NCBI RefSeq assembly: GCF_024648885.1
Contig: NZ_JANBBF010000008.1
Span: forward strand, 496,001 to 560,000
Direction of reading: 5' to 3'
DNA: 64,000 nt
Origin: Prauserella salsuginis
GTDB taxonomy: Bacteria; Actinomycetota; Actinomycetes; Mycobacteriales; Pseudonocardiaceae
Of the stretch, positions 1 through 64,000 are shown in pieces (the first letter of the stretch is position 1; each line of letters starts with the position of its first letter). Below the pieces are notes generated by a model. It saw only the letters and a program-made list of their open reading frames with translations, was not told the origin of the DNA and ran no database searches. Made by a program: the position numbers and the translations under genes.

Positions 1-2
1 GC

Positions 3-446
3 CCCGTGCGCCTTGCCGACGAGCGCGGCGACGTCCTGGCCGACCTCCCTGACGGTGCGGGCCCGGCGGGCGGCGGTGTCGTCCTCGACGCGCTGGCCGC
101 CCTGCAGCCCGCCCACGAACGCGACCTCGCCGTCTCCTCCGGCCCGGCACACGCGCAGGGCCACGAGCTGATCGCCGTGCTCGGCACCGTCGGCGGCCAC
201 GGCATCGCCGAGCTGACCCACACCCGCCCCCGCGGAGCGCCCAGCCTCGCGGTGCTGGTCGACACCGCGTCGTGGCAGCAGCCCGGTGGCGGTCCCACCG
301 CGGCCGTCACCGACACGGCCGCGCTGCTGCGGGCCGCGGGCTGGCGCGTCGTCGTCGCAGGCCGGCGCGCGGACGTCGCGGACATCTGGGCGCAGCTGTG
401 CCGCGCCACGGCGACCACCCCGCTGCAGGCGGGTGGTTCCCGGTGA
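3..446 (+). CDS. DUF58 domain protein, C-terminal part (cut by window edge)
   Basis: The open frame runs in from the left edge and stops at TGA 444-446, so only about 147 C-terminal residues are visible. They show an alternating hydrophobic pattern with LAVLVDTASW and GWRVVVAG, as in the C-terminal half of DUF58 (vWA-like) proteins. The next gene starts inside its stop codon (GTGA, 443-446), so the two are translationally coupled. A MoxR ATPase, DUF58 protein and TgpA transglutaminase commonly form one actinobacterial operon. The family call rests mainly on this neighbourhood, because the conserved DUF58 core lies outside the window. Confidence 0.7.
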   Translation, partial: PVRLADERGDVLADLPDGAGPAGGGVVLDALAALQPAHERDLAVSSGPAHAQGHELIAVLGTVGGHGIAELTHTRPRGAPSLAVLVDTASWQQPGGGPTAAVTDTAALLRAAGWRVVVAGRRADVADIWAQLCRATATTPLQAGGSR

Positions 447-2941
447 GCGCGCCCGCACCGACCGCACCGCCACCGCCCGGCCCGGAGACCGCACCGTCAC
501 GCTGGCGGCCACGGGTGAGCCTGCACGGCATCGTCGGACCGCTCATGGCGGCGCTCGCGACGATCGCCGTCGCCACGGCGCTCACCGGCGTCGTGCAGGG
601 CTGGTCGTGGTTCGGCGACATCGTGACGGCGGCGCTGCTCATCGCGGTCACCGGGATCGCGCTGCGCATCCTGCGACTGCACCCGTTCCTCGTCGGCGCC
701 GCCCAACTGGGGGCGCTGCTCCTGCTCGTCACCGGATCGTTCACCACCGGTGGTGTGCTCGGCCTGTTCCCGGGGCCGCAGGCGTTCGGCGAACTGCACG
801 AGGTGCTGACAGCCGGTTTCGCCGACATCCGCACCGGGCTCCCGCCGGTCGAGGCCAGTGCCGGCATCCGCTGCCTGATCATGATCACCGTCGGGCTCGT
901 CGCGCTGGTGGTCGATCTGCTGGCGGTGACCGCCGCCGCTCCGGCGGCGACCGGTCTCCTCCTGTTGTGCGTCTACGCCGTGCCGTCGGCACTCACCCCG
1001 GAACTGCTGCCGTGGTGGACGTTCGTGCTCGGTGTCGTCGCGTACGCCGCGCTGCTGGCCGTCGACGGCAGCCACCGGCACCGGGTGTGGCGCACCGGCG
1101 CCCCCGCCCGGGGATCGGGGGCCGGTGTGGGGTCGATGGCCGCTCCGTCGGGACTCGTCGCCACCGCCGTCGCAGCGGGTCTACTCGCGGGCGCGACGCT
1201 GACCTTCGTCGGCACCGAAGGCAGCCTGCCGGGCTCGGAACCCGACCGACAGTCGGCCCCCGGCGGACTCGGCGTGGAACCGTTCACCTCGCTGCGCGGC
1301 ATGCTCGGCGACCGCACCCCCACCCGGATGTTCGAGGTAGACGGCCTCGGCGACAACGCGCCGCTGATGCGCGCGTTCACGCTGTCCCGGTACATACCCG
1401 GGCAGGGCTGGGGGCTGCCGGACGGGCGCCGCATGCCTGCGGGTCGTCCCGCCGACGGTCCGCTGCCGACGGTGCCGGGCGACACGGTCTCCGGGGAGGC
1501 ACGGACCGTCCGGGTCACGCCCGTCAACTGGTTCGACGTCTGGCTGCCGACCTACGGGAAGATCCGCAACCTCGATCCGCCTCCGGGCGACTGGTACTAC
1601 GACCCGGGCAGCGGGTCGGTGTACAGCGAGGACAGGCGCAGACCGCGGTCCTACACGATGACGACGTCGCTGTCCGAACCGACGCGGGAGCAACTACGCG
1701 CCGCCGGCACCGTCTCCGGACCCGATCCGCGGTACCGGGAGGTCGCCCGGATCGACCCACGCGTGCGTGCCCTCGCACAGGACCTCACCTCCGACGCGCC
1801 GACGACGTTCGGCAAGGCACAGGCCGTGTGGCGGTACTTCACCGACCCGTCCAACGGCTTCGTCTACGACACCGAGACCGCACCGGCGTCCGATCCGGAC
1901 GCGCTCGCCGACTTCGTCCTGCGCGGCAAACGCGGCTTCTGCGAGCAGTACGCCTCCGCCATGGCGGTCATGCTCCGTTCCCTCGACGTGCCGTCCCGGG
2001 TCGCGGTCGGGTTCACCCGCGGCACCACCGACGGTCAGGGCACCCGCGTGCTCACCTCGGAGGACGCCCACGCGTGGGTCGAGGTCTATTTCGGCGACGA
2101 GCTCGGCTGGGTGACGTTCGACCCCACCCCGCTCACCAACGGCCGCGGATACACGCCCGACTACCTCGACACCGAGGACAACCCGGCTCGCGACGACCCG
2201 GACGAGTCGTCGCAGGTTCCGGACAGTTCGACGCCCGCATCGGAACCGTCCCGGCCCGCCGACGCTCCGGAGCAGCAGGCCCGCGGCGAGGGCGCCGGAC
2301 CGCCGCCGCAGTGGCCCGGCTGGCTGGCCGGCATCCTGCTGGTGCTGACCACCGGCGGGGTCGCCGTGCTGGGCAGACGCGTCGCCACGACCCGCGCCGC
2401 ACCCGTCGCCGTGGTCTCGGCAGTGGTCGCCGCCTGGGGTGTCACGCTGGTGCTGGCCGCGTGGCTCGTGCACTGGGCCGTTGCACTCGGCGTGTTCGTC
2501 GTCGTCGCCGGACTCCTCGGACCCGCGTGCGCCCGGGAGCTGATCCGCCGCCGGCGGCTCGCCGAGGTCTCCCGCGTGACAGCGGCGTCACCGGACGCCG
2601 CGTGGCGCGAGGTACGGGCCGAATGCACCGACCGAGGACTCGACCTGCCGTCCACGGCGACACTCCGGCAGGCCGCGGAGACGATCGGCGACCGGCTCGA
2701 ACTCGACGACACCGGCCGCCGCGAGCTGCAGACGATCGTCACCGCCGTGGAGCGGGCGTGGTACAGCCCGGCCGCGGGTGCCGGTGAGGAAGGACACGGC
2801 TCCGCGCAACCGGAGGACTCCCCACGGCCGGAACTGGACCGCGCACTCGCGGGCCTGCGCGAGAGCCTCGCCCGCTGCGCACCGTTGTCGTGGCGGCGAC
2901 GGGTACTGCCGCGGTCGCTGCTGCACCGCCGCGACCGCTGA
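443..2941 (+). CDS. TgpA-type transglutaminase-like membrane protein (DUF3488/DUF4129)
   Basis: An 832-residue protein beginning at GTG 443, which overlaps the DUF58 stop by four bases. The N-terminal 250 residues hold about six hydrophobic helices (DUF3488). A central extracytoplasmic transglutaminase-like domain follows with a complete triad: Cys500 (GFCEQYAS), His543 (DAHAWVEV) and Asp560 (TFDPTP). Two more membrane helices near residues 620-690 and a cytoplasmic DUF4129-like tail close the protein. The family is thought to act on cell-envelope peptides or proteins, but the substrate is unknown. Longer upstream starts in this frame would run through the DUF58 gene and are rejected. Confidence 0.9.
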   Translation: MSAPAPTAPPPPGPETAPSRWRPRVSLHGIVGPLMAALATIAVATALTGVVQGWSWFGDIVTAALLIAVTGIALRILRLHPFLVGAAQLGALLLLVTGSFTTGGVLGLFPGPQAFGELHEVLTAGFADIRTGLPPVEASAGIRCLIMITVGLVALVVDLLAVTAAAPAATGLLLLCVYAVPSALTPELLPWWTFVLGVVAYAALLAVDGSHRHRVWRTGAPARGSGAGVGSMAAPSGLVATAVAAGLLAGATLTFVGTEGSLPGSEPDRQSAPGGLGVEPFTSLRGMLGDRTPTRMFEVDGLGDNAPLMRAFTLSRYIPGQGWGLPDGRRMPAGRPADGPLPTVPGDTVSGEARTVRVTPVNWFDVWLPTYGKIRNLDPPPGDWYYDPGSGSVYSEDRRRPRSYTMTTSLSEPTREQLRAAGTVSGPDPRYREVARIDPRVRALAQDLTSDAPTTFGKAQAVWRYFTDPSNGFVYDTETAPASDPDALADFVLRGKRGFCEQYASAMAVMLRSLDVPSRVAVGFTRGTTDGQGTRVLTSEDAHAWVEVYFGDELGWVTFDPTPLTNGRGYTPDYLDTEDNPARDDPDESSQVPDSSTPASEPSRPADAPEQQARGEGAGPPPQWPGWLAGILLVLTTGGVAVLGRRVATTRAAPVAVVSAVVAAWGVTLVLAAWLVHWAVALGVFVVVAGLLGPACARELIRRRRLAEVSRVTAASPDAAWREVRAECTDRGLDLPSTATLRQAAETIGDRLELDDTGRRELQTIVTAVERAWYSPAAGAGEEGHGSAQPEDSPRPELDRALAGLRESLARCAPLSWRRRVLPRSLLHRRDR

Positions 2942-3125
2942 ACCCGCGAGCACCCCGGCCCGCGGCGATCCGCCCGGTCCCGCGTTCACGCCAGCCCGCG
3001 TTCGTTCCGGCCCACGGCGATCACCCAACGGGACAGGCTCGACGCGACGGTGCCGGATCCGGCAACCACGGGACGCTTTCGGGCACTGGCGAGGAGCCGG
3101 TTCCGGTCGAGTGGGGTCGACACAA

Positions 3126-3162
3126 CTCGAGCAGGGCTCCTGCGAGGGGAGCCCTGCTCGAG
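3126..3162. terminator. Strong bidirectional terminator hairpin
   Basis: A perfect 15-bp inverted repeat (CTCGAGCAGGGCTCC and its complement) with a 7-nt loop lies in the 324-base gap between the convergent transglutaminase and DUF3040 genes. No T-run follows on either strand, which is usual in high-GC actinobacteria. The rest of the gap shows no gene. Confidence 0.85.
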
Positions 3163-3265
3163 AACGGCTGTGCGGTCGGCGCGATCCGGCGCCGGACGGG
3201 TCACACCTGCACGGGAACCCGGGCCTCGGTGACCCGCCGTCGCGGCGTGGACCGGACGGGCGTCG

Positions 3266-3682
3266 TCATCTGTCGTCGAACCGCTGGCGGAGCCGGTCCT
3301 CCATCCGTTGGGAGAACGAGCTGCGCCGACGTTGAGCGGCACCGGACGAACCGCCACCGGATCCGCCCGAACCGTTGCCGGATTCCTCCTCCGGCTCCCC
3401 ACCTGCTCGCATGGCAGTGACGACGAGCACCACCCCCAAGAACATCGCCAGGAAGCCGAACACGCTGATCAGCGGGATCTCGGCCACCCGCACCGGCACG
3501 ACGACGCCGAGCACGAGCAGGCCGATGCCCACCACGAACAGCGCGGCGCCCTGCAGGCGCCTGCCCCGCTTCGGGCGGCGTACCTTCGCGCCGCGTACCG
3601 ACGATGCGAACTTGGGGTCCTCGGCATAGAGCTCGCGCTCGATCTGATCGAGCAGCCGCTGCTCATGCTCGGAGAGTGGCAT
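3266..3682 (-). CDS. DUF3040 small membrane protein
   Basis: A 138-residue protein. The start ATG at 3682 is chosen because a strong GGAGGA site lies just upstream and because MPLSEHEQRLLDQIERELY is the hallmark N-terminus of DUF3040 proteins. Two adjacent membrane helices (about residues 45-90: VVGIGLLVLGVVVP and ISVFGFLAMFLGVVLVV) are followed by a Gly/Ser-rich, basic C-terminus. Members are widespread small actinobacterial membrane proteins of unknown function. The frame continues upstream to 3892, but that part has no family resemblance. Confidence 0.88.
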   Translation of the reverse strand: MPLSEHEQRLLDQIERELYAEDPKFASSVRGAKVRRPKRGRRLQGAALFVVGIGLLVLGVVVPVRVAEIPLISVFGFLAMFLGVVLVVTAMRAGGEPEEESGNGSGGSGGGSSGAAQRRRSSFSQRMEDRLRQRFDDR

Positions 3683-3888
3683 CTTTCCTCCTCCGGCACA
3701 GCGCTTCCCGGCGCCACCTGGCGGCACCGGACCGCATTTAAACGTGGACCCTGACAGCCCCGGTCGGGGTGTCAGACTCCAGGATACGAGCACCGCGCGT
3801 CGGCGACTACCCGATCTCCCCTTCCAGCCGCAGTGTTTCCTGCGGCGACCTCCGGCCGTCGCCGGACGGGCACGGAACGCGACCGACA

Positions 3889-5142
3889 TCACCTCTCATC
3901 GGGTGACAACAGGGACGCCGGCCGCACGGCCCCGGCCCCGAATCGCGATCGTGCGTCGTCGGCCGCGACCTCGGCATCGCGCCACCGGGGCTCGGGCGCG
4001 TCGAAACTGAGCTGTTCCGCGGCGTCGCCGGCCGTCAGGCCTTCGACCCGTACCCCCACGAGGCGCACCGCCACGCCGGACGCGGCCTCACGCAACAGTT
4101 CGGTCGCGGTGGCGTGGATCTCGCGGGCCACGTCGGTGGCGGCAGGCAGCGTGCGGGCCCGAGTGATCGTACGGAAGTCGGAGAACCGCAGCTTCAGCGA
4201 CACCGTCCTGCCCTTCAGCCCCTTCCGGCGCAGCGTCGCGGCGACCCGCTGGGCCAACCGCAGCAGCTCCCGCTCACACGTCCCACGATCGTGGACATCG
4301 GCGTCGAAGGTGTGCTCGGCACCGACCGACTTCTCCTCCGACTCCGGCACCACCGTGCGGTCGTCATGACCGTGGGCCAGCGCATGCAGGTGCTCGCCCG
4401 CCGCGGCGCCGACGCTGCGGCGGAGGCGGTCCACCGGCGCGGCCGCGACGTCGGCGATCGTGGCGTAACCGTGGCTGCGGAGCGCCTCCTCGGTGCGCCT
4501 GCCGACACCCCACAGGGCCGACACCGGCAGCGGGTGCAGGAACGCCAGGGTCTCCGCGGCGGGCACGACGACCATGCCGTCGGGTTTCGCCATCCCGGAT
4601 GCGAGCTTGGCGACGAACTTCGCCCTCCCGACACCGACCGAGCAGGTGATGCCGTGGTCGGCGGCCACCCGCTCGCGGATCCGCGCCCCGATGTCGGCCG
4701 GTGTCGCCTGCAGCCTGCGCAGCGCACCGCTCACGTCGAGGAACGCCTCGTCGAGGCTGAGCGGTTCCACCAGCGGCGTGATCCCGCGGAACAGGGCCAT
4801 GACACCGTCCGAGACCTCGCGGTAGGCGTCCCGGCTGGGCGGCAACCACACCGCGTCCGGGCACAGCTTCCGCGCCGCCGCGGCGGGCATCGCCGAGCGC
4901 ACGCCGTAGCGCCGCGCCTCGTACGTGGCCGACAGCACCACCGACCGCGGGCCCGCACCGGCCACGACGACGGGCCTGCCGACGAGCTCGGGGCGGCTGC
5001 GCAACTCGACCGCCGCGTAGAAGGCGTCCATGTCGACATGCAGCACCCCGCACCCGGTGTCGTCCGGCGACGCCTCGCGCGGGGTGCCGGTGCGCACCAG
5101 GAACCGCTCGTGCCCGCCGGGCAGCTGCGCATTACGTCCCAC
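3889..5142 (-). CDS. dinB: DNA polymerase IV (Y-family)
   Basis: A 417-residue Y-family translesion polymerase. The catalytic motifs HVDMDAFYAAVE (about residues 35-46) and SLDEAFLDVS (about 128-137) supply the metal-binding acidic residues. The helix-hairpin-helix stretch (LWGVGRRTEEAL) and little-finger domain follow. EQLSF near the C-terminus resembles a beta-clamp-binding peptide. The start is GTG 5142; a TAGTCT box six bases upstream suggests a leaderless mRNA. No GAAC-N4-GTTC LexA site is visible upstream, so SOS control is not supported by the sequence. Confidence 0.95.
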   Translation of the reverse strand: MGRNAQLPGGHERFLVRTGTPREASPDDTGCGVLHVDMDAFYAAVELRSRPELVGRPVVVAGAGPRSVVLSATYEARRYGVRSAMPAAAARKLCPDAVWLPPSRDAYREVSDGVMALFRGITPLVEPLSLDEAFLDVSGALRRLQATPADIGARIRERVAADHGITCSVGVGRAKFVAKLASGMAKPDGMVVVPAAETLAFLHPLPVSALWGVGRRTEEALRSHGYATIADVAAAPVDRLRRSVGAAAGEHLHALAHGHDDRTVVPESEEKSVGAEHTFDADVHDRGTCERELLRLAQRVAATLRRKGLKGRTVSLKLRFSDFRTITRARTLPAATDVAREIHATATELLREAASGVAVRLVGVRVEGLTAGDAAEQLSFDAPEPRWRDAEVAADDARSRFGAGAVRPASLLSPDER

Positions 5143-5148
5143 GGCGCC

Positions 5149-5154
5149 AGACTA
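5149..5154 (-). promoter_or_regulatory. -10 box of dinB, leaderless promoter
   Basis: TAGTCT read on the minus strand, six bases before the GTG start at 5142, places the transcription start on or next to the start codon. No convincing -35 is visible. Confidence 0.5.
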
Positions 5155-5200
5155 GCGGCCGCCACCGACGATCCCGGCAGTCACGGCGCGGCCGGAGACC

Positions 5201-5962
5201 TCAGCCGGGCCGGCGTGCCAGGACGTGCAGCCTGCTCGCGATGTCCCGCAGCGGCGGGGTCACGGCGGCCAGGTCCTCGAACTCAGTGATCTCCCGCTCC
5301 CTGGCGGCGTCCGCGCCGTCGTCGCCGGCATCGAGCTGGTGGACCACGTCGGCGACCACGCCGTCGCCCTGCATCAACGCCACGGCCAGGCCCGCGCCGC
5401 CGAGCAGCATTTCCAGGCCGGAGGTGTCGAACCGGCGCAGCACCGTCTCCGAATCGCCCGACAGCACGCCGTCCGGCGCGGTGAGCAGGGCCGTGGCCTC
5501 GGAGAGCCGGCCGGCCAGTGCGCGGTGCAGCACCGCGGCGTGACGGTTCGCCACGAGCACCGACACGGCGCCGCCGGGTGCGGTCACCGCCGCGAAGGCA
5601 CGCACCGCGGCGGCCGGATCGTCGACCACCTCGAGCAGACCGTGGGCCAGCACCAGGTCGGCGGACCCCTCCGGCACCCGGTGGGCCAGCCCGTCGACGT
5701 CGTCGGCCACCACGGTGATCCGTTCGTCCGCACCCACCTCGCGGGCCCGGCGGCGGAGTGTGGCGACGGCATCCGGATTCGGCTCGACGACCGTCACGTC
5801 ACAGCCCTGCCCGGCCAGCGGGACCGCCCAGCCGCCGGTGCCACCGCCGACGTCGATCACCCGCGGCCTGCCGGACCTTCGCTCGCGCGCCTGCGCCAGT
5901 TCGTCCACCAGCACTCGCCGTACGGCCGGGGATCCGTGGCCGGCCGCGTACTCCGTTCGCAT
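5201..5962 (-). CDS. Class I SAM-dependent methyltransferase
   Basis: A 253-residue protein with the SAM-binding motif I VIDVGGGTGGWAVPLA (about residues 39-54), an acidic motif II VTVVEPNP and a motif IV region ADLVLAHGLLEVV. The fold is that of the broad methyltransferase 11/12 family; the substrate cannot be read from the sequence. Start ATG 5962 has a TACGCT box eight bases upstream, giving an almost leaderless message. It lies after dinB on the opposite side of a 58-base gap and is divergent from the ParA gene. It could act on a small molecule or on tRNA. Confidence 0.82.
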   Translation of the reverse strand: MRTEYAAGHGSPAVRRVLVDELAQARERRSGRPRVIDVGGGTGGWAVPLAGQGCDVTVVEPNPDAVATLRRRAREVGADERITVVADDVDGLAHRVPEGSADLVLAHGLLEVVDDPAAAVRAFAAVTAPGGAVSVLVANRHAAVLHRALAGRLSEATALLTAPDGVLSGDSETVLRRFDTSGLEMLLGGAGLAVALMQGDGVVADVVHQLDAGDDGADAAREREITEFEDLAAVTPPLRDIASRLHVLARRPG

Positions 5963-6107
5963 GGGCGCCCAGCGTAGTCACGGCGGTCCGGGCCCGCGCG
6001 CCCCGCCACCGGGACACGCCGCCGACGACGCCCCGCGGCCGACCGCCACCCGAGTGAGGGATCTCCCCCGTGATCGCGGCGCCACCCCGTGACACTCCGC
6101 GAGCCGA

Positions 6108-6113
6108 TACGCT
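6108..6113 (+). promoter_or_regulatory. -10 box of the ParA-like gene, leaderless promoter
   Basis: TACGCT ends six bases before GTG 6120, so the mRNA probably begins at the start codon. Confidence 0.5.
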
Positions 6114-6119
6114 GGGCGC

Positions 6120-6965
6120 GTGCATACGGTCGCGGTACTGAGTCTCAAGGGAGGCGTGGGCAAGACGACGGTCGCCCTCGGGCTGGCCTCCGCCGCGCTG
6201 CGCCGGGGCGCCCGCACGCTGGTCGCGGACCTGGACCCGCAGGGCAACGCCACGGCCACCCTCAACCCGCCGATGACGACGGCCTCCCTGACCGCGGTGC
6301 TGGACACGCCACGCGACGCGGTCATCGCCGATGCACTCGCCCCCAGCAGCTGGAGTCCCGAACTGGACGTCCTCGTCAGCTCCGAGGACCTGGAGCTGCT
6401 CAACGAGCCCGGCCCCGACAGCAGGCGGCTGGACAACCTCGCCCGCGCGCTCGAGCAGCTCCGCGCCCGGCCACAGGGCGAACGGCCGTACGAGGTGGCG
6501 ATCCTCGACTGCCCGCCGTCACTGGGCAGGCTCACCCGGTCGGCACTGCTGGCCGCCGACACGGCTCTGCTGGTGACCGAGCCCACCATGTACGCCGTGT
6601 CGGGAGCCGAGCGCGCGTTCGAGGCGATCGAGGCCGTCCGGCAAGGCCCGAACCCGCGGTTGCAGTCGGCGGGCGTCCTGGTGAACCGGATGCGCCCGCG
6701 CTCGTACGAACACCACTACCGCGTGGAAGAACTACGGGAGACGTTCGGCCGGTCCGTCATGCCCACGGCCATCCCCGACCGGCTCGCGATCCAACAGGCC
6801 CAGGGCGCCTGTCTGCCGATCCACGAGTGGAAATCCCCCGGCGCACACGAGATCGGGCTGACGTTCAACATGGTGCTGGCCAAGATCCTGCGCTCCAGCC
6901 GCGCGGGCCGGCACCGCCTCCCCGGTGCGGCCGACGACCCCTCCGCCCAGCCCGACTCGGCGTGA
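6120..6965 (+). CDS. ParA/MinD-family ATPase
   Basis: A 281-residue P-loop ATPase with the deviant Walker A motif KGGVGKTT (residues 10-17), switch I DLDPQGNAT and Walker B-like VAILDCPPSL. Such ATPases position chromosomes, plasmids or protein cargo. No parB or parS site is adjacent, and the chromosomal parAB near oriC is normally a different gene, so this is probably an orphan ParA. Start GTG 6120 follows a -10 box by six bases. The nei-like gene starts three bases after the stop, so the pair is an operon. Confidence 0.88.
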   Translation: MHTVAVLSLKGGVGKTTVALGLASAALRRGARTLVADLDPQGNATATLNPPMTTASLTAVLDTPRDAVIADALAPSSWSPELDVLVSSEDLELLNEPGPDSRRLDNLARALEQLRARPQGERPYEVAILDCPPSLGRLTRSALLAADTALLVTEPTMYAVSGAERAFEAIEAVRQGPNPRLQSAGVLVNRMRPRSYEHHYRVEELRETFGRSVMPTAIPDRLAIQQAQGACLPIHEWKSPGAHEIGLTFNMVLAKILRSSRAGRHRLPGAADDPSAQPDSA

Positions 6966-6968
6966 ACC

Positions 6969-7814
6969 GTGCCCGAGGGCGACACCGTCTTCCTCACCGG
7001 CGCGCTGGTCGGCCGCGCACTGACCGGGCGCACACTGACGAGAACGGATTTCCGCGTCCCGTCCCTGGCTACCGCCGACCTCGCCGGATCCGAGTTCGCC
7101 GGCGTGCGCACGGTGGGCAAGCACCTGTTCTTCCGGTTCCGCGGCGTACCCCACGGCTCCCGCCGCCGCGCCGACGGCGCCGGCCGTGAGCTGAGCCTGC
7201 ACAGCCACCTGCGCATGGACGGCGCCTGGCGCACGTACCCCTCCGGCCGCCGTTGGGGCGTACCCGCCCATCAGGTGCGCGTCGTGCTGGCCGCCGGCGA
7301 CGTCGAAACCGTCGGCGTGCGAGTGCACGACCTGGCCCTGCTGTCCACATCGGACGAGCATCGCTGGGTCGGCCGACTCGGGCCCGACCTGCTCGATCCG
7401 GAATGGACCGACGACCACACCGCACGCGCCGTCGCCGCACTGACCGCCGACCCCGGACGCGAGATCGGCAGCGCCCTGCTCGACCAGACCGCAGTGGCCG
7501 GCATCGGGAACCTGTACAAGGTCGAGATCTGCTTCCGGTTGGGCGTCACACCGTGGACCCCGGTGTCCGATGTAGACGTAGCCGCCGCCGTCGCCCTGGC
7601 ACGGCGGCTGTTGCGCGCCAATGCGACACGCTGGGAACAGAGCACCACCGGCGACCTCGCCCGAGGCAGGCGCACCTGGGTGTACGAACGCACCCGCCAG
7701 GGCTGTTTCCGCTGCGGCGGCCCCGTCCGGGTGGCCGACCAGGGCGCCGGCATCGAACGCCGACCGACCTGGTTCTGCCCGCGATGCCAACACGGCCCCG
7801 TACCGCACCGCTGA
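6969..7814 (+). CDS. nei: Fpg/Nei-family DNA glycosylase (endonuclease VIII-like)
   Basis: A 281-residue base-excision-repair glycosylase/AP lyase. The N-terminal Pro-Glu pair after the initiator (PEGDTV) is the catalytic nucleophile and helper, and PEGDTV is typical of actinobacterial Nei2 rather than MutM. A helix-two-turn-helix segment (GSALLDQTAVAGIGNLYKVEI) and a C-terminal zinc finger with CFRCG and CPRCQ follow. It removes oxidised pyrimidines in related proteins. It lies three bases behind the ParA gene and starts at GTG 6969. A 19-bp tandem array begins six bases after its stop. Confidence 0.92.
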   Translation: MPEGDTVFLTGALVGRALTGRTLTRTDFRVPSLATADLAGSEFAGVRTVGKHLFFRFRGVPHGSRRRADGAGRELSLHSHLRMDGAWRTYPSGRRWGVPAHQVRVVLAAGDVETVGVRVHDLALLSTSDEHRWVGRLGPDLLDPEWTDDHTARAVAALTADPGREIGSALLDQTAVAGIGNLYKVEICFRLGVTPWTPVSDVDVAAAVALARRLLRANATRWEQSTTGDLARGRRTWVYERTRQGCFRCGGPVRVADQGAGIERRPTWFCPRCQHGPVPHR

Positions 7815-7819
7815 CTCCC

Positions 7820-7895
7820 GCGCCTCCCCTCGCGACCCGCGCCTCCCCTGGTGACCGGCGCCTTCCTTGGTGACCGGCGCCTTCCTTGATGACAC
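7820..7895. repeat. Intergenic tandem array A, 4 x 19 bp
   Basis: Four head-to-tail 19-base units at 7820, 7839, 7858 and 7877 follow the consensus GCGCCTYCCYTSGYGACC. They diverge gradually along the array, and a partial fifth copy follows. The period is not a multiple of three, and the array lies immediately after the nei stop codon. No hairpin dominates it. The function is unknown. Confidence 0.85.
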
Positions 7896-8034
7896 CGCGC
7901 CATGTCCGGTCACACCGAACCGTGGGGGCACGCGAAGGCTCGGGGGGTTCAGCGCGTCCCGTGACGGCGCGGCTCCCCGTAGCACCGGAACCGGCCGCCG
8001 GCGAGCCGTGTCCACGCGCCGCCGGAAAAACACG
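7896..8034. other. Noncoding stretch between array A and the micro-ORF promoter
   Basis: This belongs to the 809-base gap between nei and pyrD. No frame here looks like protein and no RNA family is recognised. The last 35 bases are locally A-rich (GGAAAAACACG), just before the candidate promoter. Confidence 0.5.
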
Positions 8035-8064
8035 TTGCCGGACACGACCGCACGCGCCTAGCGT
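8035..8064 (+). promoter_or_regulatory. Consensus-like promoter of the micro-ORF
   Basis: TTGCCG (8035-8040) is followed by an 18-base spacer and TAGCGT (8059-8064), close to the actinobacterial housekeeping promoter consensus. The predicted start near 8071 gives a leader of about 26 nt. Confidence 0.65.
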
Positions 8065-8076
8065 GGCGGGTACACG

Positions 8077-8092
8077 AGAAAGGAGGTGGTCC
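8077..8092 (+). promoter_or_regulatory. Extended Shine-Dalgarno complementary to the whole 16S 3' tail
   Basis: AGAAAGGAGGTGGTCC matches the complement of the actinobacterial 16S rRNA 3' end (AGAAAGGAGGTGATCC) at 15 of 16 positions; the single difference is a G that can still pair with U. It ends four bases before GTG 8097. Its right half is one arm of an inverted repeat with 8145-8153. Confidence 0.8.
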
Positions 8093-8153
8093 GACAGTGA
8101 AGAACTACAGGACTCGTGAGGTGGCCGTCCGCTAGGACGGTATGCGGACCACC
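8085..8153 (+). promoter_or_regulatory. Nested hairpin enclosing the micro-ORF
   Basis: Outer arms 8085-8093 and 8145-8153 are perfectly complementary over 9 bp and bracket the coding sequence. The inner arms 8125-8130 and 8135-8140 hold the stop codon. Pairing of the outer arms would block the downstream part of the Shine-Dalgarno sequence. Confidence 0.65.
8097..8135 (+). CDS. 12-residue micro-[15 protein letters not shown]
   Basis: GTG 8097 to TAG 8135 encodes [12 protein letters not shown]. No domain can be assigned. The case for translation is the strong promoter at 8035-8064 and the exceptional ribosome-binding site. The stop codon lies in the loop of a 6-bp hairpin, CCGTCC-GCTA-GGACGG (8125-8140). 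An outer 9-bp repeat, GGTGGTCCG (8085-8093) with CGGACCACC (8145-8153), can mask the ribosome-binding site. It could be a leader peptide, a regulatory RNA that binds 30S subunits, or a free micropeptide. The next gene, pyrD, begins about 490 bases downstream, so classical attenuation is not obvious. Confidence 0.55.
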
Positions 8154-8221
8154 GCGTGCCGCCCGGCGAATACCAGGCGGTCACCGGCCCCCGATGCTCC
8201 CGAGGACCGGTCCACCACGGG

Positions 8222-8245
8222 CCCGGACGGCTGACGACGTCCGGG
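8222..8245 (+). terminator. Possible terminator of the micro-ORF transcript
   Basis: A 7-bp stem, CCCGGAC with GTCCGGG, encloses a 10-nt loop about 90 bases after the micro-ORF stop. A second small hairpin of the form GGGG-TTT-CCCC follows near 8254-8264. Together they would bound a transcript of roughly 180 nt. Confidence 0.4.
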
Positions 8246-8350
8246 AGTCGCATCGGGGGTTTCCCCATTCCGCACCCGCCGACCGAGATCGGCGAGTGGC
8301 TCCGCCCGCGGCACCGGGAAACCCCGGCCGACGCACCGGGGGCTGCCCGG

Positions 8351-8500
8351 CTTGGCCGTGTCCCACCAGCATCTTTCTGTGTCCCACGGCCTCCGCTGTG
8401 TCCCACAGCTCTGCTGGGCGGCAACGGCCGCTGCTGCGCGCCGCGCTGCTGCACCCCGGCTCAGCCGTGTCCGGCCGGCTTCGCCGTGTTTCCGTGTCCC
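8351..8500. repeat. Intergenic degenerate array B (GTGTCCCAC core)
   Basis: The core GTGTCCCAC occurs at 8358, 8379 and 8398 (spacings 21 and 19). More decayed copies follow: GTGTCCGGC at 8467 and GTGTTTCCGTGTCCCGG from 8486. The cores are often preceded by CTTNGCC or CTNNGC. It is part of the gap before pyrD and resembles arrays A, D and E in period but not in sequence. Confidence 0.65.
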
Positions 8501-8623
8501 GGACCTGCTGTACCCCTGCGCCCTGCCACCGTACCGGTGACCTACGGCCGTCCCTGTGCTCTCCGCCGCTCCCGGCGGCCCGGCGCGGGCGGCCCGCGCA
8601 CACATGCGGCACCATGAACAGCC

Positions 8624-9673
8624 GTGCTCTTCGACAGTCTGCTCCGGCCCGCGTTGTATCGGCTGCACGGCGGCGACGCCGAGCAGGTACACGAACGCAC
8701 CGTTCGTGCGCTCGGCCTGCTGAGTTCCGCGCCCGCCCCGGTCCGGGCGGCACTGCGGCGCACCTACGCGGCCGACACGCCGGTCACCGCCTTCGGAGTT
8801 CGGTTTCCCGGCCGCGTCGGGCTGGCCGCGGGCATGGACAAGGACGGGCGGGCACTGCACGCCTGGCCCGCGCTCGGGTTCTCGTTCGTCGAGGTCGGCA
8901 CCGTCACCGGACGTGCCCAGCCGGGCAATCCCCGGCCGCGACTGTTCACGCTCCCCGCGAGCGACGCGGTGATCAACCGCATGGGCTTCAACAACGCGGG
9001 CGCCGAGGCACTCGCGGCGCGGCTGGCCCGTGACGGCACACCGGACGTCCCGCTGGGGATCAGCATCGGCAAGTCGAAGGTCACGCCGATCGACGAGGCC
9101 GTGGCCGATTACGAGACGTCCCTGCGCGCCCTGCACCCGTTCGCCGACTACGTCGCGATCAACGTCAGTTCGCCCAACACGCCGGGCCTGCGCAGCCTGC
9201 AGGACCGCGATTCCCTCACCGAGATCCTCGCCGCACTGCGCGATCTCGCCCCCACGACGCCGTTGCTGGTGAAGGTCGCGCCCGATCTGACCGACGCCGC
9301 GCTGGGAGAACTGTTGCAGGTGTGCACCGACCACGGCGTCGCCGGGGTCATCGCCACCAACACCACGCTCGGCCGCGACGGCCTGGCGGACGCCGACGCC
9401 GCGGCAGCGGCCGAGACCGGCGGGCTCTCCGGCAGCCCGCTCACGCGGCGAGCCCGCGAGGTGGTGCGATTCGTCCACACGCGCACCGGCGGCGCGCTGC
9501 CGATCATCGGGGTCGGCGGGATCGGCGGGCCGGCCGACGCCGAGGCGATGCTCGACGCGGGCGCCGCGTTGGTGCAGCTGTACACGGCACTGGCGTTGCA
9601 CGGCCCGTCGGTGGTGCGCTCCATCAACCGGAGTCTCGCCGCGGAGCACGCACGGTGGCGCGACGTGCACTGA
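8624..9673 (+). CDS. pyrD: Dihydroorotate dehydrogenase (quinone), class 2
   Basis: A 349-residue FMN enzyme that oxidises dihydroorotate to orotate at the membrane, the fourth step of pyrimidine synthesis. The N-terminal helical extension ([22 protein letters not shown]) marks the quinone-linked class. FMN and substrate motifs include [10 protein letters not shown] (about 66-75), [20 protein letters not shown] with the catalytic Ser, and [15 protein letters not shown]. Start GTG 8624; the ATG at 8614 is in another frame. It is isolated from other pyr genes and converges on pspM. Confidence 0.95.
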
Positions 9674-9718
9674 GTCCGAGGTCGGGCGCGGCCTCCGGCG
9701 CCGGAGCGCCGGGTTCGC

Positions 9719-10696
9719 TCAGGACAGCTCGCGCAACGCAACGGCGAGACCGGCGAGCCGGTCGGTCGCGTCGGTGAGTGCATCCTTCGCCGGGCTCGCG
9801 CCGTCGCTGCTCGCCGCGACGGCCCTGCCGGCCGCGGCGACGAGCGCGCCGTACCCCTCGAGGCCCTCGTCGAGCTGCTCGCGCAGTGCCGTCACCGCCG
9901 AGTCCAGGCCGTCCCGTTCCCGTGCCGGCGCGGCGTCCCGCGCGCGTTCGATCGATTCGAGACGAGCCGCGAGCCCCCGCAGCGCCGCCGAGGCGTCCAT
10001 CGCCGTGGCCCGCGCATCCTCGACGTCGAAGCCGGTCGCGCCCGAGGGCGCACCGTGCTGCGGTGTGGCCAGCTGGTCGAGCAGGTCCGTGAGCGTCCGC
10101 TCGCTGTCGACGAGCTTCTCCATCGGCGCCCGCGCAGCCGAACCGGTGGGCGGCAACATCGACGCCGGATCGGGCCGCGGCGGTTCGACCTTGCCGAGTC
10201 TGCGCAGTTTCGTACCGGACGACACGGCCAGTGCGCCGAACACGACCGTGCCGGCCGCACCGGTCAGGGCACCTTCGACGCCCTCGTACGCCCCGATGAC
10301 GCCGAAGTACCCGGCGACCGCCCACAGCACGGCCAGCAGCGTCAGCATCGCCCACAACGTGAAGGCTCGGCGCGTCCAGCGCACCCGCCGGGCGTGTTTG
10401 GCTTCGGGAGAGTTCCAGGCGGCGAGCTTGTCACGGACGTCGGTGACGACCGTGAGGTCCACCTTCGGGCGCGGCGCGGGTGGCCCGCCAGTGCGCGCAC
10501 CGTCGGACCTTCCGGTCCGGTCACCGTCCCGATCCGACGCGCGGTCCGCACTGCCGGATGCCCGCTGGTCCTCCGGCGGCAGGTACTTCTGAACCTTCTC
10601 CTGGGCCTTCTGCGCGTAGTCGGGCAGTCGTTCAACGTGCTTACCGAGCTTCGCCGTCAGCTCGCTGAAATCTCGTCTGCCCGACTTCCCCGCCAT
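9719..10696 (-). CDS. pspM: PspM-like envelope-stress membrane protein
   Basis: A 325-residue protein. The N-terminus (SELTAKLGKHVERLPDYAQKAQEKVQKYLPP) resembles the start of the mycobacterial PspA partner (PspM, Rv2743c). Two membrane helices lie near residues 115-165 (LWAMLTLLAVLWAVAGYFGV, then a Gly-rich helix), and the C-terminus is helical. A GGGAGG site lies upstream of ATG 10696. It follows pspA by 45 bases on the same strand, matching the clgR-pspA-pspM order known from mycobacteria, where the membrane protein anchors PspA. The name depends on synteny as much as on sequence. Confidence 0.75.
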   Translation of the reverse strand: MAGKSGRRDFSELTAKLGKHVERLPDYAQKAQEKVQKYLPPEDQRASGSADRASDRDGDRTGRSDGARTGGPPAPRPKVDLTVVTDVRDKLAAWNSPEAKHARRVRWTRRAFTLWAMLTLLAVLWAVAGYFGVIGAYEGVEGALTGAAGTVVFGALAVSSGTKLRRLGKVEPPRPDPASMLPPTGSAARAPMEKLVDSERTLTDLLDQLATPQHGAPSGATGFDVEDARATAMDASAALRGLAARLESIERARDAAPARERDGLDSAVTALREQLDEGLEGYGALVAAAGRAVAASSDGASPAKDALTDATDRLAGLAVALRELS

Positions 10697-10741
10697 GACC
10701 GCCTCCCGGAAAGCTCGTGAACCGGCCCGATCCGGCCGCTA

Positions 10742-11608
10742 TCAGGCCTGGTTCTTCTGCTGTTCGGCCTGCACGCGCTGCTGGATCTCCTTCTGGATGT
10801 CCGAACCGGTGGCTGCAGGCTGCGCGGCGCCCGCCGACGACGTACCGGACGTGGTGGCACCGTCGGTCACCTCGCCTGCCACGGCCCCGCCGCCCATCGA
10901 CGCACGGATCTGTTCCAGCCGGTTGTGCCCGGCGAGCTGCGTCGTCGAATGCTGGACCTCCATCATGCGGCCCTGCACCGAGTTCTGCGCCAGCTCGGCC
11001 GATCCTACGGCCGTGGTGTACCGCTTCTCGATCTTGTCACGGACCTCTTCCAGCGACGGCGTGTTGCCCGGGGCGGCCAGCTCGGTCATCTGGTTCAGGG
11101 ACGCGGAGACCTGCTCCTGCATCTTGGCCTGCTCGAGCTGCGACATCAGCTTGGTGCGCTCGGCCAGCTTCTGCTGCAGCATGCTGGCGTTGCGCTCGAC
11201 GGCCTGCTTCGCCTGGTCGGCGGCCTGCAGCGCCTGGTCGTGCAGCGTCTTGAGGTCCTCGATGCTCTGCTCGGCGGTGACCAGCTGGGCGGCGAAACCC
11301 TCCGCGGCCGTCTCGTACTCCTGCGCCTTCTGCTCGTCACCGCGGGCGCGGGCCTCCTCGGCCAGCGTGAGCGCCTGACGGGTCGACGACTGCAGCTTCT
11401 CCACCTCGCCGAGCTGGCGGTTCAGCTTCATCTCCAGCTGCCGCTGGTTACCGATCACCGAGGCGGCCTGCTGCGACAGCTGCTGGTGGTTGCGCTGCGC
11501 CTCCTCGATGGCCTGCTGGATCTGCACCTTCGGGTCGGCGTTCTCATCGACCTTCGCCGAAAACGCCGCCATCAGGTACTTCCATGCCTTCACGAAAGGG
11601 TTGGCCAT
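10742..11608 (-). CDS. pspA: PspA/IM30 phage-shock protein
   Basis: A 288-residue, almost wholly coiled-coil protein of the PspA/Vipp1 family, which assembles on stressed membranes. The start ATG 11608 gives the family N-terminus [27 protein letters not shown]; the frame continues upstream but without similarity. Heptad-like Gln/Glu/Ala-rich segments span residues 25-220, with a low-complexity C-terminus (about 225-280). A candidate SigE-type promoter lies 70-100 bases upstream and a terminator separates it from clgR, so it can be expressed independently. pspM follows. Confidence 0.92.
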
Positions 11609-11679
11609 CTTTCCGCCTGCCTTCTCCACGTCCCACGGGCTTACTGGTCCGGTGTTGTCACCGCTGGCCGTCGACCTGG

Positions 11680-11708
11680 CAACGTGCAACCCCCGGTGTT
11701 GGGTTCCA
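11680..11708 (-). promoter_or_regulatory. Candidate ECF (SigE-type) promoter of pspA
   Basis: Read on the minus strand, TGGAACCC (11708-11701) is followed by a 16-base spacer and CGTTG (11684-11680). This fits the published mycobacterial SigE pattern GGGAACCY-N15-16-CGTTR with one mismatch. The expected leader before ATG 11608 is about 65 nt. The match is visual; no expression data are implied. Confidence 0.5.
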
Positions 11709-11740
11709 TCGTGTCAGGTCGACCGCGGTCGTTCCACAAG

Positions 11741-11764
11741 ACCCCGAAGGATTTCGGGGTTTTC
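11741..11764 (-). terminator. Intrinsic terminator between clgR and pspA
   Basis: An 8-bp stem, ACCCCGAA with TTCGGGGT, has a 4-nt loop. It ends the clgR transcript before pspA. A short T-run lies on the plus-strand side. Confidence 0.8.
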
Positions 11765-11810
11765 ACCGGCCTCCACCGAACGAACGGATGATCTCGGCAG
11801 GTGATCGGAC

Positions 11811-12293
11811 TCAGGCCACCAGCGCGGCCTTCGCCTCGGGCTGATGGATCGTCGTGCGCAGCACCGGCGACAGCTGGAGGTCGGTCAGCTCGTCGCCGAC
11901 GGGGCCCGTCACGAGCGAACCGCCCTCGAACCCCTCACGGCCGCTCGCGGCGCTCGCGTGCGCCTCGCCGACGTCGACCCCTCGGTCGGCCGGTGCGTCC
12001 GTGCCGTCGACAGCGGGTTCGACGGGCCCGTCCACGCCCCCGACGGTGTCCACGCTGTCCAGCGCGGAGACGTCACCGGCGACGCTGACCAGCAGATCCG
12101 ACAGGGGAAGATCCAGAGCCTCGCAGATCGAGGCGAGCAGCTCGCTGGACGCCTCCTTCTGCCCGCGTTCGACTTCGGACAGGTATCCCAGGCTCACCCT
12201 CGCGACGCGCGAGATGTCACGCAGCGTCCGCTGCCTCGTGGTCCGGGCATGGCGGAGCCGGTCACCGATCGCCTCACGTAGCAGCACGGTCAT
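11811..12293 (-). CDS. clgR: ClgR-like XRE-family transcription activator
   Basis: A 160-residue regulator. ATG 12293 has a good GGGAGG site; the frame extends upstream without similarity. Residues 5-65 form a Cro/CI helix-turn-helix ([45 protein letters not shown]). The acidic linker ends in KAALVA, recalling the alanine-rich C-terminal tag by which ClgR proteins are presented to Clp protease. ClgR activates clp and other stress genes in actinobacteria. Position between cinA and pspA matches mycobacteria. A predicted ClgR box lies 75-88 bases upstream. Confidence 0.88.
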
Positions 12294-12367
12294 CACGCGC
12301 CTCCCTTCAACCACCGCCCACGGTACCGACCGGGACCGACACCGCACAGTGATTAGCGCGGCCCGTC

Positions 12368-12381
12368 CGCCATCGGCGAAC
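12368..12381 (-). promoter_or_regulatory. ClgR-box operator upstream of clgR
   Basis: On the minus strand the site reads GTTCGC-N5-GCG, the motif described for Streptomyces ClgR. It sits near the -35 region of a possible -10 TAATCA at about 12353-12348. This suggests positive autoregulation. Confidence 0.6.
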
Positions 12382-12482
12382 GACCGGCCACCCGGACCGG
12401 GCGTCACCACGACGTCGGCGACGATCGTCGGCATCCGCACCCGGAACGTCCGGGCGGGCTGTGTCCAGGTACAACGCCGGCA

Positions 12483-12983
12483 TCAGCCCAGTTGTTCCGC
12501 GAGCAGGAGGAGAACCCCGCCGACCGCACCGGTACGCACCGCGTCGCGGTCCCCCGCGAGCTGCAACGTCCGGGCGTGGCGGCCGTCAGGACCACACACG
12601 GCGACGTGCACCGTTCCCGGAGCCACCCCGTCCTGGGCCGCCGGACCTGCGACACCGGTCAGTCCGAGCCCCCAATCGGCTCCGCACCGCCGCCGCGCCC
12701 CGGCCGCCAACTGCGCCGCCACCTCGGGATGCACCGCGCCCTCGGCCTCCAGCAACGACGCCGACACACCGGCCAGCTCGTGCTTGAGTTCCGTCGCGTA
12801 CACGACCAGGCCGCCCCGCAACACCGCGCTCGAGCCCGGCACCTCGGCCAGGGTCGCGCACACCAGGCCCGCCGTCAGTGACTCGGCCGCGGCGACCGTC
12901 TGCCCCGCATCTGTCAACAGCTCGACGACCCGCCGCGACAGTCCGCCCTGCTCCGTCACGAACGCCTGCCGATCACCACACAC
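12483..12983 (-). CDS. cinA: CinA C-terminal domain protein (nicotinamide-nucleotide amidohydrolase)
   Basis: About 166 residues, the stand-alone CinA-C (PncC) domain. It carries the family segments VAAAESLTAGLVCATLAEVPGSS, GGLVVYATELK and LTGVAGPAAQDGVAPGTVHVAV. PncC deamidates nicotinamide mononucleotide, recycling NAD breakdown products. GTG 12983 leaves a 7-base gap after pgsA and has GGCGGGT upstream; GTG 12959 is an alternative. It is the last gene of the rimO-pgsA-cinA operon. Confidence 0.88.
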   Translation of the reverse strand: MCGDRQAFVTEQGGLSRRVVELLTDAGQTVAAAESLTAGLVCATLAEVPGSSAVLRGGLVVYATELKHELAGVSASLLEAEGAVHPEVAAQLAAGARRRCGADWGLGLTGVAGPAAQDGVAPGTVHVAVCGPDGRHARTLQLAGDRDAVRTGAVGGVLLLLAEQLG

Positions 12984-12990
12984 CCGCCGG

Positions 12991-13659
12991 TCACGAGTCC
13001 CCTCCCGAGGTGCTCGCGCGCAGGCGCAGCGCACGCACGACGTAGTCGAGGCCGGTCGCGACCGTCAGCACCAGTGCCGCGACCAGCACCGCCCAGCTCA
13101 CCACGTCCAATACCGCAGGCAACGGCAGCAGGAACAGCCCGATGGCGACGACCTGGGCAAGGGTCTTGGCCTTGCCGCCGCGGCTCGCCGGGATCACCCC
13201 GCGCCGGATCACCCAGAATCGCAGCAGGGTGACACCCAGTTCCCTGACGGCGATCACGATCGTCACCCACCACGACAGCTCGCCGAGCATGCTCAGCCCG
13301 ACCAGTGCGGCACCGATCAGCGCCTTGTCGGCGATCGGATCGGCGATCTTGCCGAAATCGGTGATGAGGTCGTACTTGCGGGCGACCCAGCCGTCGACGT
13401 TGTCGGTGAGCGCCGCGAGCGCGAACAGCGCCGCCGCGACGTACCGCCACATCTCACCGCTGTCGCCCTCGGCCTCGCCGGCGCTGCTCGCGAACAGGGC
13501 GACGACGAACAGCGGCACCAGCACCAGCCGCGAGATCGTCAGCAGGTTGGCGATGTTCAACGTGGGCACCGGCACCGTGCTCGGCTGCGCAGCCCCGTCG
13601 GCCGGACCGGAACCGCCCGCAGCCCCCGAGGCACCGTCGCCTCCGGCTGCGCCGGTCAC
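12991..13659 (-). CDS. pgsA: CDP-diacylglycerol-glycerol-3-phosphate phosphatidyltransferase
   Basis: A 222-residue integral membrane enzyme of phosphatidylglycerol synthesis. The CDP-alcohol phosphotransferase signature [26 protein letters not shown] carries all the conserved acidic residues in D-x2-DG-x2-AR-x8-G-x3-D-x3-D. Several hydrophobic helices flank it. The first 30 residues are an Ala/Gly-rich, probably disordered extension. GTG 13659 overlaps the rimO stop by four bases (GTGA), so translation is coupled. cinA follows. Confidence 0.93.
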
Positions 13660-15107
13660 GGCGCTGCGTCCTCACCGCCGGCAGGCCCTGCCGGGCGCAC
13701 GATCAGATCGACACCGGCCGTGTCGACCACCTCGCAGCGGATCAGCTCACCCCGCTCGACACTCCCTGCGCCGAGCACGACGCACTCGCCGTCGACCTCG
13801 GGTGCCTGGTGGGCGGCGCGCCCGGTGACCTCGTCCTCGGAGTCGTCGCCCGACTGTTCGACGAGCACGTCGACGACGGTGCCGATCCGGTCCTCCGCCC
13901 GCTGGGCCGTCAGCTCCTCGACCAGTGCCGATATCCGCGCGACGCGCTCGGCGATCACGTCCTCGTCGAGTTTGCCGTCGTAGCCCTCGGCCTCGGTGCC
14001 GTCCTCGTCGGAGTACCCGAACACCCCGACGGCGTCCAGGCGAGCTCCCGTCAGGAAGCGCTCCAGTTCGGCCACGTCGTCCTCGGTCTCGCCGGGGAAT
14101 CCCACGATGACGTTGGTGCGGATGCCCGCCTCGGGTGCGTACTCGCGAATCTGGTCCACCAGCGCCAGGAACGAGTCGGTGGACCCGAATCGCCGCATCC
14201 GCCGCAGTACGGACTCGCTGGAATGCTGGAACGACAGGTCGAAGTAGTCGGCGACACCCGGTGTCGTGGCGATCGCCCTGACCAGGTCGGGACGTGTCTC
14301 GGCGGGCTGCAGGTACGACACGCGCACGCGCTCGATGCCCTCGACACCGGCCAGCCGCGGCAGCAGCGCCTCCAACGCCCGCGTGCCGCCCAACTCACGC
14401 CCGAGATCCTTGCCGTAGGACGTCGAGTTCTCGCTGACCAGGAACAGTTCGCGCGCGCCCTGTGTGGCCAGCCATGCGGCCTCGGCCACGATCTCATCGG
14501 GGTGACGGGAGACGAACGAACCCCGGAACGACGGGATCGCGCAGAACGAGCACCGACGGTCACATCCGGAGGCGATCTTCAGCGACGCGACCGGCGCGTC
14601 GTCGAGCCGCGAGCGCAGCACACGGGGACCCCAGCCAGTGTGGCCGGGCACCGCGACGTCCTCGGCCGCGGCGGGCCGTTCGACGGGACTGATCGGCAGC
14701 AGCTTCCTACGGTCCGCCGGCGTGTGCGAGGCGACCTGCTTGCCCGCGGCGACGTCGTCGAGCCGCTCGGCGAGGTTCGCGTAATGGTCGAAGCCCAGTA
14801 CCGCGTCGGCCTCCGGCAGGCTCTCGGCGAGCTGTTCGCCGTAACGTTCCGCCATGCAGCCGACGGCCACGACCTTCGCACCCGTGTCGGACGCGGCCAG
14901 CAGCGTGTCCACCGAATCCTTCTTCGCCGACTCGACGAAGCCGCACGTGTTGACCACGACGACGTCGCTGCCCTCTGGATCGCCCGCCAGTTCCCAGCCT
15001 CCCGCGGCGAGTCGCCCCGCGAGTTCCTCGGAGTCGACCTCGTTACGGGAGCAGCCCAGGGTCAGCAGGGACACCCTGCGGCCGGGCGAGGAATCTGCGG
15101 AAGACAT
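13656..15107 (-). CDS. rimO: Ribosomal protein S12 methylthiotransferase
   Basis: A 483-residue radical-SAM enzyme that methylthiolates an aspartate of ribosomal protein S12. The N-terminal UPF0004 domain ([43 protein letters not shown]) has three cluster-binding Cys. The radical-SAM motif CDRRCSFC, B12-binding-like barrel and C-terminal TRAM-like domain follow. [10 protein letters not shown] and GFVESAK favour RimO over MiaB. ATG 15107 is the first plausible start; the upstream extension lacks similarity. First gene of the rimO-pgsA-cinA operon. Confidence 0.93.
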
Positions 15108-15158
15108 CTCGACAAGAGTAACGACCAGGCCATCGACGTGTCCGCGCAACCCGGCCGC

Positions 15159-15164
15159 TAGCGT
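15159..15164 (+). promoter_or_regulatory. -10 box of the argA-like gene, leaderless promoter
   Basis: TAGCGT ends seven bases before GTG 15172. Confidence 0.55.
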
Positions 15165-15171
15165 TTGTGCG

Positions 15172-15669
15172 GTGGAGTCACCGATCATTCGCCGTGCCCG
15201 TATCGCCGATGTCGCCGAGATCAAACGCCTCGTCGACGCGGACGCGGGCAAGGTGCTCCTCGAGAAGGACCTGGTCACGCTCTACGAGGCCGTGCAGGAA
15301 TTCTGGGTCGCCGAGCTGGATGGCGAGGTCGTCGGCTGCGGCGCCCTGCACGTGCTGTGGGAGGACCTCGCCGAGATCCGCACCGTGGCGGTCGATCGCG
15401 CCGCCCGCGGCCACGGCATCGGGCACGCGCTGGTGTCGGCGCTGATCGACCTCGCGCGCAGACTCGGCCTGCCCCGCCTGTTCGTGCTGACGTTCGAGAC
15501 CGACTTCTTCAGCAGGCACGGCTTCCGCGCCATCGACGGCGCACCCGTCCCCGAGGAGGTCTACGAGGAGATGCGCCGCTCCCCCGACACGGGTGTCGCC
15601 GAGTTCCTCGACCTGCCGTTCGTCAAGCCCAACACCCTCGGCAACACCCGCATGCTCCTCGAACTCTGA
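15172..15669 (+). CDS. argA: N-acetylglutamate synthase-type GNAT acetyltransferase
   Basis: A 165-residue single-domain GNAT protein. The acetyl-CoA loop is [27 protein letters not shown] and the C-terminal strand is [20 protein letters not shown]. Size, the opening [18 protein letters not shown], and placement opposite rimO/pgsA/clgR next to ftsK match mycobacterial Rv2747, a short-form N-acetylglutamate synthase that starts arginine synthesis. The frame is open further upstream, but GTG 15172 fits the homologue length and the promoter. Confidence 0.85.
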
Positions 15670-15797
15670 CCCCACGGCGCAGGACCCCGCGCCGAACGCT
15701 GCCGTCGGTCGCCGCAGCGGCCCCAGGACGTGTGGGGATGACGCTCCGTCACCGGATACGTAGCCGAACGTTCACCGTCCGTCCCACCGAGAGCGGT

Positions 15798-15813
15798 AGT
15801 GGTCCATACCACT
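15798..15813. promoter_or_regulatory. DasR/GntR-like palindromic operator
   Basis: AGTGGTCCATACCACT has perfect 6-bp arms around CCAT. It matches 12 of 16 positions of the DasR consensus ACTGGTCTAGACCAGT. It lies 52 bases upstream of the phospholipase start. The rest of the 195-base gap shows nothing else recognised. Confidence 0.5.
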
Positions 15814-15864
15814 TCCCGCGACACTGTTCCTCGCTGTCACCCGCGACCGTGAGGAGCACCCGGT

Positions 15865-16305
15865 ATGACCTCCGCGTCCCTGAAACGCGCCCTGCGCGGC
15901 GTCGTCGCCTCGTCCGCCGTCGCGGCGGCCGTCGTCGTCGGAGCACCCGCCGCCCAGGCGATGGACGCCCCCGCGATCACCGACCAGTACCTGTTCGACA
16001 CCTCACTGTCGCAGTTCGGCGCGATCCGCGCCCAGCAGCCCTACCCCGACCAGCTCGACTGGTCGTCCGACGCCTGTTCCTGGTCACCCGACCGGCCGCT
16101 GGGCTACGACTTCACCCCGGCCTGTCACCGCCACGACTTCGGCTACCGCAACTACAAGCGACAGGGCCGGTTCACCGAGGCCGCGCGGCTGCGGATCGAC
16201 GACAACTTCTACACCGACATGCGGCACCAGTGCGGCAGCGCGTCGGCGTGCAACGCGGCGGCCTGGACCTACTACCAGGCGGTCCGCCAGTTCGGCGCGA
16301 GCTGA
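15865..16305 (+). CDS. Secreted prokaryotic phospholipase A2
   Basis: A 146-residue secreted enzyme. A Sec signal peptide (basic start, Val/Ala-rich core) ends at AQA-32. The mature part carries the phospholipase A2 active-site signature CHRHDFGYRN (residues 87-96, catalytic His/Asp pair). Cys71, 87, 123 and 129 could form two disulfides. It hydrolyses the sn-2 ester of phospholipids in characterised Streptomyces homologues. GAGGAG precedes ATG 15865. The DasR-like palindrome upstream suggests nutrient control. Confidence 0.9.
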   Translation: MTSASLKRALRGVVASSAVAAAVVVGAPAAQAMDAPAITDQYLFDTSLSQFGAIRAQQPYPDQLDWSSDACSWSPDRPLGYDFTPACHRHDFGYRNYKRQGRFTEAARLRIDDNFYTDMRHQCGSASACNAAAWTYYQAVRQFGAS

Positions 16306-16335
16306 CACTCGCGGCCGCACGCGCGCCCCGAAGGG

Positions 16336-16391
16336 CCCCGGGGGCGCTGAATACCCCGAAGGTGCCCTTGGGGCATTCAGCGCCCCCGGGG
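16336..16391. terminator. Long bidirectional terminator between phospholipase and ftsK
   Basis: A perfect 17-bp stem (16336-16352 with 16375-16391) is extended by a further 4 bp after one mismatch, with a 12-nt loop. It lies four bases from the ftsK stop. It is among the most stable structures in the window. Confidence 0.9.
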
Positions 16392-16394
16392 GCA

Positions 16395-19109
16395 TCACTC
16401 CTCGGAGGACGGCTCGTCGTCGGTCTGCGGCGGGTCGTCACCGCGGATGAACGCGAGCGTCGCGGGCAGATCGTCGGGCTTGACGAGCACGTCCCTGGCC
16501 TTCGAACCCTCGGACGGTCCGACGACACCTCTGCTTTCGAGCAGGTCCATCAGCCGCCCGGCCTTGGCGAACCCGACGCGGAGCTTGCGCTGCAGCATCG
16601 AGGTCGACCCGAACTGTGAGGTGACGACGAGTTCGGTGGCCTGCAGCAGCACGTCGAGATCGTCGCCGATGTCCTCGTCGATCTGCTTCTTCTCGTCGGC
16701 CTTGGCCTGGGTGACGCCCTCGGTGTACTCGGGCTCGGCCTGCTGCTTGGTGAAGTCGACAACCGACTGGATCTCGTCGTCGCCGATGAACGAGCCCTGG
16801 ATGCGGATCGTCTTGCCGGCGCCCATCGGCAGGTACAGACCGTCACCCATGCCGATCAGCTTCTCGGCGCCCGGCTGGTCGAGGATGACGCGCGAGTCGG
16901 TCAGCGACGACGTGGCGAACGCCAGCCGCGAGGGCACGTTCGTCTTGATCAGACCGGTGACGACGTCCACCGACGGCCGCTGGGTCGCCAGCACGAGGTG
17001 GATACCGGCGGCACGTGCCTTCTGCGTGATGCGCACGATCGCGTCCTCGACGTCCCGGGGCGCGGTCATCATCAGGTCGGCGAGCTCGTCGACGATGGCG
17101 AGGATGTACGGGTACGGCCGGTACTCGCGTTCGCTGCCGGGCGGTGCCGTGATCTCCCCGGAGCGCACCTTGGCGTTGAAGTCGTCGATGTGGCGCACCC
17201 GGTTGGCCTGCATGTCCTGGTAGCGCTGCTCCATCTCCTCCACCAGCCACGCCAGCGCGGCCGCCGCCTTCTTCGGCTGGGTGATGATGGGCGTGATCAG
17301 GTGCGGGATGCCCTCGTACGGCGTCAGCTCGACCATCTTCGGGTCGATGAGGATCATCCGGCACTCGTCGGGCGTCGACCGTGCCAGCAGCGAAACGAGC
17401 ATCGAGTTGACGAAGCTCGACTTACCGGAACCGGTGGAACCGGCGACGAGCAGGTGCGGCATCTTCGTGAGGTTCGCGGTCACGAAGTCGCCTTCGATGT
17501 CCTTGCCGAGACCGATCACCATCGGGTGCGTGTCCTTGCCGGCCTTGGACGACCGGAGAACGTCACCGAGCCGGACCATCTCGCGGTCGGAGTTGGGCAC
17601 CTCGATCCCGACGGCCGACTTGCCGGGGATCGGCGCGAGCAACCGGACGTTGTCGGTGGCCACGGCGTAGGCGATGTTCTTCGTCAGCGCCGTGATCTTC
17701 TCGACCTTCACGCCGGGGCCGAGTTCCACCTCGTAGCGCGTCACCGTCGGACCGCGGACGAAGCCGGTGACCTGCGCATCGATGTTGAACTGTTCCAGCA
17801 CACCCGTGATCGACTCGATCATGGCGTCGTTGACCTTGCTGCGGGCCTTCGGCGGGTCGCCGAGGGTCAGCAGGTCCGGCGGCGGCAGGGTGTAGTCGCC
17901 GTCGACGGTGCGTGTGATCGCCAGCGCGGGCTCGGCCTGCGCGGCGTCGGACTTCGCCTCCGCCTTGGCCGCGGCCTTGCCACCGGTCTTCTCCGCGGCC
18001 TTGTCCGCGCTCTTGTCGACGGCCTTGTCCGCGCTCTTCGGCCGGGCCCCGGACGCCGCCGTCGCGCTCTGCTCGGCCGCCTCGGACGCAGCCGTGTCGG
18101 CGGCCTCGCCGTCGAGCATCTCGTCCAGTGTCGACGCCGCCCCCGACGCGGACTGCCGCCGTCGCGACGGCTTGCGCAACCGCACCGCCGACGGGTCGCC
18201 CTCTGCCACCGGATCCGCGCCGCCGCGGCCCCGTGCCGTCTCGCCGTCGACTTCGAACGCGTCGCCGTCGTCGTCGGGCTCGGCACCCCATTCACTGAGC
18301 CGCCGCGGAATGTCGCGCACCGGGGTTCCCGTGAACACGAGGACCCCGAACACCAGCGCCAGCACGAGCAGCGGAGCGGCCACCCACACCGTGACGCCGC
18401 GGGCGAGCAGGTCGCCCGAGAACCAGCCGAGCCCGCCGCCGGCGTACATGAGTCCTTCGTGCCCCTGCGGGCGCGCGTTGATCAGGTGCAGCAGTCCCAG
18501 CACCGCCAGGCCCATCAGCAGCATGCCGATGACCCGGCGCGGACGCGTCTCCGGATTCGGCTCCGAGCGCATCAGTGCCACGGCGAGCACGAGCAGCACG
18601 AGCGGAATCGCCACCGAACCGGCGCCGAAGACCGTGCGCATGCCGATCGTGACGATCTCACCGACCGGTCCCGCGCTCTCCCACAGCACACCCACGGCCG
18701 TGATGAGCGCCAGGGCGATCAGGCCGAGCGCGAGCCCGTCCCGGCGGTGTTCCGGTTCCAGGTCGCGGGTCCGGCCGACCGTGCGGGCCAGGCCGCCGAC
18801 GGCCTTCGCCGCGAGGTTCCAGCCTCCGCGGACGGCCGAGCCCGCGTTGCCGCCCGAGCGGCCCTTCGCCCCGGACCTGGCCGCGGCACCTTTTCCGCCC
18901 GCGGCGGGTTTCCTCGCCGGGGTGCGGGACGACGACGCGGCCCTGGTGCGCGACGACGAGGCACGCTTCGTCCCGCCGCCCGTCCCGCCGCCGGAGCCGC
19001 GGGCCCCGGAACCGGCGCCCGAGCGCCGGGATCCGCCGGACTTGGCGCCGGAGCTGCCTGATCCGCGCGCCGCGCCGCCTCGGCCTTTCGTCACCGACCC
19101 ACTCGCCAT
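16395..19109 (-). CDS. ftsK: DNA translocase FtsK/SpoIIIE
   Basis: A 904-residue septal DNA pump that clears chromosome from the division site. A long Gly/Ser/Arg/Ala-rich N-terminus (1-90) precedes about four membrane helices (100-250). A low-complexity Ala/Lys linker (300-400) leads to the RecA-like motor with Walker A GSTGSGKSS (near 556). A C-terminal gamma winged-helix domain (TELVVTSQFGSTSMLQRKLRVGFAKAGRLMDLLE) reads orienting sequences. Start ATG 19109. It is divergent from the acyltransferase gene across 155 bases. Confidence 0.96.
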   Translation of the reverse strand: MASGSVTKGRGGAARGSGSSGAKSGGSRRSGAGSGARGSGGGTGGGTKRASSSRTRAASSSRTPARKPAAGGKGAAARSGAKGRSGGNAGSAVRGGWNLAAKAVGGLARTVGRTRDLEPEHRRDGLALGLIALALITAVGVLWESAGPVGEIVTIGMRTVFGAGSVAIPLVLLVLAVALMRSEPNPETRPRRVIGMLLMGLAVLGLLHLINARPQGHEGLMYAGGGLGWFSGDLLARGVTVWVAAPLLVLALVFGVLVFTGTPVRDIPRRLSEWGAEPDDDGDAFEVDGETARGRGGADPVAEGDPSAVRLRKPSRRRQSASGAASTLDEMLDGEAADTAASEAAEQSATAASGARPKSADKAVDKSADKAAEKTGGKAAAKAEAKSDAAQAEPALAITRTVDGDYTLPPPDLLTLGDPPKARSKVNDAMIESITGVLEQFNIDAQVTGFVRGPTVTRYEVELGPGVKVEKITALTKNIAYAVATDNVRLLAPIPGKSAVGIEVPNSDREMVRLGDVLRSSKAGKDTHPMVIGLGKDIEGDFVTANLTKMPHLLVAGSTGSGKSSFVNSMLVSLLARSTPDECRMILIDPKMVELTPYEGIPHLITPIITQPKKAAAALAWLVEEMEQRYQDMQANRVRHIDDFNAKVRSGEITAPPGSEREYRPYPYILAIVDELADLMMTAPRDVEDAIVRITQKARAAGIHLVLATQRPSVDVVTGLIKTNVPSRLAFATSSLTDSRVILDQPGAEKLIGMGDGLYLPMGAGKTIRIQGSFIGDDEIQSVVDFTKQQAEPEYTEGVTQAKADEKKQIDEDIGDDLDVLLQATELVVTSQFGSTSMLQRKLRVGFAKAGRLMDLLESRGVVGPSEGSKARDVLVKPDDLPATLAFIRGDDPPQTDDEPSSEE

Positions 19110-19264
19110 GTCCCCACGGTAACCGGATCACCACCTGCGTCCCAGCCGCCACACGCGGCCCGCGCGTCACGAACGACGAGGTCACACCGTGACCCGGCCC
19201 TGAAGGGCGATACGCCGCCGACCGGGCGGCTGCACTCATCCGTGCGCGTGACATCCTTCTGGAC

Positions 19265-20089
19265 ATGCTGAGCGGTACGACCGGCGGTAACACCCACGAT
19301 CACTCTCCGTCACGCGATGGCGGGACGCCGGCCATCTGGCGCGCGATGCTCGCGGCGGACCACAACCTCGTCCGCGTCGCGGGCCGGCTCCGGGTCACCG
19401 GCTCCGTACCCCGGCGGCTGCGCGGCAGGCCCCTGCTCATCGCCGCGAACCACATCGGCAATTTCGACCCGTTCGTGCTGATGGCCGCATGCCGGTCGAT
19501 CGGGCTGGCACCGCGGTTCATGCTCGCGGGCGGCCTCCTGGACGCCCCGGTGCTCGGCACGGCGCTCAAGGCCAGCGGCCACCTGCGCGTCGACCGCGGA
19601 TCCGCCTCGGCGGTGCAACAGTTCGCCGACGCCGTCGACGAACTCACCTCGACGCGCGTGCCGATCATCGTCTATCCCGAAGGGCGGATCAGCCACGACC
19701 GCGGTCTGTGGCCCGAACGCGGCAAGACCGGCCTGGCCCGCCTCGCGCTGGGCTCGGGCGTGCCGGTCGTGCCGATCAGCCAGTGGGGCGCACACGAAGC
19801 GGTCTACTGGGGCACCGAGACGGTCGGCGGGTTGGGCGATGTGGTTCCTCTGGCACGGTCGGGCTTCACCGCGCCGCTGCGCAGGCCGACGTTCCGGGTG
19901 CACTTCGGCGACCCCGTCGACCTCAGCGGGTTCGACGCGGGTACACCCGGCCACGCCGTGAAGGCCCACGCCAAGATCATGCAGACGATCACCGACGGTC
20001 TCGTCCCGCTGCGCCGCGACGAACCCGACGTCCCACGGTTCCACGATCCGACGAGGCCGACGGACACGATCAGTCCGTGGCGCCCCTGA
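19265..20089 (+). CDS. 1-acyl-glycerol-3-phosphate acyltransferase (PlsC family)
   Basis: A 274-residue acyltransferase with the catalytic HX4D motif in ANHIGNFDPF (about 55-64) and the glycerophosphate-binding motif IIVYPEGRIS (about 137-146). The family makes phosphatidic acid from lysophosphatidic acid. Paralogues are common in actinobacteria, so the acceptor may differ. The 3' end overlaps that of the convergent Lrp gene by 20 bp. Confidence 0.88.
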   Translation: MLSGTTGGNTHDHSPSRDGGTPAIWRAMLAADHNLVRVAGRLRVTGSVPRRLRGRPLLIAANHIGNFDPFVLMAACRSIGLAPRFMLAGGLLDAPVLGTALKASGHLRVDRGSASAVQQFADAVDELTSTRVPIIVYPEGRISHDRGLWPERGKTGLARLALGSGVPVVPISQWGAHEAVYWGTETVGGLGDVVPLARSGFTAPLRRPTFRVHFGDPVDLSGFDAGTPGHAVKAHAKIMQTITDGLVPLRRDEPDVPRFHDPTRPTDTISPWRP

Positions 20090-20591
20090 CCTCACCGGCA
20101 GGGGCCCGGCCGCGCGCCGGCTCGCGTGTCGGCACCGCCACCCCGGTGCGCACGGGGTCGAGCACGAACAGCGTGGTGTAGCGCTTGACGTTCGGATCCT
20201 GCTGGAACAGGCGTTTCGCCACCTCGTTCTCGTGGCGCATGCCCACGCAGGCGAGCACCACGACGTAGTCGTAGTCGCCGGAGACCTCGTAGGCCTGCTG
20301 CACCTCGGGGGCCTCGAGCAGCCGTGCACGGTAGCGGCGGCCCTCCTCGGGAGTGTCGTCCTCGATCGTCACGAGGCAGACGGACAGGATCACCTCGGGC
20401 ACGTGCCGCGGGTCGAGCACCGCGACGTTGTGGCTCAGCAGCCCGGCCGAGCGGTAGCGCTGAACCCGCCGCAGCACCGCACTCGGCGACAGTCCCACCT
20501 CGTCGCCGAGGTCCCGCAGCGTGCGGGACGCGTCCCGCTGCAGCAGCGCGAGCAGGTCGTGGTCGACGTCGTCCAGCATCAGATCACTCAC
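20070..20591 (-). CDS. Lrp/AsnC-family transcription regulator
   Basis: About 173 residues from GTG 20591; ATG 20579 is a close alternative, and the frame is open to 20636. An N-terminal AsnC helix-turn-helix (LLALLQRDASRTLRDLGDEVGLSPSAVLRRVQRYRSAGLL) precedes a RAM ligand-binding domain (VSGDYDYVVVLACVG). Such regulators sense amino acids. It is divergent from an EamA exporter, an arrangement typical of an Lrp regulator controlling amino-acid efflux. A GCAA-N5-TTGC palindrome overlaps the start region. Confidence 0.88.
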   Translation of the reverse strand: MSDLMLDDVDHDLLALLQRDASRTLRDLGDEVGLSPSAVLRRVQRYRSAGLLSHNVAVLDPRHVPEVILSVCLVTIEDDTPEEGRRYRARLLEAPEVQQAYEVSGDYDYVVVLACVGMRHENEVAKRLFQQDPNVKRYTTLFVLDPVRTGVAVPTREPARGRAPAGEVRGATD

Positions 20592-20604
20592 GCAATAATG
20601 TTGC
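20592..20604. promoter_or_regulatory. Lrp-type operator between regulator and exporter
   Basis: GCAATAATGTTGC has inverted GCAA/TTGC arms in an AT-rich island (20590-20630) that stands out in this GC-rich DNA. Its position would let the regulator control itself and the exporter. Confidence 0.5.
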
Positions 20605-20699
20605 GCTGCGCCGGGATAATTTTCAATCGGCCGCACCCTGATCCCGATTACCGTCAGCGTTATCCCCGATCCCTTCGACCTCGACGAGGACCTCTGCGC

Positions 20700-21716
20700 A
20701 TGACCACGACCCGGCCCGCACAGCCGGCCGGCGGCGACGCCGCCCCCGCACCGCCAGCCACCTCACCGCCCACCCTGCGCCCGCACGCCGGCCGCGGGGT
20801 GCTGTTGCTGATCGTGGCCTCGCTCTGTTTCGGCAGTTCCGGTGTGATCGGCAAGCCCGCGATGACCGCGGGCCTCGGCCCGGAACAGGTCGCCGCCGCG
20901 CGGATCGGCATCGCGGCGCTCGTGATGCTCACGTGCGTCGCGCTGCTGCGCCCGTCGCTGCTGCGGGTCCGCCGCGGGCAGTGGCGGTTGCTGGTCGCCT
21001 ACGGCCTGCTGGGCGTCGCGGGTGTGCAGCTGCTGTACTTCGTGGCCGCGTCCCGGATCCCGGTCGGGGTGGCGATCCTGCTGGAGTTCACCTCGCCCGT
21101 GCTCGTGGCGCTGTGGGTGCGGTTCGTCCGGCGGGTCCGGCTGCCGTGGCCGATGTGGCTCGGCATCGCGCTCGCACTGACCGGGCTGGCCATGGTGGCG
21201 CAGATCGGCGCCGGCCTCACCCTCGACGCGGTCGGACTGCTGGCCGGCGCGGGGGCGGCCCTGTGCTCGGCGGCGTACTTCCTGCTCGGCGAACGCGGCG
21301 TCGCCGATCAGCACCCGCTCGGCATGGTCACGTGGGGCATGACGGTCGGTGCCGTCGCGGTGTGCGCCGTCGCGCCGCCGTGGACGTGGCCCGCCGACGT
21401 CGTGACCGCACCGGCCGAGCTCGGACCGTGGCAGCCGCCGGTGTGGGTACTGCTGGTCGCCGTGGCCCTGCTGTCGACCGTGCTGGCCTACAGCGCGGGC
21501 ACGGCGTCCCTGCGGCATCTTCCCGCGGCTGCGGCAAGCGTGCTCGCGCTCATGGAACCGCTGATCGCGACCGGGTTGGCCTGGCTACTCCTCGGCGAAG
21601 CGCTCACCTGGTCGCAGGTCCTCGGCGCCGGGATCCTGCTCGGCGGTGCCGCACTGGTGCAGCTGACGTCACCGCGGAAACAGCCCGTGGGCGAACCACT
21701 CCCCGCCGCCGACTGA
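20700..21716 (+). CDS. EamA/DMT-family exporter
   Basis: A 338-residue membrane protein with ten predicted helices in two EamA repeats (about 35-165 and 175-320). LEFTSPVLVALWVRF and LMEPLIATGLAWLLLGE are typical ends of each repeat. The family exports amino acids and other metabolites. ATG 20700 begins after a 108-base regulatory gap shared with the Lrp gene, so control by Lrp and an amino-acid-type substrate are inferred. Confidence 0.9.
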   Translation: MTTTRPAQPAGGDAAPAPPATSPPTLRPHAGRGVLLLIVASLCFGSSGVIGKPAMTAGLGPEQVAAARIGIAALVMLTCVALLRPSLLRVRRGQWRLLVAYGLLGVAGVQLLYFVAASRIPVGVAILLEFTSPVLVALWVRFVRRVRLPWPMWLGIALALTGLAMVAQIGAGLTLDAVGLLAGAGAALCSAAYFLLGERGVADQHPLGMVTWGMTVGAVAVCAVAPPWTWPADVVTAPAELGPWQPPVWVLLVAVALLSTVLAYSAGTASLRHLPAAAASVLALMEPLIATGLAWLLLGEALTWSQVLGAGILLGGAALVQLTSPRKQPVGEPLPAAD

Positions 21717-21723
21717 CCCGGAC

Positions 21724-21751
21724 GGCCCCACCCGGACGGCCGGGTGGGGCC
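21724..21751. terminator. Bidirectional terminator between exporter and RNase J
   Basis: A perfect 11-bp stem, GGCCCCACCCG with CGGGTGGGGCC, has a 6-nt loop in the convergent gap. Confidence 0.88.
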
Positions 21752-21766
21752 CGCTCACCACGCGGG

Positions 21767-24660
<2,894 letters not shown>

Positions 24661-26202
24661 TCAGGCGACGCCCCGCGTGACCGTCCCTTCGAGCCTTCCG
24701 CTGTCGGCGGGAACCAGGAAACACAGCACGCTGCGGACCGGCGAGTCGAAGTCGTCGGCGGGCTCCTGGTTCCACTCGTCCTCGGTCGGCACCAGTGCCA
24801 GGAACCGCAGGCCCGGCCGCTCGTCATCCTGGACCCGGTTGGTGTGGAACGTCGCGGTGCACTTGGCCTCGGCGAACGCGCGCAGCCGGTCCTCACCCGG
24901 GTACGTCGCCGCCGCGGCGTCGGAATCGCTCGACTCCGGTACCGCGGGGGCGATCTCGAACAGCTGCGCGTCGTGGGCCTCGTCCTCGCAGTCGACCCAG
25001 TTGCTCGACGCGAGCGCCCGGCCGCTCGCGAGCGGCGTGTTGACGCAGTAGTTCGAACTGCCGTCGATGTCGTAGTTGGCGATGTCGCCACCGCGGCCGT
25101 AGGTCAGGGTCTCGGCCATCGCGTCGTCAACCGCCGGGCCCCAGAACGGCTTGCCCGCGAGGAATCCGCCGACCAGCAGTGCCACCGCCGCCACGGCGCC
25201 GCCGACGATCAGCAGCTTGCGCCGCGTCGGGTTCGCGGACGCGGGGCCCGGGCCCGGCGTCGCGGCGAGCGTCGGCGGACCGCCGTAGTGCATGGCCGTG
25301 GCCTGGGCGTCGCCGCCGGGAGGGGTGGGCGGTCCCGGTTGCGCCACGCCGGGCTGCGCGGCGGCGGTCAGCAGGCCCCGCGCCTGGCCCGCCGGGATCC
25401 GCGCTTCGGGCGCCGCGGTCAGCATGCCCATGATCGCCTGCGCCAACGGGCCGTGCGCCCGGGCCAGCGGCGGCATCTCGTGCATGATCGCGTGCAGGGT
25501 CGCCGCCGTGGTCGAGCGCTGGAACGGCAACATGCCCTCGGCGGCGAAGTACAGCGTCGCGCCCAGCGACCACAGGTCGGACGCGGCCATGGCCTCCTGG
25601 CCCGCGACGCGTTCCGGAGCCATGAACGCCGGTGAGCCGACGAGCATGCCGCTGGTGGTGATCCGGGGATCGTCGACGGCCTGGGCGATGCCGAAGTCGG
25701 TCAGTTTCACCCTGCCGTTCGGCGCGACCATGATGTTGCCGGGTTTGACGTCCCGGTGAACGATCCCGGCCCGGTGCGCGGCCTCGAGCGCCGACAGCAC
25801 CTGCTCACCGATGCGGGCCACTTCGTGCGCCGGCAGCGGGCCGCGCCGGTCGACGAGGTCCGACAGGGTCGGCGCCTCGACCAGTTCCATGACGATGAAC
25901 GTCGCGTCGCCGTCGGCGACCACGTCGAACACGGTCACCACGGCCGGGTCGTTGAGCCGTCCGCCGGTACGCACCTCACGCAGGATGCGCTCGGAGAACA
26001 CGCCCGCGTCCTCGGCACCGTCCGGCAGGCGCAATTCCTTCACGGCCACGTGCCTGCCGATCACGGTGTCCTCACCGCGCCAGACAACGCCCATGCCGCC
26101 GCGGCCCAGCTCCTCCAGCAGGGCGTAACGCCCGGCCACCGTGCGCAACGCCGCGTGGGCCCGGGTACTCGAATCGGTCTGCTGCTCGGGGTTCTCGGTC
26201 AC
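24661..26202 (-). CDS. Membrane Ser/Thr protein kinase with Cys-rich ectodomain
   Basis: A 513-residue PknB-type kinase. The cytoplasmic domain (about 25-285) has the glycine loop GRGGMGVV, Lys55, HRDVKPGN with Asp151, DFG 169-171 and MAPE, so it should be active. A Pro-rich linker leads to one membrane helix (about 329-350). The outer part (351-513) has no PASTA repeats; instead it has four Cys and a VDCEDEAHDAQLFEI segment that recalls the septum-formation family (C-x4-HDA). GTG 26202 is the start. ACT and thyX genes lie upstream on the same strand. Confidence 0.9.
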   Translation of the reverse strand: MTENPEQQTDSSTRAHAALRTVAGRYALLEELGRGGMGVVWRGEDTVIGRHVAVKELRLPDGAEDAGVFSERILREVRTGGRLNDPAVVTVFDVVADGDATFIVMELVEAPTLSDLVDRRGPLPAHEVARIGEQVLSALEAAHRAGIVHRDVKPGNIMVAPNGRVKLTDFGIAQAVDDPRITTSGMLVGSPAFMAPERVAGQEAMAASDLWSLGATLYFAAEGMLPFQRSTTAATLHAIMHEMPPLARAHGPLAQAIMGMLTAAPEARIPAGQARGLLTAAAQPGVAQPGPPTPPGGDAQATAMHYGGPPTLAATPGPGPASANPTRRKLLIVGGAVAAVALLVGGFLAGKPFWGPAVDDAMAETLTYGRGGDIANYDIDGSSNYCVNTPLASGRALASSNWVDCEDEAHDAQLFEIAPAVPESSDSDAAAATYPGEDRLRAFAEAKCTATFHTNRVQDDERPGLRFLALVPTEDEWNQEPADDFDSPVRSVLCFLVPADSGRLEGTVTRGVA

Positions 26203-26257
26203 ACGCCCTCACTTCGTCCTCACGGTGCGTGCCGCATCCTAGCGGCGCATCACCCGG

Positions 26258-26659
26258 TCAGACGTCGGCGCGGTGCACCTCGTGCCCTCCGGATCGCAAC
26301 GCATCGACCGCGCGGTCGAGATCACCGGCCGCGACGAGGAAATGGTCGGTGTCGAAGGTCGAGAGCGCGAACAGCGCGACCCCGGCCGCGGCCAGTTCGC
26401 TCGACAGGGCCGCCACGATTCCGGTGAGGCTGAACGCGAGCGGGCCGCGCACCGTCAGCAGCCGCCACCCCGGTTCGGCCCGGTCGGTGACGGGCACGCG
26501 CTCCGACGGCCCGACCACGGACAGCTCCTCGGCCGTGCGGACGACCGACACGAGCTCCCCGCCCGGTGGGTCGAGCAACGCGGCGGGCACGGGTGCACCC
26601 GCGTCGAACCGGGCGACCGTGTATTCCCCTGGCTGAACGTCGATGGCGAGCCGGCGCAC
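26258..26659 (-). CDS. ACT-domain protein (CASTOR-like)
   Basis: A 133-residue protein with a tandem ACT-like pattern. The C-terminal half (GIVAALSSELAAAGVALFALSTFDTDHFLVAAGDLDRAVDALRSGGHEV) is the recognisable ACT_7 region. Such domains usually bind amino acids. A GAGGGGG site precedes GTG 26659. It lies nine bases after thyX and 55 bases before the kinase, so the three genes are probably co-transcribed. The ligand is unknown. Confidence 0.78.
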   Translation of the reverse strand: MRRLAIDVQPGEYTVARFDAGAPVPAALLDPPGGELVSVVRTAEELSVVGPSERVPVTDRAEPGWRLLTVRGPLAFSLTGIVAALSSELAAAGVALFALSTFDTDHFLVAAGDLDRAVDALRSGGHEVHRADV

Positions 26660-26668
26660 GTTTCCCCC

Positions 26669-27421
26669 TCAGCCTTCCGCGACGCGCGGACTGGTGGCGA
26701 CCTCGGTGCCGTCGGGCAACTCGGAGATCGTGAAGTCGGCGAACACGTTCGGCGCGGCCTTCTGCAGCTCCCGCAGACAGGCCACGGCCAGTTCGCGGAT
26801 CTCGACGTCGGCGTGCTCGGTGGCGCGCATGCCGACGAAGTGCCGCCATGCGCGGTAGTTGCCGGTGACGACGACGCGCGTCTCGGTGGCGTTCGGCAGC
26901 ACCGCGCGGGCGGCCTGGCGGGCCTGCTTGCGGCGCAGCGTGGCGTTCGGCGCGTCGGCGAACTTCTCCTCGAGCCCCGCCAGCAGGTCGGTGTAGGCAT
27001 CCACGCTGGCCTGGGCGGCGGCGAGGAACTTCTCGTGCAGCTCGGGGTCCTCGGCGATGACCTCCGGCTCGACGAACGCGGCGTCCTTCTCCGGCACGTA
27101 CCGCTGCGACAGCTGCGAGTACGAGAAGTGCCGGTGCCGGATCAGTTCGTGGGTCAGCGACCGCGAGATGCCGGTGATGTAGAAGGTGACCGACCCGTGT
27201 TCGAGGACCGACAGGTGGCCGACCTCGATGATGTGGTCGAGGTAACCGGCGTTCGTGGCGGTCTTCGGGTTCGGCTTCTGCCACGACTGGTAGCAGGCCC
27301 GTCCGGCGAACTCCGCGAGCGCCTGCCCGCCGTCGGCGTCGGTGCTCCACGCCACGTCCTCCGGTGGCAGGAACTCCGTCTTCGCGATCACGCGCACCTG
27401 CGGTGACACCGTTTCGGCCAC
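26669..27421 (-). CDS. thyX: FAD-dependent thymidylate synthase
   Basis: A 250-residue flavoenzyme that makes dTMP from dUMP using methylenetetrahydrofolate and NADPH. The ThyX motif [13 protein letters not shown] (residues 95-107) is complete, and [12 protein letters not shown] with the catalytic Ser/Arg region follows. GTG 27421 has a GAGGGAG site; the frame extends upstream without similarity. A TACGCT -10 box lies at 27459-27454 on the minus strand. No thyA or dfrA is present here. Confidence 0.95.
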
Positions 27422-27495
27422 GTCCGACTCCCTCTGCCGACGACTCCTCAGGCAGCGTACTGCCCGGCTCCGACCTTTCCGTCCGGCCGGGCCGG

Positions 27496-27530
27496 AAGCG
27501 CCCGCGCGGGTGAGCAAGCGCCCGCGCGGG
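27496..27530. repeat. Two-copy 20-bp repeat before array D
   Basis: AAGCGCCCGCGCGGG occurs at 27496-27510 and 27516-27530, giving a 20-base period. It directly precedes the 17-bp array. Confidence 0.75.
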
Positions 27531-27533
27531 GTG

Positions 27534-27637
27534 AATCACCGCCCCGCAGCAACTCACCGCACCCGCAGTACTCACCGCACCGCCGCACTCACTGCCCCGC
27601 AGCACTCACCGCACCGCAGCACTCACCGCACCGCAGC
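27534..27637. repeat. Intergenic tandem array D, 6 units of 17 bp
   Basis: Six units with consensus ACTCACCGCACCGCAGC begin at 27534, 27551, 27570, 27587, 27604 and 27621; the second is 19 bases long. The last two are identical. The array occupies the 311-base gap between thyX and the RHH gene, upstream of both. Confidence 0.85.
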
Positions 27638-27659
27638 ACCACGTCCCCGACGACGCCGG

Positions 27660-27733
27660 TGACACCACCGGAACCACTGTCCGACACCACGATCCGGTTG
27701 CGTGATGTCACGAATGACGTCAGAGTGGTGTCA
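27660..27733. promoter_or_regulatory. Multi-site operator and leaderless promoter of the RHH gene
   Basis: Half-sites TGATGTCA (27703), TGACGTCA (27715) and TGGTGTCA (27726) are spaced 12 and 11 bases apart. Two inverted ones, TGACACCA (27660) and CGACACCA (27682), lie upstream. The three direct copies cover a TTGCGT-N17-CAGAGT promoter (27698-27726) and end on the A of ATG 27733. This is the pattern expected for cooperative binding by a ribbon-helix-helix repressor. Confidence 0.6.
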
Positions 27734-28419
27734 TGGATCTCACGCCGTATCTGGATCGCCTCCGCGAGGACCTCGCCACGAGCGCCTCGGCGGGCGATCA
27801 GGACATGAAGCGCACCGCGGCGGTGCTCTCGGCCGCCCTCGAACCCGCCGCGCGGCTCACCCTCATGAACGCCCTCGCCGACATGGCGGCCGAGGTCACC
27901 GCTCACCTGCACGATCAGGTCGTGGACGTCCGGCTCGACGGACGCGACGTCCGGGTCGTCGTGACCGGACCGGAGCGACCGGGCTCGGGCATCGGGGGCA
28001 CCACGGACGGCGCCGGCCCCGCGGCCGGCAACGGAACCGGCGGCGATGACGTCACTGGTGACACCGACGGCGGGCCCGACACCGGCGGCACCGGCCCGTC
28101 GGGCGCTCCGGGCGGCTTCGGCGACGCCGCCGGCGCCGGTGGTGACATCAGCCGCATCACGCTGCGCATCGTCGAGCAGATCAAGGCCCAGGCAGAACAG
28201 GCCGCCGCGGCCCAGGGACAGTCGCTGAACGCGTTCGTCGCCCAGGCGGTGCAGCAGGCGGTCCGCGGCGGACTGCACGGCCACGGAGGCCGGCGAGGCC
28301 CGCGCGGCGCCGGCGAGCCCCATGGCCGGGGCCCGACTGGCGAGCGCGGCGACTGCGGCCCGGGCGGCCGCTCCGAGCACCCGACCCGATCACACCTGCA
28401 CGGCTGGGTGGAAGGTTGA
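27733..28419 (+). CDS. HicB-like/ribbon-helix-helix protein
   Basis: A 228-residue protein. Residues 1-75 form an alpha/beta region (MDLTPYLDRLREDLATSASAGD; LHDQVVDVRLDGRDVRVVV). A 60-residue Gly/Asp/Thr-rich linker leads to a ribbon-helix-helix segment (SRITLRIVEQIKAQAEQAAAAQGQSLNAFVAQAVQQAV, about 138-175). The tail is Gly/Arg/His-rich. It resembles actinobacterial proteins annotated as HicB-family antitoxins, but no HicA toxin is adjacent. A DUF4097 gene follows after two bases. Its own upstream array suggests autorepression. Confidence 0.75.
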   Translation: MDLTPYLDRLREDLATSASAGDQDMKRTAAVLSAALEPAARLTLMNALADMAAEVTAHLHDQVVDVRLDGRDVRVVVTGPERPGSGIGGTTDGAGPAAGNGTGGDDVTGDTDGGPDTGGTGPSGAPGGFGDAAGAGGDISRITLRIVEQIKAQAEQAAAAQGQSLNAFVAQAVQQAVRGGLHGHGGRRGPRGAGEPHGRGPTGERGDCGPGGRSEHPTRSHLHGWVEG

Positions 28420-28421
28420 CC

Positions 28422-29321
28422 ATGAACGAACAGCAGTCCGAGCCGATGCGCACCGAAGCGTTCGAGGCTTCCGATCCGGTGGACATCGACGTCGACATCC
28501 CGTTCGGACGGGTGGCCGTGCACCTCGGTGGTGAACCGGGCTCGGTGGAGATCCGGCACGACCCGGCCGCGCATCTGCCGTGGACCGAGAGCGTCGCCGG
28601 CATCCTCAGCTGGGTGGGCGACCGGTTCGGCACCGAAGACCTGGTCGGCTCACCGGAGGAGGCGATCGCGCAGTGCCGCATCGAGCGCGAGGCGCGAGCT
28701 CTCGTCGTGCGCGGGCCGCAGGCGCTGCCCCTGCACGGCGTGCCGCTCGCGGTGACGGTGCACGCGCCCGAGGGCTCGGCCGTCCGGGTCCGCGCCGCGG
28801 CCGGTCCCGTCACGGTGACCGGGACGGCACACCGGCTCGAGCTGACCACCGGCTCCGGCGAGGTGCGTGTGGGCGACGCCGACGGGCCGGCGACGATCCG
28901 CGCGGGCGGCGGTGACGTCACGACCGGCACGCTCCGCGGCGGGCTGCAACTGCGCGCGAGCCGGGGCGACGTGGCGGTCGCCGCCCTGCCCGCGACCGGG
29001 AGCGTGACGACGGCCGGTGGCGCGGTCCGCCTCGGCGAGGTCACCGGCGACGTCCTGGTCCGCACGAGCAGCGGTGACGTGACCGTGGCCGACGCGGGTG
29101 CCGGCACGGTCGAGGCGACCACCGGGTCCGGCACCATCCGCATCGGCGTCCGCTCCGGAGTGGCCGCCGAGATCGACCTGTCCTCCGGATCGGGACGGGT
29201 GCGCAGTGAGCTGGACGTGGCCGACATGGCACCGGACCGGGAGGTTCCCCTCGCCGTGCGCGCTCGCACGGGCGCGGGCGACGTCGTCGTCACCGGGGCT
29301 CTCGTCACCTCCGCGGGCTGA
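28422..29321 (+). CDS. DUF4097 beta-strand-repeat protein
   Basis: A 299-residue protein rich in short beta-strands separated by Gly-Ser/Asp turns (for example GSGEVRVGDADGP, SSGDVTVADAGAGTVEATTGSGTI), the DUF4097 parallel beta-helix pattern across residues 110-295. It has no signal peptide. ATG 28422 is two bases after the RHH gene, so the two are co-expressed; this pairing recurs in actinobacteria and its function is unknown. The 3' end overlaps the convergent glycosylase gene by 17 bp. Confidence 0.82.
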   Translation: MNEQQSEPMRTEAFEASDPVDIDVDIPFGRVAVHLGGEPGSVEIRHDPAAHLPWTESVAGILSWVGDRFGTEDLVGSPEEAIAQCRIEREARALVVRGPQALPLHGVPLAVTVHAPEGSAVRVRAAAGPVTVTGTAHRLELTTGSGEVRVGDADGPATIRAGGGDVTTGTLRGGLQLRASRGDVAVAALPATGSVTTAGGAVRLGEVTGDVLVRTSSGDVTVADAGAGTVEATTGSGTIRIGVRSGVAAEIDLSSGSGRVRSELDVADMAPDREVPLAVRARTGAGDVVVTGALVTSAG

Positions 29322-30516
29322 CCTCGCGGCGCAGCACGGGTACCAGGTCACCGCGTTCGCCGACCTCGATGTCCTCGAGCGCGAGCCAGTCGGCCGTCTC
29401 GCGCAGCCGCGCGGCGAGCTCCGCGGCGACGCGGCCGTGGTCGACGCCCGGTTCGGCGAACGCACCGGGCACGCGCAGCACCGACGCGGCGCGATCGGCT
29501 TTCAGGTCCACGCGCCCGACCAGCCGGCCGTCGCACAGGAACGGGAAAACGTAGTAGCCGTACTCGCGACGCTGTGCCGGTACGTAGATCTCGATGCGGT
29601 AGCGGAACCCGAACAGCCGCTCGGTGCGGTCGCGCTCCCAGATGAGCGGATCGAACGGGCACAACAGTGCGCTGCCGGTCACCGTCCGCGGCGTCGTGGC
29701 CGCGGTATGGCGGTACGCCTGCTGCCGCCAGCCGTCGACCCGGACCGGTTCGAGTGTGCCGGCTTCGACCAGGTCGGCCACGGCCGCGCGCGTCTCTGGC
29801 GGGCGGAGCCGGTAGTAGTCGCGCAGGTCCGTCTCGGTCGCGACACCGAGGGCTTCGGCGGAGGAGGCGACGAGTTCGCGCGCCGCCTCCTCGGGGCCGA
29901 CGCGCCGCTGCCGGATGTCGGCGGGCACGACCCGTTCGGTGAGGTCGTAGCAACGCTCGAAACCGCGGCGCGTGCCCGTGGTCAGCTCGCCCGTGCCGAA
30001 CAGCCACTCGCAGATTTTCTTCACCTCCGAGCGCTCCCACCACGAGCCGGGTGTGCGGCGCTCCCCGCCGGTCAGTTCCTTCTCGACCGTTCCCGCCCCC
30101 ACCGGGCCGAGCTCCTTGACGACGGCGAGCACGTCGTCGACCAGGCCCGGGGACTGCTCGGCGAGCCGCGCATACCCCCGCCACCAGCCCGGCCGTTTCG
30201 CCCCGGACATCAGCAGCGGCCAATCGGCCACGGGGATCAGGCTCGCCTCGTGGGCCCAGGCCTCGACGAGCAACCTCGGTTTACGAGCGGTGTCGCGCCA
30301 CGCGGCGTCGTCGACGAGCGCAGGGTCGTATGGGCCGAGCCGGGACAGCAGCGGGGCGTAGTGGGCACGCATCGCCACGTTCACCGAGTCGAGTTGCAGG
30401 AGTTTCGTGCGCGACAGGACGCGGCGCAGGTGCCGGCGGGTCGGGGCCGCCGCAGGGCGCGGATCGGTGAACCCCTGTGCGGCGAGGGCGGTGCGGCGCG
30501 CGACGGGCAGGCTCAT
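29305..30516 (-). CDS. YcaQ/AlkZ-family DNA glycosylase (HTH_42)
   Basis: A 403-residue winged-helix protein of the DUF1006 family, whose studied members unhook DNA interstrand crosslinks. The catalytic motif is QLD in LLQLDSVNV (about 37-45), the Q-x-D form seen in E. coli YcaQ rather than the Q-x-Q form. Three winged-helix segments and a C-terminal beta region (ERLFGFRYRIEIYVPAQRREYGYYVFPFL) follow. ATG 30516 has GTGAGG upstream. No biosynthetic cluster is adjacent, so a housekeeping repair role is likelier than toxin self-resistance. Confidence 0.87.
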   Translation of the reverse strand: MSLPVARRTALAAQGFTDPRPAAAPTRRHLRRVLSRTKLLQLDSVNVAMRAHYAPLLSRLGPYDPALVDDAAWRDTARKPRLLVEAWAHEASLIPVADWPLLMSGAKRPGWWRGYARLAEQSPGLVDDVLAVVKELGPVGAGTVEKELTGGERRTPGSWWERSEVKKICEWLFGTGELTTGTRRGFERCYDLTERVVPADIRQRRVGPEEAARELVASSAEALGVATETDLRDYYRLRPPETRAAVADLVEAGTLEPVRVDGWRQQAYRHTAATTPRTVTGSALLCPFDPLIWERDRTERLFGFRYRIEIYVPAQRREYGYYVFPFLCDGRLVGRVDLKADRAASVLRVPGAFAEPGVDHGRVAAELAARLRETADWLALEDIEVGERGDLVPVLRREVSPRR

Positions 30517-30574
30517 GGTCCTCACCCGTGGCATGCTGCCAGCCGCCCCCGACGATTCCGTCGTCACCGGCCAG

Positions 30575-30580
30575 TAGGGT
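30575..30580 (+). promoter_or_regulatory. -10 box of acetyltransferase gene, leaderless promoter
   Basis: TAGGGT ends six bases before ATG 30587. Confidence 0.5.
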
Positions 30581-30586
30581 GCCGGT

Positions 30587-31147
30587 ATGACGGACGCCAC
30601 GGTTCGCGTCGCGGGCCCCGACGACGCCGCCGACATCGCCGCCATCCAGGTGCGCACGTGGCGCACGGCGTACGCGGACGCGCTCGGCCAGGCCACCGTC
30701 GACGCGCTCGACGAGGCCACGCTCGCCGACGAATGGGCACGCGCCGTCGAGCACCCGGCCTCCACGGTCTACGTGGCCCGCGAAGGGACCACGACCGTGG
30801 GTTTCTGCGCCGCCGGCCCCGCCCCCGCCGACGACACCGCGGCCGCCGACGGCTCCCCGCCCGCCGACGCCGCCGAGGTGGCTCTGATCGCGACGGTGCT
30901 CGTCGAACCGCGCTGGGGCCGGCGCGGGCACGGTGGCCGCCTGTTCGGTACGGCCGCCACCGACCTGCGGGCGATGGGCCACAGCCGTGGGGTGACCTGG
31001 GTCTCGCAATCCGATTCGGCGGCGCTGTCGTTCTTCCGCGGCATAGGCTGGAACCCGGACGGCACCGTGCGCACCCTCGACACGGGGGAACGGACGGTGC
31101 GGGAGCTCCGCCTCACCGGCGGACTCGACGTCCGATTGGACCACTGA
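30587..31147 (+). CDS. GNAT-family N-acetyltransferase
   Basis: A 186-residue acetyltransferase. The acetyl-CoA loop VEPRWGRRGHGGRLFGTAATDL (about 106-127) follows the beta-4 strand VALIATVLV. An insert of Ala/Pro/Asp residues (80-97) is probably a flexible loop. The C-terminal strand SQSDSAALSFFRGIGW is typical. The substrate is unknown. It is transcribed alone, divergent from the YcaQ-type gene. Confidence 0.85.
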   Translation: MTDATVRVAGPDDAADIAAIQVRTWRTAYADALGQATVDALDEATLADEWARAVEHPASTVYVAREGTTTVGFCAAGPAPADDTAAADGSPPADAAEVALIATVLVEPRWGRRGHGGRLFGTAATDLRAMGHSRGVTWVSQSDSAALSFFRGIGWNPDGTVRTLDTGERTVRELRLTGGLDVRLDH

Positions 31148-31445
31148 CACGCCGGGCCGTCACGCCCGCAACAGCCAACCCGGCGGCGCGGTTCCGGCCG
31201 CGCCCGAACCGAGAAACCGGCGGCGAATCGGTGCGACCGATCACATCGCGGCGGCGATGTCTGTCATAGTCGATTCCGTCCCTGTAACCGCACCGAACCG
31301 GTGATCCCTTCACCGCACCGACACTTCACCGCTGCGATGCTGCGCCCACCGCGGTGACGCCGGTGGTGGCACCGCGGACCCGGCCGTCCGCGTCGCTACC
31401 GCCCAGCGGATCCGACCACCGACCCCGACCGCCTGCGGAGACACT
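31148..31445. other. 298-base gap without recognised element
   Basis: No protein-like frame and no clear hairpin were found. A CATAGT hexamer at 31262-31267 could be a -10 for the next gene, with a long leader, but support is weak. Confidence 0.3.
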
Positions 31446-31985
31446 GTGCTGACCTGGTTGTGCGTCGCCTTCGGTGTCGCCGTCGGGTCGGCACTGCTGC
31501 CGGTGGTCAGCGTCGAGCTCTTCCTCATCACGGTGATGACCGGCGAGAGCGAGACGATCCCCTGGCTGCTCATGGGCGCCGTCGTCGCGGCGGGGCAGGT
31601 CGTCGGCAAGCTGCCGTACTACCTCGCGGCGCGGGGCTCGATCCACCTGCCGCGGTTCCTGCACGAGCGGTTGCACCGCCACCGGCAGGAACGGCCGCCC
31701 ACCCCGCGCCGGGAACGCTGGCGCCGTCGCACGAAACGGATGCGCGGCTGGCTGGAGGCACTGCGCGAGCGCTGCCACCGGCACCCGCATTGGATGGCGA
31801 GCACCTACGGCGTCAGCTCCGTGGTCGGCCTGCCGCCGTACATGGCCACCGTCGTGCTGGCCGGTTTCGTCAACATGCGCCCGTCGCTGTTCGTGGGGGC
31901 GGGCCTGGCGGGCCGGTTCGTCCGGTTCAGCCTGCTCGCCGCGTCCCCCGCCGTCGCCGCGGGCTGGCTCGGCATCCCGCTCTGA
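31446..31985 (+). CDS. DedA/VTT-like membrane protein
   Basis: A 179-residue protein with two hydrophobic blocks (1-60 and 120-178) around a strongly basic loop of about 50 residues (RFLHERLHRHRQERPPTPRR onward). GVSSVVGLPPYMATVVLAGFVNM recalls VTT (SNARE-associated) proteins. Start GTG 31446. The function is unknown; lipid flipping is known for the wider DedA family only. It converges on the TPR-like gene. Confidence 0.65.
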   Translation: MLTWLCVAFGVAVGSALLPVVSVELFLITVMTGESETIPWLLMGAVVAAGQVVGKLPYYLAARGSIHLPRFLHERLHRHRQERPPTPRRERWRRRTKRMRGWLEALRERCHRHPHWMASTYGVSSVVGLPPYMATVVLAGFVNMRPSLFVGAGLAGRFVRFSLLAASPAVAAGWLGIPL

Positions 31986-32145
31986 CACCGGACGACGAGC
32001 ACCCGGCTACCGGTCGAGCATCCTGGCCATCGATCGAACGGCGTGGCAGCGGACGACGAGCACGGCGGATCGGTTGCCGACCGCGTCGCAGCCGTGTTCA
32101 CGCACCCGGCGGCAGGAGTCCGCGACCCCGCCGCCGGATCCGCGT

Positions 32146-34717
<2,572 letters not shown>

Positions 34718-34742
34718 CAACCTGCTTTTCGCCCCATGTCAC

Positions 34743-34786
34743 ACGGCGACCCGCCGCGGCAGGGTATGCCGTCGGCGGGTCGCCGT
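34743..34786 (-). terminator. Terminator after pnp
   Basis: A perfect 14-bp stem (34743-34756 with 34773-34786) has a 16-nt loop; CAC/GTG bases nearby can lengthen it. Confidence 0.85.
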
Positions 34787-34820
34787 CGTGTGTGTTCGTC
34801 CTCGTCCGTGCCTGCGCCGG

Positions 34821-37070
34821 TCAGGCGTCGGTCGACTCGGCCTCCTCCGACGCGGCGCCGTCGTTGTCGCTCTCGCCGTCCTCGTCGACCACGACCAGGC
34901 TGATCTTGCCGCGCTGGTCGATGTCGGCGATCTCGACGCGCAGCTTGTCGCCGACGTTGACGACGTCCTCGACCTTGCCGATGCGCTTGCCGTTGCCCAG
35001 CTTCGAGATGTGGACGAGGCCGTCCTTACCGGGCAGCAGCGAGACGAACGCGCCGAAGGCTGCCGTCTTCACGACCGTGCCGAGGAAGCGCTCGCCCACC
35101 TTCGGCAGCTGCGGGTTGGCGATGGCGTTGATCTTGTCGATCGCGGCCTCGGCGGACGGACCGTCCGCCGCACCGACGTAGATGGTGCCGTCGTCCTCGA
35201 TGGAGATGTCGGCGCCGGTCTCCTCGGTGATCGTGTTGATCATCTTGCCCTTCGGCCCGATGACCTCACCGATCTTGTCGACCGGCACCTTCACCGTGGT
35301 CACGCGCGGGGCGTACGGGCTCATGTCGTCCGGCTCGTCGATCGCCTCGGACATCACGTCCATGATCGTCAGCCGGGCGTCACGGGCCTGGTTCAGCGCG
35401 GCGGCCAGCACGTCCGACGGGATGCCGTCGAGCTTGGTGTCCAGCTGCAGGGCCGTGATGACGTCCTTGGTACCCGCGACCTTGAAGTCCATGTCGCCGA
35501 ACGCGTCCTCGGCGCCCAGGATGTCGGTCAGGGCAACATAGCGCGTCTCCCCGTCGACCTCGTCGGAGACCAGGCCCATCGCGATACCGGCCACCGGCGC
35601 CTTCAGCGGCACACCGGCGTTGTACAGGCTCATCGTGGACGCGCAGACCGAGCCCATCGACGTCGACCCGTTCGAGCCCAGCGCCTCCGAGACCTGGCGG
35701 ATGGCGTACGGGAACTCGTCGCGCTTCGGCAGCACCGGCACCAGCGCACGCTCGGCGAGCATGCCGTGGCCGATCTCGCGCCGCTTCGGCGTGCCGACGC
35801 GGCCCGTCTCCCCGGTGGAGAACGGCGGGAAGTTGTAGTGGTGCAGGTAGCGCTTGGACGTCTCCGGCGAGAGCGTGTCCAGTGTCTGCTCCATCCGGAG
35901 CATGTTCAGCGTGGTGACGCCCAGGATCTGGGTCTCACCGCGCTCGAACAGCGCCGAACCGTGGGCCCGCGGGATGGCGGCGACCTCGGCGGCCAACTGC
36001 CGGATGTCGGTCAGGCCACGACCGTCGATGCGCACCTGGTCCCGCAGGATGCGCTGGCGCACGAGGTGCTTGGTCAGCGACTTGAACGCCGCGCCGACCT
36101 CCTTCTCGCGGCCTTCGAAGGCCTCGCCCTCGCCGATGCCGACCTTCTCGAGCACCGCCGCCTTGACCTCGTCGGTGGCGTCGTCGCGGTCCTGCTTGCC
36201 GCCGATGGCCAGCGCCTTGGTGAGCTCGTCGGTCGCGATCGCGGCGACGGCGTCGTAGGCGTCCTGCTGGTAGGCGGGGAACAGCGGGTACTCGCCCGTC
36301 GGCTTCGCCGACACCTCGGCCAACCGCTGCTGCGCCTCGCACAGCGCGCGGATGAACGGCTTCGCGGCGTCCAGGCCCTGCGCGACCGTCGTCTCGGTCG
36401 GCGCGGTCGAGCCCTCGGCCACCAGGTCGAGGGTGTTCTCGGTGCCCTCGGCCTCGACCATCATGATCGCGACGTCACCGGCGCCGTCACCGACGACGCG
36501 GCCCGCGACGACCATGTTGAACGTCGCCTTCTCGAGCTGCGACCAGGTCGGGAACGCGACCCACTGGTCCTCGATCAGCGCGACGCGCACGCCGCCGATC
36601 GGACCGGAGAACGGCAGGCCGCCGATCTGCGTGGAGGCCGATGCGGCGTTGATCGCCAGCACGTCGTACGGGTCCTCGGGGCTGAGGCTCTGCACCGTGA
36701 TGACGACCTGGATCTCGTTGCGCAGGCCGTCGGCGAACGACGGGCGCAGCGGCCGGTCGATCAGCCGGCAGGTCAGCACCGCGTCGGTCGACGGGCGACC
36801 CTCGCGGCGGAAGAACGCGCCGGGGATACGGCCGGCGGCGTACATGCGCTCCTCGACGTCCACCGTCAGCGGGAAGAAGTCGAAGTGCTCCTTGGGCTGC
36901 TTCGAGGCCGTGGTGGCCGACAGCAGCATGGTCTCGTCGTCCAGGTACGCCACGACGGAACCGGCGGCCTGCTTGGCCAGCCTGCCCGTTTCGAAGCGCA
37001 CCGTGCGCGTGCCGAACCGGCCGTTGTCCAGTACGGCTTCGGTTTCGTGCACGGTGTCTGTGTCTGTCAT
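34821..37070 (-). CDS. pnp: Polyribonucleotide nucleotidyltransferase (PNPase)
   Basis: A 749-residue phosphorolytic 3'-5' exoribonuclease. Two RNase PH domains (about 15-240 and 360-580) flank an all-helical linker. The active-site loops [30 protein letters not shown] and [20 protein letters not shown] are present. A KH domain ([16 protein letters not shown]) and an S1 domain ([32 protein letters not shown]) follow, then an acidic tail. ATG 37070 is the start. The 299-base leader after rpsO may carry an autoregulatory RNA. Confidence 0.97.
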
Positions 37071-37270
37071 GAAAGTGATTACTCCTCGTACTGCCGCACG
37101 CGACACGCACTTCCCCGCCCTTCGGGGCCCGTCCGGGTACGAGGCCGGCCATCGATCGAAGCTCACGGGAGGAACTCCCGGGAGCCACTACCGAGGACCG
37201 GCTGCGGCGTCCCCGCACGCGGCGCGTATCGCCTGCGAAACTCTCTCTAAGTGTGTCTCGGGCCGCGCCC
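37071..37270 (-). ncRNA. Candidate Actino-pnp-type leader RNA
   Basis: The pnp 5' region contains a stable hairpin, CGGGAG-GAA-CTCCCG (37166-37180), within larger possible pairing of GGCCGG (from about 37143) with CCGGC near 37198-37202. A conserved Actino-pnp RNA motif is known upstream of actinobacterial pnp genes. Position fits, but I could not align the consensus by eye. Confidence 0.4.
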
Positions 37271-37327
37271 GCCTGCGCTGTGCCGACACGCGCGCCCGAG
37301 GGGAGCCTATTGCGGCTCCGATGGAGC

Positions 37328-37360
37328 GAAGGGGAGCGACCCGCCGGGCCACTCCCCTTC
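37328..37360 (-). terminator. Terminator after rpsO
   Basis: A 9-bp perfect stem, GAAGGGGAG with CTCCCCTTC, has a 15-nt loop just after the rpsO stop. Confidence 0.8.
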
Positions 37361-37369
37361 GTCACGAAG

Positions 37370-37639
37370 TCATCGGCGGAGGCCGAGTCGCTGGATGAGC
37401 GAACGGTACCGCGCGATGTCGACCCTCATCACGTAGTTGAGCAGCCGACGGCGACGGCCGACCAGCAGCAGCAGACCACGACGCGAGTGGTGGTCGTGCT
37501 TGTGGGTCTTGAGGTGCTCGGTGAGCCCGGTGATCCGCTTGGTCAGCAGGGCAACCTGAGCCTCGGGCGAACCGGTGTCCGACTCGTGCAAGCCGTACTC
37601 GGACAGGATCGCCTTCTTCTCGTCGGTGGACAGCGCCAC
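37370..37639 (-). CDS. rpsO: 30S ribosomal protein S15
   Basis: An 89-residue protein with the complete S15 pattern ([59 protein letters not shown]), which binds 16S rRNA helix 22. GTG 37639 has AAGGAGTG upstream. A possible -10 TAGGCT lies at 37723-37718 on the minus strand. It precedes pnp, as in most bacteria. Confidence 0.97.
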
Positions 37640-37736
37640 GCGTCACTCCTTGTGTTCAGTGCCGTGTTCGTCATGTCGGTACCGGCCGCCACGGACTGCA
37701 GCCGGACTCGACTATCCAGCCTATCAGCGGTTGCGG

Positions 37737-38261
37737 TCACCGCAGCGCACGGCCGAGGCCGAAGCGGGACACCGGCGTATACACCGGCCCCGCGGGCCCG
37801 CGGTCGCTACGCAGCAGCAGGACCTCCGCCGGTTCCCAGGCCGGGCCGCGATGGCCGGCCAGGTCACTGGCCAGCTCCTCCAGTCCCGCACGCGGACCGC
37901 CGCGTGCCACCGTCACGTGTGCGCGGAACCGGCGGCGCTCACCAGTGGGGCGCACGGCGTCGGCGAGCGGGGCGAGCTGCCCGGATTCGACGATCACCCC
38001 TGCCCACAGCACCCCGGGGAACACGCCCGCGCCCGCCAGGCGCAGCACGGGCGCCTGCAGACCGTCGAGCCGCCGTGCCAGCCAGGCGGTGCGCGCCTCC
38101 GGCTCGTCCTCACCGTAGAAACCCAGCGTGATGTGCCAGCCCTCCGGAGCGGTCCAGCGCAGCCCCTCGGCATCGGTGGCCGCGCACTCCGCCAGCCGGG
38201 CACGCAGCGCGTCGGCCGCCGCCTCGGGCACCGGCAGGGCACTGAACAGCCGCACGCCCAC
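37737..38261 (-). CDS. thpR: RNA 2',3'-cyclic phosphodiesterase (2'-5' RNA ligase family)
   Basis: A 174-residue 2H phosphoesterase. The paired H-x-T/S motifs HITLGF (about 47) and HVTVAR (about 119) form the active site; homologues open 2',3'-cyclic phosphates or ligate tRNA halves. GTG 38261 has GGAAGG upstream, and GTG 38255 is an alternative. It lies between an HTH gene and rpsO; I do not know this insertion from mycobacteria. Confidence 0.87.
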   Translation of the reverse strand: MGVRLFSALPVPEAAADALRARLAECAATDAEGLRWTAPEGWHITLGFYGEDEPEARTAWLARRLDGLQAPVLRLAGAGVFPGVLWAGVIVESGQLAPLADAVRPTGERRRFRAHVTVARGGPRAGLEELASDLAGHRGPAWEPAEVLLLRSDRGPAGPVYTPVSRFGLGRALR

Positions 38262-38286
38262 GTCTACCTTCCCGGGCGGCCCGCCG

Positions 38287-38769
38287 TCATCGCGGGTCCT
38301 TGCCCGCCCTCCGCAGCAGGTCGGCGATCGAGGGGAAGTCGGCATCGAGCCGTTCGGCGGCGCCGATCAGGTTCTCCCCCTCGGCGACCTCGCGCAGCGC
38401 ATTGAGCACCTGCTGGTCGTCCGGCCCCGCAGCCAGCGGCATGCTGTCCCTGCTGACCGTCGGCCGCGATTCCTTGACGTCTTCGAGCGCCGCCTGGATG
38501 GCCTCCTTGCTGCCGCCGGCGACCTCCGGCAACAGCACTTTGCGCTCCAACATGATGAGCCGCGCCAGCACGACCGGATTCCCGATCTTGGCGCGCCTGC
38601 CGCTCATCACCTGGCTCAGCATCGGTGCGCTGATCCCCAGTACCTCGGCCAGATAGGCCTGCGACACGTCGAAGGCCACGACGAGCCTGCGCACGCGGTC
38701 GCCGAGTGGTTCCCCGTACCACTCGCGCTGCAACGAGACGTTGCGCTGGACGATTTTGTGGTCCTCCAC
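38287..38769 (-). CDS. Helix-turn-helix (XRE-like) protein
   Basis: A 160-residue protein. Residues 20-75 (LGDRVRRLVVAFDVSQAYLAEVLGISAPMLSQVMSGRRAKIGNP) form a Cro/CI-type DNA-binding fold. The C-terminal half is helical and acidic (LNALREVAEGENLIGAAERLDADFPSIADLLRRAGKD). GTG 38769 has a GGGAGC/GGGG site. thpR begins 25 bases later, so they are probably co-transcribed. The target is unknown. Confidence 0.8.
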   Translation of the reverse strand: MEDHKIVQRNVSLQREWYGEPLGDRVRRLVVAFDVSQAYLAEVLGISAPMLSQVMSGRRAKIGNPVVLARLIMLERKVLLPEVAGGSKEAIQAALEDVKESRPTVSRDSMPLAAGPDDQQVLNALREVAEGENLIGAAERLDADFPSIADLLRRAGKDPR

Positions 38770-38931
38770 GTCAGCCCCTGCTCCCCTCGCATGTCCGGTC
38801 CCCGGACGGCCCGGCGACCCTCCCGGCATCTTGCCAGGCCGCAGCCGGCGGTCGGGACGGAACGGACCAGCTGTTCACTATTGCACCCGCGCGGCCGGCC
38901 CACCACCGCCGACGGGTCCCCGGGACCGGCG

Positions 38932-39891
38932 TCAGGCCACGCCGAGCAGCCGCCTGGTCCGCACCACGTCGTCGGCGATCTGGTCGACCAGCCCGTCCAC
39001 GCCGTCGAACGCGATCTGGCCACGGATCCGCCCGACGAAGTCCAGCGATACCTGCTGGCCGTAGAAGTCCTCGTCGACGTCGAGCACGAAGGCCTCGACG
39101 GTGCGTTCCCGGCCGGAGAAAGTCGGGTTCGTGCCGACGGACACGGCGGCGGGCAGCTGCCCGCCGTCCGCGCGGACGAACCAACAGGCGTACACGCCGT
39201 CGGCCGGGATCGCCGCGAACCGCGGCGGCGACAGGTTCGCCGTCGGGTAGCCGAGATCGTGTCCCCGGCCGTCGCCCCGCACGACGATGCCGTCGAGCCG
39301 GTGCGGCCTGCCGAGCGCGTCCGCGGCCGCCACCACGTCACCGGCGTCGATGCACGAGCGCACATAGGTCGACGAGAACGTGATCTGCTCGGCCTCGCGG
39401 GGTCCACCCGGCAACGCGGTCCCCTGCAACGTGGCGCCCTGCGCGGTGAACCCGAACCGTTTCCCCAGTCGCTCCAACGTTTCGACGTTGCCCGCGGCCT
39501 TGCGCCCGAACGTGAAGTTCTCCCCCACGATCACCGCCGCCGCGTGCAGCTTGTCGACGAGGATCTCGTGCACGAACTCGTCGGGTTCGAGCCGGGACAG
39601 CTCCGGCGTGAACGGCAGGACACAGAACACGTCGACGCCGCGCTGCTCGACCAGGTCGGCCTTGCGGCGCAGGGTCGTGAGCTGGGCGGGGTGCGAACCC
39701 GGCCGCACCACTTCGGACGGATGCGGGTCGAAGGTCAGGACCACCGACGGCACCCCGAGCTCGGCGGCCGTGGCCACCGTCCGATCGATGAGTACCTGAT
39801 GCCCCCGGTGAACCCCGTCGAACACCCCGACGGTGACGACGCAACGCCCCCAGCCACCGGGCAGATCTGTCAAACCGCGCCAACGCTGCAC
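38932..39891 (-). CDS. ribF: Bifunctional riboflavin kinase/FAD synthetase
   Basis: A 319-residue enzyme that phosphorylates riboflavin to FMN and adenylates it to FAD. The N-terminal FAD synthetase has GVFDGVHRGHQVLI (about 22-35) and FSSTYVRSCIDAGDV. The C-terminal kinase has GRGHDLGYPTANL (the PTAN motif) and GERTVEAFVLD-type strands. GTG 39891 is the start. The order rpsO-ribF-truB is conserved apart from the inserted thpR-HTH pair. Confidence 0.95.
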   Translation of the reverse strand: MQRWRGLTDLPGGWGRCVVTVGVFDGVHRGHQVLIDRTVATAAELGVPSVVLTFDPHPSEVVRPGSHPAQLTTLRRKADLVEQRGVDVFCVLPFTPELSRLEPDEFVHEILVDKLHAAAVIVGENFTFGRKAAGNVETLERLGKRFGFTAQGATLQGTALPGGPREAEQITFSSTYVRSCIDAGDVVAAADALGRPHRLDGIVVRGDGRGHDLGYPTANLSPPRFAAIPADGVYACWFVRADGGQLPAAVSVGTNPTFSGRERTVEAFVLDVDEDFYGQQVSLDFVGRIRGQIAFDGVDGLVDQIADDVVRTRRLLGVA

Positions 39892-39993
39892 AGTGCAGCA
39901 GCCTAACGACCGTGCGCGCAGCCGGGGTCAGCCGGGCTGGACCGGGTGCCCTGCGGCCGGGCCGGGCCGGTCCGCTGCGGCAGCGGTGTGCCG

Positions 39994-40884
39994 TCAGGCC
40001 GGGAGCAGGACGACCACGGGCTTGGCCGCGCCGCGCTGGTCCTCCGCGAGTGCGAGCACCTCGCCGTCGGGGCCGAACACGCCGTACACGCCCGCGATGC
40101 CGGCCGCGGGCAACCGCTGGCCGTGCCGCACCGCCCGCGTCTCGGCGGCGTCGACGTCCCGGCGCGGGAACGCCGCGGCCACGGCCTCGGCCAGGGTCAG
40201 CGACAGCCCCGGCTCGGCCTCCACGGCCTCGAGCGTGCGCGCCGCGGCCAGCGTGAACGGACCGACGGTGGTGCGGCGCAACTGCATCAGATGCCCGCCC
40301 ACGCCCAGTGCGGCGCCCAGGTCACGGGCGAGCGCGCGCACGTAGGTGCCCGACGAGCAGTCCACCATCACGTCCAGCGCGATCCGGTCACCCTCCCTGC
40401 GGGTGGCGAGCAGATCGAAGCGGTGCACCGTCACCGGCCGCGGCGGCAGGTCGACGTCCTCGCCGTCGCGCACCCGCGCGTAGGCCCGTTTGCCGTCGAC
40501 CTTCACGGCGCTGACGGCGCTGGGCACCTGCTGCAGCTCGCCGGTCAGGCCGACGATTCCCGCGGCGATCGCCCCGTCGGTGACCGCGCTCGCATCGGTC
40601 TCGGTGAGGATCTCCCCTTCGGCGTCGTCGGTCGTCGTGGCGGCGCCGAGCGTGATCGTGGCGAGATAGGTCTTGCGGTCGAGCGCGAGGTGGCCGAGCA
40701 GTTTCGTCGCGCGTTCGACCCCGAGCACGAGCACACCCGTGGCCATCGGGTCGAGCGTGCCTGCGTGGCCGATCTTGCGGGTGCCGAGGAAACGGCGTGC
40801 CTTGGCGACGACGTCGTGCGACGTCATGCCGGCGGGCTTGTCGACGATCAGCAGGCCGGGAGGTGGCGCGGGCGGTCTGGACAC
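39994..40884 (-). CDS. truB: tRNA pseudouridine-55 synthase
   Basis: A 296-residue enzyme that makes pseudouridine 55 in the tRNA T-loop. GLLIVDKPAGMTSHDVV and the catalytic-Asp motif GHAGTLDPMATGVLVLG (about 39-55) are intact. An actinobacterial TruB C-terminal domain follows. GTG 40884 is the start. The MFS gene upstream ends 25 bases before it on the same strand. Confidence 0.95.
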   Translation of the reverse strand: MSRPPAPPPGLLIVDKPAGMTSHDVVAKARRFLGTRKIGHAGTLDPMATGVLVLGVERATKLLGHLALDRKTYLATITLGAATTTDDAEGEILTETDASAVTDGAIAAGIVGLTGELQQVPSAVSAVKVDGKRAYARVRDGEDVDLPPRPVTVHRFDLLATRREGDRIALDVMVDCSSGTYVRALARDLGAALGVGGHLMQLRRTTVGPFTLAAARTLEAVEAEPGLSLTLAEAVAAAFPRRDVDAAETRAVRHGQRLPAAGIAGVYGVFGPDGEVLALAEDQRGAAKPVVVLLPA

Positions 40885-40909
40885 GGCCGCCGACTGTAGC
40901 GAGCGCCGA

Positions 40910-42223
40910 CTAGGCCACCGAGGCCAGGTCCCAACGGGTGCGGGTGACCGGCACGGGCACGTCCTCGCCGCGCTCCTGGGCGGCGAGGACCGCCGCCCGC
41001 GCCCGCCGGAACCACACGACGACCCGCGACGTGCCGAACACGAGCACGGCCACGATCGCCAGCAGGGCGATCCGATAGGCGCCGCCGGTCAGTTCCAGCA
41101 GCACGCCGACGAGCAGCGAGGCGGCGGTCGTGGCGCAGAACCCGCCCACGTTGACCGCGCCCGTGGCCGTGCCGACACGCGGCAGCGGGTTGTAGTCGCG
41201 CACCAGGGCGAACCCGACCGACGAGACCGGCGCCCCGAGCGACATGAGGACGAACGCCACCACCAGCACCGCGATCGGCACCTGGCCCGGCCACGCGAGC
41301 AGCACCGCCCAGGTCAGCGTGAGCAGTGCGCCGTAGCCGAGCACCGTCGGCATGCGCAGGTCCGGCCTGCGGCTGAAGAACCCGCCCGCGAGCGGGTTGG
41401 ACAGCATCGCGCCGATGACGAACACCATCAGCAGCGAGCTCGCGCTCGTCTCCGAGTAGCCGAGCTCTTCGACCATGTAGGGCACGCCCCACAGCAGGGT
41501 CATCACGTTGAGGCTGAACGGCATCGAGAAATGCGTCCAGAACCCGAGCCGCGTCCCCGGAACCCGCCACGCGGCCCGCAGGTCACCGCCGACCTCCGCG
41601 AGGGACTTGGCCTCGGCCGAGGCCGTGCGCCGCTCCGGGGTGTCGCGCACCGCGGCCAGCACCACGACCACGTACCCCAGCGTGACCAGGCCGGCGACGA
41701 GGAACGTCGGGGTCCAGCCGGGGCCGGACAGCAGCAGCGCCAACGGCAGGGTCGCGGCGAGGTTGCCGACGAACCCGAGCGAACCGGTGAGCGTCGTGAC
41801 GAGGACGTACTGGCGCCCCGGGAAGTGGTTGGCCGCGAGCCGCAGCACCGACACGAAGGCGAGCGCGTCGCCGACGCCCAGGACGCCGCGGGCGAGCAGG
41901 CCCAGCGCGTAGGTGTCGACGAGTGCGAGCAGCACCTGCCCGGACCCGAGCATCAGCGCGGCGGCGGTCAGTACGGCCCGCGGGCCGTACCGGTCGACGA
42001 GCAGTCCGGTCGGGATCTGCATCGCGGCGTAGACACCGACCTGCAGCACCGTGAAGGTGCCCAGCGCCGCCGCACCGACACCGAACCGTTCGGCCGCGTC
42101 GAGCCCGGCGACACCGAAGGAGGCCCGGTGGAACAGCGCGAGCAGGTAGACGAACGCGCCGGCGCCCCAGATCAGCCACGCCCGACCGGGCGCGGAGGCG
42201 TTCAGCGGTCTACTCGACGGCAC
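40910..42223 (-). CDS. MFS transporter
   Basis: A 437-residue protein with about 12 membrane helices. The A-like motif LLVDRYGPRAVL follows helix 2, with a second (GGFFSRRPDLRMP) mid-protein, as in major-facilitator antiporters. GTG 42223 is preferred over the upstream ATG 42241, because an excellent GAGGAGGACAG site falls between them. The substrate is unknown. It is in line with truB. Confidence 0.9.
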   Translation of the reverse strand: MPSSRPLNASAPGRAWLIWGAGAFVYLLALFHRASFGVAGLDAAERFGVGAAALGTFTVLQVGVYAAMQIPTGLLVDRYGPRAVLTAAALMLGSGQVLLALVDTYALGLLARGVLGVGDALAFVSVLRLAANHFPGRQYVLVTTLTGSLGFVGNLAATLPLALLLSGPGWTPTFLVAGLVTLGYVVVVLAAVRDTPERRTASAEAKSLAEVGGDLRAAWRVPGTRLGFWTHFSMPFSLNVMTLLWGVPYMVEELGYSETSASSLLMVFVIGAMLSNPLAGGFFSRRPDLRMPTVLGYGALLTLTWAVLLAWPGQVPIAVLVVAFVLMSLGAPVSSVGFALVRDYNPLPRVGTATGAVNVGGFCATTAASLLVGVLLELTGGAYRIALLAIVAVLVFGTSRVVVWFRRARAAVLAAQERGEDVPVPVTRTRWDLASVA

Positions 42224-42339
42224 CTGTCCTCCTCGTCGCATCGAATGGGTGGACAGACGCAGCGGCCGTCCCCATACGTTCTAGTGCATCGGCTGCCCGG
42301 TCGGCACCCGCACCGGCCCCGTGACCGCAGTGGAGTTGC

Positions 42340-42365
42340 CCACAGGGCGGGCGCCGGCCCTGTGG
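42340..42365 (-). terminator. Terminator after the dinF-type gene
   Basis: A 9-bp perfect stem, CCACAGGGC with GCCCTGTGG, has an 8-nt loop in the 147-base gap. Confidence 0.75.
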
Positions 42366-42370
42366 CGGTG

Positions 42371-43687
42371 TCAGGTCCGGACCGCGCCGGTCACCGCCCA
42401 CCGGCCACCACGCCAACGCACCACGACGAATCCCAGGCGCAGCACCATGAACACCGTCAGTCCCGTCCAGATGCCGGCCAGTCCCCAGCCGAAGCCGAGC
42501 GAGGCCCAGATCAGCGGCAGGAATCCCAGCAGCGCGCTGCCGAGCGTGGCGTTGCGCAGGTAGGCGGCGTCGCCCGCGCCGAGCAGCACGCCGTCGAGCG
42601 CGAACACCACACCGGCGACGGGCTGGAGCGCCACGAAGAACCACCAGGCATGCGGGATCTCGCCGAGCACACCGGCGTCGCTGGTGAACGCCAGCGGCAA
42701 CACCTGCGACACGGCCGCGAACACGACGCCGAGGCCGCAGCCGAGTATGAGGCCGTACCGGACGATCTGCGTGGCGATCCCCCGCGCACGCCGCCTCGAC
42801 TCGGCGCCCAGCGCGGCGCCGATCAGGGACTGGGCGGCGATCGCCACCGAGTCGAGCACGAGCGACAGGAACGTCCACAGCTGCCACACGACCTGATGGG
42901 CACCGACCGCCTCGGTCGAGGTTCGTGCGGCGACCGCGGTCGCCGACAGGAAGCATGCCTGGAAGCCGAGACTGCGCAGCACCAGGTCGCGGCCGAGGAT
43001 CAGCTGGGCCCACATCACGCCCGGGTGCGGGCGCAGCCGGGCGCGTTCCTTCGCCAGCGCGCGCAGGAAGAGCCCGCCCGCCACGGTCTGGGCGACGACG
43101 TTGGCGATCGCCGACCCTTCCAGCCCCCACCCGAACGGATACACGAAGACCGGGCACAACACCGCCGACAGGCCGTTGCCGGCCAGCACGTACCGCAGCG
43201 GACGCACCGCGTCCTGCACCCCGCGCATCCACCCGTTGCCCGCCATCGTCACGAGGATCATCGGCGTGCCGCACAGCGCGATCCGCAACCACGACACCGT
43301 CGCGTCGGTGATCGCCTCGTCGCCGGAGAGCATGCTCGCCACGGGCTCGGCCAGCAGCTGGCCGAGCCCGAGGATGACCAGGCCCACGGCGAGCGCCAGC
43401 CACGTGGCCTGCACACCCTCCTCGACGGCTTCGCCGCGCCTGCCCGCGCCGTGCAGCCGCGCCGTCCGCGAGGTCGTGCCGTAGGACAGGAACGTGAGCT
43501 GGGTCGACACCAGCGCCAGCAGCGTGCCGCCCAGCGCGAGCCCCGCCAGCGGCAGTGCCCCCAGATGCCCGACCACCGCGGTGTCCACGAGCACGTACAG
43601 CGGTTCCGCCGCCAGCACGCCGAGCGCGGGAACGGCCAAGCCGAACACCGTACGCGCCGGGGCACGTTCCTCCATCACCTCGACCAC
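42371..43687 (-). CDS. dinF: MATE-family efflux transporter (DinF type)
   Basis: A 438-residue protein with 12 predicted helices. FGLAVPALGVLAAEPLYVLVDTAVVGHLG at the N-terminus and VWQLWTFLSLVLDSVAIAAQSLIGAALG mid-protein are characteristic of DinF-type MATE exporters. GTG 43687 is the start. In mycobacteria dinF follows nrnA and rbfA; here nrnA is absent from that spot. Confidence 0.92.
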   Translation of the reverse strand: MVEVMEERAPARTVFGLAVPALGVLAAEPLYVLVDTAVVGHLGALPLAGLALGGTLLALVSTQLTFLSYGTTSRTARLHGAGRRGEAVEEGVQATWLALAVGLVILGLGQLLAEPVASMLSGDEAITDATVSWLRIALCGTPMILVTMAGNGWMRGVQDAVRPLRYVLAGNGLSAVLCPVFVYPFGWGLEGSAIANVVAQTVAGGLFLRALAKERARLRPHPGVMWAQLILGRDLVLRSLGFQACFLSATAVAARTSTEAVGAHQVVWQLWTFLSLVLDSVAIAAQSLIGAALGAESRRRARGIATQIVRYGLILGCGLGVVFAAVSQVLPLAFTSDAGVLGEIPHAWWFFVALQPVAGVVFALDGVLLGAGDAAYLRNATLGSALLGFLPLIWASLGFGWGLAGIWTGLTVFMVLRLGFVVVRWRGGRWAVTGAVRT

Positions 43688-43724
43688 GCACCGAGCGTAA
43701 ACGGGCCCACCGACAACCCGGTCA

Positions 43725-43762
43725 TGTGACAGATGCCGTGATCGTCACAGCCCGCCTAGCGT
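43725..43762 (+). promoter_or_regulatory. Leaderless promoter with TGTGAC/GTCACA inverted repeat
   Basis: TAGCGT (43757-43762) ends seven bases before ATG 43770. TGTGAC (43725-43730) and GTCACA (43744-43749) form 6-bp inverted arms 13 bases apart around the -35 region, a plausible operator. Confidence 0.5.
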
Positions 43763-43769
43763 CTCGGAC

Positions 43770-45308
43770 ATGGACGAGACGAACGAAACAGTGCTGGTGA
43801 CAGGGGCGACGGGACAGGTGGGACGCCACGTCGTCGCGGGACTAGTGGAGGCAGGGGTGCCCGTGCGGGCGCTGACGCGCAACCCGGAGACGGCGGATCT
43901 GCCGGACGACGCCGAAGTGGTGGCGGGCAGCCAACTCGACCCCGCCGGCCTGGCACGGCACCTCGACGGTGTGTCGGCCGTGCTGTTCATGCTGCCGGAC
44001 TTCGACCTCGACGCCCTCACCGAGAGCGTGCGCGTCGTCGGCGATCACGTCCGGCACGTGGTGCTGCTGTCCTCCGGCGCGGTGCGCGACGACGTCCCCA
44101 CCGGCGAGCAGCCGGGGCCGATCGCCCATGCGCACGCCGTCCTCGAGGAGGCGATCCGCGCCACGGGGGTGTCGTGGACGTTCCTGCGGCCCTACGGGTT
44201 CGCGGCCAACACGCTGGAATGGGCGCAGGCGATCCGTTCCCGGCAGCCCGTCGCCCTGGTACAGCCCGAGATGCCCACCGCTCCGGTCGACGAACGGGAC
44301 ATCGCGGCCGTCGCCGTGCGGGCCCTGACCGAGGACGGCCACGACGGGGCACGCTACGAGCTCACCGGACCCGAACTCGTCACCCCGGCACGGCAGCTGG
44401 AGATCATCGGCGAGGTCACCGGCAGGCACATCGCCTGGAAGGAACAACCCGCCGAGGAATGGGCCCGCTCGCTGCTCGGGCCGGACACGCCGGACGAGGT
44501 GATCGCCGGGATGGTCGACGACTTCACCGACCGCGACCCCGCCCACACCGACACCGTCGCCCGCGTCACCGGCAGGCCGGCACACACGTATCGCGACTGG
44601 GTCGAGGCACACACCCGGGATCTGGCCGGCCTGCTGCCGCCGGTCTCGCGCGCCGACGCCGGCTACGTGCTCGTCAGCACCTGGCGGGTCGCCGACACCG
44701 GCTCCCAGCGCGCGGCCGGGGCCGCCGCCGTCGACGACTGGCGCGACCGCCCGTGGCCCGCGGGCCTGCTGGCGCACAGCGTGCTGCTCGGCACCGACGG
44801 CCACACCCTGGTGCACTACTCGCAGTGGACGGATGAGGAGTCACTCGAGCAGTTCCGGCGGGCAGGCCGGACCGCACGCAACGACACCATCGACGCGGAC
44901 GTCCCCGGCATCGAGCGCCTCGACGCGGCTGGCTACCGGCTCTACCGCGAGGCGGTCCCCGAGCAGCCGTTCGAGCCCGGCGTCGTCGTGCTCGTGTCGT
45001 TCCGCACCGACACCGCCGCCACCGGCGAGCGGTTCGTCGACGAGTTGATCGGCCGGCATCCGGTGACCAACGGCGAACCGGCTCCGGAGGGCATGGCGGG
45101 CAACCACTTCCACATCGCCGTCGACGGCAGCCGGATGCTCAACTGGGCGGAGTTCGCCACCGTGGAGGCGCACGAGCGCGTCGTGGCGGAGCGCCTCCAG
45201 GCCGACGACGATGTGCCCCAGCTCGTGGAGCGCACACCGGGACTCGACGCTGTCGGGTTCCAGCGGTTCGTGCCCTACCGCACCGTCTACGGACCGCCGG
45301 TCCGCTGA
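43770..45308 (+). CDS. NmrA-like NAD(P)-binding protein fused to two ABM-like domains
   Basis: A 512-residue protein. Residues 6-290 are an NmrA/atypical short-chain-reductase domain with the nucleotide loop VTGATGQVGRHV (10-21) and RPYGFAANTLEW. Residues about 295-390 (GYVLVSTWRVADTGSQRAAG...HTLVHYSQWTDEESLEQF) and 398-505 (GVVVLVSFRTDTAATGERFV...LNWAEFATVEAHERVV) look like two antibiotic-biosynthesis-monooxygenase (ABM) ferredoxin-like domains. The function is unknown; redox sensing or quinone modification is a guess. It lies where nrnA would be expected, on the opposite strand. Confidence 0.75.
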   Translation: MDETNETVLVTGATGQVGRHVVAGLVEAGVPVRALTRNPETADLPDDAEVVAGSQLDPAGLARHLDGVSAVLFMLPDFDLDALTESVRVVGDHVRHVVLLSSGAVRDDVPTGEQPGPIAHAHAVLEEAIRATGVSWTFLRPYGFAANTLEWAQAIRSRQPVALVQPEMPTAPVDERDIAAVAVRALTEDGHDGARYELTGPELVTPARQLEIIGEVTGRHIAWKEQPAEEWARSLLGPDTPDEVIAGMVDDFTDRDPAHTDTVARVTGRPAHTYRDWVEAHTRDLAGLLPPVSRADAGYVLVSTWRVADTGSQRAAGAAAVDDWRDRPWPAGLLAHSVLLGTDGHTLVHYSQWTDEESLEQFRRAGRTARNDTIDADVPGIERLDAAGYRLYREAVPEQPFEPGVVVLVSFRTDTAATGERFVDELIGRHPVTNGEPAPEGMAGNHFHIAVDGSRMLNWAEFATVEAHERVVAERLQADDDVPQLVERTPGLDAVGFQRFVPYRTVYGPPVR

Positions 45309-45337
45309 CGTCCGCACGGTGACGTCAGCTCGGTGCC

Positions 45338-45379
45338 GCCCCGCTCGCCCCGCGCCCATACGGCCGGCGCGAGCGGGGC
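45338..45379 (+). terminator. Terminator after the NmrA-ABM gene
   Basis: An 11-bp perfect stem (GCCCCGCTCGC-type arms, 45338-45348 with 45369-45379) has a 20-nt loop between two same-strand genes. Confidence 0.75.
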
Positions 45380-45384
45380 TCGCC

Positions 45385-45390
45385 TACTCT
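45385..45390 (+). promoter_or_regulatory. -10 box of RNA/DNA methyltransferase gene, leaderless promoter
   Basis: TACTCT ends seven bases before ATG 45398, downstream of a terminator. Confidence 0.5.
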
Positions 45391-45397
45391 TACGCCG

Positions 45398-46438
45398 ATG
45401 TCCGAGTACGCGATTCTGATCCTGCCGTCGGCCAACCGGGTCTACACCGACACCTCGCCCCGACTGCTGCAGGCCGAGCTGACCGCATTCGGCGAGGCCG
45501 TGCTGTCCACCGAGGTGCGGGAGCCGGGCACGCGCACGATCGGCGGCGCGTCCTACGTCACGTTCAGCACGCCCGAGCCACTGACCGCCGACGACATCGC
45601 GTTGCTGTCGAACCTGTCGTCGGCGTACGTGCTGTTCGAGATCACCGGCGAGCTGCTCCGGCCACTGCCCCTGTCACCGGCCGACGTGTTCGACTCGGAC
45701 CTGCTCACCATCCAGAAGTACAGTGGCAAGACCAACGAGCTGTTCACCAAGCTGCTGCTGAACCTCACCGTGCTCGCCTCCGACCGCCCGCGGGCGATGG
45801 TCGAGGGTGGTCTGCGGCTGCTGGATCCGTTGTGCGGCAGGGGAACGACGCTCAACCAGGCCATGATGTACGGGTTCGACGCCACCGGGCTGGAACTCGA
45901 CGGCAAGGATTTCGAGGCCTACCAGCAGTTCATCAAGACGTGGCTGCGCACCAAGCGGGTCAAGCACAAGGCCGAGGCCGGGATGCTGCGCCACCACAAG
46001 GCGCGGCTGGGGCGCAGGCTGGACGTCGAGTACGCCGCGTCGAAGGAGCAGTACAAGGCGGGCGAGACCCGCACCCTCGGCTACCTCAACTGCGACACGC
46101 TGCACACCGACGAACTGCTGCGCCCCGGTTCGGTCGACCTCGTTGTCACCGACGCGCCCTACGGCGTGCAGCACGGCAGCCGCACACCGGATCGAGTGCC
46201 GGCACGCAGCCCGCGCGACCTGCTGGCCGCGGCCGTTCCGGGGTGGGCCAGGGTCCTGCGGCGCGGCGGCGCTCTGGGCCTGTCGTGGAACACCCACGTG
46301 GTGCCACGCGACGAACTCGCCCGCATCCTCACCGGCGCCGGCCTGACCGTCCGCGACGGCGACCCCTACGACACCCTGGGCCACCGCGTGGACCAGGCCA
46401 TCGTGCGCGACATCCTCGTCGCGACGAAGGACGGCTGA
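45398..46438 (+). CDS. Trm11-like (UPF0020) nucleic-acid methyltransferase
   Basis: A 346-residue protein. The SAM-binding motif LLDPLCGRGTTLNQAMMYG (about 143-161) and the catalytic motif VVTDAPYGVQHG (about 247-258, a D-x-PY type amino-methyltransferase site) are clear. The N-terminal 110 residues could be an RNA-binding region. Trm11-like enzymes methylate tRNA guanine 10 at N2, but DNA targets cannot be excluded. It converges on rbfA across array E. Confidence 0.82.
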   Translation: MSEYAILILPSANRVYTDTSPRLLQAELTAFGEAVLSTEVREPGTRTIGGASYVTFSTPEPLTADDIALLSNLSSAYVLFEITGELLRPLPLSPADVFDSDLLTIQKYSGKTNELFTKLLLNLTVLASDRPRAMVEGGLRLLDPLCGRGTTLNQAMMYGFDATGLELDGKDFEAYQQFIKTWLRTKRVKHKAEAGMLRHHKARLGRRLDVEYAASKEQYKAGETRTLGYLNCDTLHTDELLRPGSVDLVVTDAPYGVQHGSRTPDRVPARSPRDLLAAAVPGWARVLRRGGALGLSWNTHVVPRDELARILTGAGLTVRDGDPYDTLGHRVDQAIVRDILVATKDG

Positions 46439-46496
46439 CGACGAACGGCGGACCTCTCGATCCGAATCGGCCCTGCTCCGAATGGGCCTCGGTCGC

Positions 46497-46576
46497 GCTG
46501 CGGGGTCTGGCACCGCGCCGCGGGATCTGCCACTGCGCCACAGGCTCAGACACCGCGCCGCGGGATCTGCCACGAC
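46497..46576. repeat. Intergenic tandem array E, 4 x 20 bp
   Basis: Four exact 20-base periods begin at 46497, 46517, 46537 and 46557 (consensus GCCGCGGGATCTGNCACCGC). Units 2 and 4 are nearly identical. It lies in the 223-base gap between the convergent methyltransferase and rbfA genes; no other element is seen there. Confidence 0.85.
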
Positions 46577-46661
46577 GGGACCGTGGCCCGCGCCCCCCAC
46601 GCTCGGCGACATCGCACGCGGACCGCGATGATCCTCGCCGACCGGTAGCGGCCGGGTGGGA

Positions 46662-47117
46662 CTACTGGTCGTCCTCGTCGGACTTGGCCGGCTTGTACGG
46701 GTCGGGCTCCCCCGCGGGCTGCGCCGCGGTGGCTTGTCGGGCGACCTCGGCATCGGCCTCTCGCGCCTTGGCGAGGAGTTCGTCGATGTTGCGCGCCTCG
46801 GACGGGATGTTGTCCGCGACGAACGTCAGCGTGGGCGTGTACCGCACGCCCGTGCCCTGCCCCACCTTCGTCCGCAGCACCCCACGGGCGGACTCCAGTG
46901 CGGCGGCGGCACCGGCGAAATCCGGTGCCGCGTCGAGGGTTTCGCCGAGCACGGTGTAGTACACGGTGGCGTCCCGCAGGTCACCGGTGACCCGGGCGTC
47001 GGTGATCGTCACGTTGCCCAGCCGCGGGTCTTTGATCTCGTGTTCGATCGCGGACGCGACGATCTGCGCGATCCGCTTCGCCAGCCTGCGTGCCCGAGCC
47101 TTGTCAGCCACGGCCAT
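46662..47117 (-). CDS. rbfA: 30S ribosome-binding factor A
   Basis: A 151-residue KH-like maturation factor of the 30S subunit. [46 protein letters not shown] (about 11-56) is the family core, and [19 protein letters not shown] ends the domain. The C-terminal 30 residues are acidic and probably disordered. ATG 47117. It is the last gene of the nusA-infB group; nrnA does not follow it. Confidence 0.95.
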
Positions 47118-47207
47118 CCCCTCACTCGTCCGATCGCCGGCACCTCACGGATCCGGCGTACCACCCTGATGTTCCGGCCGTCTCGCCCGGCGTCGGCGAC
47201 ACGGCCG

Positions 47208-47504
47208 CTATTCGTCGTCCGCGCCGTACACCCGCCTGCCGGCCGAGAGCAGCTCGACCTCGGGGCGTTCGGCCACGAACCGTTCGCAGGCATCCAGCAC
47301 GTCGCGCACACGTGCGCCATCGGCCGCGACCGCCGCAACACCGATGGTGACGCGGCGGTAGAGCTCGCGCTGTCCGGCCTCGGCGACAGCGACGTCGAAG
47401 CGCCTGCGCAACTCAGCCACGATCGGCCGCACCACGGAACGCTTCTGCTTCAGTGAACGCACGTCCCCGAGGAGCACGTCCAGCTCCAGCGACCCCACGA
47501 ACAC
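47208..47504 (-). CDS. ylxP: YlxP-like DUF503 protein
   Basis: A 98-residue protein with the DUF503 pattern FVGSLELDVLLGDVRSLKQKRSVVRPIVAELRRRFDVAVAE. It sits between infB and rbfA, as in many Gram-positive bacteria, and is thought to help ribosome maturation. GTG 47504 is the start. A terminator lies between infB and this gene, so expression may be partly independent. Confidence 0.9.
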   Translation of the reverse strand: MFVGSLELDVLLGDVRSLKQKRSVVRPIVAELRRRFDVAVAEAGQRELYRRVTIGVAAVAADGARVRDVLDACERFVAERPEVELLSAGRRVYGADDE

Positions 47505-47555
47505 CGTCGCACCGTCCTGTCACACCGCGCCGGTACGCGCATCGGAACGGATCAC

Positions 47556-47590
47556 GCCGGTGGGGCGGGAACCTGCCCCGCCCCACCGGC
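47556..47590 (-). terminator. Terminator after infB
   Basis: A perfect 14-bp stem, GCCGGTGGGGCGGG with its complement, has a 7-nt loop ending eleven bases from the infB stop. Confidence 0.85.
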
Positions 47591-47600
47591 CGTGTCCGTC

Positions 47601-50549
47601 TTACACGCGCGGCTTCTCGCGCTGCTCGTACGTCTCGACGATGTCGCCGACCTTGAGGTCGGAGAACTTGCCGAGAGTCATACCGCATTCGTAGCCGTCG
47701 CGGACCTCGGTCGCGTCGTCCTTGAACCGCCGCAGCGATGCCACCGGCAGCTCCTCCCTGACCACGACCCCGTCGCGCAGCACCCGCGCCTTGGCGTTGC
47801 GCCGGATGAGCCCCGAGGTGACGAGGCAACCGGCGATGGTGCCGAACTTCGAGGACTTGAAGACCTCGCGCACCTCCGCCTTGCCGAGCTCGACCTCTTC
47901 GTACTCCGGCTTGAGCATGCCCTTCAGAGCCTGCTCGATCTCCTCGATCGCCTGGTAGATCACCGTGTAGTACCGGACGTCGACGCCCTCACGGCTCGCC
48001 CGCTCGGTCGCCTTGCCCTGCGCCCGCACGTTGAACCCGATCACCACGGCGTCGGACGCCGTCGCCAGGTCGATGTCGCTCTCGGTCACGCCACCGACAC
48101 CGCGGTGCACGATGCTGAGCTCGACCTCCTCGCCCACGTCGATCTGGTTGAGCGAGCTCTCGAGCGCCTCGACGGTGCCCGAGTTGTCGCCCTTGATGAT
48201 CAGGTTGAGGCTGTTGGTCTCCTTCAGCGCGGAGTCCAGGTCCTCGAGGCTGACGCGCTTGCGCTTGGCCGCGTTCTCGGCGTTGCGGATGCGGGCCTGG
48301 CGGCGCTCGGCGATCTGCCGTGCCACCCGGTCCTCCTCCACGACGAGGAACGTGTCACCGGCACGCGGCACCGACGTGAAGCCGATGACCTGCACCGGAC
48401 GCGACGGATCGGCCTGGGTGACGTCCCGGTTGTGCTCGTCGACCATGCGGCGCACGCGCCCGTAGGCATCGCCCGCCACAACGGAGTCGCCGACCCGGAG
48501 CGTGCCGCGCTGCACCAGCACGGTGGCCACGGGACCACGACCGCGGTCGAGGTGGGCCTCGATCGCGACACCCTGTGCCTCCATCGCCGGGTTGGCCCGC
48601 AGGTCCAGCGCCGCGTCCGCGGTCAGCAGGATCGCCTCGAGCAGCCCGTCGAGGTTGATGCCCGGCTTGGCCGCGACGTCGACGAACATCGTCTCGCCGC
48701 CGTACTCCTCGGCGACCAGGCCGTACTCGGTGAGCTGCTGACGGATCTTCTGCGGGTTCGCACCCTCGACGTCGATCTTGTTGACCGCGACCACGATCGG
48801 GGCCTTGGCCGCCTGCGCGTGGTTGATCGCCTCGATCGTCTGCGGCATCACGCCGTCGTCGGCCGCGACCACGATCACCGCGATGTCCGTGGCCTGCGCA
48901 CCGCGGGCACGCATGGCGGTGAACGCCTCGTGACCCGGGGTGTCGATGAACGTGATGGTCCGCTCGTCACCTTCGAGCTCGGTCTCGACCTGGTAGGCAC
49001 CGATGTGCTGGGTGATGCCACCGGCCTCGCCCTCGGCGACCTTCGACTTCCGGATCGTGTCCAGCAGCTTGGTCTTACCGTGGTCGACGTGACCCATCAC
49101 GGTCACGACCGGGGGCCGCACCTGCAGGTCCTCGTCGGTGCCCGCGTCCTCGCCGTAGGTGATGTCGAAGGCCTCGAGGAGCTCGCGGTCCTCTTCCTCC
49201 GGGCTGACGACCTGGACGTTGTAGTTCATCTCCGTGCCGAGCAGCTCGAGCACGTCCTCGGAGACCGACTGCGTCGCGGTGACCATCTCGCCGAGGTGGA
49301 ACAGCACCTGGACCAGCGACGCCGGGTTGGCGTCGATCTTCTCGGCGAAGTCGGTCAGCGAAGCACCGCGGGGCAGACGGATCGTCTCGCCGCTGCCCTT
49401 CGGCAGACGCACGCCACCCACGGACGGCGCCTGCATGTTCTCCATGTACTCCTGGCGCTTCTGCCGCTTCGACTTGCGGCCCTTGCGCGAGGGACCACCG
49501 GGACGCCCGAAGGCACCGGCCGTGCCGCCGCGGCCACCACCGCCGCCGCGACCACGGAAACCGCCGCCGCCGGGGGGACCACCGGGACCGCCACGGCCGC
49601 CACCGGGACCGCCGCCGCCGGCGGGAGGACCACCGGGTCCACCGCGACCGCCGCCGGGTCCACCACGACCACCGCCGGGTCCACCACGGCCGCCACCGGG
49701 TCCACCACGGCCGCCACCGGGACCGCCGCGGCCACCGCCGGGCCCGCTCGGGCGAGCGGGGCGCGACGGCATCATGCCCGGGTTGGGGCGGGGCGGCATG
49801 TTGCCGGGGCTCGGCCGGTTACCGCCGCCCTGCTGCTGACCGCCCTGCTGCTGGCCACCTTGCTGCTGGCCACCCTGCTTCTGGCCACCCTGGCCGCCCT
49901 GCTTCTGGCCGCCCTGGCCGCCGCCTTGCTGGCCGCCGCCGGGACGCGGCGGGGCCGGCCTCGGCGTGGGCGAACCGGCACCGACGCCGAACGGGTTGTT
50001 GCCGACCCGCGGCTGCTTCGGACCCGGCTTCGGCCCGGGCTTGGGGCCCTGCGGCTTCGGTGGCACCACGGAGCCACCGGCGTCGTCCTGCTTGGGCGCT
50101 TCCTTCTCTGGGGTCGCCTTCGCGGCCGGCACCTGCTCGGCCGGCTCGGCGGGCTGTGCCGGCTGCGCAGGCTGGGCCGGCTTCGGGCCGGGCTTCGGTC
50201 CCGGCTTGGGACCGGGCTTCGGCGCGGCCGACTTCGCGGCCTCCTGCTTGTCCGCCTGCTGCGGCGCGGACTGCGCCGACGCGGCGGGCTGTGCCTCCGA
50301 TGCCTGCGCCTGCGATTCGGGCGCACCACTGTTGGCGGCGGGCTTCGCCGCGGACTTGCCGCCGCCCTTGCCGCCGCTCTTGTCTCCGGCGCCGCCGTAG
50401 GCATCGCGGAGACGCCGGGCGACCGGTGCCTCCACGGTGGACGACGCGGACTTCACGAACTCGCCCTGCTCCTTGAGCTTGGCGAGTACTTCTTTGCTCG
50501 TGACACCGAGCTCTTTCGCGAGCTCGTGCACGCGGGCCTTGCCTGCCAC
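47601..50549 (-). CDS. infB: Translation initiation factor IF-2
   Basis: A 982-residue GTPase that brings initiator tRNA to the 30S subunit. An N-terminal IF2_N helix domain ([31 protein letters not shown]) precedes about 350 disordered Pro/Gly/Gln/Arg-rich residues, including GGRGGPG repeats near 268-340. A second IF2_N domain and the G domain with GHVDHGKT (near 483), DTPGHEAF and NKIDV follow, then domains II-IV. GTG 50549 has a GGAGAGC site; the frame opens four codons earlier. Confidence 0.96.
49635..49739. repeat. 21-bp coding minisatellite inside infB
   Basis: Five units of 21 bases begin at 49635, 49656, 49677, 49698 and 49719; the third and fourth are identical. On the minus strand each encodes a GGGRGGP-type heptapeptide in the disordered part of IF-2. 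Confidence 0.85.
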
Positions 50550-50696
50550 TGCTCTCCTCAACTGAGGCCAGGCAGGCAGAGTACCCGCTGACCTCGTCTT
50601 ATCGTCGCGCGTTCATGGCTTCAGCTTCACGGCTGACTCATGACGGGTCGACCTGCTTCCTTGTTTCCGACCAGAGCCCGGGGAGTTCCCGGGCTC

Positions 50697-51008
50697 TCAT
50701 TCTCCGGTGGCGAGCCGTTCCACGACGCTCCGCACGCCGGACGTGTCCAGCGGACCGGACACGCGCAGCGCACGGGGAAACGCTCGTTTCCGTTCGGCCT
50801 TGGCCAGGCACGCCGGGTCGTGATGCACCCAGGCACCACGTCCGGGGAGCCGTCGCCGTTCGTCGGCGACGAGCTCGCCGCCTGCCACGACCAACCGCAA
50901 CAACTCGTCGCTACACGCCCGTCGACGGCAACCGACGCACGTACGCATCGGGCCGGTCATCGACGTCGGGCGTTGCACCGCTTCCCAGTTTAGCCCGTGA
51001 CCTGTCAC
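50697..51008 (-). CDS. ylxR: YlxR-family RNA-binding protein (DUF448)
   Basis: A small protein with the DUF448 signature [21 protein letters not shown] and the [16 protein letters not shown] loop, which carry the conserved RNA-binding face. It lies between nusA and infB, as in most bacteria. GTG 51008 overlaps the nusA stop (GTGA) in the style of this genome and gives 103 residues; GTG 50978, with GGGAAG nearby, gives 93 and is equally possible. Confidence 0.88.
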
Positions 51009-52066
51009 TCGGTGGAACCGGTTACCGCAGTGTGCGGTGAGTCCTCCGGCTGGGGGTCAGGAGATGCCTCCTGCTGGGGTCCGGCATCGGGTGCGGCGTC
51101 GCTGCGGATGTCGATCCGCCAGCCGGTCAGCCGCGCCGCGAGCCGGGCGTTCTGGCCTTCCTTGCCGATCGCCAGCGACAGCTGGAAATCCGGCACGACC
51201 ACCCGTGCGGTCTTGGTCCGCTCGTCAACGACGGTGACGGACACTGCCTTCGCGGGCGAGAGCGCGTTCCCCACGAACTGCGCCGGATCGTCCGAGTAGT
51301 CGATGATGTCGATCTTCTCACCACCGAGCTCGCTCATGACGTTGCGCACCCGCGCGCCGACCGGCCCGATGCAGGCACCCTTGGCGTTCACGCCGGGAAC
51401 CGTGGACCGCACGGAGATCTTGGACCGGTGGCCCGGCTCCCTGGCCACGGCCGTGATCTCCACCGTGCCGTCGGCGATCTCCGGCACCTCCAGTGCGAAC
51501 AGCTTGCGCACCAGGTTCGGGTGCGTGCGCGAGAGGGTGATCTGCGGACCGCGGGCACTGCGGGCGACCTGCCACACGTACGCCTTGACCCGGCCGCCGT
51601 GCGGATAGTTCTCCCCCGGCACCTGCTCGGCGGCCGGGAGGACGCCTTCGGTGTCGCCGCCGATGTCGACCACAACCATGCCCCGGGCGTTGGCGCGCGC
51701 GTCCCGCTGGATCACGCCCGCGACGATCTCGCCCTCCTTCGCGGAGAACTCGCCGTAGGTCTTCTCCTGCTCGGCGTCGCGCAGCCGCTGCAGGATGACC
51801 TGGCGCGCGGTCGTCGCGGCGATCCGCCCGAAGCCCTCGGGCGTGTCGTCCCACTCCTCGGCGATCTCGCCGTTCTCGTCGAGCGTGTGGGCCAGCACCC
51901 GCACGTATCCGGTCTTGCGGTCGATGTCGATCCGGGCGCGGGGCTGATGGCCCTCGGTGTGCTTGTAAGCCGTGAGCAGTGCGGACTCGATGGCCTCGAG
52001 TACCGCTTCGAACGGAATGTCCTTGTCCGCCTCGATGGCCCGCAGCGCGGCGATGTCGACGTTCAC
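51005..52066 (-). CDS. nusA: Transcription termination/antitermination factor NusA
   Basis: A 353-residue RNA-polymerase-binding factor. The N-terminal domain ([35 protein letters not shown]) is followed by an S1 domain ([39 protein letters not shown], about 110-180) and two KH domains ([33 protein letters not shown]). The tail is acidic. GTG 52066 overlaps the rimP stop by four bases, with GAGGAG upstream. Confidence 0.96.
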
Positions 52067-52629
52067 CTCGGCTCCTCCTCCGGTGCTGCCGCCGCGGCAC
52101 CCTCGCTGTTGTCGTTGTCGCCCTCGGCTGCCTCGCCGGCGTCCTGTTCCAGGCGCTTCAGCTCGCCTGCGGGCGGTTGCTTGAACTCGACCTCGAGCAC
52201 GGCCTTCGCGACATCGGCGTAGCGCACGTCCCGGATCGTGCCGTCGACGAGCAGGCGCACCGCGGTCTCGTCGGCCCGGCCCACCCTGCCGGTGAACTCG
52301 GCACCCTCGGTCGGGGTCACCCGCACCTGGCGGAACTTCGCGCGGCGCCAGTGCCGCTGCGTGGTCAGGGGCCGGTCGACGCCCGGCGAGGTGACTTCCA
52401 GCGTGTAGGCGCCCGCGATGAGGTGTTCGTGCTGGTCGAGCGTCTCGGACAGGACCCGGCTGACGTCGGCGACCTCGTCCAGTCCGACACCGTCGTCGCT
52501 GTCGACGACGACCTTGACGAGTTTGCGCCGCCCGGCCTGCTGCACGTCGAGCGCGTCGAGATCGAAACCCGCGGCCGTGACGGCCTCGGCCACGATGGGC
52601 TCCAGCCGGCTGGCGAGTTCGTTGGGCAC
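52063..52629 (-). CDS. rimP: Ribosome maturation factor RimP
   Basis: A 188-residue 30S assembly factor. [45 protein letters not shown] and [15 protein letters not shown] are the conserved core. The C-terminal 40 residues are acidic and low in complexity. GTG 52629 has GGGAGC upstream. It is the first gene of the rimP-nusA-ylxR-infB operon, behind a C/A-rich leader. Confidence 0.95.
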
Positions 52630-52635
52630 CGTGAT

Positions 52636-52760
52636 GCTCCCGTGAGTTGCTGTTGTGTATGGGTCTTGTCGGTATGTGTGTCGTCGGTACGGGTGTTGTG
52701 GCTGTGGTTCCGGGTGTCGGGGGTTCGTCGGTGTCCGGCTGTGGTCTGTCCGGCGGTGTG
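52636..52760 (-). promoter_or_regulatory. C/A-rich, G-poor leader of the rimP-nusA operon (rut-like)
   Basis: In the 90 bases 52651-52740 the minus-strand transcript has 40 C, 33 A, 14 G and 3 U. Such an unstructured C>G stretch resembles Rho-utilisation sites. It lies between a possible -10 (TAAGCT, near 52828-52823) and rimP. The whole 277-base gap to the divergent lipoprotein gene has no frame that looks coding. Confidence 0.45.
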
Positions 52761-52906
52761 CCGAGGTCGTCCGAATGTACGGCCGCCGGCGGCCGCGCGC
52801 GCCGCCGGACAGGGGTGGTCCAGCTTATCGTGTCGCCGCCGCCGTCCGCCGACCAGCGGGGTCCGCGCGAGCCGCCGTACCGGATCGCCTGGCAGGATGG
52901 CTTCTC

Positions 52907-53842
52907 GTGACCTTCCGCCGACCGGTGTCCCCTCCGAATCGCCGGGCCGTGCTCCGCGGCCTCGCGCTGGCCGTCCCCGCCGCCGTGGGCCTGGGTACGG
53001 TCGCGGGCTGCACGGACTACGACGACAGCCCGGACGCGCTGCTCCCGCTCCTGGACGCCGCCGAGGCCGACGCGCAGGCGGCCCGTGCACTCGGCGGATC
53101 CGGTGCCGAACAGGTCGCGGCCGTCCGCTCGGCGCACGCCACGGCGTTGCGGCGCGAGGTCGACCGGCTCAACCGGCCACGGCCGACGGCGACGTCCGCA
53201 CAACCCGCCACCGTCGCGGGCGCGGCGGAGCTGGGCCAACGACTCGGCGACGCCCGCACGCACGCCGCCCGCCTGGTGCCCGAGCTGCCCGCATACCGCG
53301 CAGGCCTCGTCGGCGCGGTGGCCGCGGGCTGCGCCGCCGCACAACAGCTCGACGAGGCGTTCGGCGCGGGCCAACCGGGGCCGCTGCAACGGGTCTCGGC
53401 CGGTCCGCTCGACGAGGCGGCCGTCGGTGCCCTGCAACAGGCGCTGGCCGGGGAACACGCCGCGGAATGGGTGTACACCACGGTGACGGCGTTCCTGCCC
53501 GACAGTTACGACAACGGGCTGACCGGCGGCGGCGAGGCGCACCGGGACCGCAGGCTGGCATGTGAGACGCTGCTGCGCGCCGCCGGCGTCACCCCGCGCG
53601 CGGCCGAACCCGCGTACAGCGGTGAGGACCCGGTGTCCGACCAGGATTCGGCGGTGCGGCTCGTGATCGACGCCGAGACGGACGCGATCGGCGCCTGGCA
53701 CGGCGTGCTGGAACGCACCGAGGATCCCGGATTGCGCGACGTCGCCACCCAGGCCCTCGTCGGATCGGCGACCCGGTGCACGAGCTGGCGCCTCGACGCG
53801 GGGAGAACACCCGCGGCGATCGCGTTACCGGGCCGCGGCTGA
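52907..53842 (+). CDS. Ferritin-like DUF4439 lipoprotein with Tat-type signal
   Basis: A 311-residue protein. A twin-arginine start ([20 protein letters not shown]) ends in the lipobox VAGC, so the protein should be exported folded and lipid-anchored. Residues about 170-310 are helical with [14 protein letters not shown] and [15 protein letters not shown], a ferritin-like DUF4439 bundle. The gene next to rimP in mycobacteria (Rv2844) is similar. GTG 52907. The 3' end overlaps the convergent gene by 18 bp. Metal binding is unproven. Confidence 0.8.
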
Positions 53843-54772
53843 CAGCCGCAGCGCGTCGTGGGCGATCTCGCCCAGCAGCTCCGGCGGGCCTGCCGAGTCG
53901 GCGAAGAACTGGGTCTCGACGATCGTGAGCCGGTTGCCGACGACCCGGGAGGCGTACTCACCGGTGGCGACGTTCGGCGCGCCCGGCAGGTTCGCGGTGC
54001 CGTCGCGGATCAGGTCGTTGACGTTGCCCGTGCCGTCCGTGTCGGTGGTGACCTTCAACTGCTTGGCGCCGGTCTGCCCCGGCATCGTCACGACCACGAC
54101 CGACACCAGGGCGCGGGCGTCCTGTGCGCGCGTCTCGTACAGCGAGCGATGCACCTGTTCACACGGGTGCTCCCGGAACCAGCCGACGACGTCGCCGTAG
54201 GCGTTGGCCGCGCACCCCGCCGAGATCTCCGGCCCCGCCACCTGCGTGTAGTCGAACTCGCCGCTGGTCAGCGGATTCTGCTGCGGCGCCGCGGTCGGAT
54301 CCTGGCCCGCCGGCTCGTAGCGGATCAGCCACCACACGAGTCCGGAGACCACCGCGATCGCCACCAGCGCGCCACCGCGCAACGCGGTCCGCATCCGCGG
54401 CGACATGCCGGACGGACCGGACCTGCCGGAGCCGTCCGTCGGCGCCTGCTGTCCGGTTGGTGTCGGCTGTCCGAGTGGCGCCTGCCGACCGGGTGGTGCG
54501 TGCTGGCCGGCCGGTGCAACCCCTGCCGCGTGCGGTGCCGTGGCCGCGGCGGGCGCGCCCGTCACGGTGGGAGCAGGTGGTGCCGCGCGAGTGGGCGCCG
54601 ACGGAGTCGACGGCACTGCCGGAGTCGACGGCACTGCCGGGGTCGACGACGCTGCCGGGGCGGAGGGACCTGCCGACGGACCGGACCACTGCGGTTGCGG
54701 TCCGTGATGTCCATACACCGGTCCGGGCTGTGGTCCACTCGTTCCGGGGAACTGCGGCTGCTGTCCTGGCAC
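53825..54772 (-). CDS. Pro-rich single-pass membrane protein, unknown function
   Basis: A 315-residue protein if GTG 54772 is the start, which is uncertain because no good ribosome-binding site is seen. Residues 1-120 are Pro/Ala/Gly/Gln-rich with STPAVP repeats. One membrane helix (GGALVAIAVVSGLVWWLI) follows, then an outer domain with GCAANAYGDVVGWFREHPCEQVHRSLYETR and TIVETQFFADSAG. I do not recognise the family. The two outer Cys could form a disulfide. Confidence 0.7.
   Translation of the reverse strand: MPGQQPQFPGTSGPQPGPVYGHHGPQPQWSGPSAGPSAPAASSTPAVPSTPAVPSTPSAPTRAAPPAPTVTGAPAAATAPHAAGVAPAGQHAPPGRQAPLGQPTPTGQQAPTDGSGRSGPSGMSPRMRTALRGGALVAIAVVSGLVWWLIRYEPAGQDPTAAPQQNPLTSGEFDYTQVAGPEISAGCAANAYGDVVGWFREHPCEQVHRSLYETRAQDARALVSVVVVTMPGQTGAKQLKVTTDTDGTGNVNDLIRDGTANLPGAPNVATGEYASRVVGNRLTIVETQFFADSAGPPELLGEIAHDALRLSAAAR
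54603..54656. repeat. 3 x 18-bp coding repeat
   Basis: Units begin at 54603, 54621 and 54639; the first two are identical and the third is diverged. On the minus strand they encode STPAVP-type hexapeptides in the Pro-rich protein. Confidence 0.8.
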
Positions 54773-54798
54773 GGCCCGTGACGGTAGCGGATCCGGTG

Positions 54799-55836
54799 TC
54801 AGCGGAGGGCCGCAACCGCCAGATCGACGTCCTCCCAGGTGTTGTACAGATGGAACCCCATGCGGAGCCGACCCGCCCGCACGCTGGCGCGCAACCCCGC
54901 GCGGGCGAGCTGTTCCGGTGCCACATCGGTGTCGACCGCCACGATCGCGCTGCCCGCGGCCGGCAGGCCGAGCTCGTCCAGCAGCGCATCGGCCAGACCG
55001 GCGCAGTGCGCGTGCACGGCGTCGAGATCGAGCGAGGCCAGGTAGTCGAGCGCCGCCGCGGCCCCGACGAACGGCAGCCACGCCGGTGAGGCGTCGAACC
55101 GGCGCGCCCCGGAGGCCAGCCGCAGCGGCAAGCCGTACACGGTGTCCCACGGATCCTCGCCCGCATACCAGTTGGCGCCAACGGGGTGGCCCCGCTCCAG
55201 CGCCCGCGGGTGCACCGCCAACCACGCCGCACCACGCGGGCTCAGCAGCCACTTGTAGCCCGCGCCGACGACCCAGTCGGCCCAGTCGAGGTCGAGCGCC
55301 AGCCACCCGGCCGCCTGCGAGACGTCCAGCGCCACGGCGATCCCGGCATCGGCGGTGACGGCGCGCAGTGCGTCGAGATCGGCGACGGTTCCGTCGGCGG
55401 ACTGGACCACACTCACGACCACGAGGTCGTGCCCGTCGACCGCGGAGGCCAGTTCGGCGACCGGCACCGTCTCGACGGTCACCCCGCGGTGGGCCTGTGC
55501 GGCGAACGGGAACGTGACGCTGGTGAACTCGCCCGTCACAGACAGGACGCGCGCACCGTCGGGCAGGCCCGCCGCGACCGGCGCGAGCAACCCCGCCACG
55601 GTGGCACCGACCGCGACCCGCTCGGCCGGCACGCCCACCAGCCGGGCGAACGCATCGCGTGAGGTGTCGACGGCGGCCGTGAAATCGGGCGGGTCGTCGG
55701 CACCGGTCCGCCACCGGTCGACGGCCGCCGCGACCGTGTCGGCCACGGCGGCGGAAGGGATGCCGATGCTCGGCGTGTTGACGTACCCGGTCGGTACGTC
55801 GAACGCGGCGCCGAAGGCGTGACGGGAAGCGCTCAT
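54799..55836 (-). CDS. Class V aminotransferase (cysteine desulfurase-like)
   Basis: A 345-residue PLP enzyme. The PLP lysine lies in VVGAGYKWLLSPRGAAWL (about 195-212), and ALDVSQAAGWLALDL holds the cofactor Asp. The desulfurase Cys loop is not evident, so it may be a kynureninase-like or isopenicillin-N-epimerase-like class V member. ATG 55836 follows a TAGCGT box by seven bases. No iron-sulfur assembly genes are nearby. Confidence 0.82.
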   Translation of the reverse strand: MSASRHAFGAAFDVPTGYVNTPSIGIPSAAVADTVAAAVDRWRTGADDPPDFTAAVDTSRDAFARLVGVPAERVAVGATVAGLLAPVAAGLPDGARVLSVTGEFTSVTFPFAAQAHRGVTVETVPVAELASAVDGHDLVVVSVVQSADGTVADLDALRAVTADAGIAVALDVSQAAGWLALDLDWADWVVGAGYKWLLSPRGAAWLAVHPRALERGHPVGANWYAGEDPWDTVYGLPLRLASGARRFDASPAWLPFVGAAAALDYLASLDLDAVHAHCAGLADALLDELGLPAAGSAIVAVDTDVAPEQLARAGLRASVRAGRLRMGFHLYNTWEDVDLAVAALR

Positions 55837-55843
55837 GATCAAC

Positions 55844-55849
55844 ACGCTA
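55844..55849 (-). promoter_or_regulatory. -10 box of class V aminotransferase, leaderless promoter
   Basis: TAGCGT on the minus strand, seven bases before ATG 55836. Confidence 0.5.
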
Positions 55850-55875
55850 CGCCGGGCACGCCCGTCGGGCGACCG

Positions 55876-57411
55876 TCACACGCGTTCGAGCAACGGGCCG
55901 AACAGTCCCGGCACGGCGTCGTCGGCGAACGCGAGCCCCTCGGACGCGTCGACGTCCGGCACGGAGTAGGCACCGGAGCCCGCCGCCGTCGTCGCGGTGA
56001 TCGTGAGAAGTCCCCTGCGGCGCTGGAAGAGCGACTGCCGGGCGGTCAGGCCGATGACCCCGCGGCGCTGCAGGGCCACGGTGCTGCGGCGCACGCTGCC
56101 GCGGCGGGCCACGAGGTAGTCGCCGCTGAGGCCGTGGCCGAGGTTGCGGTAGGCGTCGACGGCGAGCGCGAGGGCGATCGGCACGCCGACGACCGCACCG
56201 ATCCACGCCAACTGGCCGAACAGCGCCGAGGAGAACACCCACCCGCAAGCGGCCGCCACCGCGACGGGTGCGGCCGCGGCGGCCAGCGCCCAGCGAATCC
56301 TCCTGCCGCGCGCGGCGACCGGATGTCGCGTCAGCACGGTCGACGCCGGACCGGCGGTCTCCCGCAACACGGCCGCGGCGACCCGGCTCGCCTCACCGTG
56401 CGGGGCCGCGGGCAGCAGCGTCTTGCGTGCGCCCTTGTCCTCGTCGCTCTGCGACCGCAGCCCGGTGGCGACGGCGTCGACCCGCGCCCCGCCCGCGAGG
56501 CGCACGCCGAGCGGTTCGACGAGTTCGACCCCGCGCAGGCGTTGCTCCTCGATCGAGATCGACCGTGCCGTCAGCAGTCCCCGGCGGACCCGCAACGTGC
56601 CACCGGGCTCGCGGTCGAGGCGGAAGTTCCACCACATCTCCACCAGGACCGCGAGCGAGCCGAGCACGCCGATGACCAGGCCGACGGCCACGACCATCGC
56701 GATGCCCCCGACGAGGCCGAACCCTCCGAGCAGGTCGATCGCCCCGGTGATCACGCCGCGGCGCAGGCCGAACCATTCGGCGACCTGCAGCACGCCGCCG
56801 TAGGCGGCCGCGCCCAGCGCCGGAGTGAGGACCGACAGCGGCCCGTACCGCGCCCACCGGGGGTCGAACGTCGCGATTCTGCCGTCGGCCGTGCCTGCCG
56901 AGTCCGGGCGCCCGCGATCGAGCAGTTCGGCGCGCAGCCGCTCCCCCTCCTCGCGCGAGACGGCGAAGAGCGTCACCGAGCTCGCGCTGGACCCACCCTG
57001 CTCCCCGGTGTCGATCTTCACGGTGACGATGCCGAGGAATCGGGACGGTGGGCCCGCGGTGAGATCGACGGTGCGGATGCGGTCACGGGAGACCGACCTG
57101 CGAGTAAGCACGGCGACGCCCTTCGTGAGCTCGACCCGGTCGGCGAGCACGCGGTAGCGGGTCCGGCGCAGCCGCACACCTTCGACGACGACGGTGCCGG
57201 CCAATGCCGCGGCCGAGGCGGGCAGCACGGTGACGAGCGCCCAGAACAGCGAGGACGAGGCGATTCCTAGCCCGGTGGGCACTCCCGCGGCCACGCAGAT
57301 CCCGGCGACGGTGAGCAGGCTGACCCGGACGGTACGCGGGTCGAGCCGCCGCCAGCCGGCGTCCGGCTCCACGGTGCCCTCGCCGTCGAGTTCGCCGTCG
57401 GGTGTGGTCAC
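55876..57411 (-). CDS. Membrane protein with bacterial PH domains (YdbT-like)
   Basis: A 511-residue protein with about six membrane helices. Three bPH_2-like stretches are seen: RTRYRVLADRVELTKGVAVLTRRSVSRDRIRTVDL (about 82-115), GGTLRVRRGLLTARSISIEEQRLRGVELVEP (about 275-305) and GDYLVARRGSVRRSTVALQRRGVIGL (about 430-455). This is the YdbT architecture. GTG 57411 overlaps the stop of the preceding gene by four bases. The YdbS-YdbT pair is widespread; its role is uncertain. Confidence 0.85.
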   Translation of the reverse strand: MTTPDGELDGEGTVEPDAGWRRLDPRTVRVSLLTVAGICVAAGVPTGLGIASSSLFWALVTVLPASAAALAGTVVVEGVRLRRTRYRVLADRVELTKGVAVLTRRSVSRDRIRTVDLTAGPPSRFLGIVTVKIDTGEQGGSSASSVTLFAVSREEGERLRAELLDRGRPDSAGTADGRIATFDPRWARYGPLSVLTPALGAAAYGGVLQVAEWFGLRRGVITGAIDLLGGFGLVGGIAMVVAVGLVIGVLGSLAVLVEMWWNFRLDREPGGTLRVRRGLLTARSISIEEQRLRGVELVEPLGVRLAGGARVDAVATGLRSQSDEDKGARKTLLPAAPHGEASRVAAAVLRETAGPASTVLTRHPVAARGRRIRWALAAAAAPVAVAAACGWVFSSALFGQLAWIGAVVGVPIALALAVDAYRNLGHGLSGDYLVARRGSVRRSTVALQRRGVIGLTARQSLFQRRRGLLTITATTAAGSGAYSVPDVDASEGLAFADDAVPGLFGPLLERV

Positions 57412-58013
57412 GTCGCGTCGCCCGGGGTCGCCTGGGTGGTCTCGGTGAGCTCGTGCACGAGGTCGGCGGCGAGGTCGCGGTCCAGGCCGGGGATCGTCAG
57501 CGCCCCTTTCGCCGATGCGGTCGTCACCGTGACGGTGGCGAGGCCGAAGACCTGCTCCAGCGGACCGCGTTCGCTGTCGACCGTCTGGATGCGCGACATC
57601 GGCGCGACGCGCCATTCCTGCCACAGCGCGCCGGTCCGGGTGTACACGGCGTCGCCGGTGACCTCCCAGCGGTGCACGCGGTACCACCACATCGGCATGC
57701 CCACCGCCGCGGCCACGCCCGCGACAGCGAGAACCGCCGCGGGCACCAGCACCCAGAAGCGGGCTGCATCGGGCAGCAGCGCCGCCGGCACGACCAGCAC
57801 CGCGACCGCCGCCGCGGCGACGAGCAGGATGCGCGTGCGCCACCACGCGACGGCCTTGCGGTGCACCCGGTGCGCGGGCGGCCGCAGCCGCAGGACGCCG
57901 GTGTCGTCGCGGCCGTCCCCGCGCCCCGGCTCGGTCCGATGCTGCGACCTGTCGTGCGCGGTACCCGTGCCGCCGCGCCCGGCGTCGGCGTCGCCGGATT
58001 CGGAGTCCCCCAC
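57408..58013 (-). CDS. PH-domain membrane protein (YdbS-like)
   Basis: A 201-residue protein. Two helices (about 65-110) precede one bPH_2 domain, HRWEVTGDAVYTRTGALWQEWRVAPMSRIQTVDSERGPLEQVFGLATVTVTT. The start GTG 58013 is chosen for its AGGGGGCG site; the frame opens further upstream to 58106. It is the partner of the YdbT-like gene, coupled by GTGA. Confidence 0.83.
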   Translation of the reverse strand: MGDSESGDADAGRGGTGTAHDRSQHRTEPGRGDGRDDTGVLRLRPPAHRVHRKAVAWWRTRILLVAAAAVAVLVVPAALLPDAARFWVLVPAAVLAVAGVAAAVGMPMWWYRVHRWEVTGDAVYTRTGALWQEWRVAPMSRIQTVDSERGPLEQVFGLATVTVTTASAKGALTIPGLDRDLAADLVHELTETTQATPGDAT

Positions 58014-58115
58014 GGTCGCCCCCTGTCGCGAGCTCTGGACCACCTGTGACGAGCCGGACGCTAGCAGCAGTGCCGCACCCCCACCCCACCGCGTGTTCTG
58101 CACCACGACGGGCGG

Positions 58116-59195
58116 TCAGGCGAGGGACTCCCACCACGGGTCGAGCTCCGGCGGCGATGCCACGTCGACCCGCTCCCCCGGTTTCGGCACGGTGAGGGCG
58201 ACGCCGCGGGCGGCCGCCTCCTTGCGCGCCCGGTCGACGGGATCGGCCCAGCCGTGCGGACCGAGGTCGAACGTGCCCCAGTGGACCGGCACGAGCAGGC
58301 CGCCGCCGACGTCGACGTGTGCCGCCACCGCTTCCTCGGGGGTCATGTGCACGTCCGGCCAGCTCGGCGCGTAGGCGCCCAGCTGCATGAGGGTCACGTC
58401 GAACGGACCGTGGTCGGCACCGATGCGGGCGAAACCGTCGAAGTAGCCGGTGTCGCCGCTGTAGAACACCCGGTGCCGCTGCCCGGCCAGCACCCACGAG
58501 GCCCACAGCGTGTTGTTGCGGGCGAAGGCCCGTCCCGAGAAGTGCCGTCCGGGCGTGGCGGTGATCCGCAGTCCGGCGAGGCGGGTCTCGTCGTGCCAGT
58601 CGAGTTCGGTGATCCGCTCGGGCGCCACGCCCCACCGGCGCAGGTGGGTGCCCACTCCCAGGGGGACGACGAACGCCGCGGCGCTCCGGTGTGCGAGGTG
58701 CCGGACGGTGCGCATGTCCAGGTGGTCGTAGTGGTCGTGGGACACGAGGACCACGTCCGGGTCCGGCAGGTCGGTGAGCGCCTGCGGCGGGGCGAACAAC
58801 CTGCGCGGACCGATGACACGCGACGGCGAGGCGCGGTCGCTCCACATCGGATCGATCAGCACCCGCGTGCCGGCGAGTTCGACGAGCGTCGACGCGTGGC
58901 CGAACCACGTCACGTGTAGACCGTCGCCGGGTGCGGCATCCGGTGTCCGGCACTGCGGCACGGGACCGGAGGGACGGCGCTTGCGTCGACCACGGACCAT
59001 GTCGCCGACCGCCTCCCGCACACTTCCCGGCGGCACCCAGCGCAGCGGTTCGGGATTGCGGAACGCACCGTCACGGAACTGTGGCGACCCGGGGTACGGG
59101 CCGGGCCTGCCACCGAGCGCGGCGGCCAGGTCGGCGGTGACGGCGGCGACGGCCGCGGCGAACGCGAATCCCATCGGGCCAGCGATTCTGCGCAC
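58116..59195 (-). CDS. Metallo-beta-lactamase-fold hydrolase (NAPE-PLD/RomA-like)
   Basis: A 359-residue protein. The zinc motif SHDHYDHLDM (about 148-157) and further ligands in TPGRHFSGR, YSGDTGYFDGF and PVHWGTFDL are all present. The WFGHASTLVELAGTRVLIDPMWSDRASP segment is typical of the NAPE-PLD-like L-ascorbate-6-P lactonase/RomA group. A hydrophobic start (GFAFAAAVAAVTADLAAAL) may be a membrane anchor. GTG 59195 has GAGGAGCCG upstream. The substrate is unknown. Confidence 0.88.
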   Translation of the reverse strand: MRRIAGPMGFAFAAAVAAVTADLAAALGGRPGPYPGSPQFRDGAFRNPEPLRWVPPGSVREAVGDMVRGRRKRRPSGPVPQCRTPDAAPGDGLHVTWFGHASTLVELAGTRVLIDPMWSDRASPSRVIGPRRLFAPPQALTDLPDPDVVLVSHDHYDHLDMRTVRHLAHRSAAAFVVPLGVGTHLRRWGVAPERITELDWHDETRLAGLRITATPGRHFSGRAFARNNTLWASWVLAGQRHRVFYSGDTGYFDGFARIGADHGPFDVTLMQLGAYAPSWPDVHMTPEEAVAAHVDVGGGLLVPVHWGTFDLGPHGWADPVDRARKEAAARGVALTVPKPGERVDVASPPELDPWWESLA

Positions 59196-59362
59196 CGGGC
59201 GGCTCCTCGAAACGACGGACGGATGTCGGGCCGCGGACGGCACTGGCCCGCGAACCTGCAGCAGGGTGCCCCGAGGGCCCCTCCGTGCAACGTCGACGGT
59301 CCGCGCCCGGTTCCCACGCTCGCCCCGCGCGAACCGGGGGCCGTGTTCTGCCGGGCGCGGGA

Positions 59363-60859
59363 TCACACGATGGTGCGGGCCCGGGGCTCCTCCTCGCCGG
59401 GGCCGTGGCGCACGAGATCGCCCCACGCGTCGGCGAGCCGGCGTACGAGTTCGTCGAGCACCTGTGGTTCCTGCATGAAAGGCAGCCGCAGGTAGTTGTC
59501 GTGCGCACCGGTCGGGTCCATCGTCGAACCGGGGATGACCTCGACACCGTGGCGGAGTGCGATCTGGGCGAACACGTCGGCGTCCCGCTCGGGCAGGGCG
59601 AGCCACAGCGAGGAACCCCCGTCGGGGGTGCGCCAGGTCCACCCCGGCAGGTGCTCGGTGATCAGCCGCTCGGCCTGGTCGCACCGCTCGGCGCGTTCCA
59701 CCGAGCCGGTCTTGACGATCTCGGGCAGCCGCGGGAACAGGCGTGCGGCGATGGCCTGTTCGATGAGCGGGCCGCCGAGGTCGGCGAGTGCCTTGCGGCG
59801 CGCGCACCGCTGGAGCAGACCGCGCGGCCCGCGGATCCAGCCGATCCGCAGTCCGCCCCACACCGCCTTCAACGACTCGACGACGACCGACTCGACCCCG
59901 GCGGGAAGGTACGCCGACAACGGGGCGGGGATCTCGGGTGCGTCCTCGCGGGCCAGGATGCAGCCGGCGTAGGCATTGTCCTCGATGACGGCGACGTCGT
60001 GGCGCGCGGCGAGTTCGGCGACGCGGCGGCGCCTGCGGTCGGACATCAGCACGCCGGCCGGGTTGTGGAAGGTCGGCATCACGTACAGCACCGAGGGCCG
60101 GTGCTCGGCCAGCACCGCGGCGAGGCGCCGCTCGTCGATGCCCTCGTCGTCGAGGGGCACGGGCACGACCCCGGCACCGGCGTCGCGGAACACATCGAGG
60201 CACGGCTGCCAGCTCGGGGCCTCCACGGCGACCGTCGCAGCGCCCCGGAGGTAGACCTCCGACAGCAGCACGAGCGCCTGGTGGGCGCCGTTGGTGATCA
60301 TGACCTCGTCCGGTGAGGTCGGCAGTCCCTGGCCGGTGTAGTAGTCGGCGACGGCCTCGCGCAGGGCGGGCAGGCCGCGAACCTGGTAGCCGGGGTCGCC
60401 GAGCAGGCCGGGCAGGTCGTAGCGGGCGACCTCCTCGAGCGCCTCGGCGACCTCGGGCACGCCGGCGTCGGCGGCGCAGGCGAGCGAGATGACCGAGCCG
60501 GGACCGTCGATGAGCCGTTGGAAGGTCGCAGCCGCCCTGCCACCGCTCACTCGGCCGTCGGCAGGGACGGCGCGGGCCACGTCGCTGATCCGCGTCCCGC
60601 TGCCCTGCTTCCGTTCCAGCAGTTCCCGGGCCTCGAGCTCCTCGTACGCGGCAACCACGGTGGCGCGGCTGACCGCCAGCAGCCGGGCCAGTTCACGTTC
60701 CGACGGCAGGCGCCGTCCGGCCGCCAGCGCGCCCTCGTCGACGGCCCTGGCCACCGCGTCCGCGAGCTTGCGGTACAGCGGCCCCTCGCCGGCAGTCCAG
60801 TCACCGAGCACGGCGACCAGGTCGCCCCCGCGAGAAAAACGGTCCAATTCTCGTGCCAT
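59363..60859 (-). CDS. MocR-family regulator (GntR HTH fused to aminotransferase domain)
   Basis: A 498-residue protein. Residues 20-90 are a GntR winged helix (PLYRKLADAVARAVDEGALAAGRRLPSERELARLLAVSRATVVAAYEELEARELLERKQGSGT). Residues 120-490 form a fold-type-I aminotransferase domain with the PLP lysine in VESLKAVWGGLRIGW. MocR proteins use PLP as effector binder and often control a divergent gene. The divergent small membrane gene and the motif CCAGTCCA-N14-CTAGTCCA in the 83-base gap fit this. Confidence 0.9.
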   Translation of the reverse strand: MARELDRFSRGGDLVAVLGDWTAGEGPLYRKLADAVARAVDEGALAAGRRLPSERELARLLAVSRATVVAAYEELEARELLERKQGSGTRISDVARAVPADGRVSGGRAAATFQRLIDGPGSVISLACAADAGVPEVAEALEEVARYDLPGLLGDPGYQVRGLPALREAVADYYTGQGLPTSPDEVMITNGAHQALVLLSEVYLRGAATVAVEAPSWQPCLDVFRDAGAGVVPVPLDDEGIDERRLAAVLAEHRPSVLYVMPTFHNPAGVLMSDRRRRRVAELAARHDVAVIEDNAYAGCILAREDAPEIPAPLSAYLPAGVESVVVESLKAVWGGLRIGWIRGPRGLLQRCARRKALADLGGPLIEQAIAARLFPRLPEIVKTGSVERAERCDQAERLITEHLPGWTWRTPDGGSSLWLALPERDADVFAQIALRHGVEVIPGSTMDPTGAHDNYLRLPFMQEPQVLDELVRRLADAWGDLVRHGPGEEEPRARTIV

Positions 60860-60870
60860 TGGTACTTACT

Positions 60871-60900
60871 CCAGTCCAGTGTTCCGTGGATTCTAGTCCA
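60871..60900. promoter_or_regulatory. Candidate MocR operator 1
   Basis: Direct repeats CCAGTCCA (60871-60878) and CTAGTCCA (60893-60900) are 22 bases apart, two helical turns, between mocR and the small membrane gene. CCAGTCCAGTG recurs at 62261-62271. Confidence 0.55.
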
Positions 60901-60912
60901 TGACACCCCCAT

Positions 60913-61105
60913 CGAGTACGACCCGTGAGGAGACGAGACGCAATGGTGACCACACTCCTGTTCGCGGCAGGCCTGATCCTGGTTCTGGCAGTGATCGGGC
61001 GGACGGTGCACTACCCGGGACTGCCGTTCGACGTGGAACCGGCGTTCGCCCGCTACGTCGTGACCGGCCTGGTGATCCTCTGGCACATCGGCCAGGCCAA
61101 CGCCG
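60913..61105. repeat. 193-bp perfect inverted duplication, left copy
   Basis: Every base matches the reverse complement of 62365-62557. The copy covers the ribosome-binding site and first 54 codons of the small membrane gene. Sequence diverges abruptly at both ends. Confidence 0.95.
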
Positions 61106-61158
61106 ACCGAATGGACCGCACCGAACAGTCCAGCCACCGGACCCCGATCGCACGCTGA
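60943..61158 (+). CDS. Small two-helix membrane protein, copy 1
   Basis: A 71-residue protein: helix 1 TTLLFAAGLILVLAVIG (3-19) and helix 2 FARYVVTGLVILWHIGQA (about 35-52) are joined by the short loop RTVHYPGLPFDVEPA. The hydrophilic tail is DRMDRTEQSSHRTPIAR. GAGGAGA precedes ATG 60943. It is divergent from mocR, so it is probably a MocR target. I do not recognise the family. Residues 1-54 are identical to copy 2 at 62527. Confidence 0.75.
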   Translation: MVTTLLFAAGLILVLAVIGRTVHYPGLPFDVEPAFARYVVTGLVILWHIGQANADRMDRTEQSSHRTPIAR

Positions 61159-61465
61159 CGTCCGCGCCACCGGTGGAGGCAGGCCGGCCCGTCCGCGGTG
61201 CCCGGCGCCACCGCCGGAACGCTCCGCCTGCGTGGCACACCGTGGTGCCCCGCAGGTACCCGCGGCGATCCGACGCCGCGTCGATTTCCCCCGGTCACGG
61301 CCGGCACGGGCCCTCGTGCGCCGCAACCATCCCCTCGGGAGCCGACCACCACCGCCGCGAGAACCGGGCCGACGGCGGGCCCCTCCCTCACCGCGGCCGC
61401 GCCCGCCGGGAGCGCACGGGCGCGGCACACCTCCGCGGCGCACCCCCATCGCGCCGGACCAGGGC
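61159..61465. other. 307-base gap without recognised element
   Basis: Very GC-rich DNA with several open frames, none with protein-like composition, between copy 1 and the convergent quinone reductase gene. No strong hairpin stands out. Confidence 0.35.
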
Positions 61466-62233
61466 TCACCGATAGTGGAGCGCGGGCCCTGACCGCCCCG
61501 GACCGAGCCCCGGGCGGAGCACGAGATCCGCGTCGTAGTCGCCCCCGCGCTCGCTGCGGAACGGCAACGGCTCGTCGCAAGCCAGTCCGGCCAGGCGGTC
61601 ACGGAGCCGCGCGACGGCGCGACCCGCGGCGCCCTCGTCGGCGCGGTCGGCGCCGTAGACGGCCAGCGGCGGCAGCGCCTCCATCCCCGTGTACCAGAAC
61701 ACACCGTGGTGCAGCGGGAACAACACATCGTCGAGGTGTCCGTGGATGCCCCGCGGGCCGAACGAACTCTCCCTGGCCCCGATCGTCGTGACCACGAGCC
61801 CGCGTTTGCCCGCCAGTTCCCCGTCGCCGTAGCGGCGCACCCTGCCAGTGGCCGGATCGGTCACCCCGAATCCGAAACCGTGGACCAGGACCCGGTCCAG
61901 CCAGCCTTTCAGGATCGCGGGCGGGCCGAGCCACCACAGCGGGAACTGCAGCACGACGGCGTCCGCCCAGCGCAGCTTCTCCTGTTCGGCGGCGATGTCG
62001 GCGCTGAGTTCGCCCGCGTCGTAGGCGCGGCGGGACGCGGCGCCCACGTGGAGCCGGCAGGCCGGATCGTGACCGAAATCGGCCGCGTCGACCACGGGGT
62101 TCCAGCGCATCGCGTACAGGTCGGACACGGTCACGGCATGGCCGGACGCCACCAGGGCACGCCTGCCCTCGGCGGCGAGCATGCCGCCGAGCGAGCGCGG
62201 TTCGGGATGAGCGTGAATCCACAGGACGTTCAT
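61466..62233 (-). CDS. NAD(P)H:quinone oxidoreductase (NQO1/KefF-type flavodoxin fold)
   Basis: A 255-residue flavodoxin-like protein. LWIHAHPEPRSLGGMLA (4-20) binds FMN/FAD phosphate; VVLQFPLWWLGPPAILKGWLDRVLVHGFGF (about 92-121) is the signature of two-electron quinone/azo reductases. ATG 62233. Upstream lie CCAGTCCA repeats and a 20-bp palindrome, then small membrane copy 2 on the same strand, so the two may form an operon answering electrophiles or quinones. Confidence 0.88.
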   Translation of the reverse strand: MNVLWIHAHPEPRSLGGMLAAEGRRALVASGHAVTVSDLYAMRWNPVVDAADFGHDPACRLHVGAASRRAYDAGELSADIAAEQEKLRWADAVVLQFPLWWLGPPAILKGWLDRVLVHGFGFGVTDPATGRVRRYGDGELAGKRGLVVTTIGARESSFGPRGIHGHLDDVLFPLHHGVFWYTGMEALPPLAVYGADRADEGAAGRAVARLRDRLAGLACDEPLPFRSERGGDYDADLVLRPGLGPGRSGPALHYR

Positions 62234-62247
62234 GCGCCCAGCCTCGA

Positions 62248-62290
62248 CCAGTCCACTATTCCAGTCCAGTGGCTATACAGCCACTGTCCG
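62248..62290. promoter_or_regulatory. Operator region before the quinone reductase
   Basis: CCAGTCCA at 62248-62255 and 62261-62268 echo the mocR operator. They adjoin a perfect palindrome, CAGTGGCT-ATAC-AGCCACTG (62267-62286). Confidence 0.55.
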
Positions 62291-62296
62291 AAAGGA

Positions 62297-62527
62297 TCAG
62301 GCCATTCCATTTCGGGCCGCCGAACGGCGCTTCGTCCTGCCGCGGCTCGCGCCGCTGCGCGCGCCGGCGTTGGCCTGGCCGATGTGCCAGAGGATCACCA
62401 GGCCGGTCACGACGTAGCGGGCGAACGCCGGTTCCACGTCGAACGGCAGTCCCGGGTAGTGCACCGTCCGCCCGATCACTGCCAGAACCAGGATCAGGCC
62501 TGCCGCGAACAGGAGTGTGGTCACCAT
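62297..62527 (-). CDS. Small two-helix membrane protein, copy 2
   Basis: A 76-residue protein whose first 54 residues are identical to copy 1 because the DNA is an exact inverted duplicate. After the breakpoint it acquires a different basic tail (GARSGASRGRTKRRSAARNGMA). ATG 62527 keeps the same ribosome-binding site. It is divergent from the GlxA/AraC-type regulator and upstream of the quinone reductase. The altered tail may be neutral or may mark this copy as the secondary one. Confidence 0.68.
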   Translation of the reverse strand: MVTTLLFAAGLILVLAVIGRTVHYPGLPFDVEPAFARYVVTGLVILWHIGQANAGARSGASRGRTKRRSAARNGMA

Positions 62528-62557
62528 TGCGTCTCGTCTCCTCACGGGTCGTACTCG
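62365..62557. repeat. 193-bp perfect inverted duplication, right copy
   Basis: Exact reverse complement of 60913-61105. The two copies flank 1,259 bases containing the quinone reductase. Confidence 0.95.
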
Positions 62558-62608
62558 GCAGGTGCGTTTCATGACTCAGCATGATCGGGACACCGAGCCG
62601 AGATAAGT

Positions 62609-62641
62609 GGCCGGAGGGCCAGTATGTGAAAGAATCCGGCC
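62609..62641 (+). promoter_or_regulatory. GGCCGGA/TCCGGCC inverted repeat before the AraC-type gene
   Basis: Seven-base arms (62609-62615 and 62635-62641) are 19 bases apart, the second touching ATG 62642. It may be an operator or a hairpin over the start. Confidence 0.4.
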
Positions 62642-63658
62642 ATGCGACCTGAGGCAGAGCTTCACCGCGATCGGCCGCACCGCGTCGCCGTGCTCGTACG
62701 TCCCGGGGTCATGCCCCTCGAACTCGGCCTCGTCCACCAGCTGTTCGGTTCGGCCCGCAGGCAGTCCGGCCCGGGCGCGGGCACCCTGCTGTACGACGTC
62801 GTGACCTGCACGCTCGAGCCCGGTCCGGTGCCGACCGACGCCGACTTCCCCATCCACGTGTCCCACGGTCCGGACGTCATCGACGACGCGGGCACGGTGC
62901 TCGTGCCCGCGTCGGAGGAACCCGGCCAGCCGGAGACGGGCGGCGCGCTGGGACCCGCGCTGGCGGGCGCCCTCGCCCGGGTCCGGCCCGGCGTCCGGAT
63001 CGCGTCGATCTGCACCGGGGCGTTCGTGCTCGCCGCGGCCGGGCTGCTCGACGGCCGCCGCGCCACGACCCACTGGCGGTCCGCCGACACCTTCCGCCGG
63101 CAGTTCCCGCACATCGAACTGGACCCCGACGTGCTGTTCACCGACGGCGGCGACGTCCTCACGTCCGCGGGCGAGGCCGCCGGCATCGACCTGTGCCTCC
63201 ACCTGATCCGGCGCGATCACGGCGCTGCGGTGGCCGCCGACGTGGCCCGCCGCACCGTCGTGCCGCCGTACCGGGAGGGTGGACAGGCCCAGTACGTGCC
63301 ACAGCCGGTGCCCGAGGCGGGCGGTACGTCCACGGCGCCGGCCCGGGCGTGGGCGCTGGAACATCTCGACCGGCCCGTATCGTTGTCCGAACTGGCGGAA
63401 CGGGCATCGATGAGCGTGCGCACGTTCACCCGCCGTTTCCGCGCCGAGACCGGCTGTTCCCCCGGCCGGTGGCTCACCCGGCAACGGGTGGAACGGGCCA
63501 GGGTGCTGCTCGAGGAGACCGACCGGCCCGTCGAGGTGATCGCCGACGACGTGGGATTCGGCACGGGGGCCTCGCTGCGGGCACACTTCCGTGATGTGGT
63601 CGGCGTCTCCCCCGGCGTGTACCGCGCCACGTTCCGGGGCGGAATGCCACAGGACTGA
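62642..63658 (+). CDS. GlxA-type regulator (DJ-1/PfpI domain plus AraC HTH)
   Basis: A 338-residue regulator. Residues 15-200 are a DJ-1/PfpI-like sensor; the usual nucleophile-elbow Cys is seen in IASICTGAFVLAAAGLLDGRRATTHW (about 120-145). Residues 240-332 are the AraC/XylS double helix-turn-helix (VSLSELAERASMSVRTFTRRFRAETGCSPGRWL; IADDVGFGTGASLRAHFRDVVGVSP). It is divergent from small membrane copy 2 and the quinone reductase, probably its targets. The sensor Cys suggests electrophile or redox sensing, which is an inference. Confidence 0.9.
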   Translation: MRPEAELHRDRPHRVAVLVRPGVMPLELGLVHQLFGSARRQSGPGAGTLLYDVVTCTLEPGPVPTDADFPIHVSHGPDVIDDAGTVLVPASEEPGQPETGGALGPALAGALARVRPGVRIASICTGAFVLAAAGLLDGRRATTHWRSADTFRRQFPHIELDPDVLFTDGGDVLTSAGEAAGIDLCLHLIRRDHGAAVAADVARRTVVPPYREGGQAQYVPQPVPEAGGTSTAPARAWALEHLDRPVSLSELAERASMSVRTFTRRFRAETGCSPGRWLTRQRVERARVLLEETDRPVEVIADDVGFGTGASLRAHFRDVVGVSPGVYRATFRGGMPQD

Positions 63659-63690
63659 CAAGCGTTGTCATAACGGAAAGAGGTGACAAC
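63656..63690 (+). promoter_or_regulatory. Palindrome and half-site upstream of sigB
   Basis: TGACAA-GCG-TTGTCA (63656-63670) overlaps the stop codon of the regulator gene, and a half-site TGACAAC recurs at 63684-63690 over the sigB ribosome-binding region. It may be an operator or weak terminator. Confidence 0.4.
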
Positions 63691-63692
63691 GA

Positions 63693-64000
63693 TTGGCAGA
63701 AGCCACCAAGACCCCGACCCGCCGCACGCGCGCAACGGGCAGCGGCGAGGCAGACGCCGACCTGGTCCGTGTCTACCTCGACGAGATCGGTAGGACCCCG
63801 CTGCTGACCGCCGAGCAGGAGATCGACCTGGCCAAGCGCATCGAGGCGGGCGTCTACGCCACCGAGCTGCTCCGTCGGGCCGACCGAGCCCGCGGCGGCC
63901 GCGACGACACCGGCTCCCACCAGGCCGGGCACGACGGCAGCGCCGCCCCGACGCTGCCGTCCGGCGCCGTCGAGCTGCCCGCCGACCGCCGGGACCTCGA
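63693..64000 (+). CDS. sigB: SigB-type RNA polymerase sigma factor, N-terminal part (cut by window edge)
   Basis: The frame opens at TTG 63693, eight bases after AGAGGTG, and runs off the right edge. [45 protein letters not shown] is sigma-70 region 1.2, close to mycobacterial SigB, with only a short extension before it (unlike HrdB/SigA). Conserved regions 2-4 lie outside the window. An insert rich in Gly/Asp/Ser ([19 protein letters not shown]) follows region 1.2. Confidence 0.88.

Follow-up and report, generated by a model that had tools for sequence, protein, structure and literature searches.

Ms_IGR-5, the RNA family to which the locus described here belongs, is reported to have its origin, as IGR-5, in Li et al. 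2013. In Rfam (RF02471) it carries the label "Actinobacteria sRNA". According to the available parts of the studies concerned, a family member, SLIV_16488, is transcribed in Streptomyces lividans (PMC8079986), the S. avermitilis homologue forms its own sRNA transcription unit (PMC8780764), and in Mycobacterium smegmatis ncMSMEG15794c overlaps IGR-5 (PMC10454040). For M. abscessus and M. smegmatis, the accessible text of a Ribo-seq study reports ribosome footprints on homologues of MS_IGR-5, with the caution that most characterised E. coli ncRNAs also carry footprints (PMC4974804). The accessible portions of the Ms_IGR-5 literature yielded no description of the reading frame, the 16S rRNA complement or the helices P0 and P2 dealt with below, and a literature search found no mention of TREVAVR, the peptide end encoded here. 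Other short frames on regulatory RNAs are known from the dual-function sRNAs SgrS/SgrT and SR1/SR1P (excerpted text of PMC11133741), from cysteine-rich leaders of mycobacteria, which are attenuator leader peptides (PMC4633059, in part), and from a Staphylococcus aureus uORF with an extended Shine-Dalgarno sequence (PMC13009471, in part). The main text of a survey of peptide-coding sRNAs (PMC5521070) names neither RF02471 nor CC2171, a Caulobacter sRNA, and a search for CC2171, Caulobacter and sRNA together found no paper.

The window analysed here, 64,000 nucleotides of Prauserella salsuginis DNA, contains a match to the RF02471 covariance model at 8072-8268 (forward strand, as are the promoter and all parts of the RNA below), with 89.4 bits against a cut-off of 45, E 1.6e-18 and model positions 1-184. 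A full-length score above the curated cut-off makes the locus a member of the family, and it is the single match across its own genome. With matches counted at E <= 0.001, the family is found in 7 of 7 genomes of the genus, 30 of 41 relatives, 253 of 298 genomes of the order, 249 of 394 of the class and 70 of 396 of the phylum (35 of these 70 above the cut-off), and is absent from 14 named control genomes. A new covariance model, R1, built with the structure containing P0 and P2, has matches in 108 of 296 phylum genomes, a smaller draw than the 396, so that the two rates are not strictly comparable. Among 39 genomes lacking an RF02471 match, themselves part of a larger such set, R1 adds one (G035, a recognisable copy at an apparent contig end) and gave no match in the other 38. 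Seven genomes of f1 g271 and six of f8 match neither model, and their families mostly carry the RNA. Such gaps inside RNA-carrying families suggest its repeated loss, and some genera seem to be without it. Ms_IGR-5 is probably a small, stand-alone RNA, and it occurs in many Actinomycetota. ARAGORN finds neither tmRNA nor tRNA in the window, and no tRNA-like ends flank a tag frame. Elsewhere in the window, at 37144-37202 (-), lies an Actino-pnp cis-regulatory RNA (RF01688, 70.7 bits).

The comparisons below use 182 loci derived from the RF02471 search, all of them anchored, from which 9 duplicates were removed to leave 173 distinct cores, a set biased to high-scoring and mycobacterial loci whose 165-row form amounts to about 33 sequences after similarity weighting. 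For the counts on P2, 7 of the 173 were dropped, their 3′ element scoring too low, leaving 166; one further row, with a different stop distance, was dropped to give 165 for the stop-letter test, the mutual-information scan and the predicted probabilities. A 200-base stretch without the RNA (L223), the last in a set of 20 retrieved regions, is not counted.

Upstream of the RNA is a promoter-like pair of hexamers, TTGCCG (8035-8040) and TAGCGT (8059-8064), 18 nt apart. The initial annotation had taken this promoter to be near consensus; it agrees at only 7 of 12 bases and a consensus scan finds none. Its position is nevertheless kept: all 173 relatives have TANNNT 4-9 nt 5′ of the ACAC position, against 0 in a downstream control window, and 143 have TTG upstream. 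At the other end, right after P2, a GC-rich hairpin without a T-run (8186-8261) is predicted by folding to be terminator-like; a scan for T-run terminators found none.

That hairpin, and the presence of the dihydroorotate dehydrogenase gene pyrD (8624-9673) downstream on the same strand, would suit a leader peptide or attenuator that acts in cis on the gene that follows. The RNA is preceded by a formamidopyrimidine-DNA glycosylase-like gene (6969-7814). In other lineages the flanking ORFs, selected by length and codon GC so that some may be antisense, fall into many unrelated clusters on both strands, the largest comprising 50 and 40 of 376. The mycobacterial group has what we take to be a pabC-like gene upstream and a nitrobindin-like gene convergent, the Streptomyces group presumably a convergent pdxH-like gene, and the genes downstream are, on our assumption, RNase Z-like (L193), gpm-like (L097, Parafrankia) or map-like (L090, Cellulomonas). 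Among the flanking ORFs of relatives there is no constant downstream gene, which such a leader requires. Since the identity and strand of the neighbours differ between lineages, and since the S. avermitilis homologue is, in the available part of that report (PMC8780764), its own sRNA transcription unit, control of a downstream gene in cis is hardly credible. Of other features nearby, a tandem repeat (7817-7901, 4.4 copies of a 19-nt unit) lies just 3′ of the glycosylase-like gene. Between the RNA and pyrD, at 8360-8500, loosely repeated TGTCCCAC/GCTGTGTCC stretches are visible by eye, for which Tandem Repeats Finder lists nothing. Beyond pyrD is a gene for an Rv2743c-family protein (9719-10696, minus strand), beside ORFs that by eye resemble PspA and an HTH regulator.

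Near its 5′ end the RNA carries a 16-nt anti-16S site, SD1 (8077-8092, AGAAAGGAGGTGGTCC), in which 15 of 16 bases match the complement of the 16S rRNA 3′ tail and the remaining one, G8089, forms a G-U pair; here the initial annotation was exact. A search of the assembly itself for the 16S tail gave no match, and the tail, ...GGCTGGATCACCTCCTTTCTAAGG, was taken from a genome of the same genus (G005, locus L330, assigned as 16S from its sequence, without a model). Pairing with the tail, G-U allowed, extends over 16 of 16 positions in 155 of the 173 relatives and over 15 in the other 18. AAAGGAGGTGRTCC is present as one copy at this locus in each of the seven genus genomes, the extra copy being the 16S rRNA of G005, while its backward control pattern occurs once in G005 and in none of the other 6. 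The calculated duplex with 16S rRNA has an energy of −27.8 kcal/mol, compared with −10.7 for AAGGAGGA. A search for the motif, as had been suggested, was run in a more general form and gave at least 120 stretches; these were kept out of the conservation counts because the search pattern contains the motif. In the available text of PMC12274833, MazF-mt11 cleaves mycobacterial 16S rRNA at C/ACCU, 11 nt from its 3′ end. This position fits a 16S end at ...CACCUCCUUUCU, from which we infer that the SD1 complement starts opposite the final base of 16S rRNA. A second, short anti-16S match, GAGGTG (8118-8123), is inside the reading frame, 9 nt 5′ of its stop.

The reading frame that follows SD1 is, as first described, one of 12 codons, from GTG at 8097-8099 to TAG at 8133-8135. 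ATG, GTG or TTG is exactly 12 codons 5′ of the stop in 167 of 173 relatives, offsets of 8-11 and 13 codons giving 0-4 each. Three relatives have a 13-codon frame and three have no start: L028 and L076, with ATC/ATT, and L250, which reads through the stop position as TGG. CTG is the start in 0 of 171. Of the 170 with an assigned start, 104 use TTG and 167 have a spacer of 10-12 nt between GAGG and the start. Compared with start usage in ordinary actinobacterial genes, weak starts are probably over-represented here. The stop is at a constant distance from GAGGTG in 171 of 173, though its letters change (TAG 147, TGA 14, TAA 10, with TGG in L250 and CGC in L030, where a TAG is found 3 nt downstream of the usual position); for this keeping of a stop, Fisher's test gives p 2e-13 by a statistic that ignores relatedness. 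Indels between SD1 and the start are not multiples of 3, whereas those of the frame are.

More distant loci were compared in two sets. Twenty were found with R1 and are biased to the structure of that model: 19 have SD1 at 16 of 16 and 19 a complete P0; 17 have a standard stop, with ATG, GTG or TTG 13-15 codons upstream in 17 of 17. Nineteen others, from other classes, were found with the Rfam model, which does not draw P0, and agree less well: SD1 is 16 of 16 in all 19, P0 is complete in 18, and of the 18 with a standard stop a permissive search assigned ATG, GTG or TTG to 8, CTG to 5, ATT or ATC to 4 and no start to 1.

What SD1 and the frame share is a structure in which the two are folded together. 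P0 pairs CACG (8073-8076) with CGTG (8115-8118), that is, with codon 7 and the first base of codon 8. It was not foreseen and surfaced in a mutual-information scan, in which pairs of P0, P2 and P3 make up 7 of the 11 top column pairs, the other 4 not being helix pairs. All four P0 pairs can form in 153 of 173 relatives, against a maximum of 122 in 500 shuffles, by way of CACG/CGUG, CACA/UGUG, CCAG/CUGG, CCGA/UCGG and CGGG/CCCG, among others. P2 pairs 8120-8129 (the last base of codon 8 to codon 11) with 8176-8185 (GGCGGTCACC). In 166 relatives 1599 of 1660 P2 cells are paired, compared with a mean of 1503 and a maximum of 1515 in shuffled sets, and sliding the helix by one base lowers the count to 717 and 499. 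Five of its ten pairs, and the total, exceed all 300 shuffles, the remaining pairs being nearly invariant. Within the genus, five members have C-G and two have T-A at the pair 8126/8179. Sequence comparison has in this way shown P0 to close the 5′ end onto codons 7-8 and P2 to tie codons 8-11 to the 3′ strand.

P1 pairs GTCC (8089-8092), which is also the last 4 nt of SD1, with GGAC (8110-8113). With 97.6% of cells paired and zero pairs changed on both sides it is nearly invariant, so that covariation cannot test it; it is by folding and conservation that P1 is shown to join the end of SD1 to codons 5-6. RNAalifold, which recovers P0 and P2 unprompted, favours a hairpin within SD1 (GGA/UCC) over P1. 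P3 (8130-8133 with 8165-8168, topped by a variable apical hairpin) spans 8130-8168 in the minimum-energy fold, including the stop codon and 8145-8153, and is weaker, with 80.8% of cells paired. Between P2 and P3 the 3′ strand has an unpaired bulge, AATACCA (8169-8175), with the consensus AATNCC, by which the 3′ element was located in relatives; its last A is present in only 83 of 173. For the structure as a whole, an alignment of 42 of the 165 sequences, picked by similarity and by a length of 98-130 that under-represents long-insert lineages, gives 93.8% paired cells, with 42 double changes compared with 10.5 in shuffled sets (0 of 500), while one of the five measures is unclear (24 further pair types compared with 21.5, 45 of 500). 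The minimum-energy fold of the window sequence is P0-bulge-P1-P2-P3 (z −4.2), with a fifth P0 pair, 8077-8114, and a partly paired start codon. Over 165 relatives the mean predicted probability of P0 is 0.50, and the mean probability of being unpaired is 0.61 for the SD1 bulge and 0.56 for the start codon.

With P0, P1 and P2 closed, a bulge displays the 12 nt (AGAAAGGAGGTG, 8077-8088; 11 nt, 8078-8088, in the minimum-energy fold) that complement the very end of 16S rRNA. Such a display of a full-length anti-16S site could by itself make the RNA a decoy or reservoir that holds free 30S subunits by their 16S tail, the frame being weak or incidental and going untranslated. The prevalence of TTG starts, the GAGG-to-start spacer and the CTG, ATT or ATC starts in 9 of 18 distant loci are all in keeping with this. 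However, a decoy has no need for a kept start position, frame length or stop identity, and we think it an unlikely account, if one to be taken seriously.

Several other pairings were considered. The inverted repeats of the initial annotation, one of 9 bp (8085-8093/8145-8153) and one of 6 bp (8125-8130/8135-8140), are both present. The longer, proposed to mask SD1, has its 8145-8153 strand in 7 of 7 genus members and is not conserved beyond them; even in the genus position 8093 is A in 3 of 7, which breaks the ninth pair without compensation. Covariation between its strands, the check put forward with the proposal, was not seen: pairing is 717 compared with a shuffled mean of 723 in 166 relatives at the same stop offset, a test limited by the varying length of the insert. 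As a conserved feature the mask was rejected. The helix by which Rfam would mask SD1 (8085-8090/8124-8129) has 1 covarying cell, a value reached in 101 of 500 shuffles, which questions the drawn structure and not the membership of the locus in the family. Pairing of the downstream strand back onto SD1, as feedback would need, was also rejected, complementarity in 166 relatives being in no clear excess over a reversed control (runs of at least 9 in 23 compared with 8, runs of 7-8 in 60 compared with 92). A stem of at least 4 bp between the spacer and codons 2-4 is present in 65 of 166, where shuffles average 42 and peak at 59, too weak an excess to be counted as a helix.

The 12-codon frame could be taken for a micropeptide gene on a dual-function sRNA, its product of 12 amino acids having the form [M/V/L]xxx[R/W]T[R/C]EV[A/T][V/A][R/S/G]. 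At first glance the peptide does appear to be conserved, its E and V being present in 171 of 171 relatives. These two are, however, always encoded by GAG and GTG, with zero synonymous changes in 171 of 171 (a GTA replaces GTG in one distant locus outside that set, L355). Five other codons swap amino acid with pairing preserved. In the same 171, codon 5, mostly NGG, encodes R in 118, W in 42, G in 8 and others in 3, codon 7 is R, C, S, G, E, Y or P, codon 10 is A, T, V, S or F, codon 11 mostly V or A and codon 12 mostly R, S or G. In L051, for instance, a P0 of CUUC/GAAG goes with E in place of R at codon 7. Codons 2-4 have a GC content of 0.33, compared with 0.71 in the 3′ flank. In four deep relatives (L222, L343, L351 and L359), which look like one group and are counted as one case, the frame is shifted, with starts from a permissive search (TTG in two, ATT in two), and gives xTSGGGSS-like peptides with the same CUAG end. 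The position of the frame is kept and the peptide is not, because codons 5-12 follow the base pairing of P0 and P2. Peptide conservation beyond the demands of pairing, as expected of a dual-function sRNA, was not found, and a micropeptide gene is very unlikely with frame, start and stop kept while the amino acids follow the RNA. To judge from the aligned loci, what selection appears to preserve is that the frame is translated, not what it encodes.

Of the three functions offered in the initial annotation, a regulatory RNA that binds the 30S subunit fits best, and a leader peptide and a micropeptide gene fit poorly. We regard it as evenly balanced whether Ms_IGR-5 is a free-standing transcript of about 190 nt that is opened by a ribosome, with docking and opening as follows. 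The 16S tail of a free 30S subunit would pair in the bulge. With 11-12 nt of SD1 exposed in the bulge and its final 4 nt held in P1, full pairing with 16S rRNA would open P1 around the start codon, and the docked subunit would displace P1 and start at the weak codon. P2 starts 23 nt past the start codon, which is taken to be beyond an initiating ribosome, and would have to melt before the stop. In moving 12 codons the ribosome would melt P0 and P2 and reach the stop. There the GAGG of the second anti-16S match ends 8 nt 5′ of the last sense codon, a spacing like that of a second Shine-Dalgarno sequence. Since translation would melt both P0 and P2, a single ribosome would flip the RNA from closed to open and free its 3′ strand (AAUNCC...CAGUCACC). 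More speculatively, the RNA might serve to report or to buffer free 30S subunits whose 3′ tail is intact, by way of the freed strand or of RNA stability.

A G-rich single-stranded bulge and the conserved unpaired AATNCC bulge could be the interaction sites of a trans-acting sRNA or sponge that has no ribosome trigger, SD1 pairing with C-rich loops (e.g. those of 6C/B11, the loops of 6C RNA being C-rich) or the 3′ strand with mRNA starts. This leaves the kept frame and stop unexplained, and also why the complementarity should start right at the end of the 16S tail, and is distinctly unlikely. Returning to the ribosome-opened RNA, its extension to a sensor of ribosome status across the phylum, with a toehold bulge, strand displacement by the 30S subunit, a peptide-independent 12-codon frame and a signal through the 3′ strand or RNA stability, is put forward tentatively, as a somewhat unlikely proposal. 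Such a sensor would track the pool of free 30S subunits whose tail is intact, for example when toxins cut that tail off. Should the mechanism prove right, bacteria own a free-standing RNA triggered by the 16S tail, and the sensing of free 30S subunits by the cell would become directly testable in Streptomyces.

Whatever its output, the RNA is real, widely conserved and oriented to the ribosome; it belongs to a known family, its structure is new and its frame is independent of the peptide. A catalogued RNA in this way gains a structure supported by covariation, a wider range and an unusual property, the apparent selection for translation and not for its peptide. The Rfam drawing of the same family pairs SD1 with codons 10-11 (8085-8090/8124-8129) and, unlike the structure here, shows both strands of P0 and the 3′ half of P2 as single-stranded. 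SgrS/SgrT and SR1/SR1P are likewise small stand-alone RNAs with a short frame; in the available description of them, however, the peptide is a functional product, whereas here it varies and one group uses another frame. Attenuator leaders and uORFs are alike, in what is accessible of their description, in that translation of a short frame controls the RNA, and in extended Shine-Dalgarno pairing and non-canonical starts, but for the RNA here no constant downstream gene was found, and it has its own promoter-like site and terminator-like hairpin. CC2171 (RF01867) has a consensus that likewise opens with GAAAGGAGGUGAUCC, a complement of the 16S tail. The locus is not a member of that family (window 8070-8161 scores 15.9 bits against a cut-off of 75), and the anti-16S opening is all that CC2171 shares with Ms_IGR-5; it is possibly a parallel, independent RNA of the same design.
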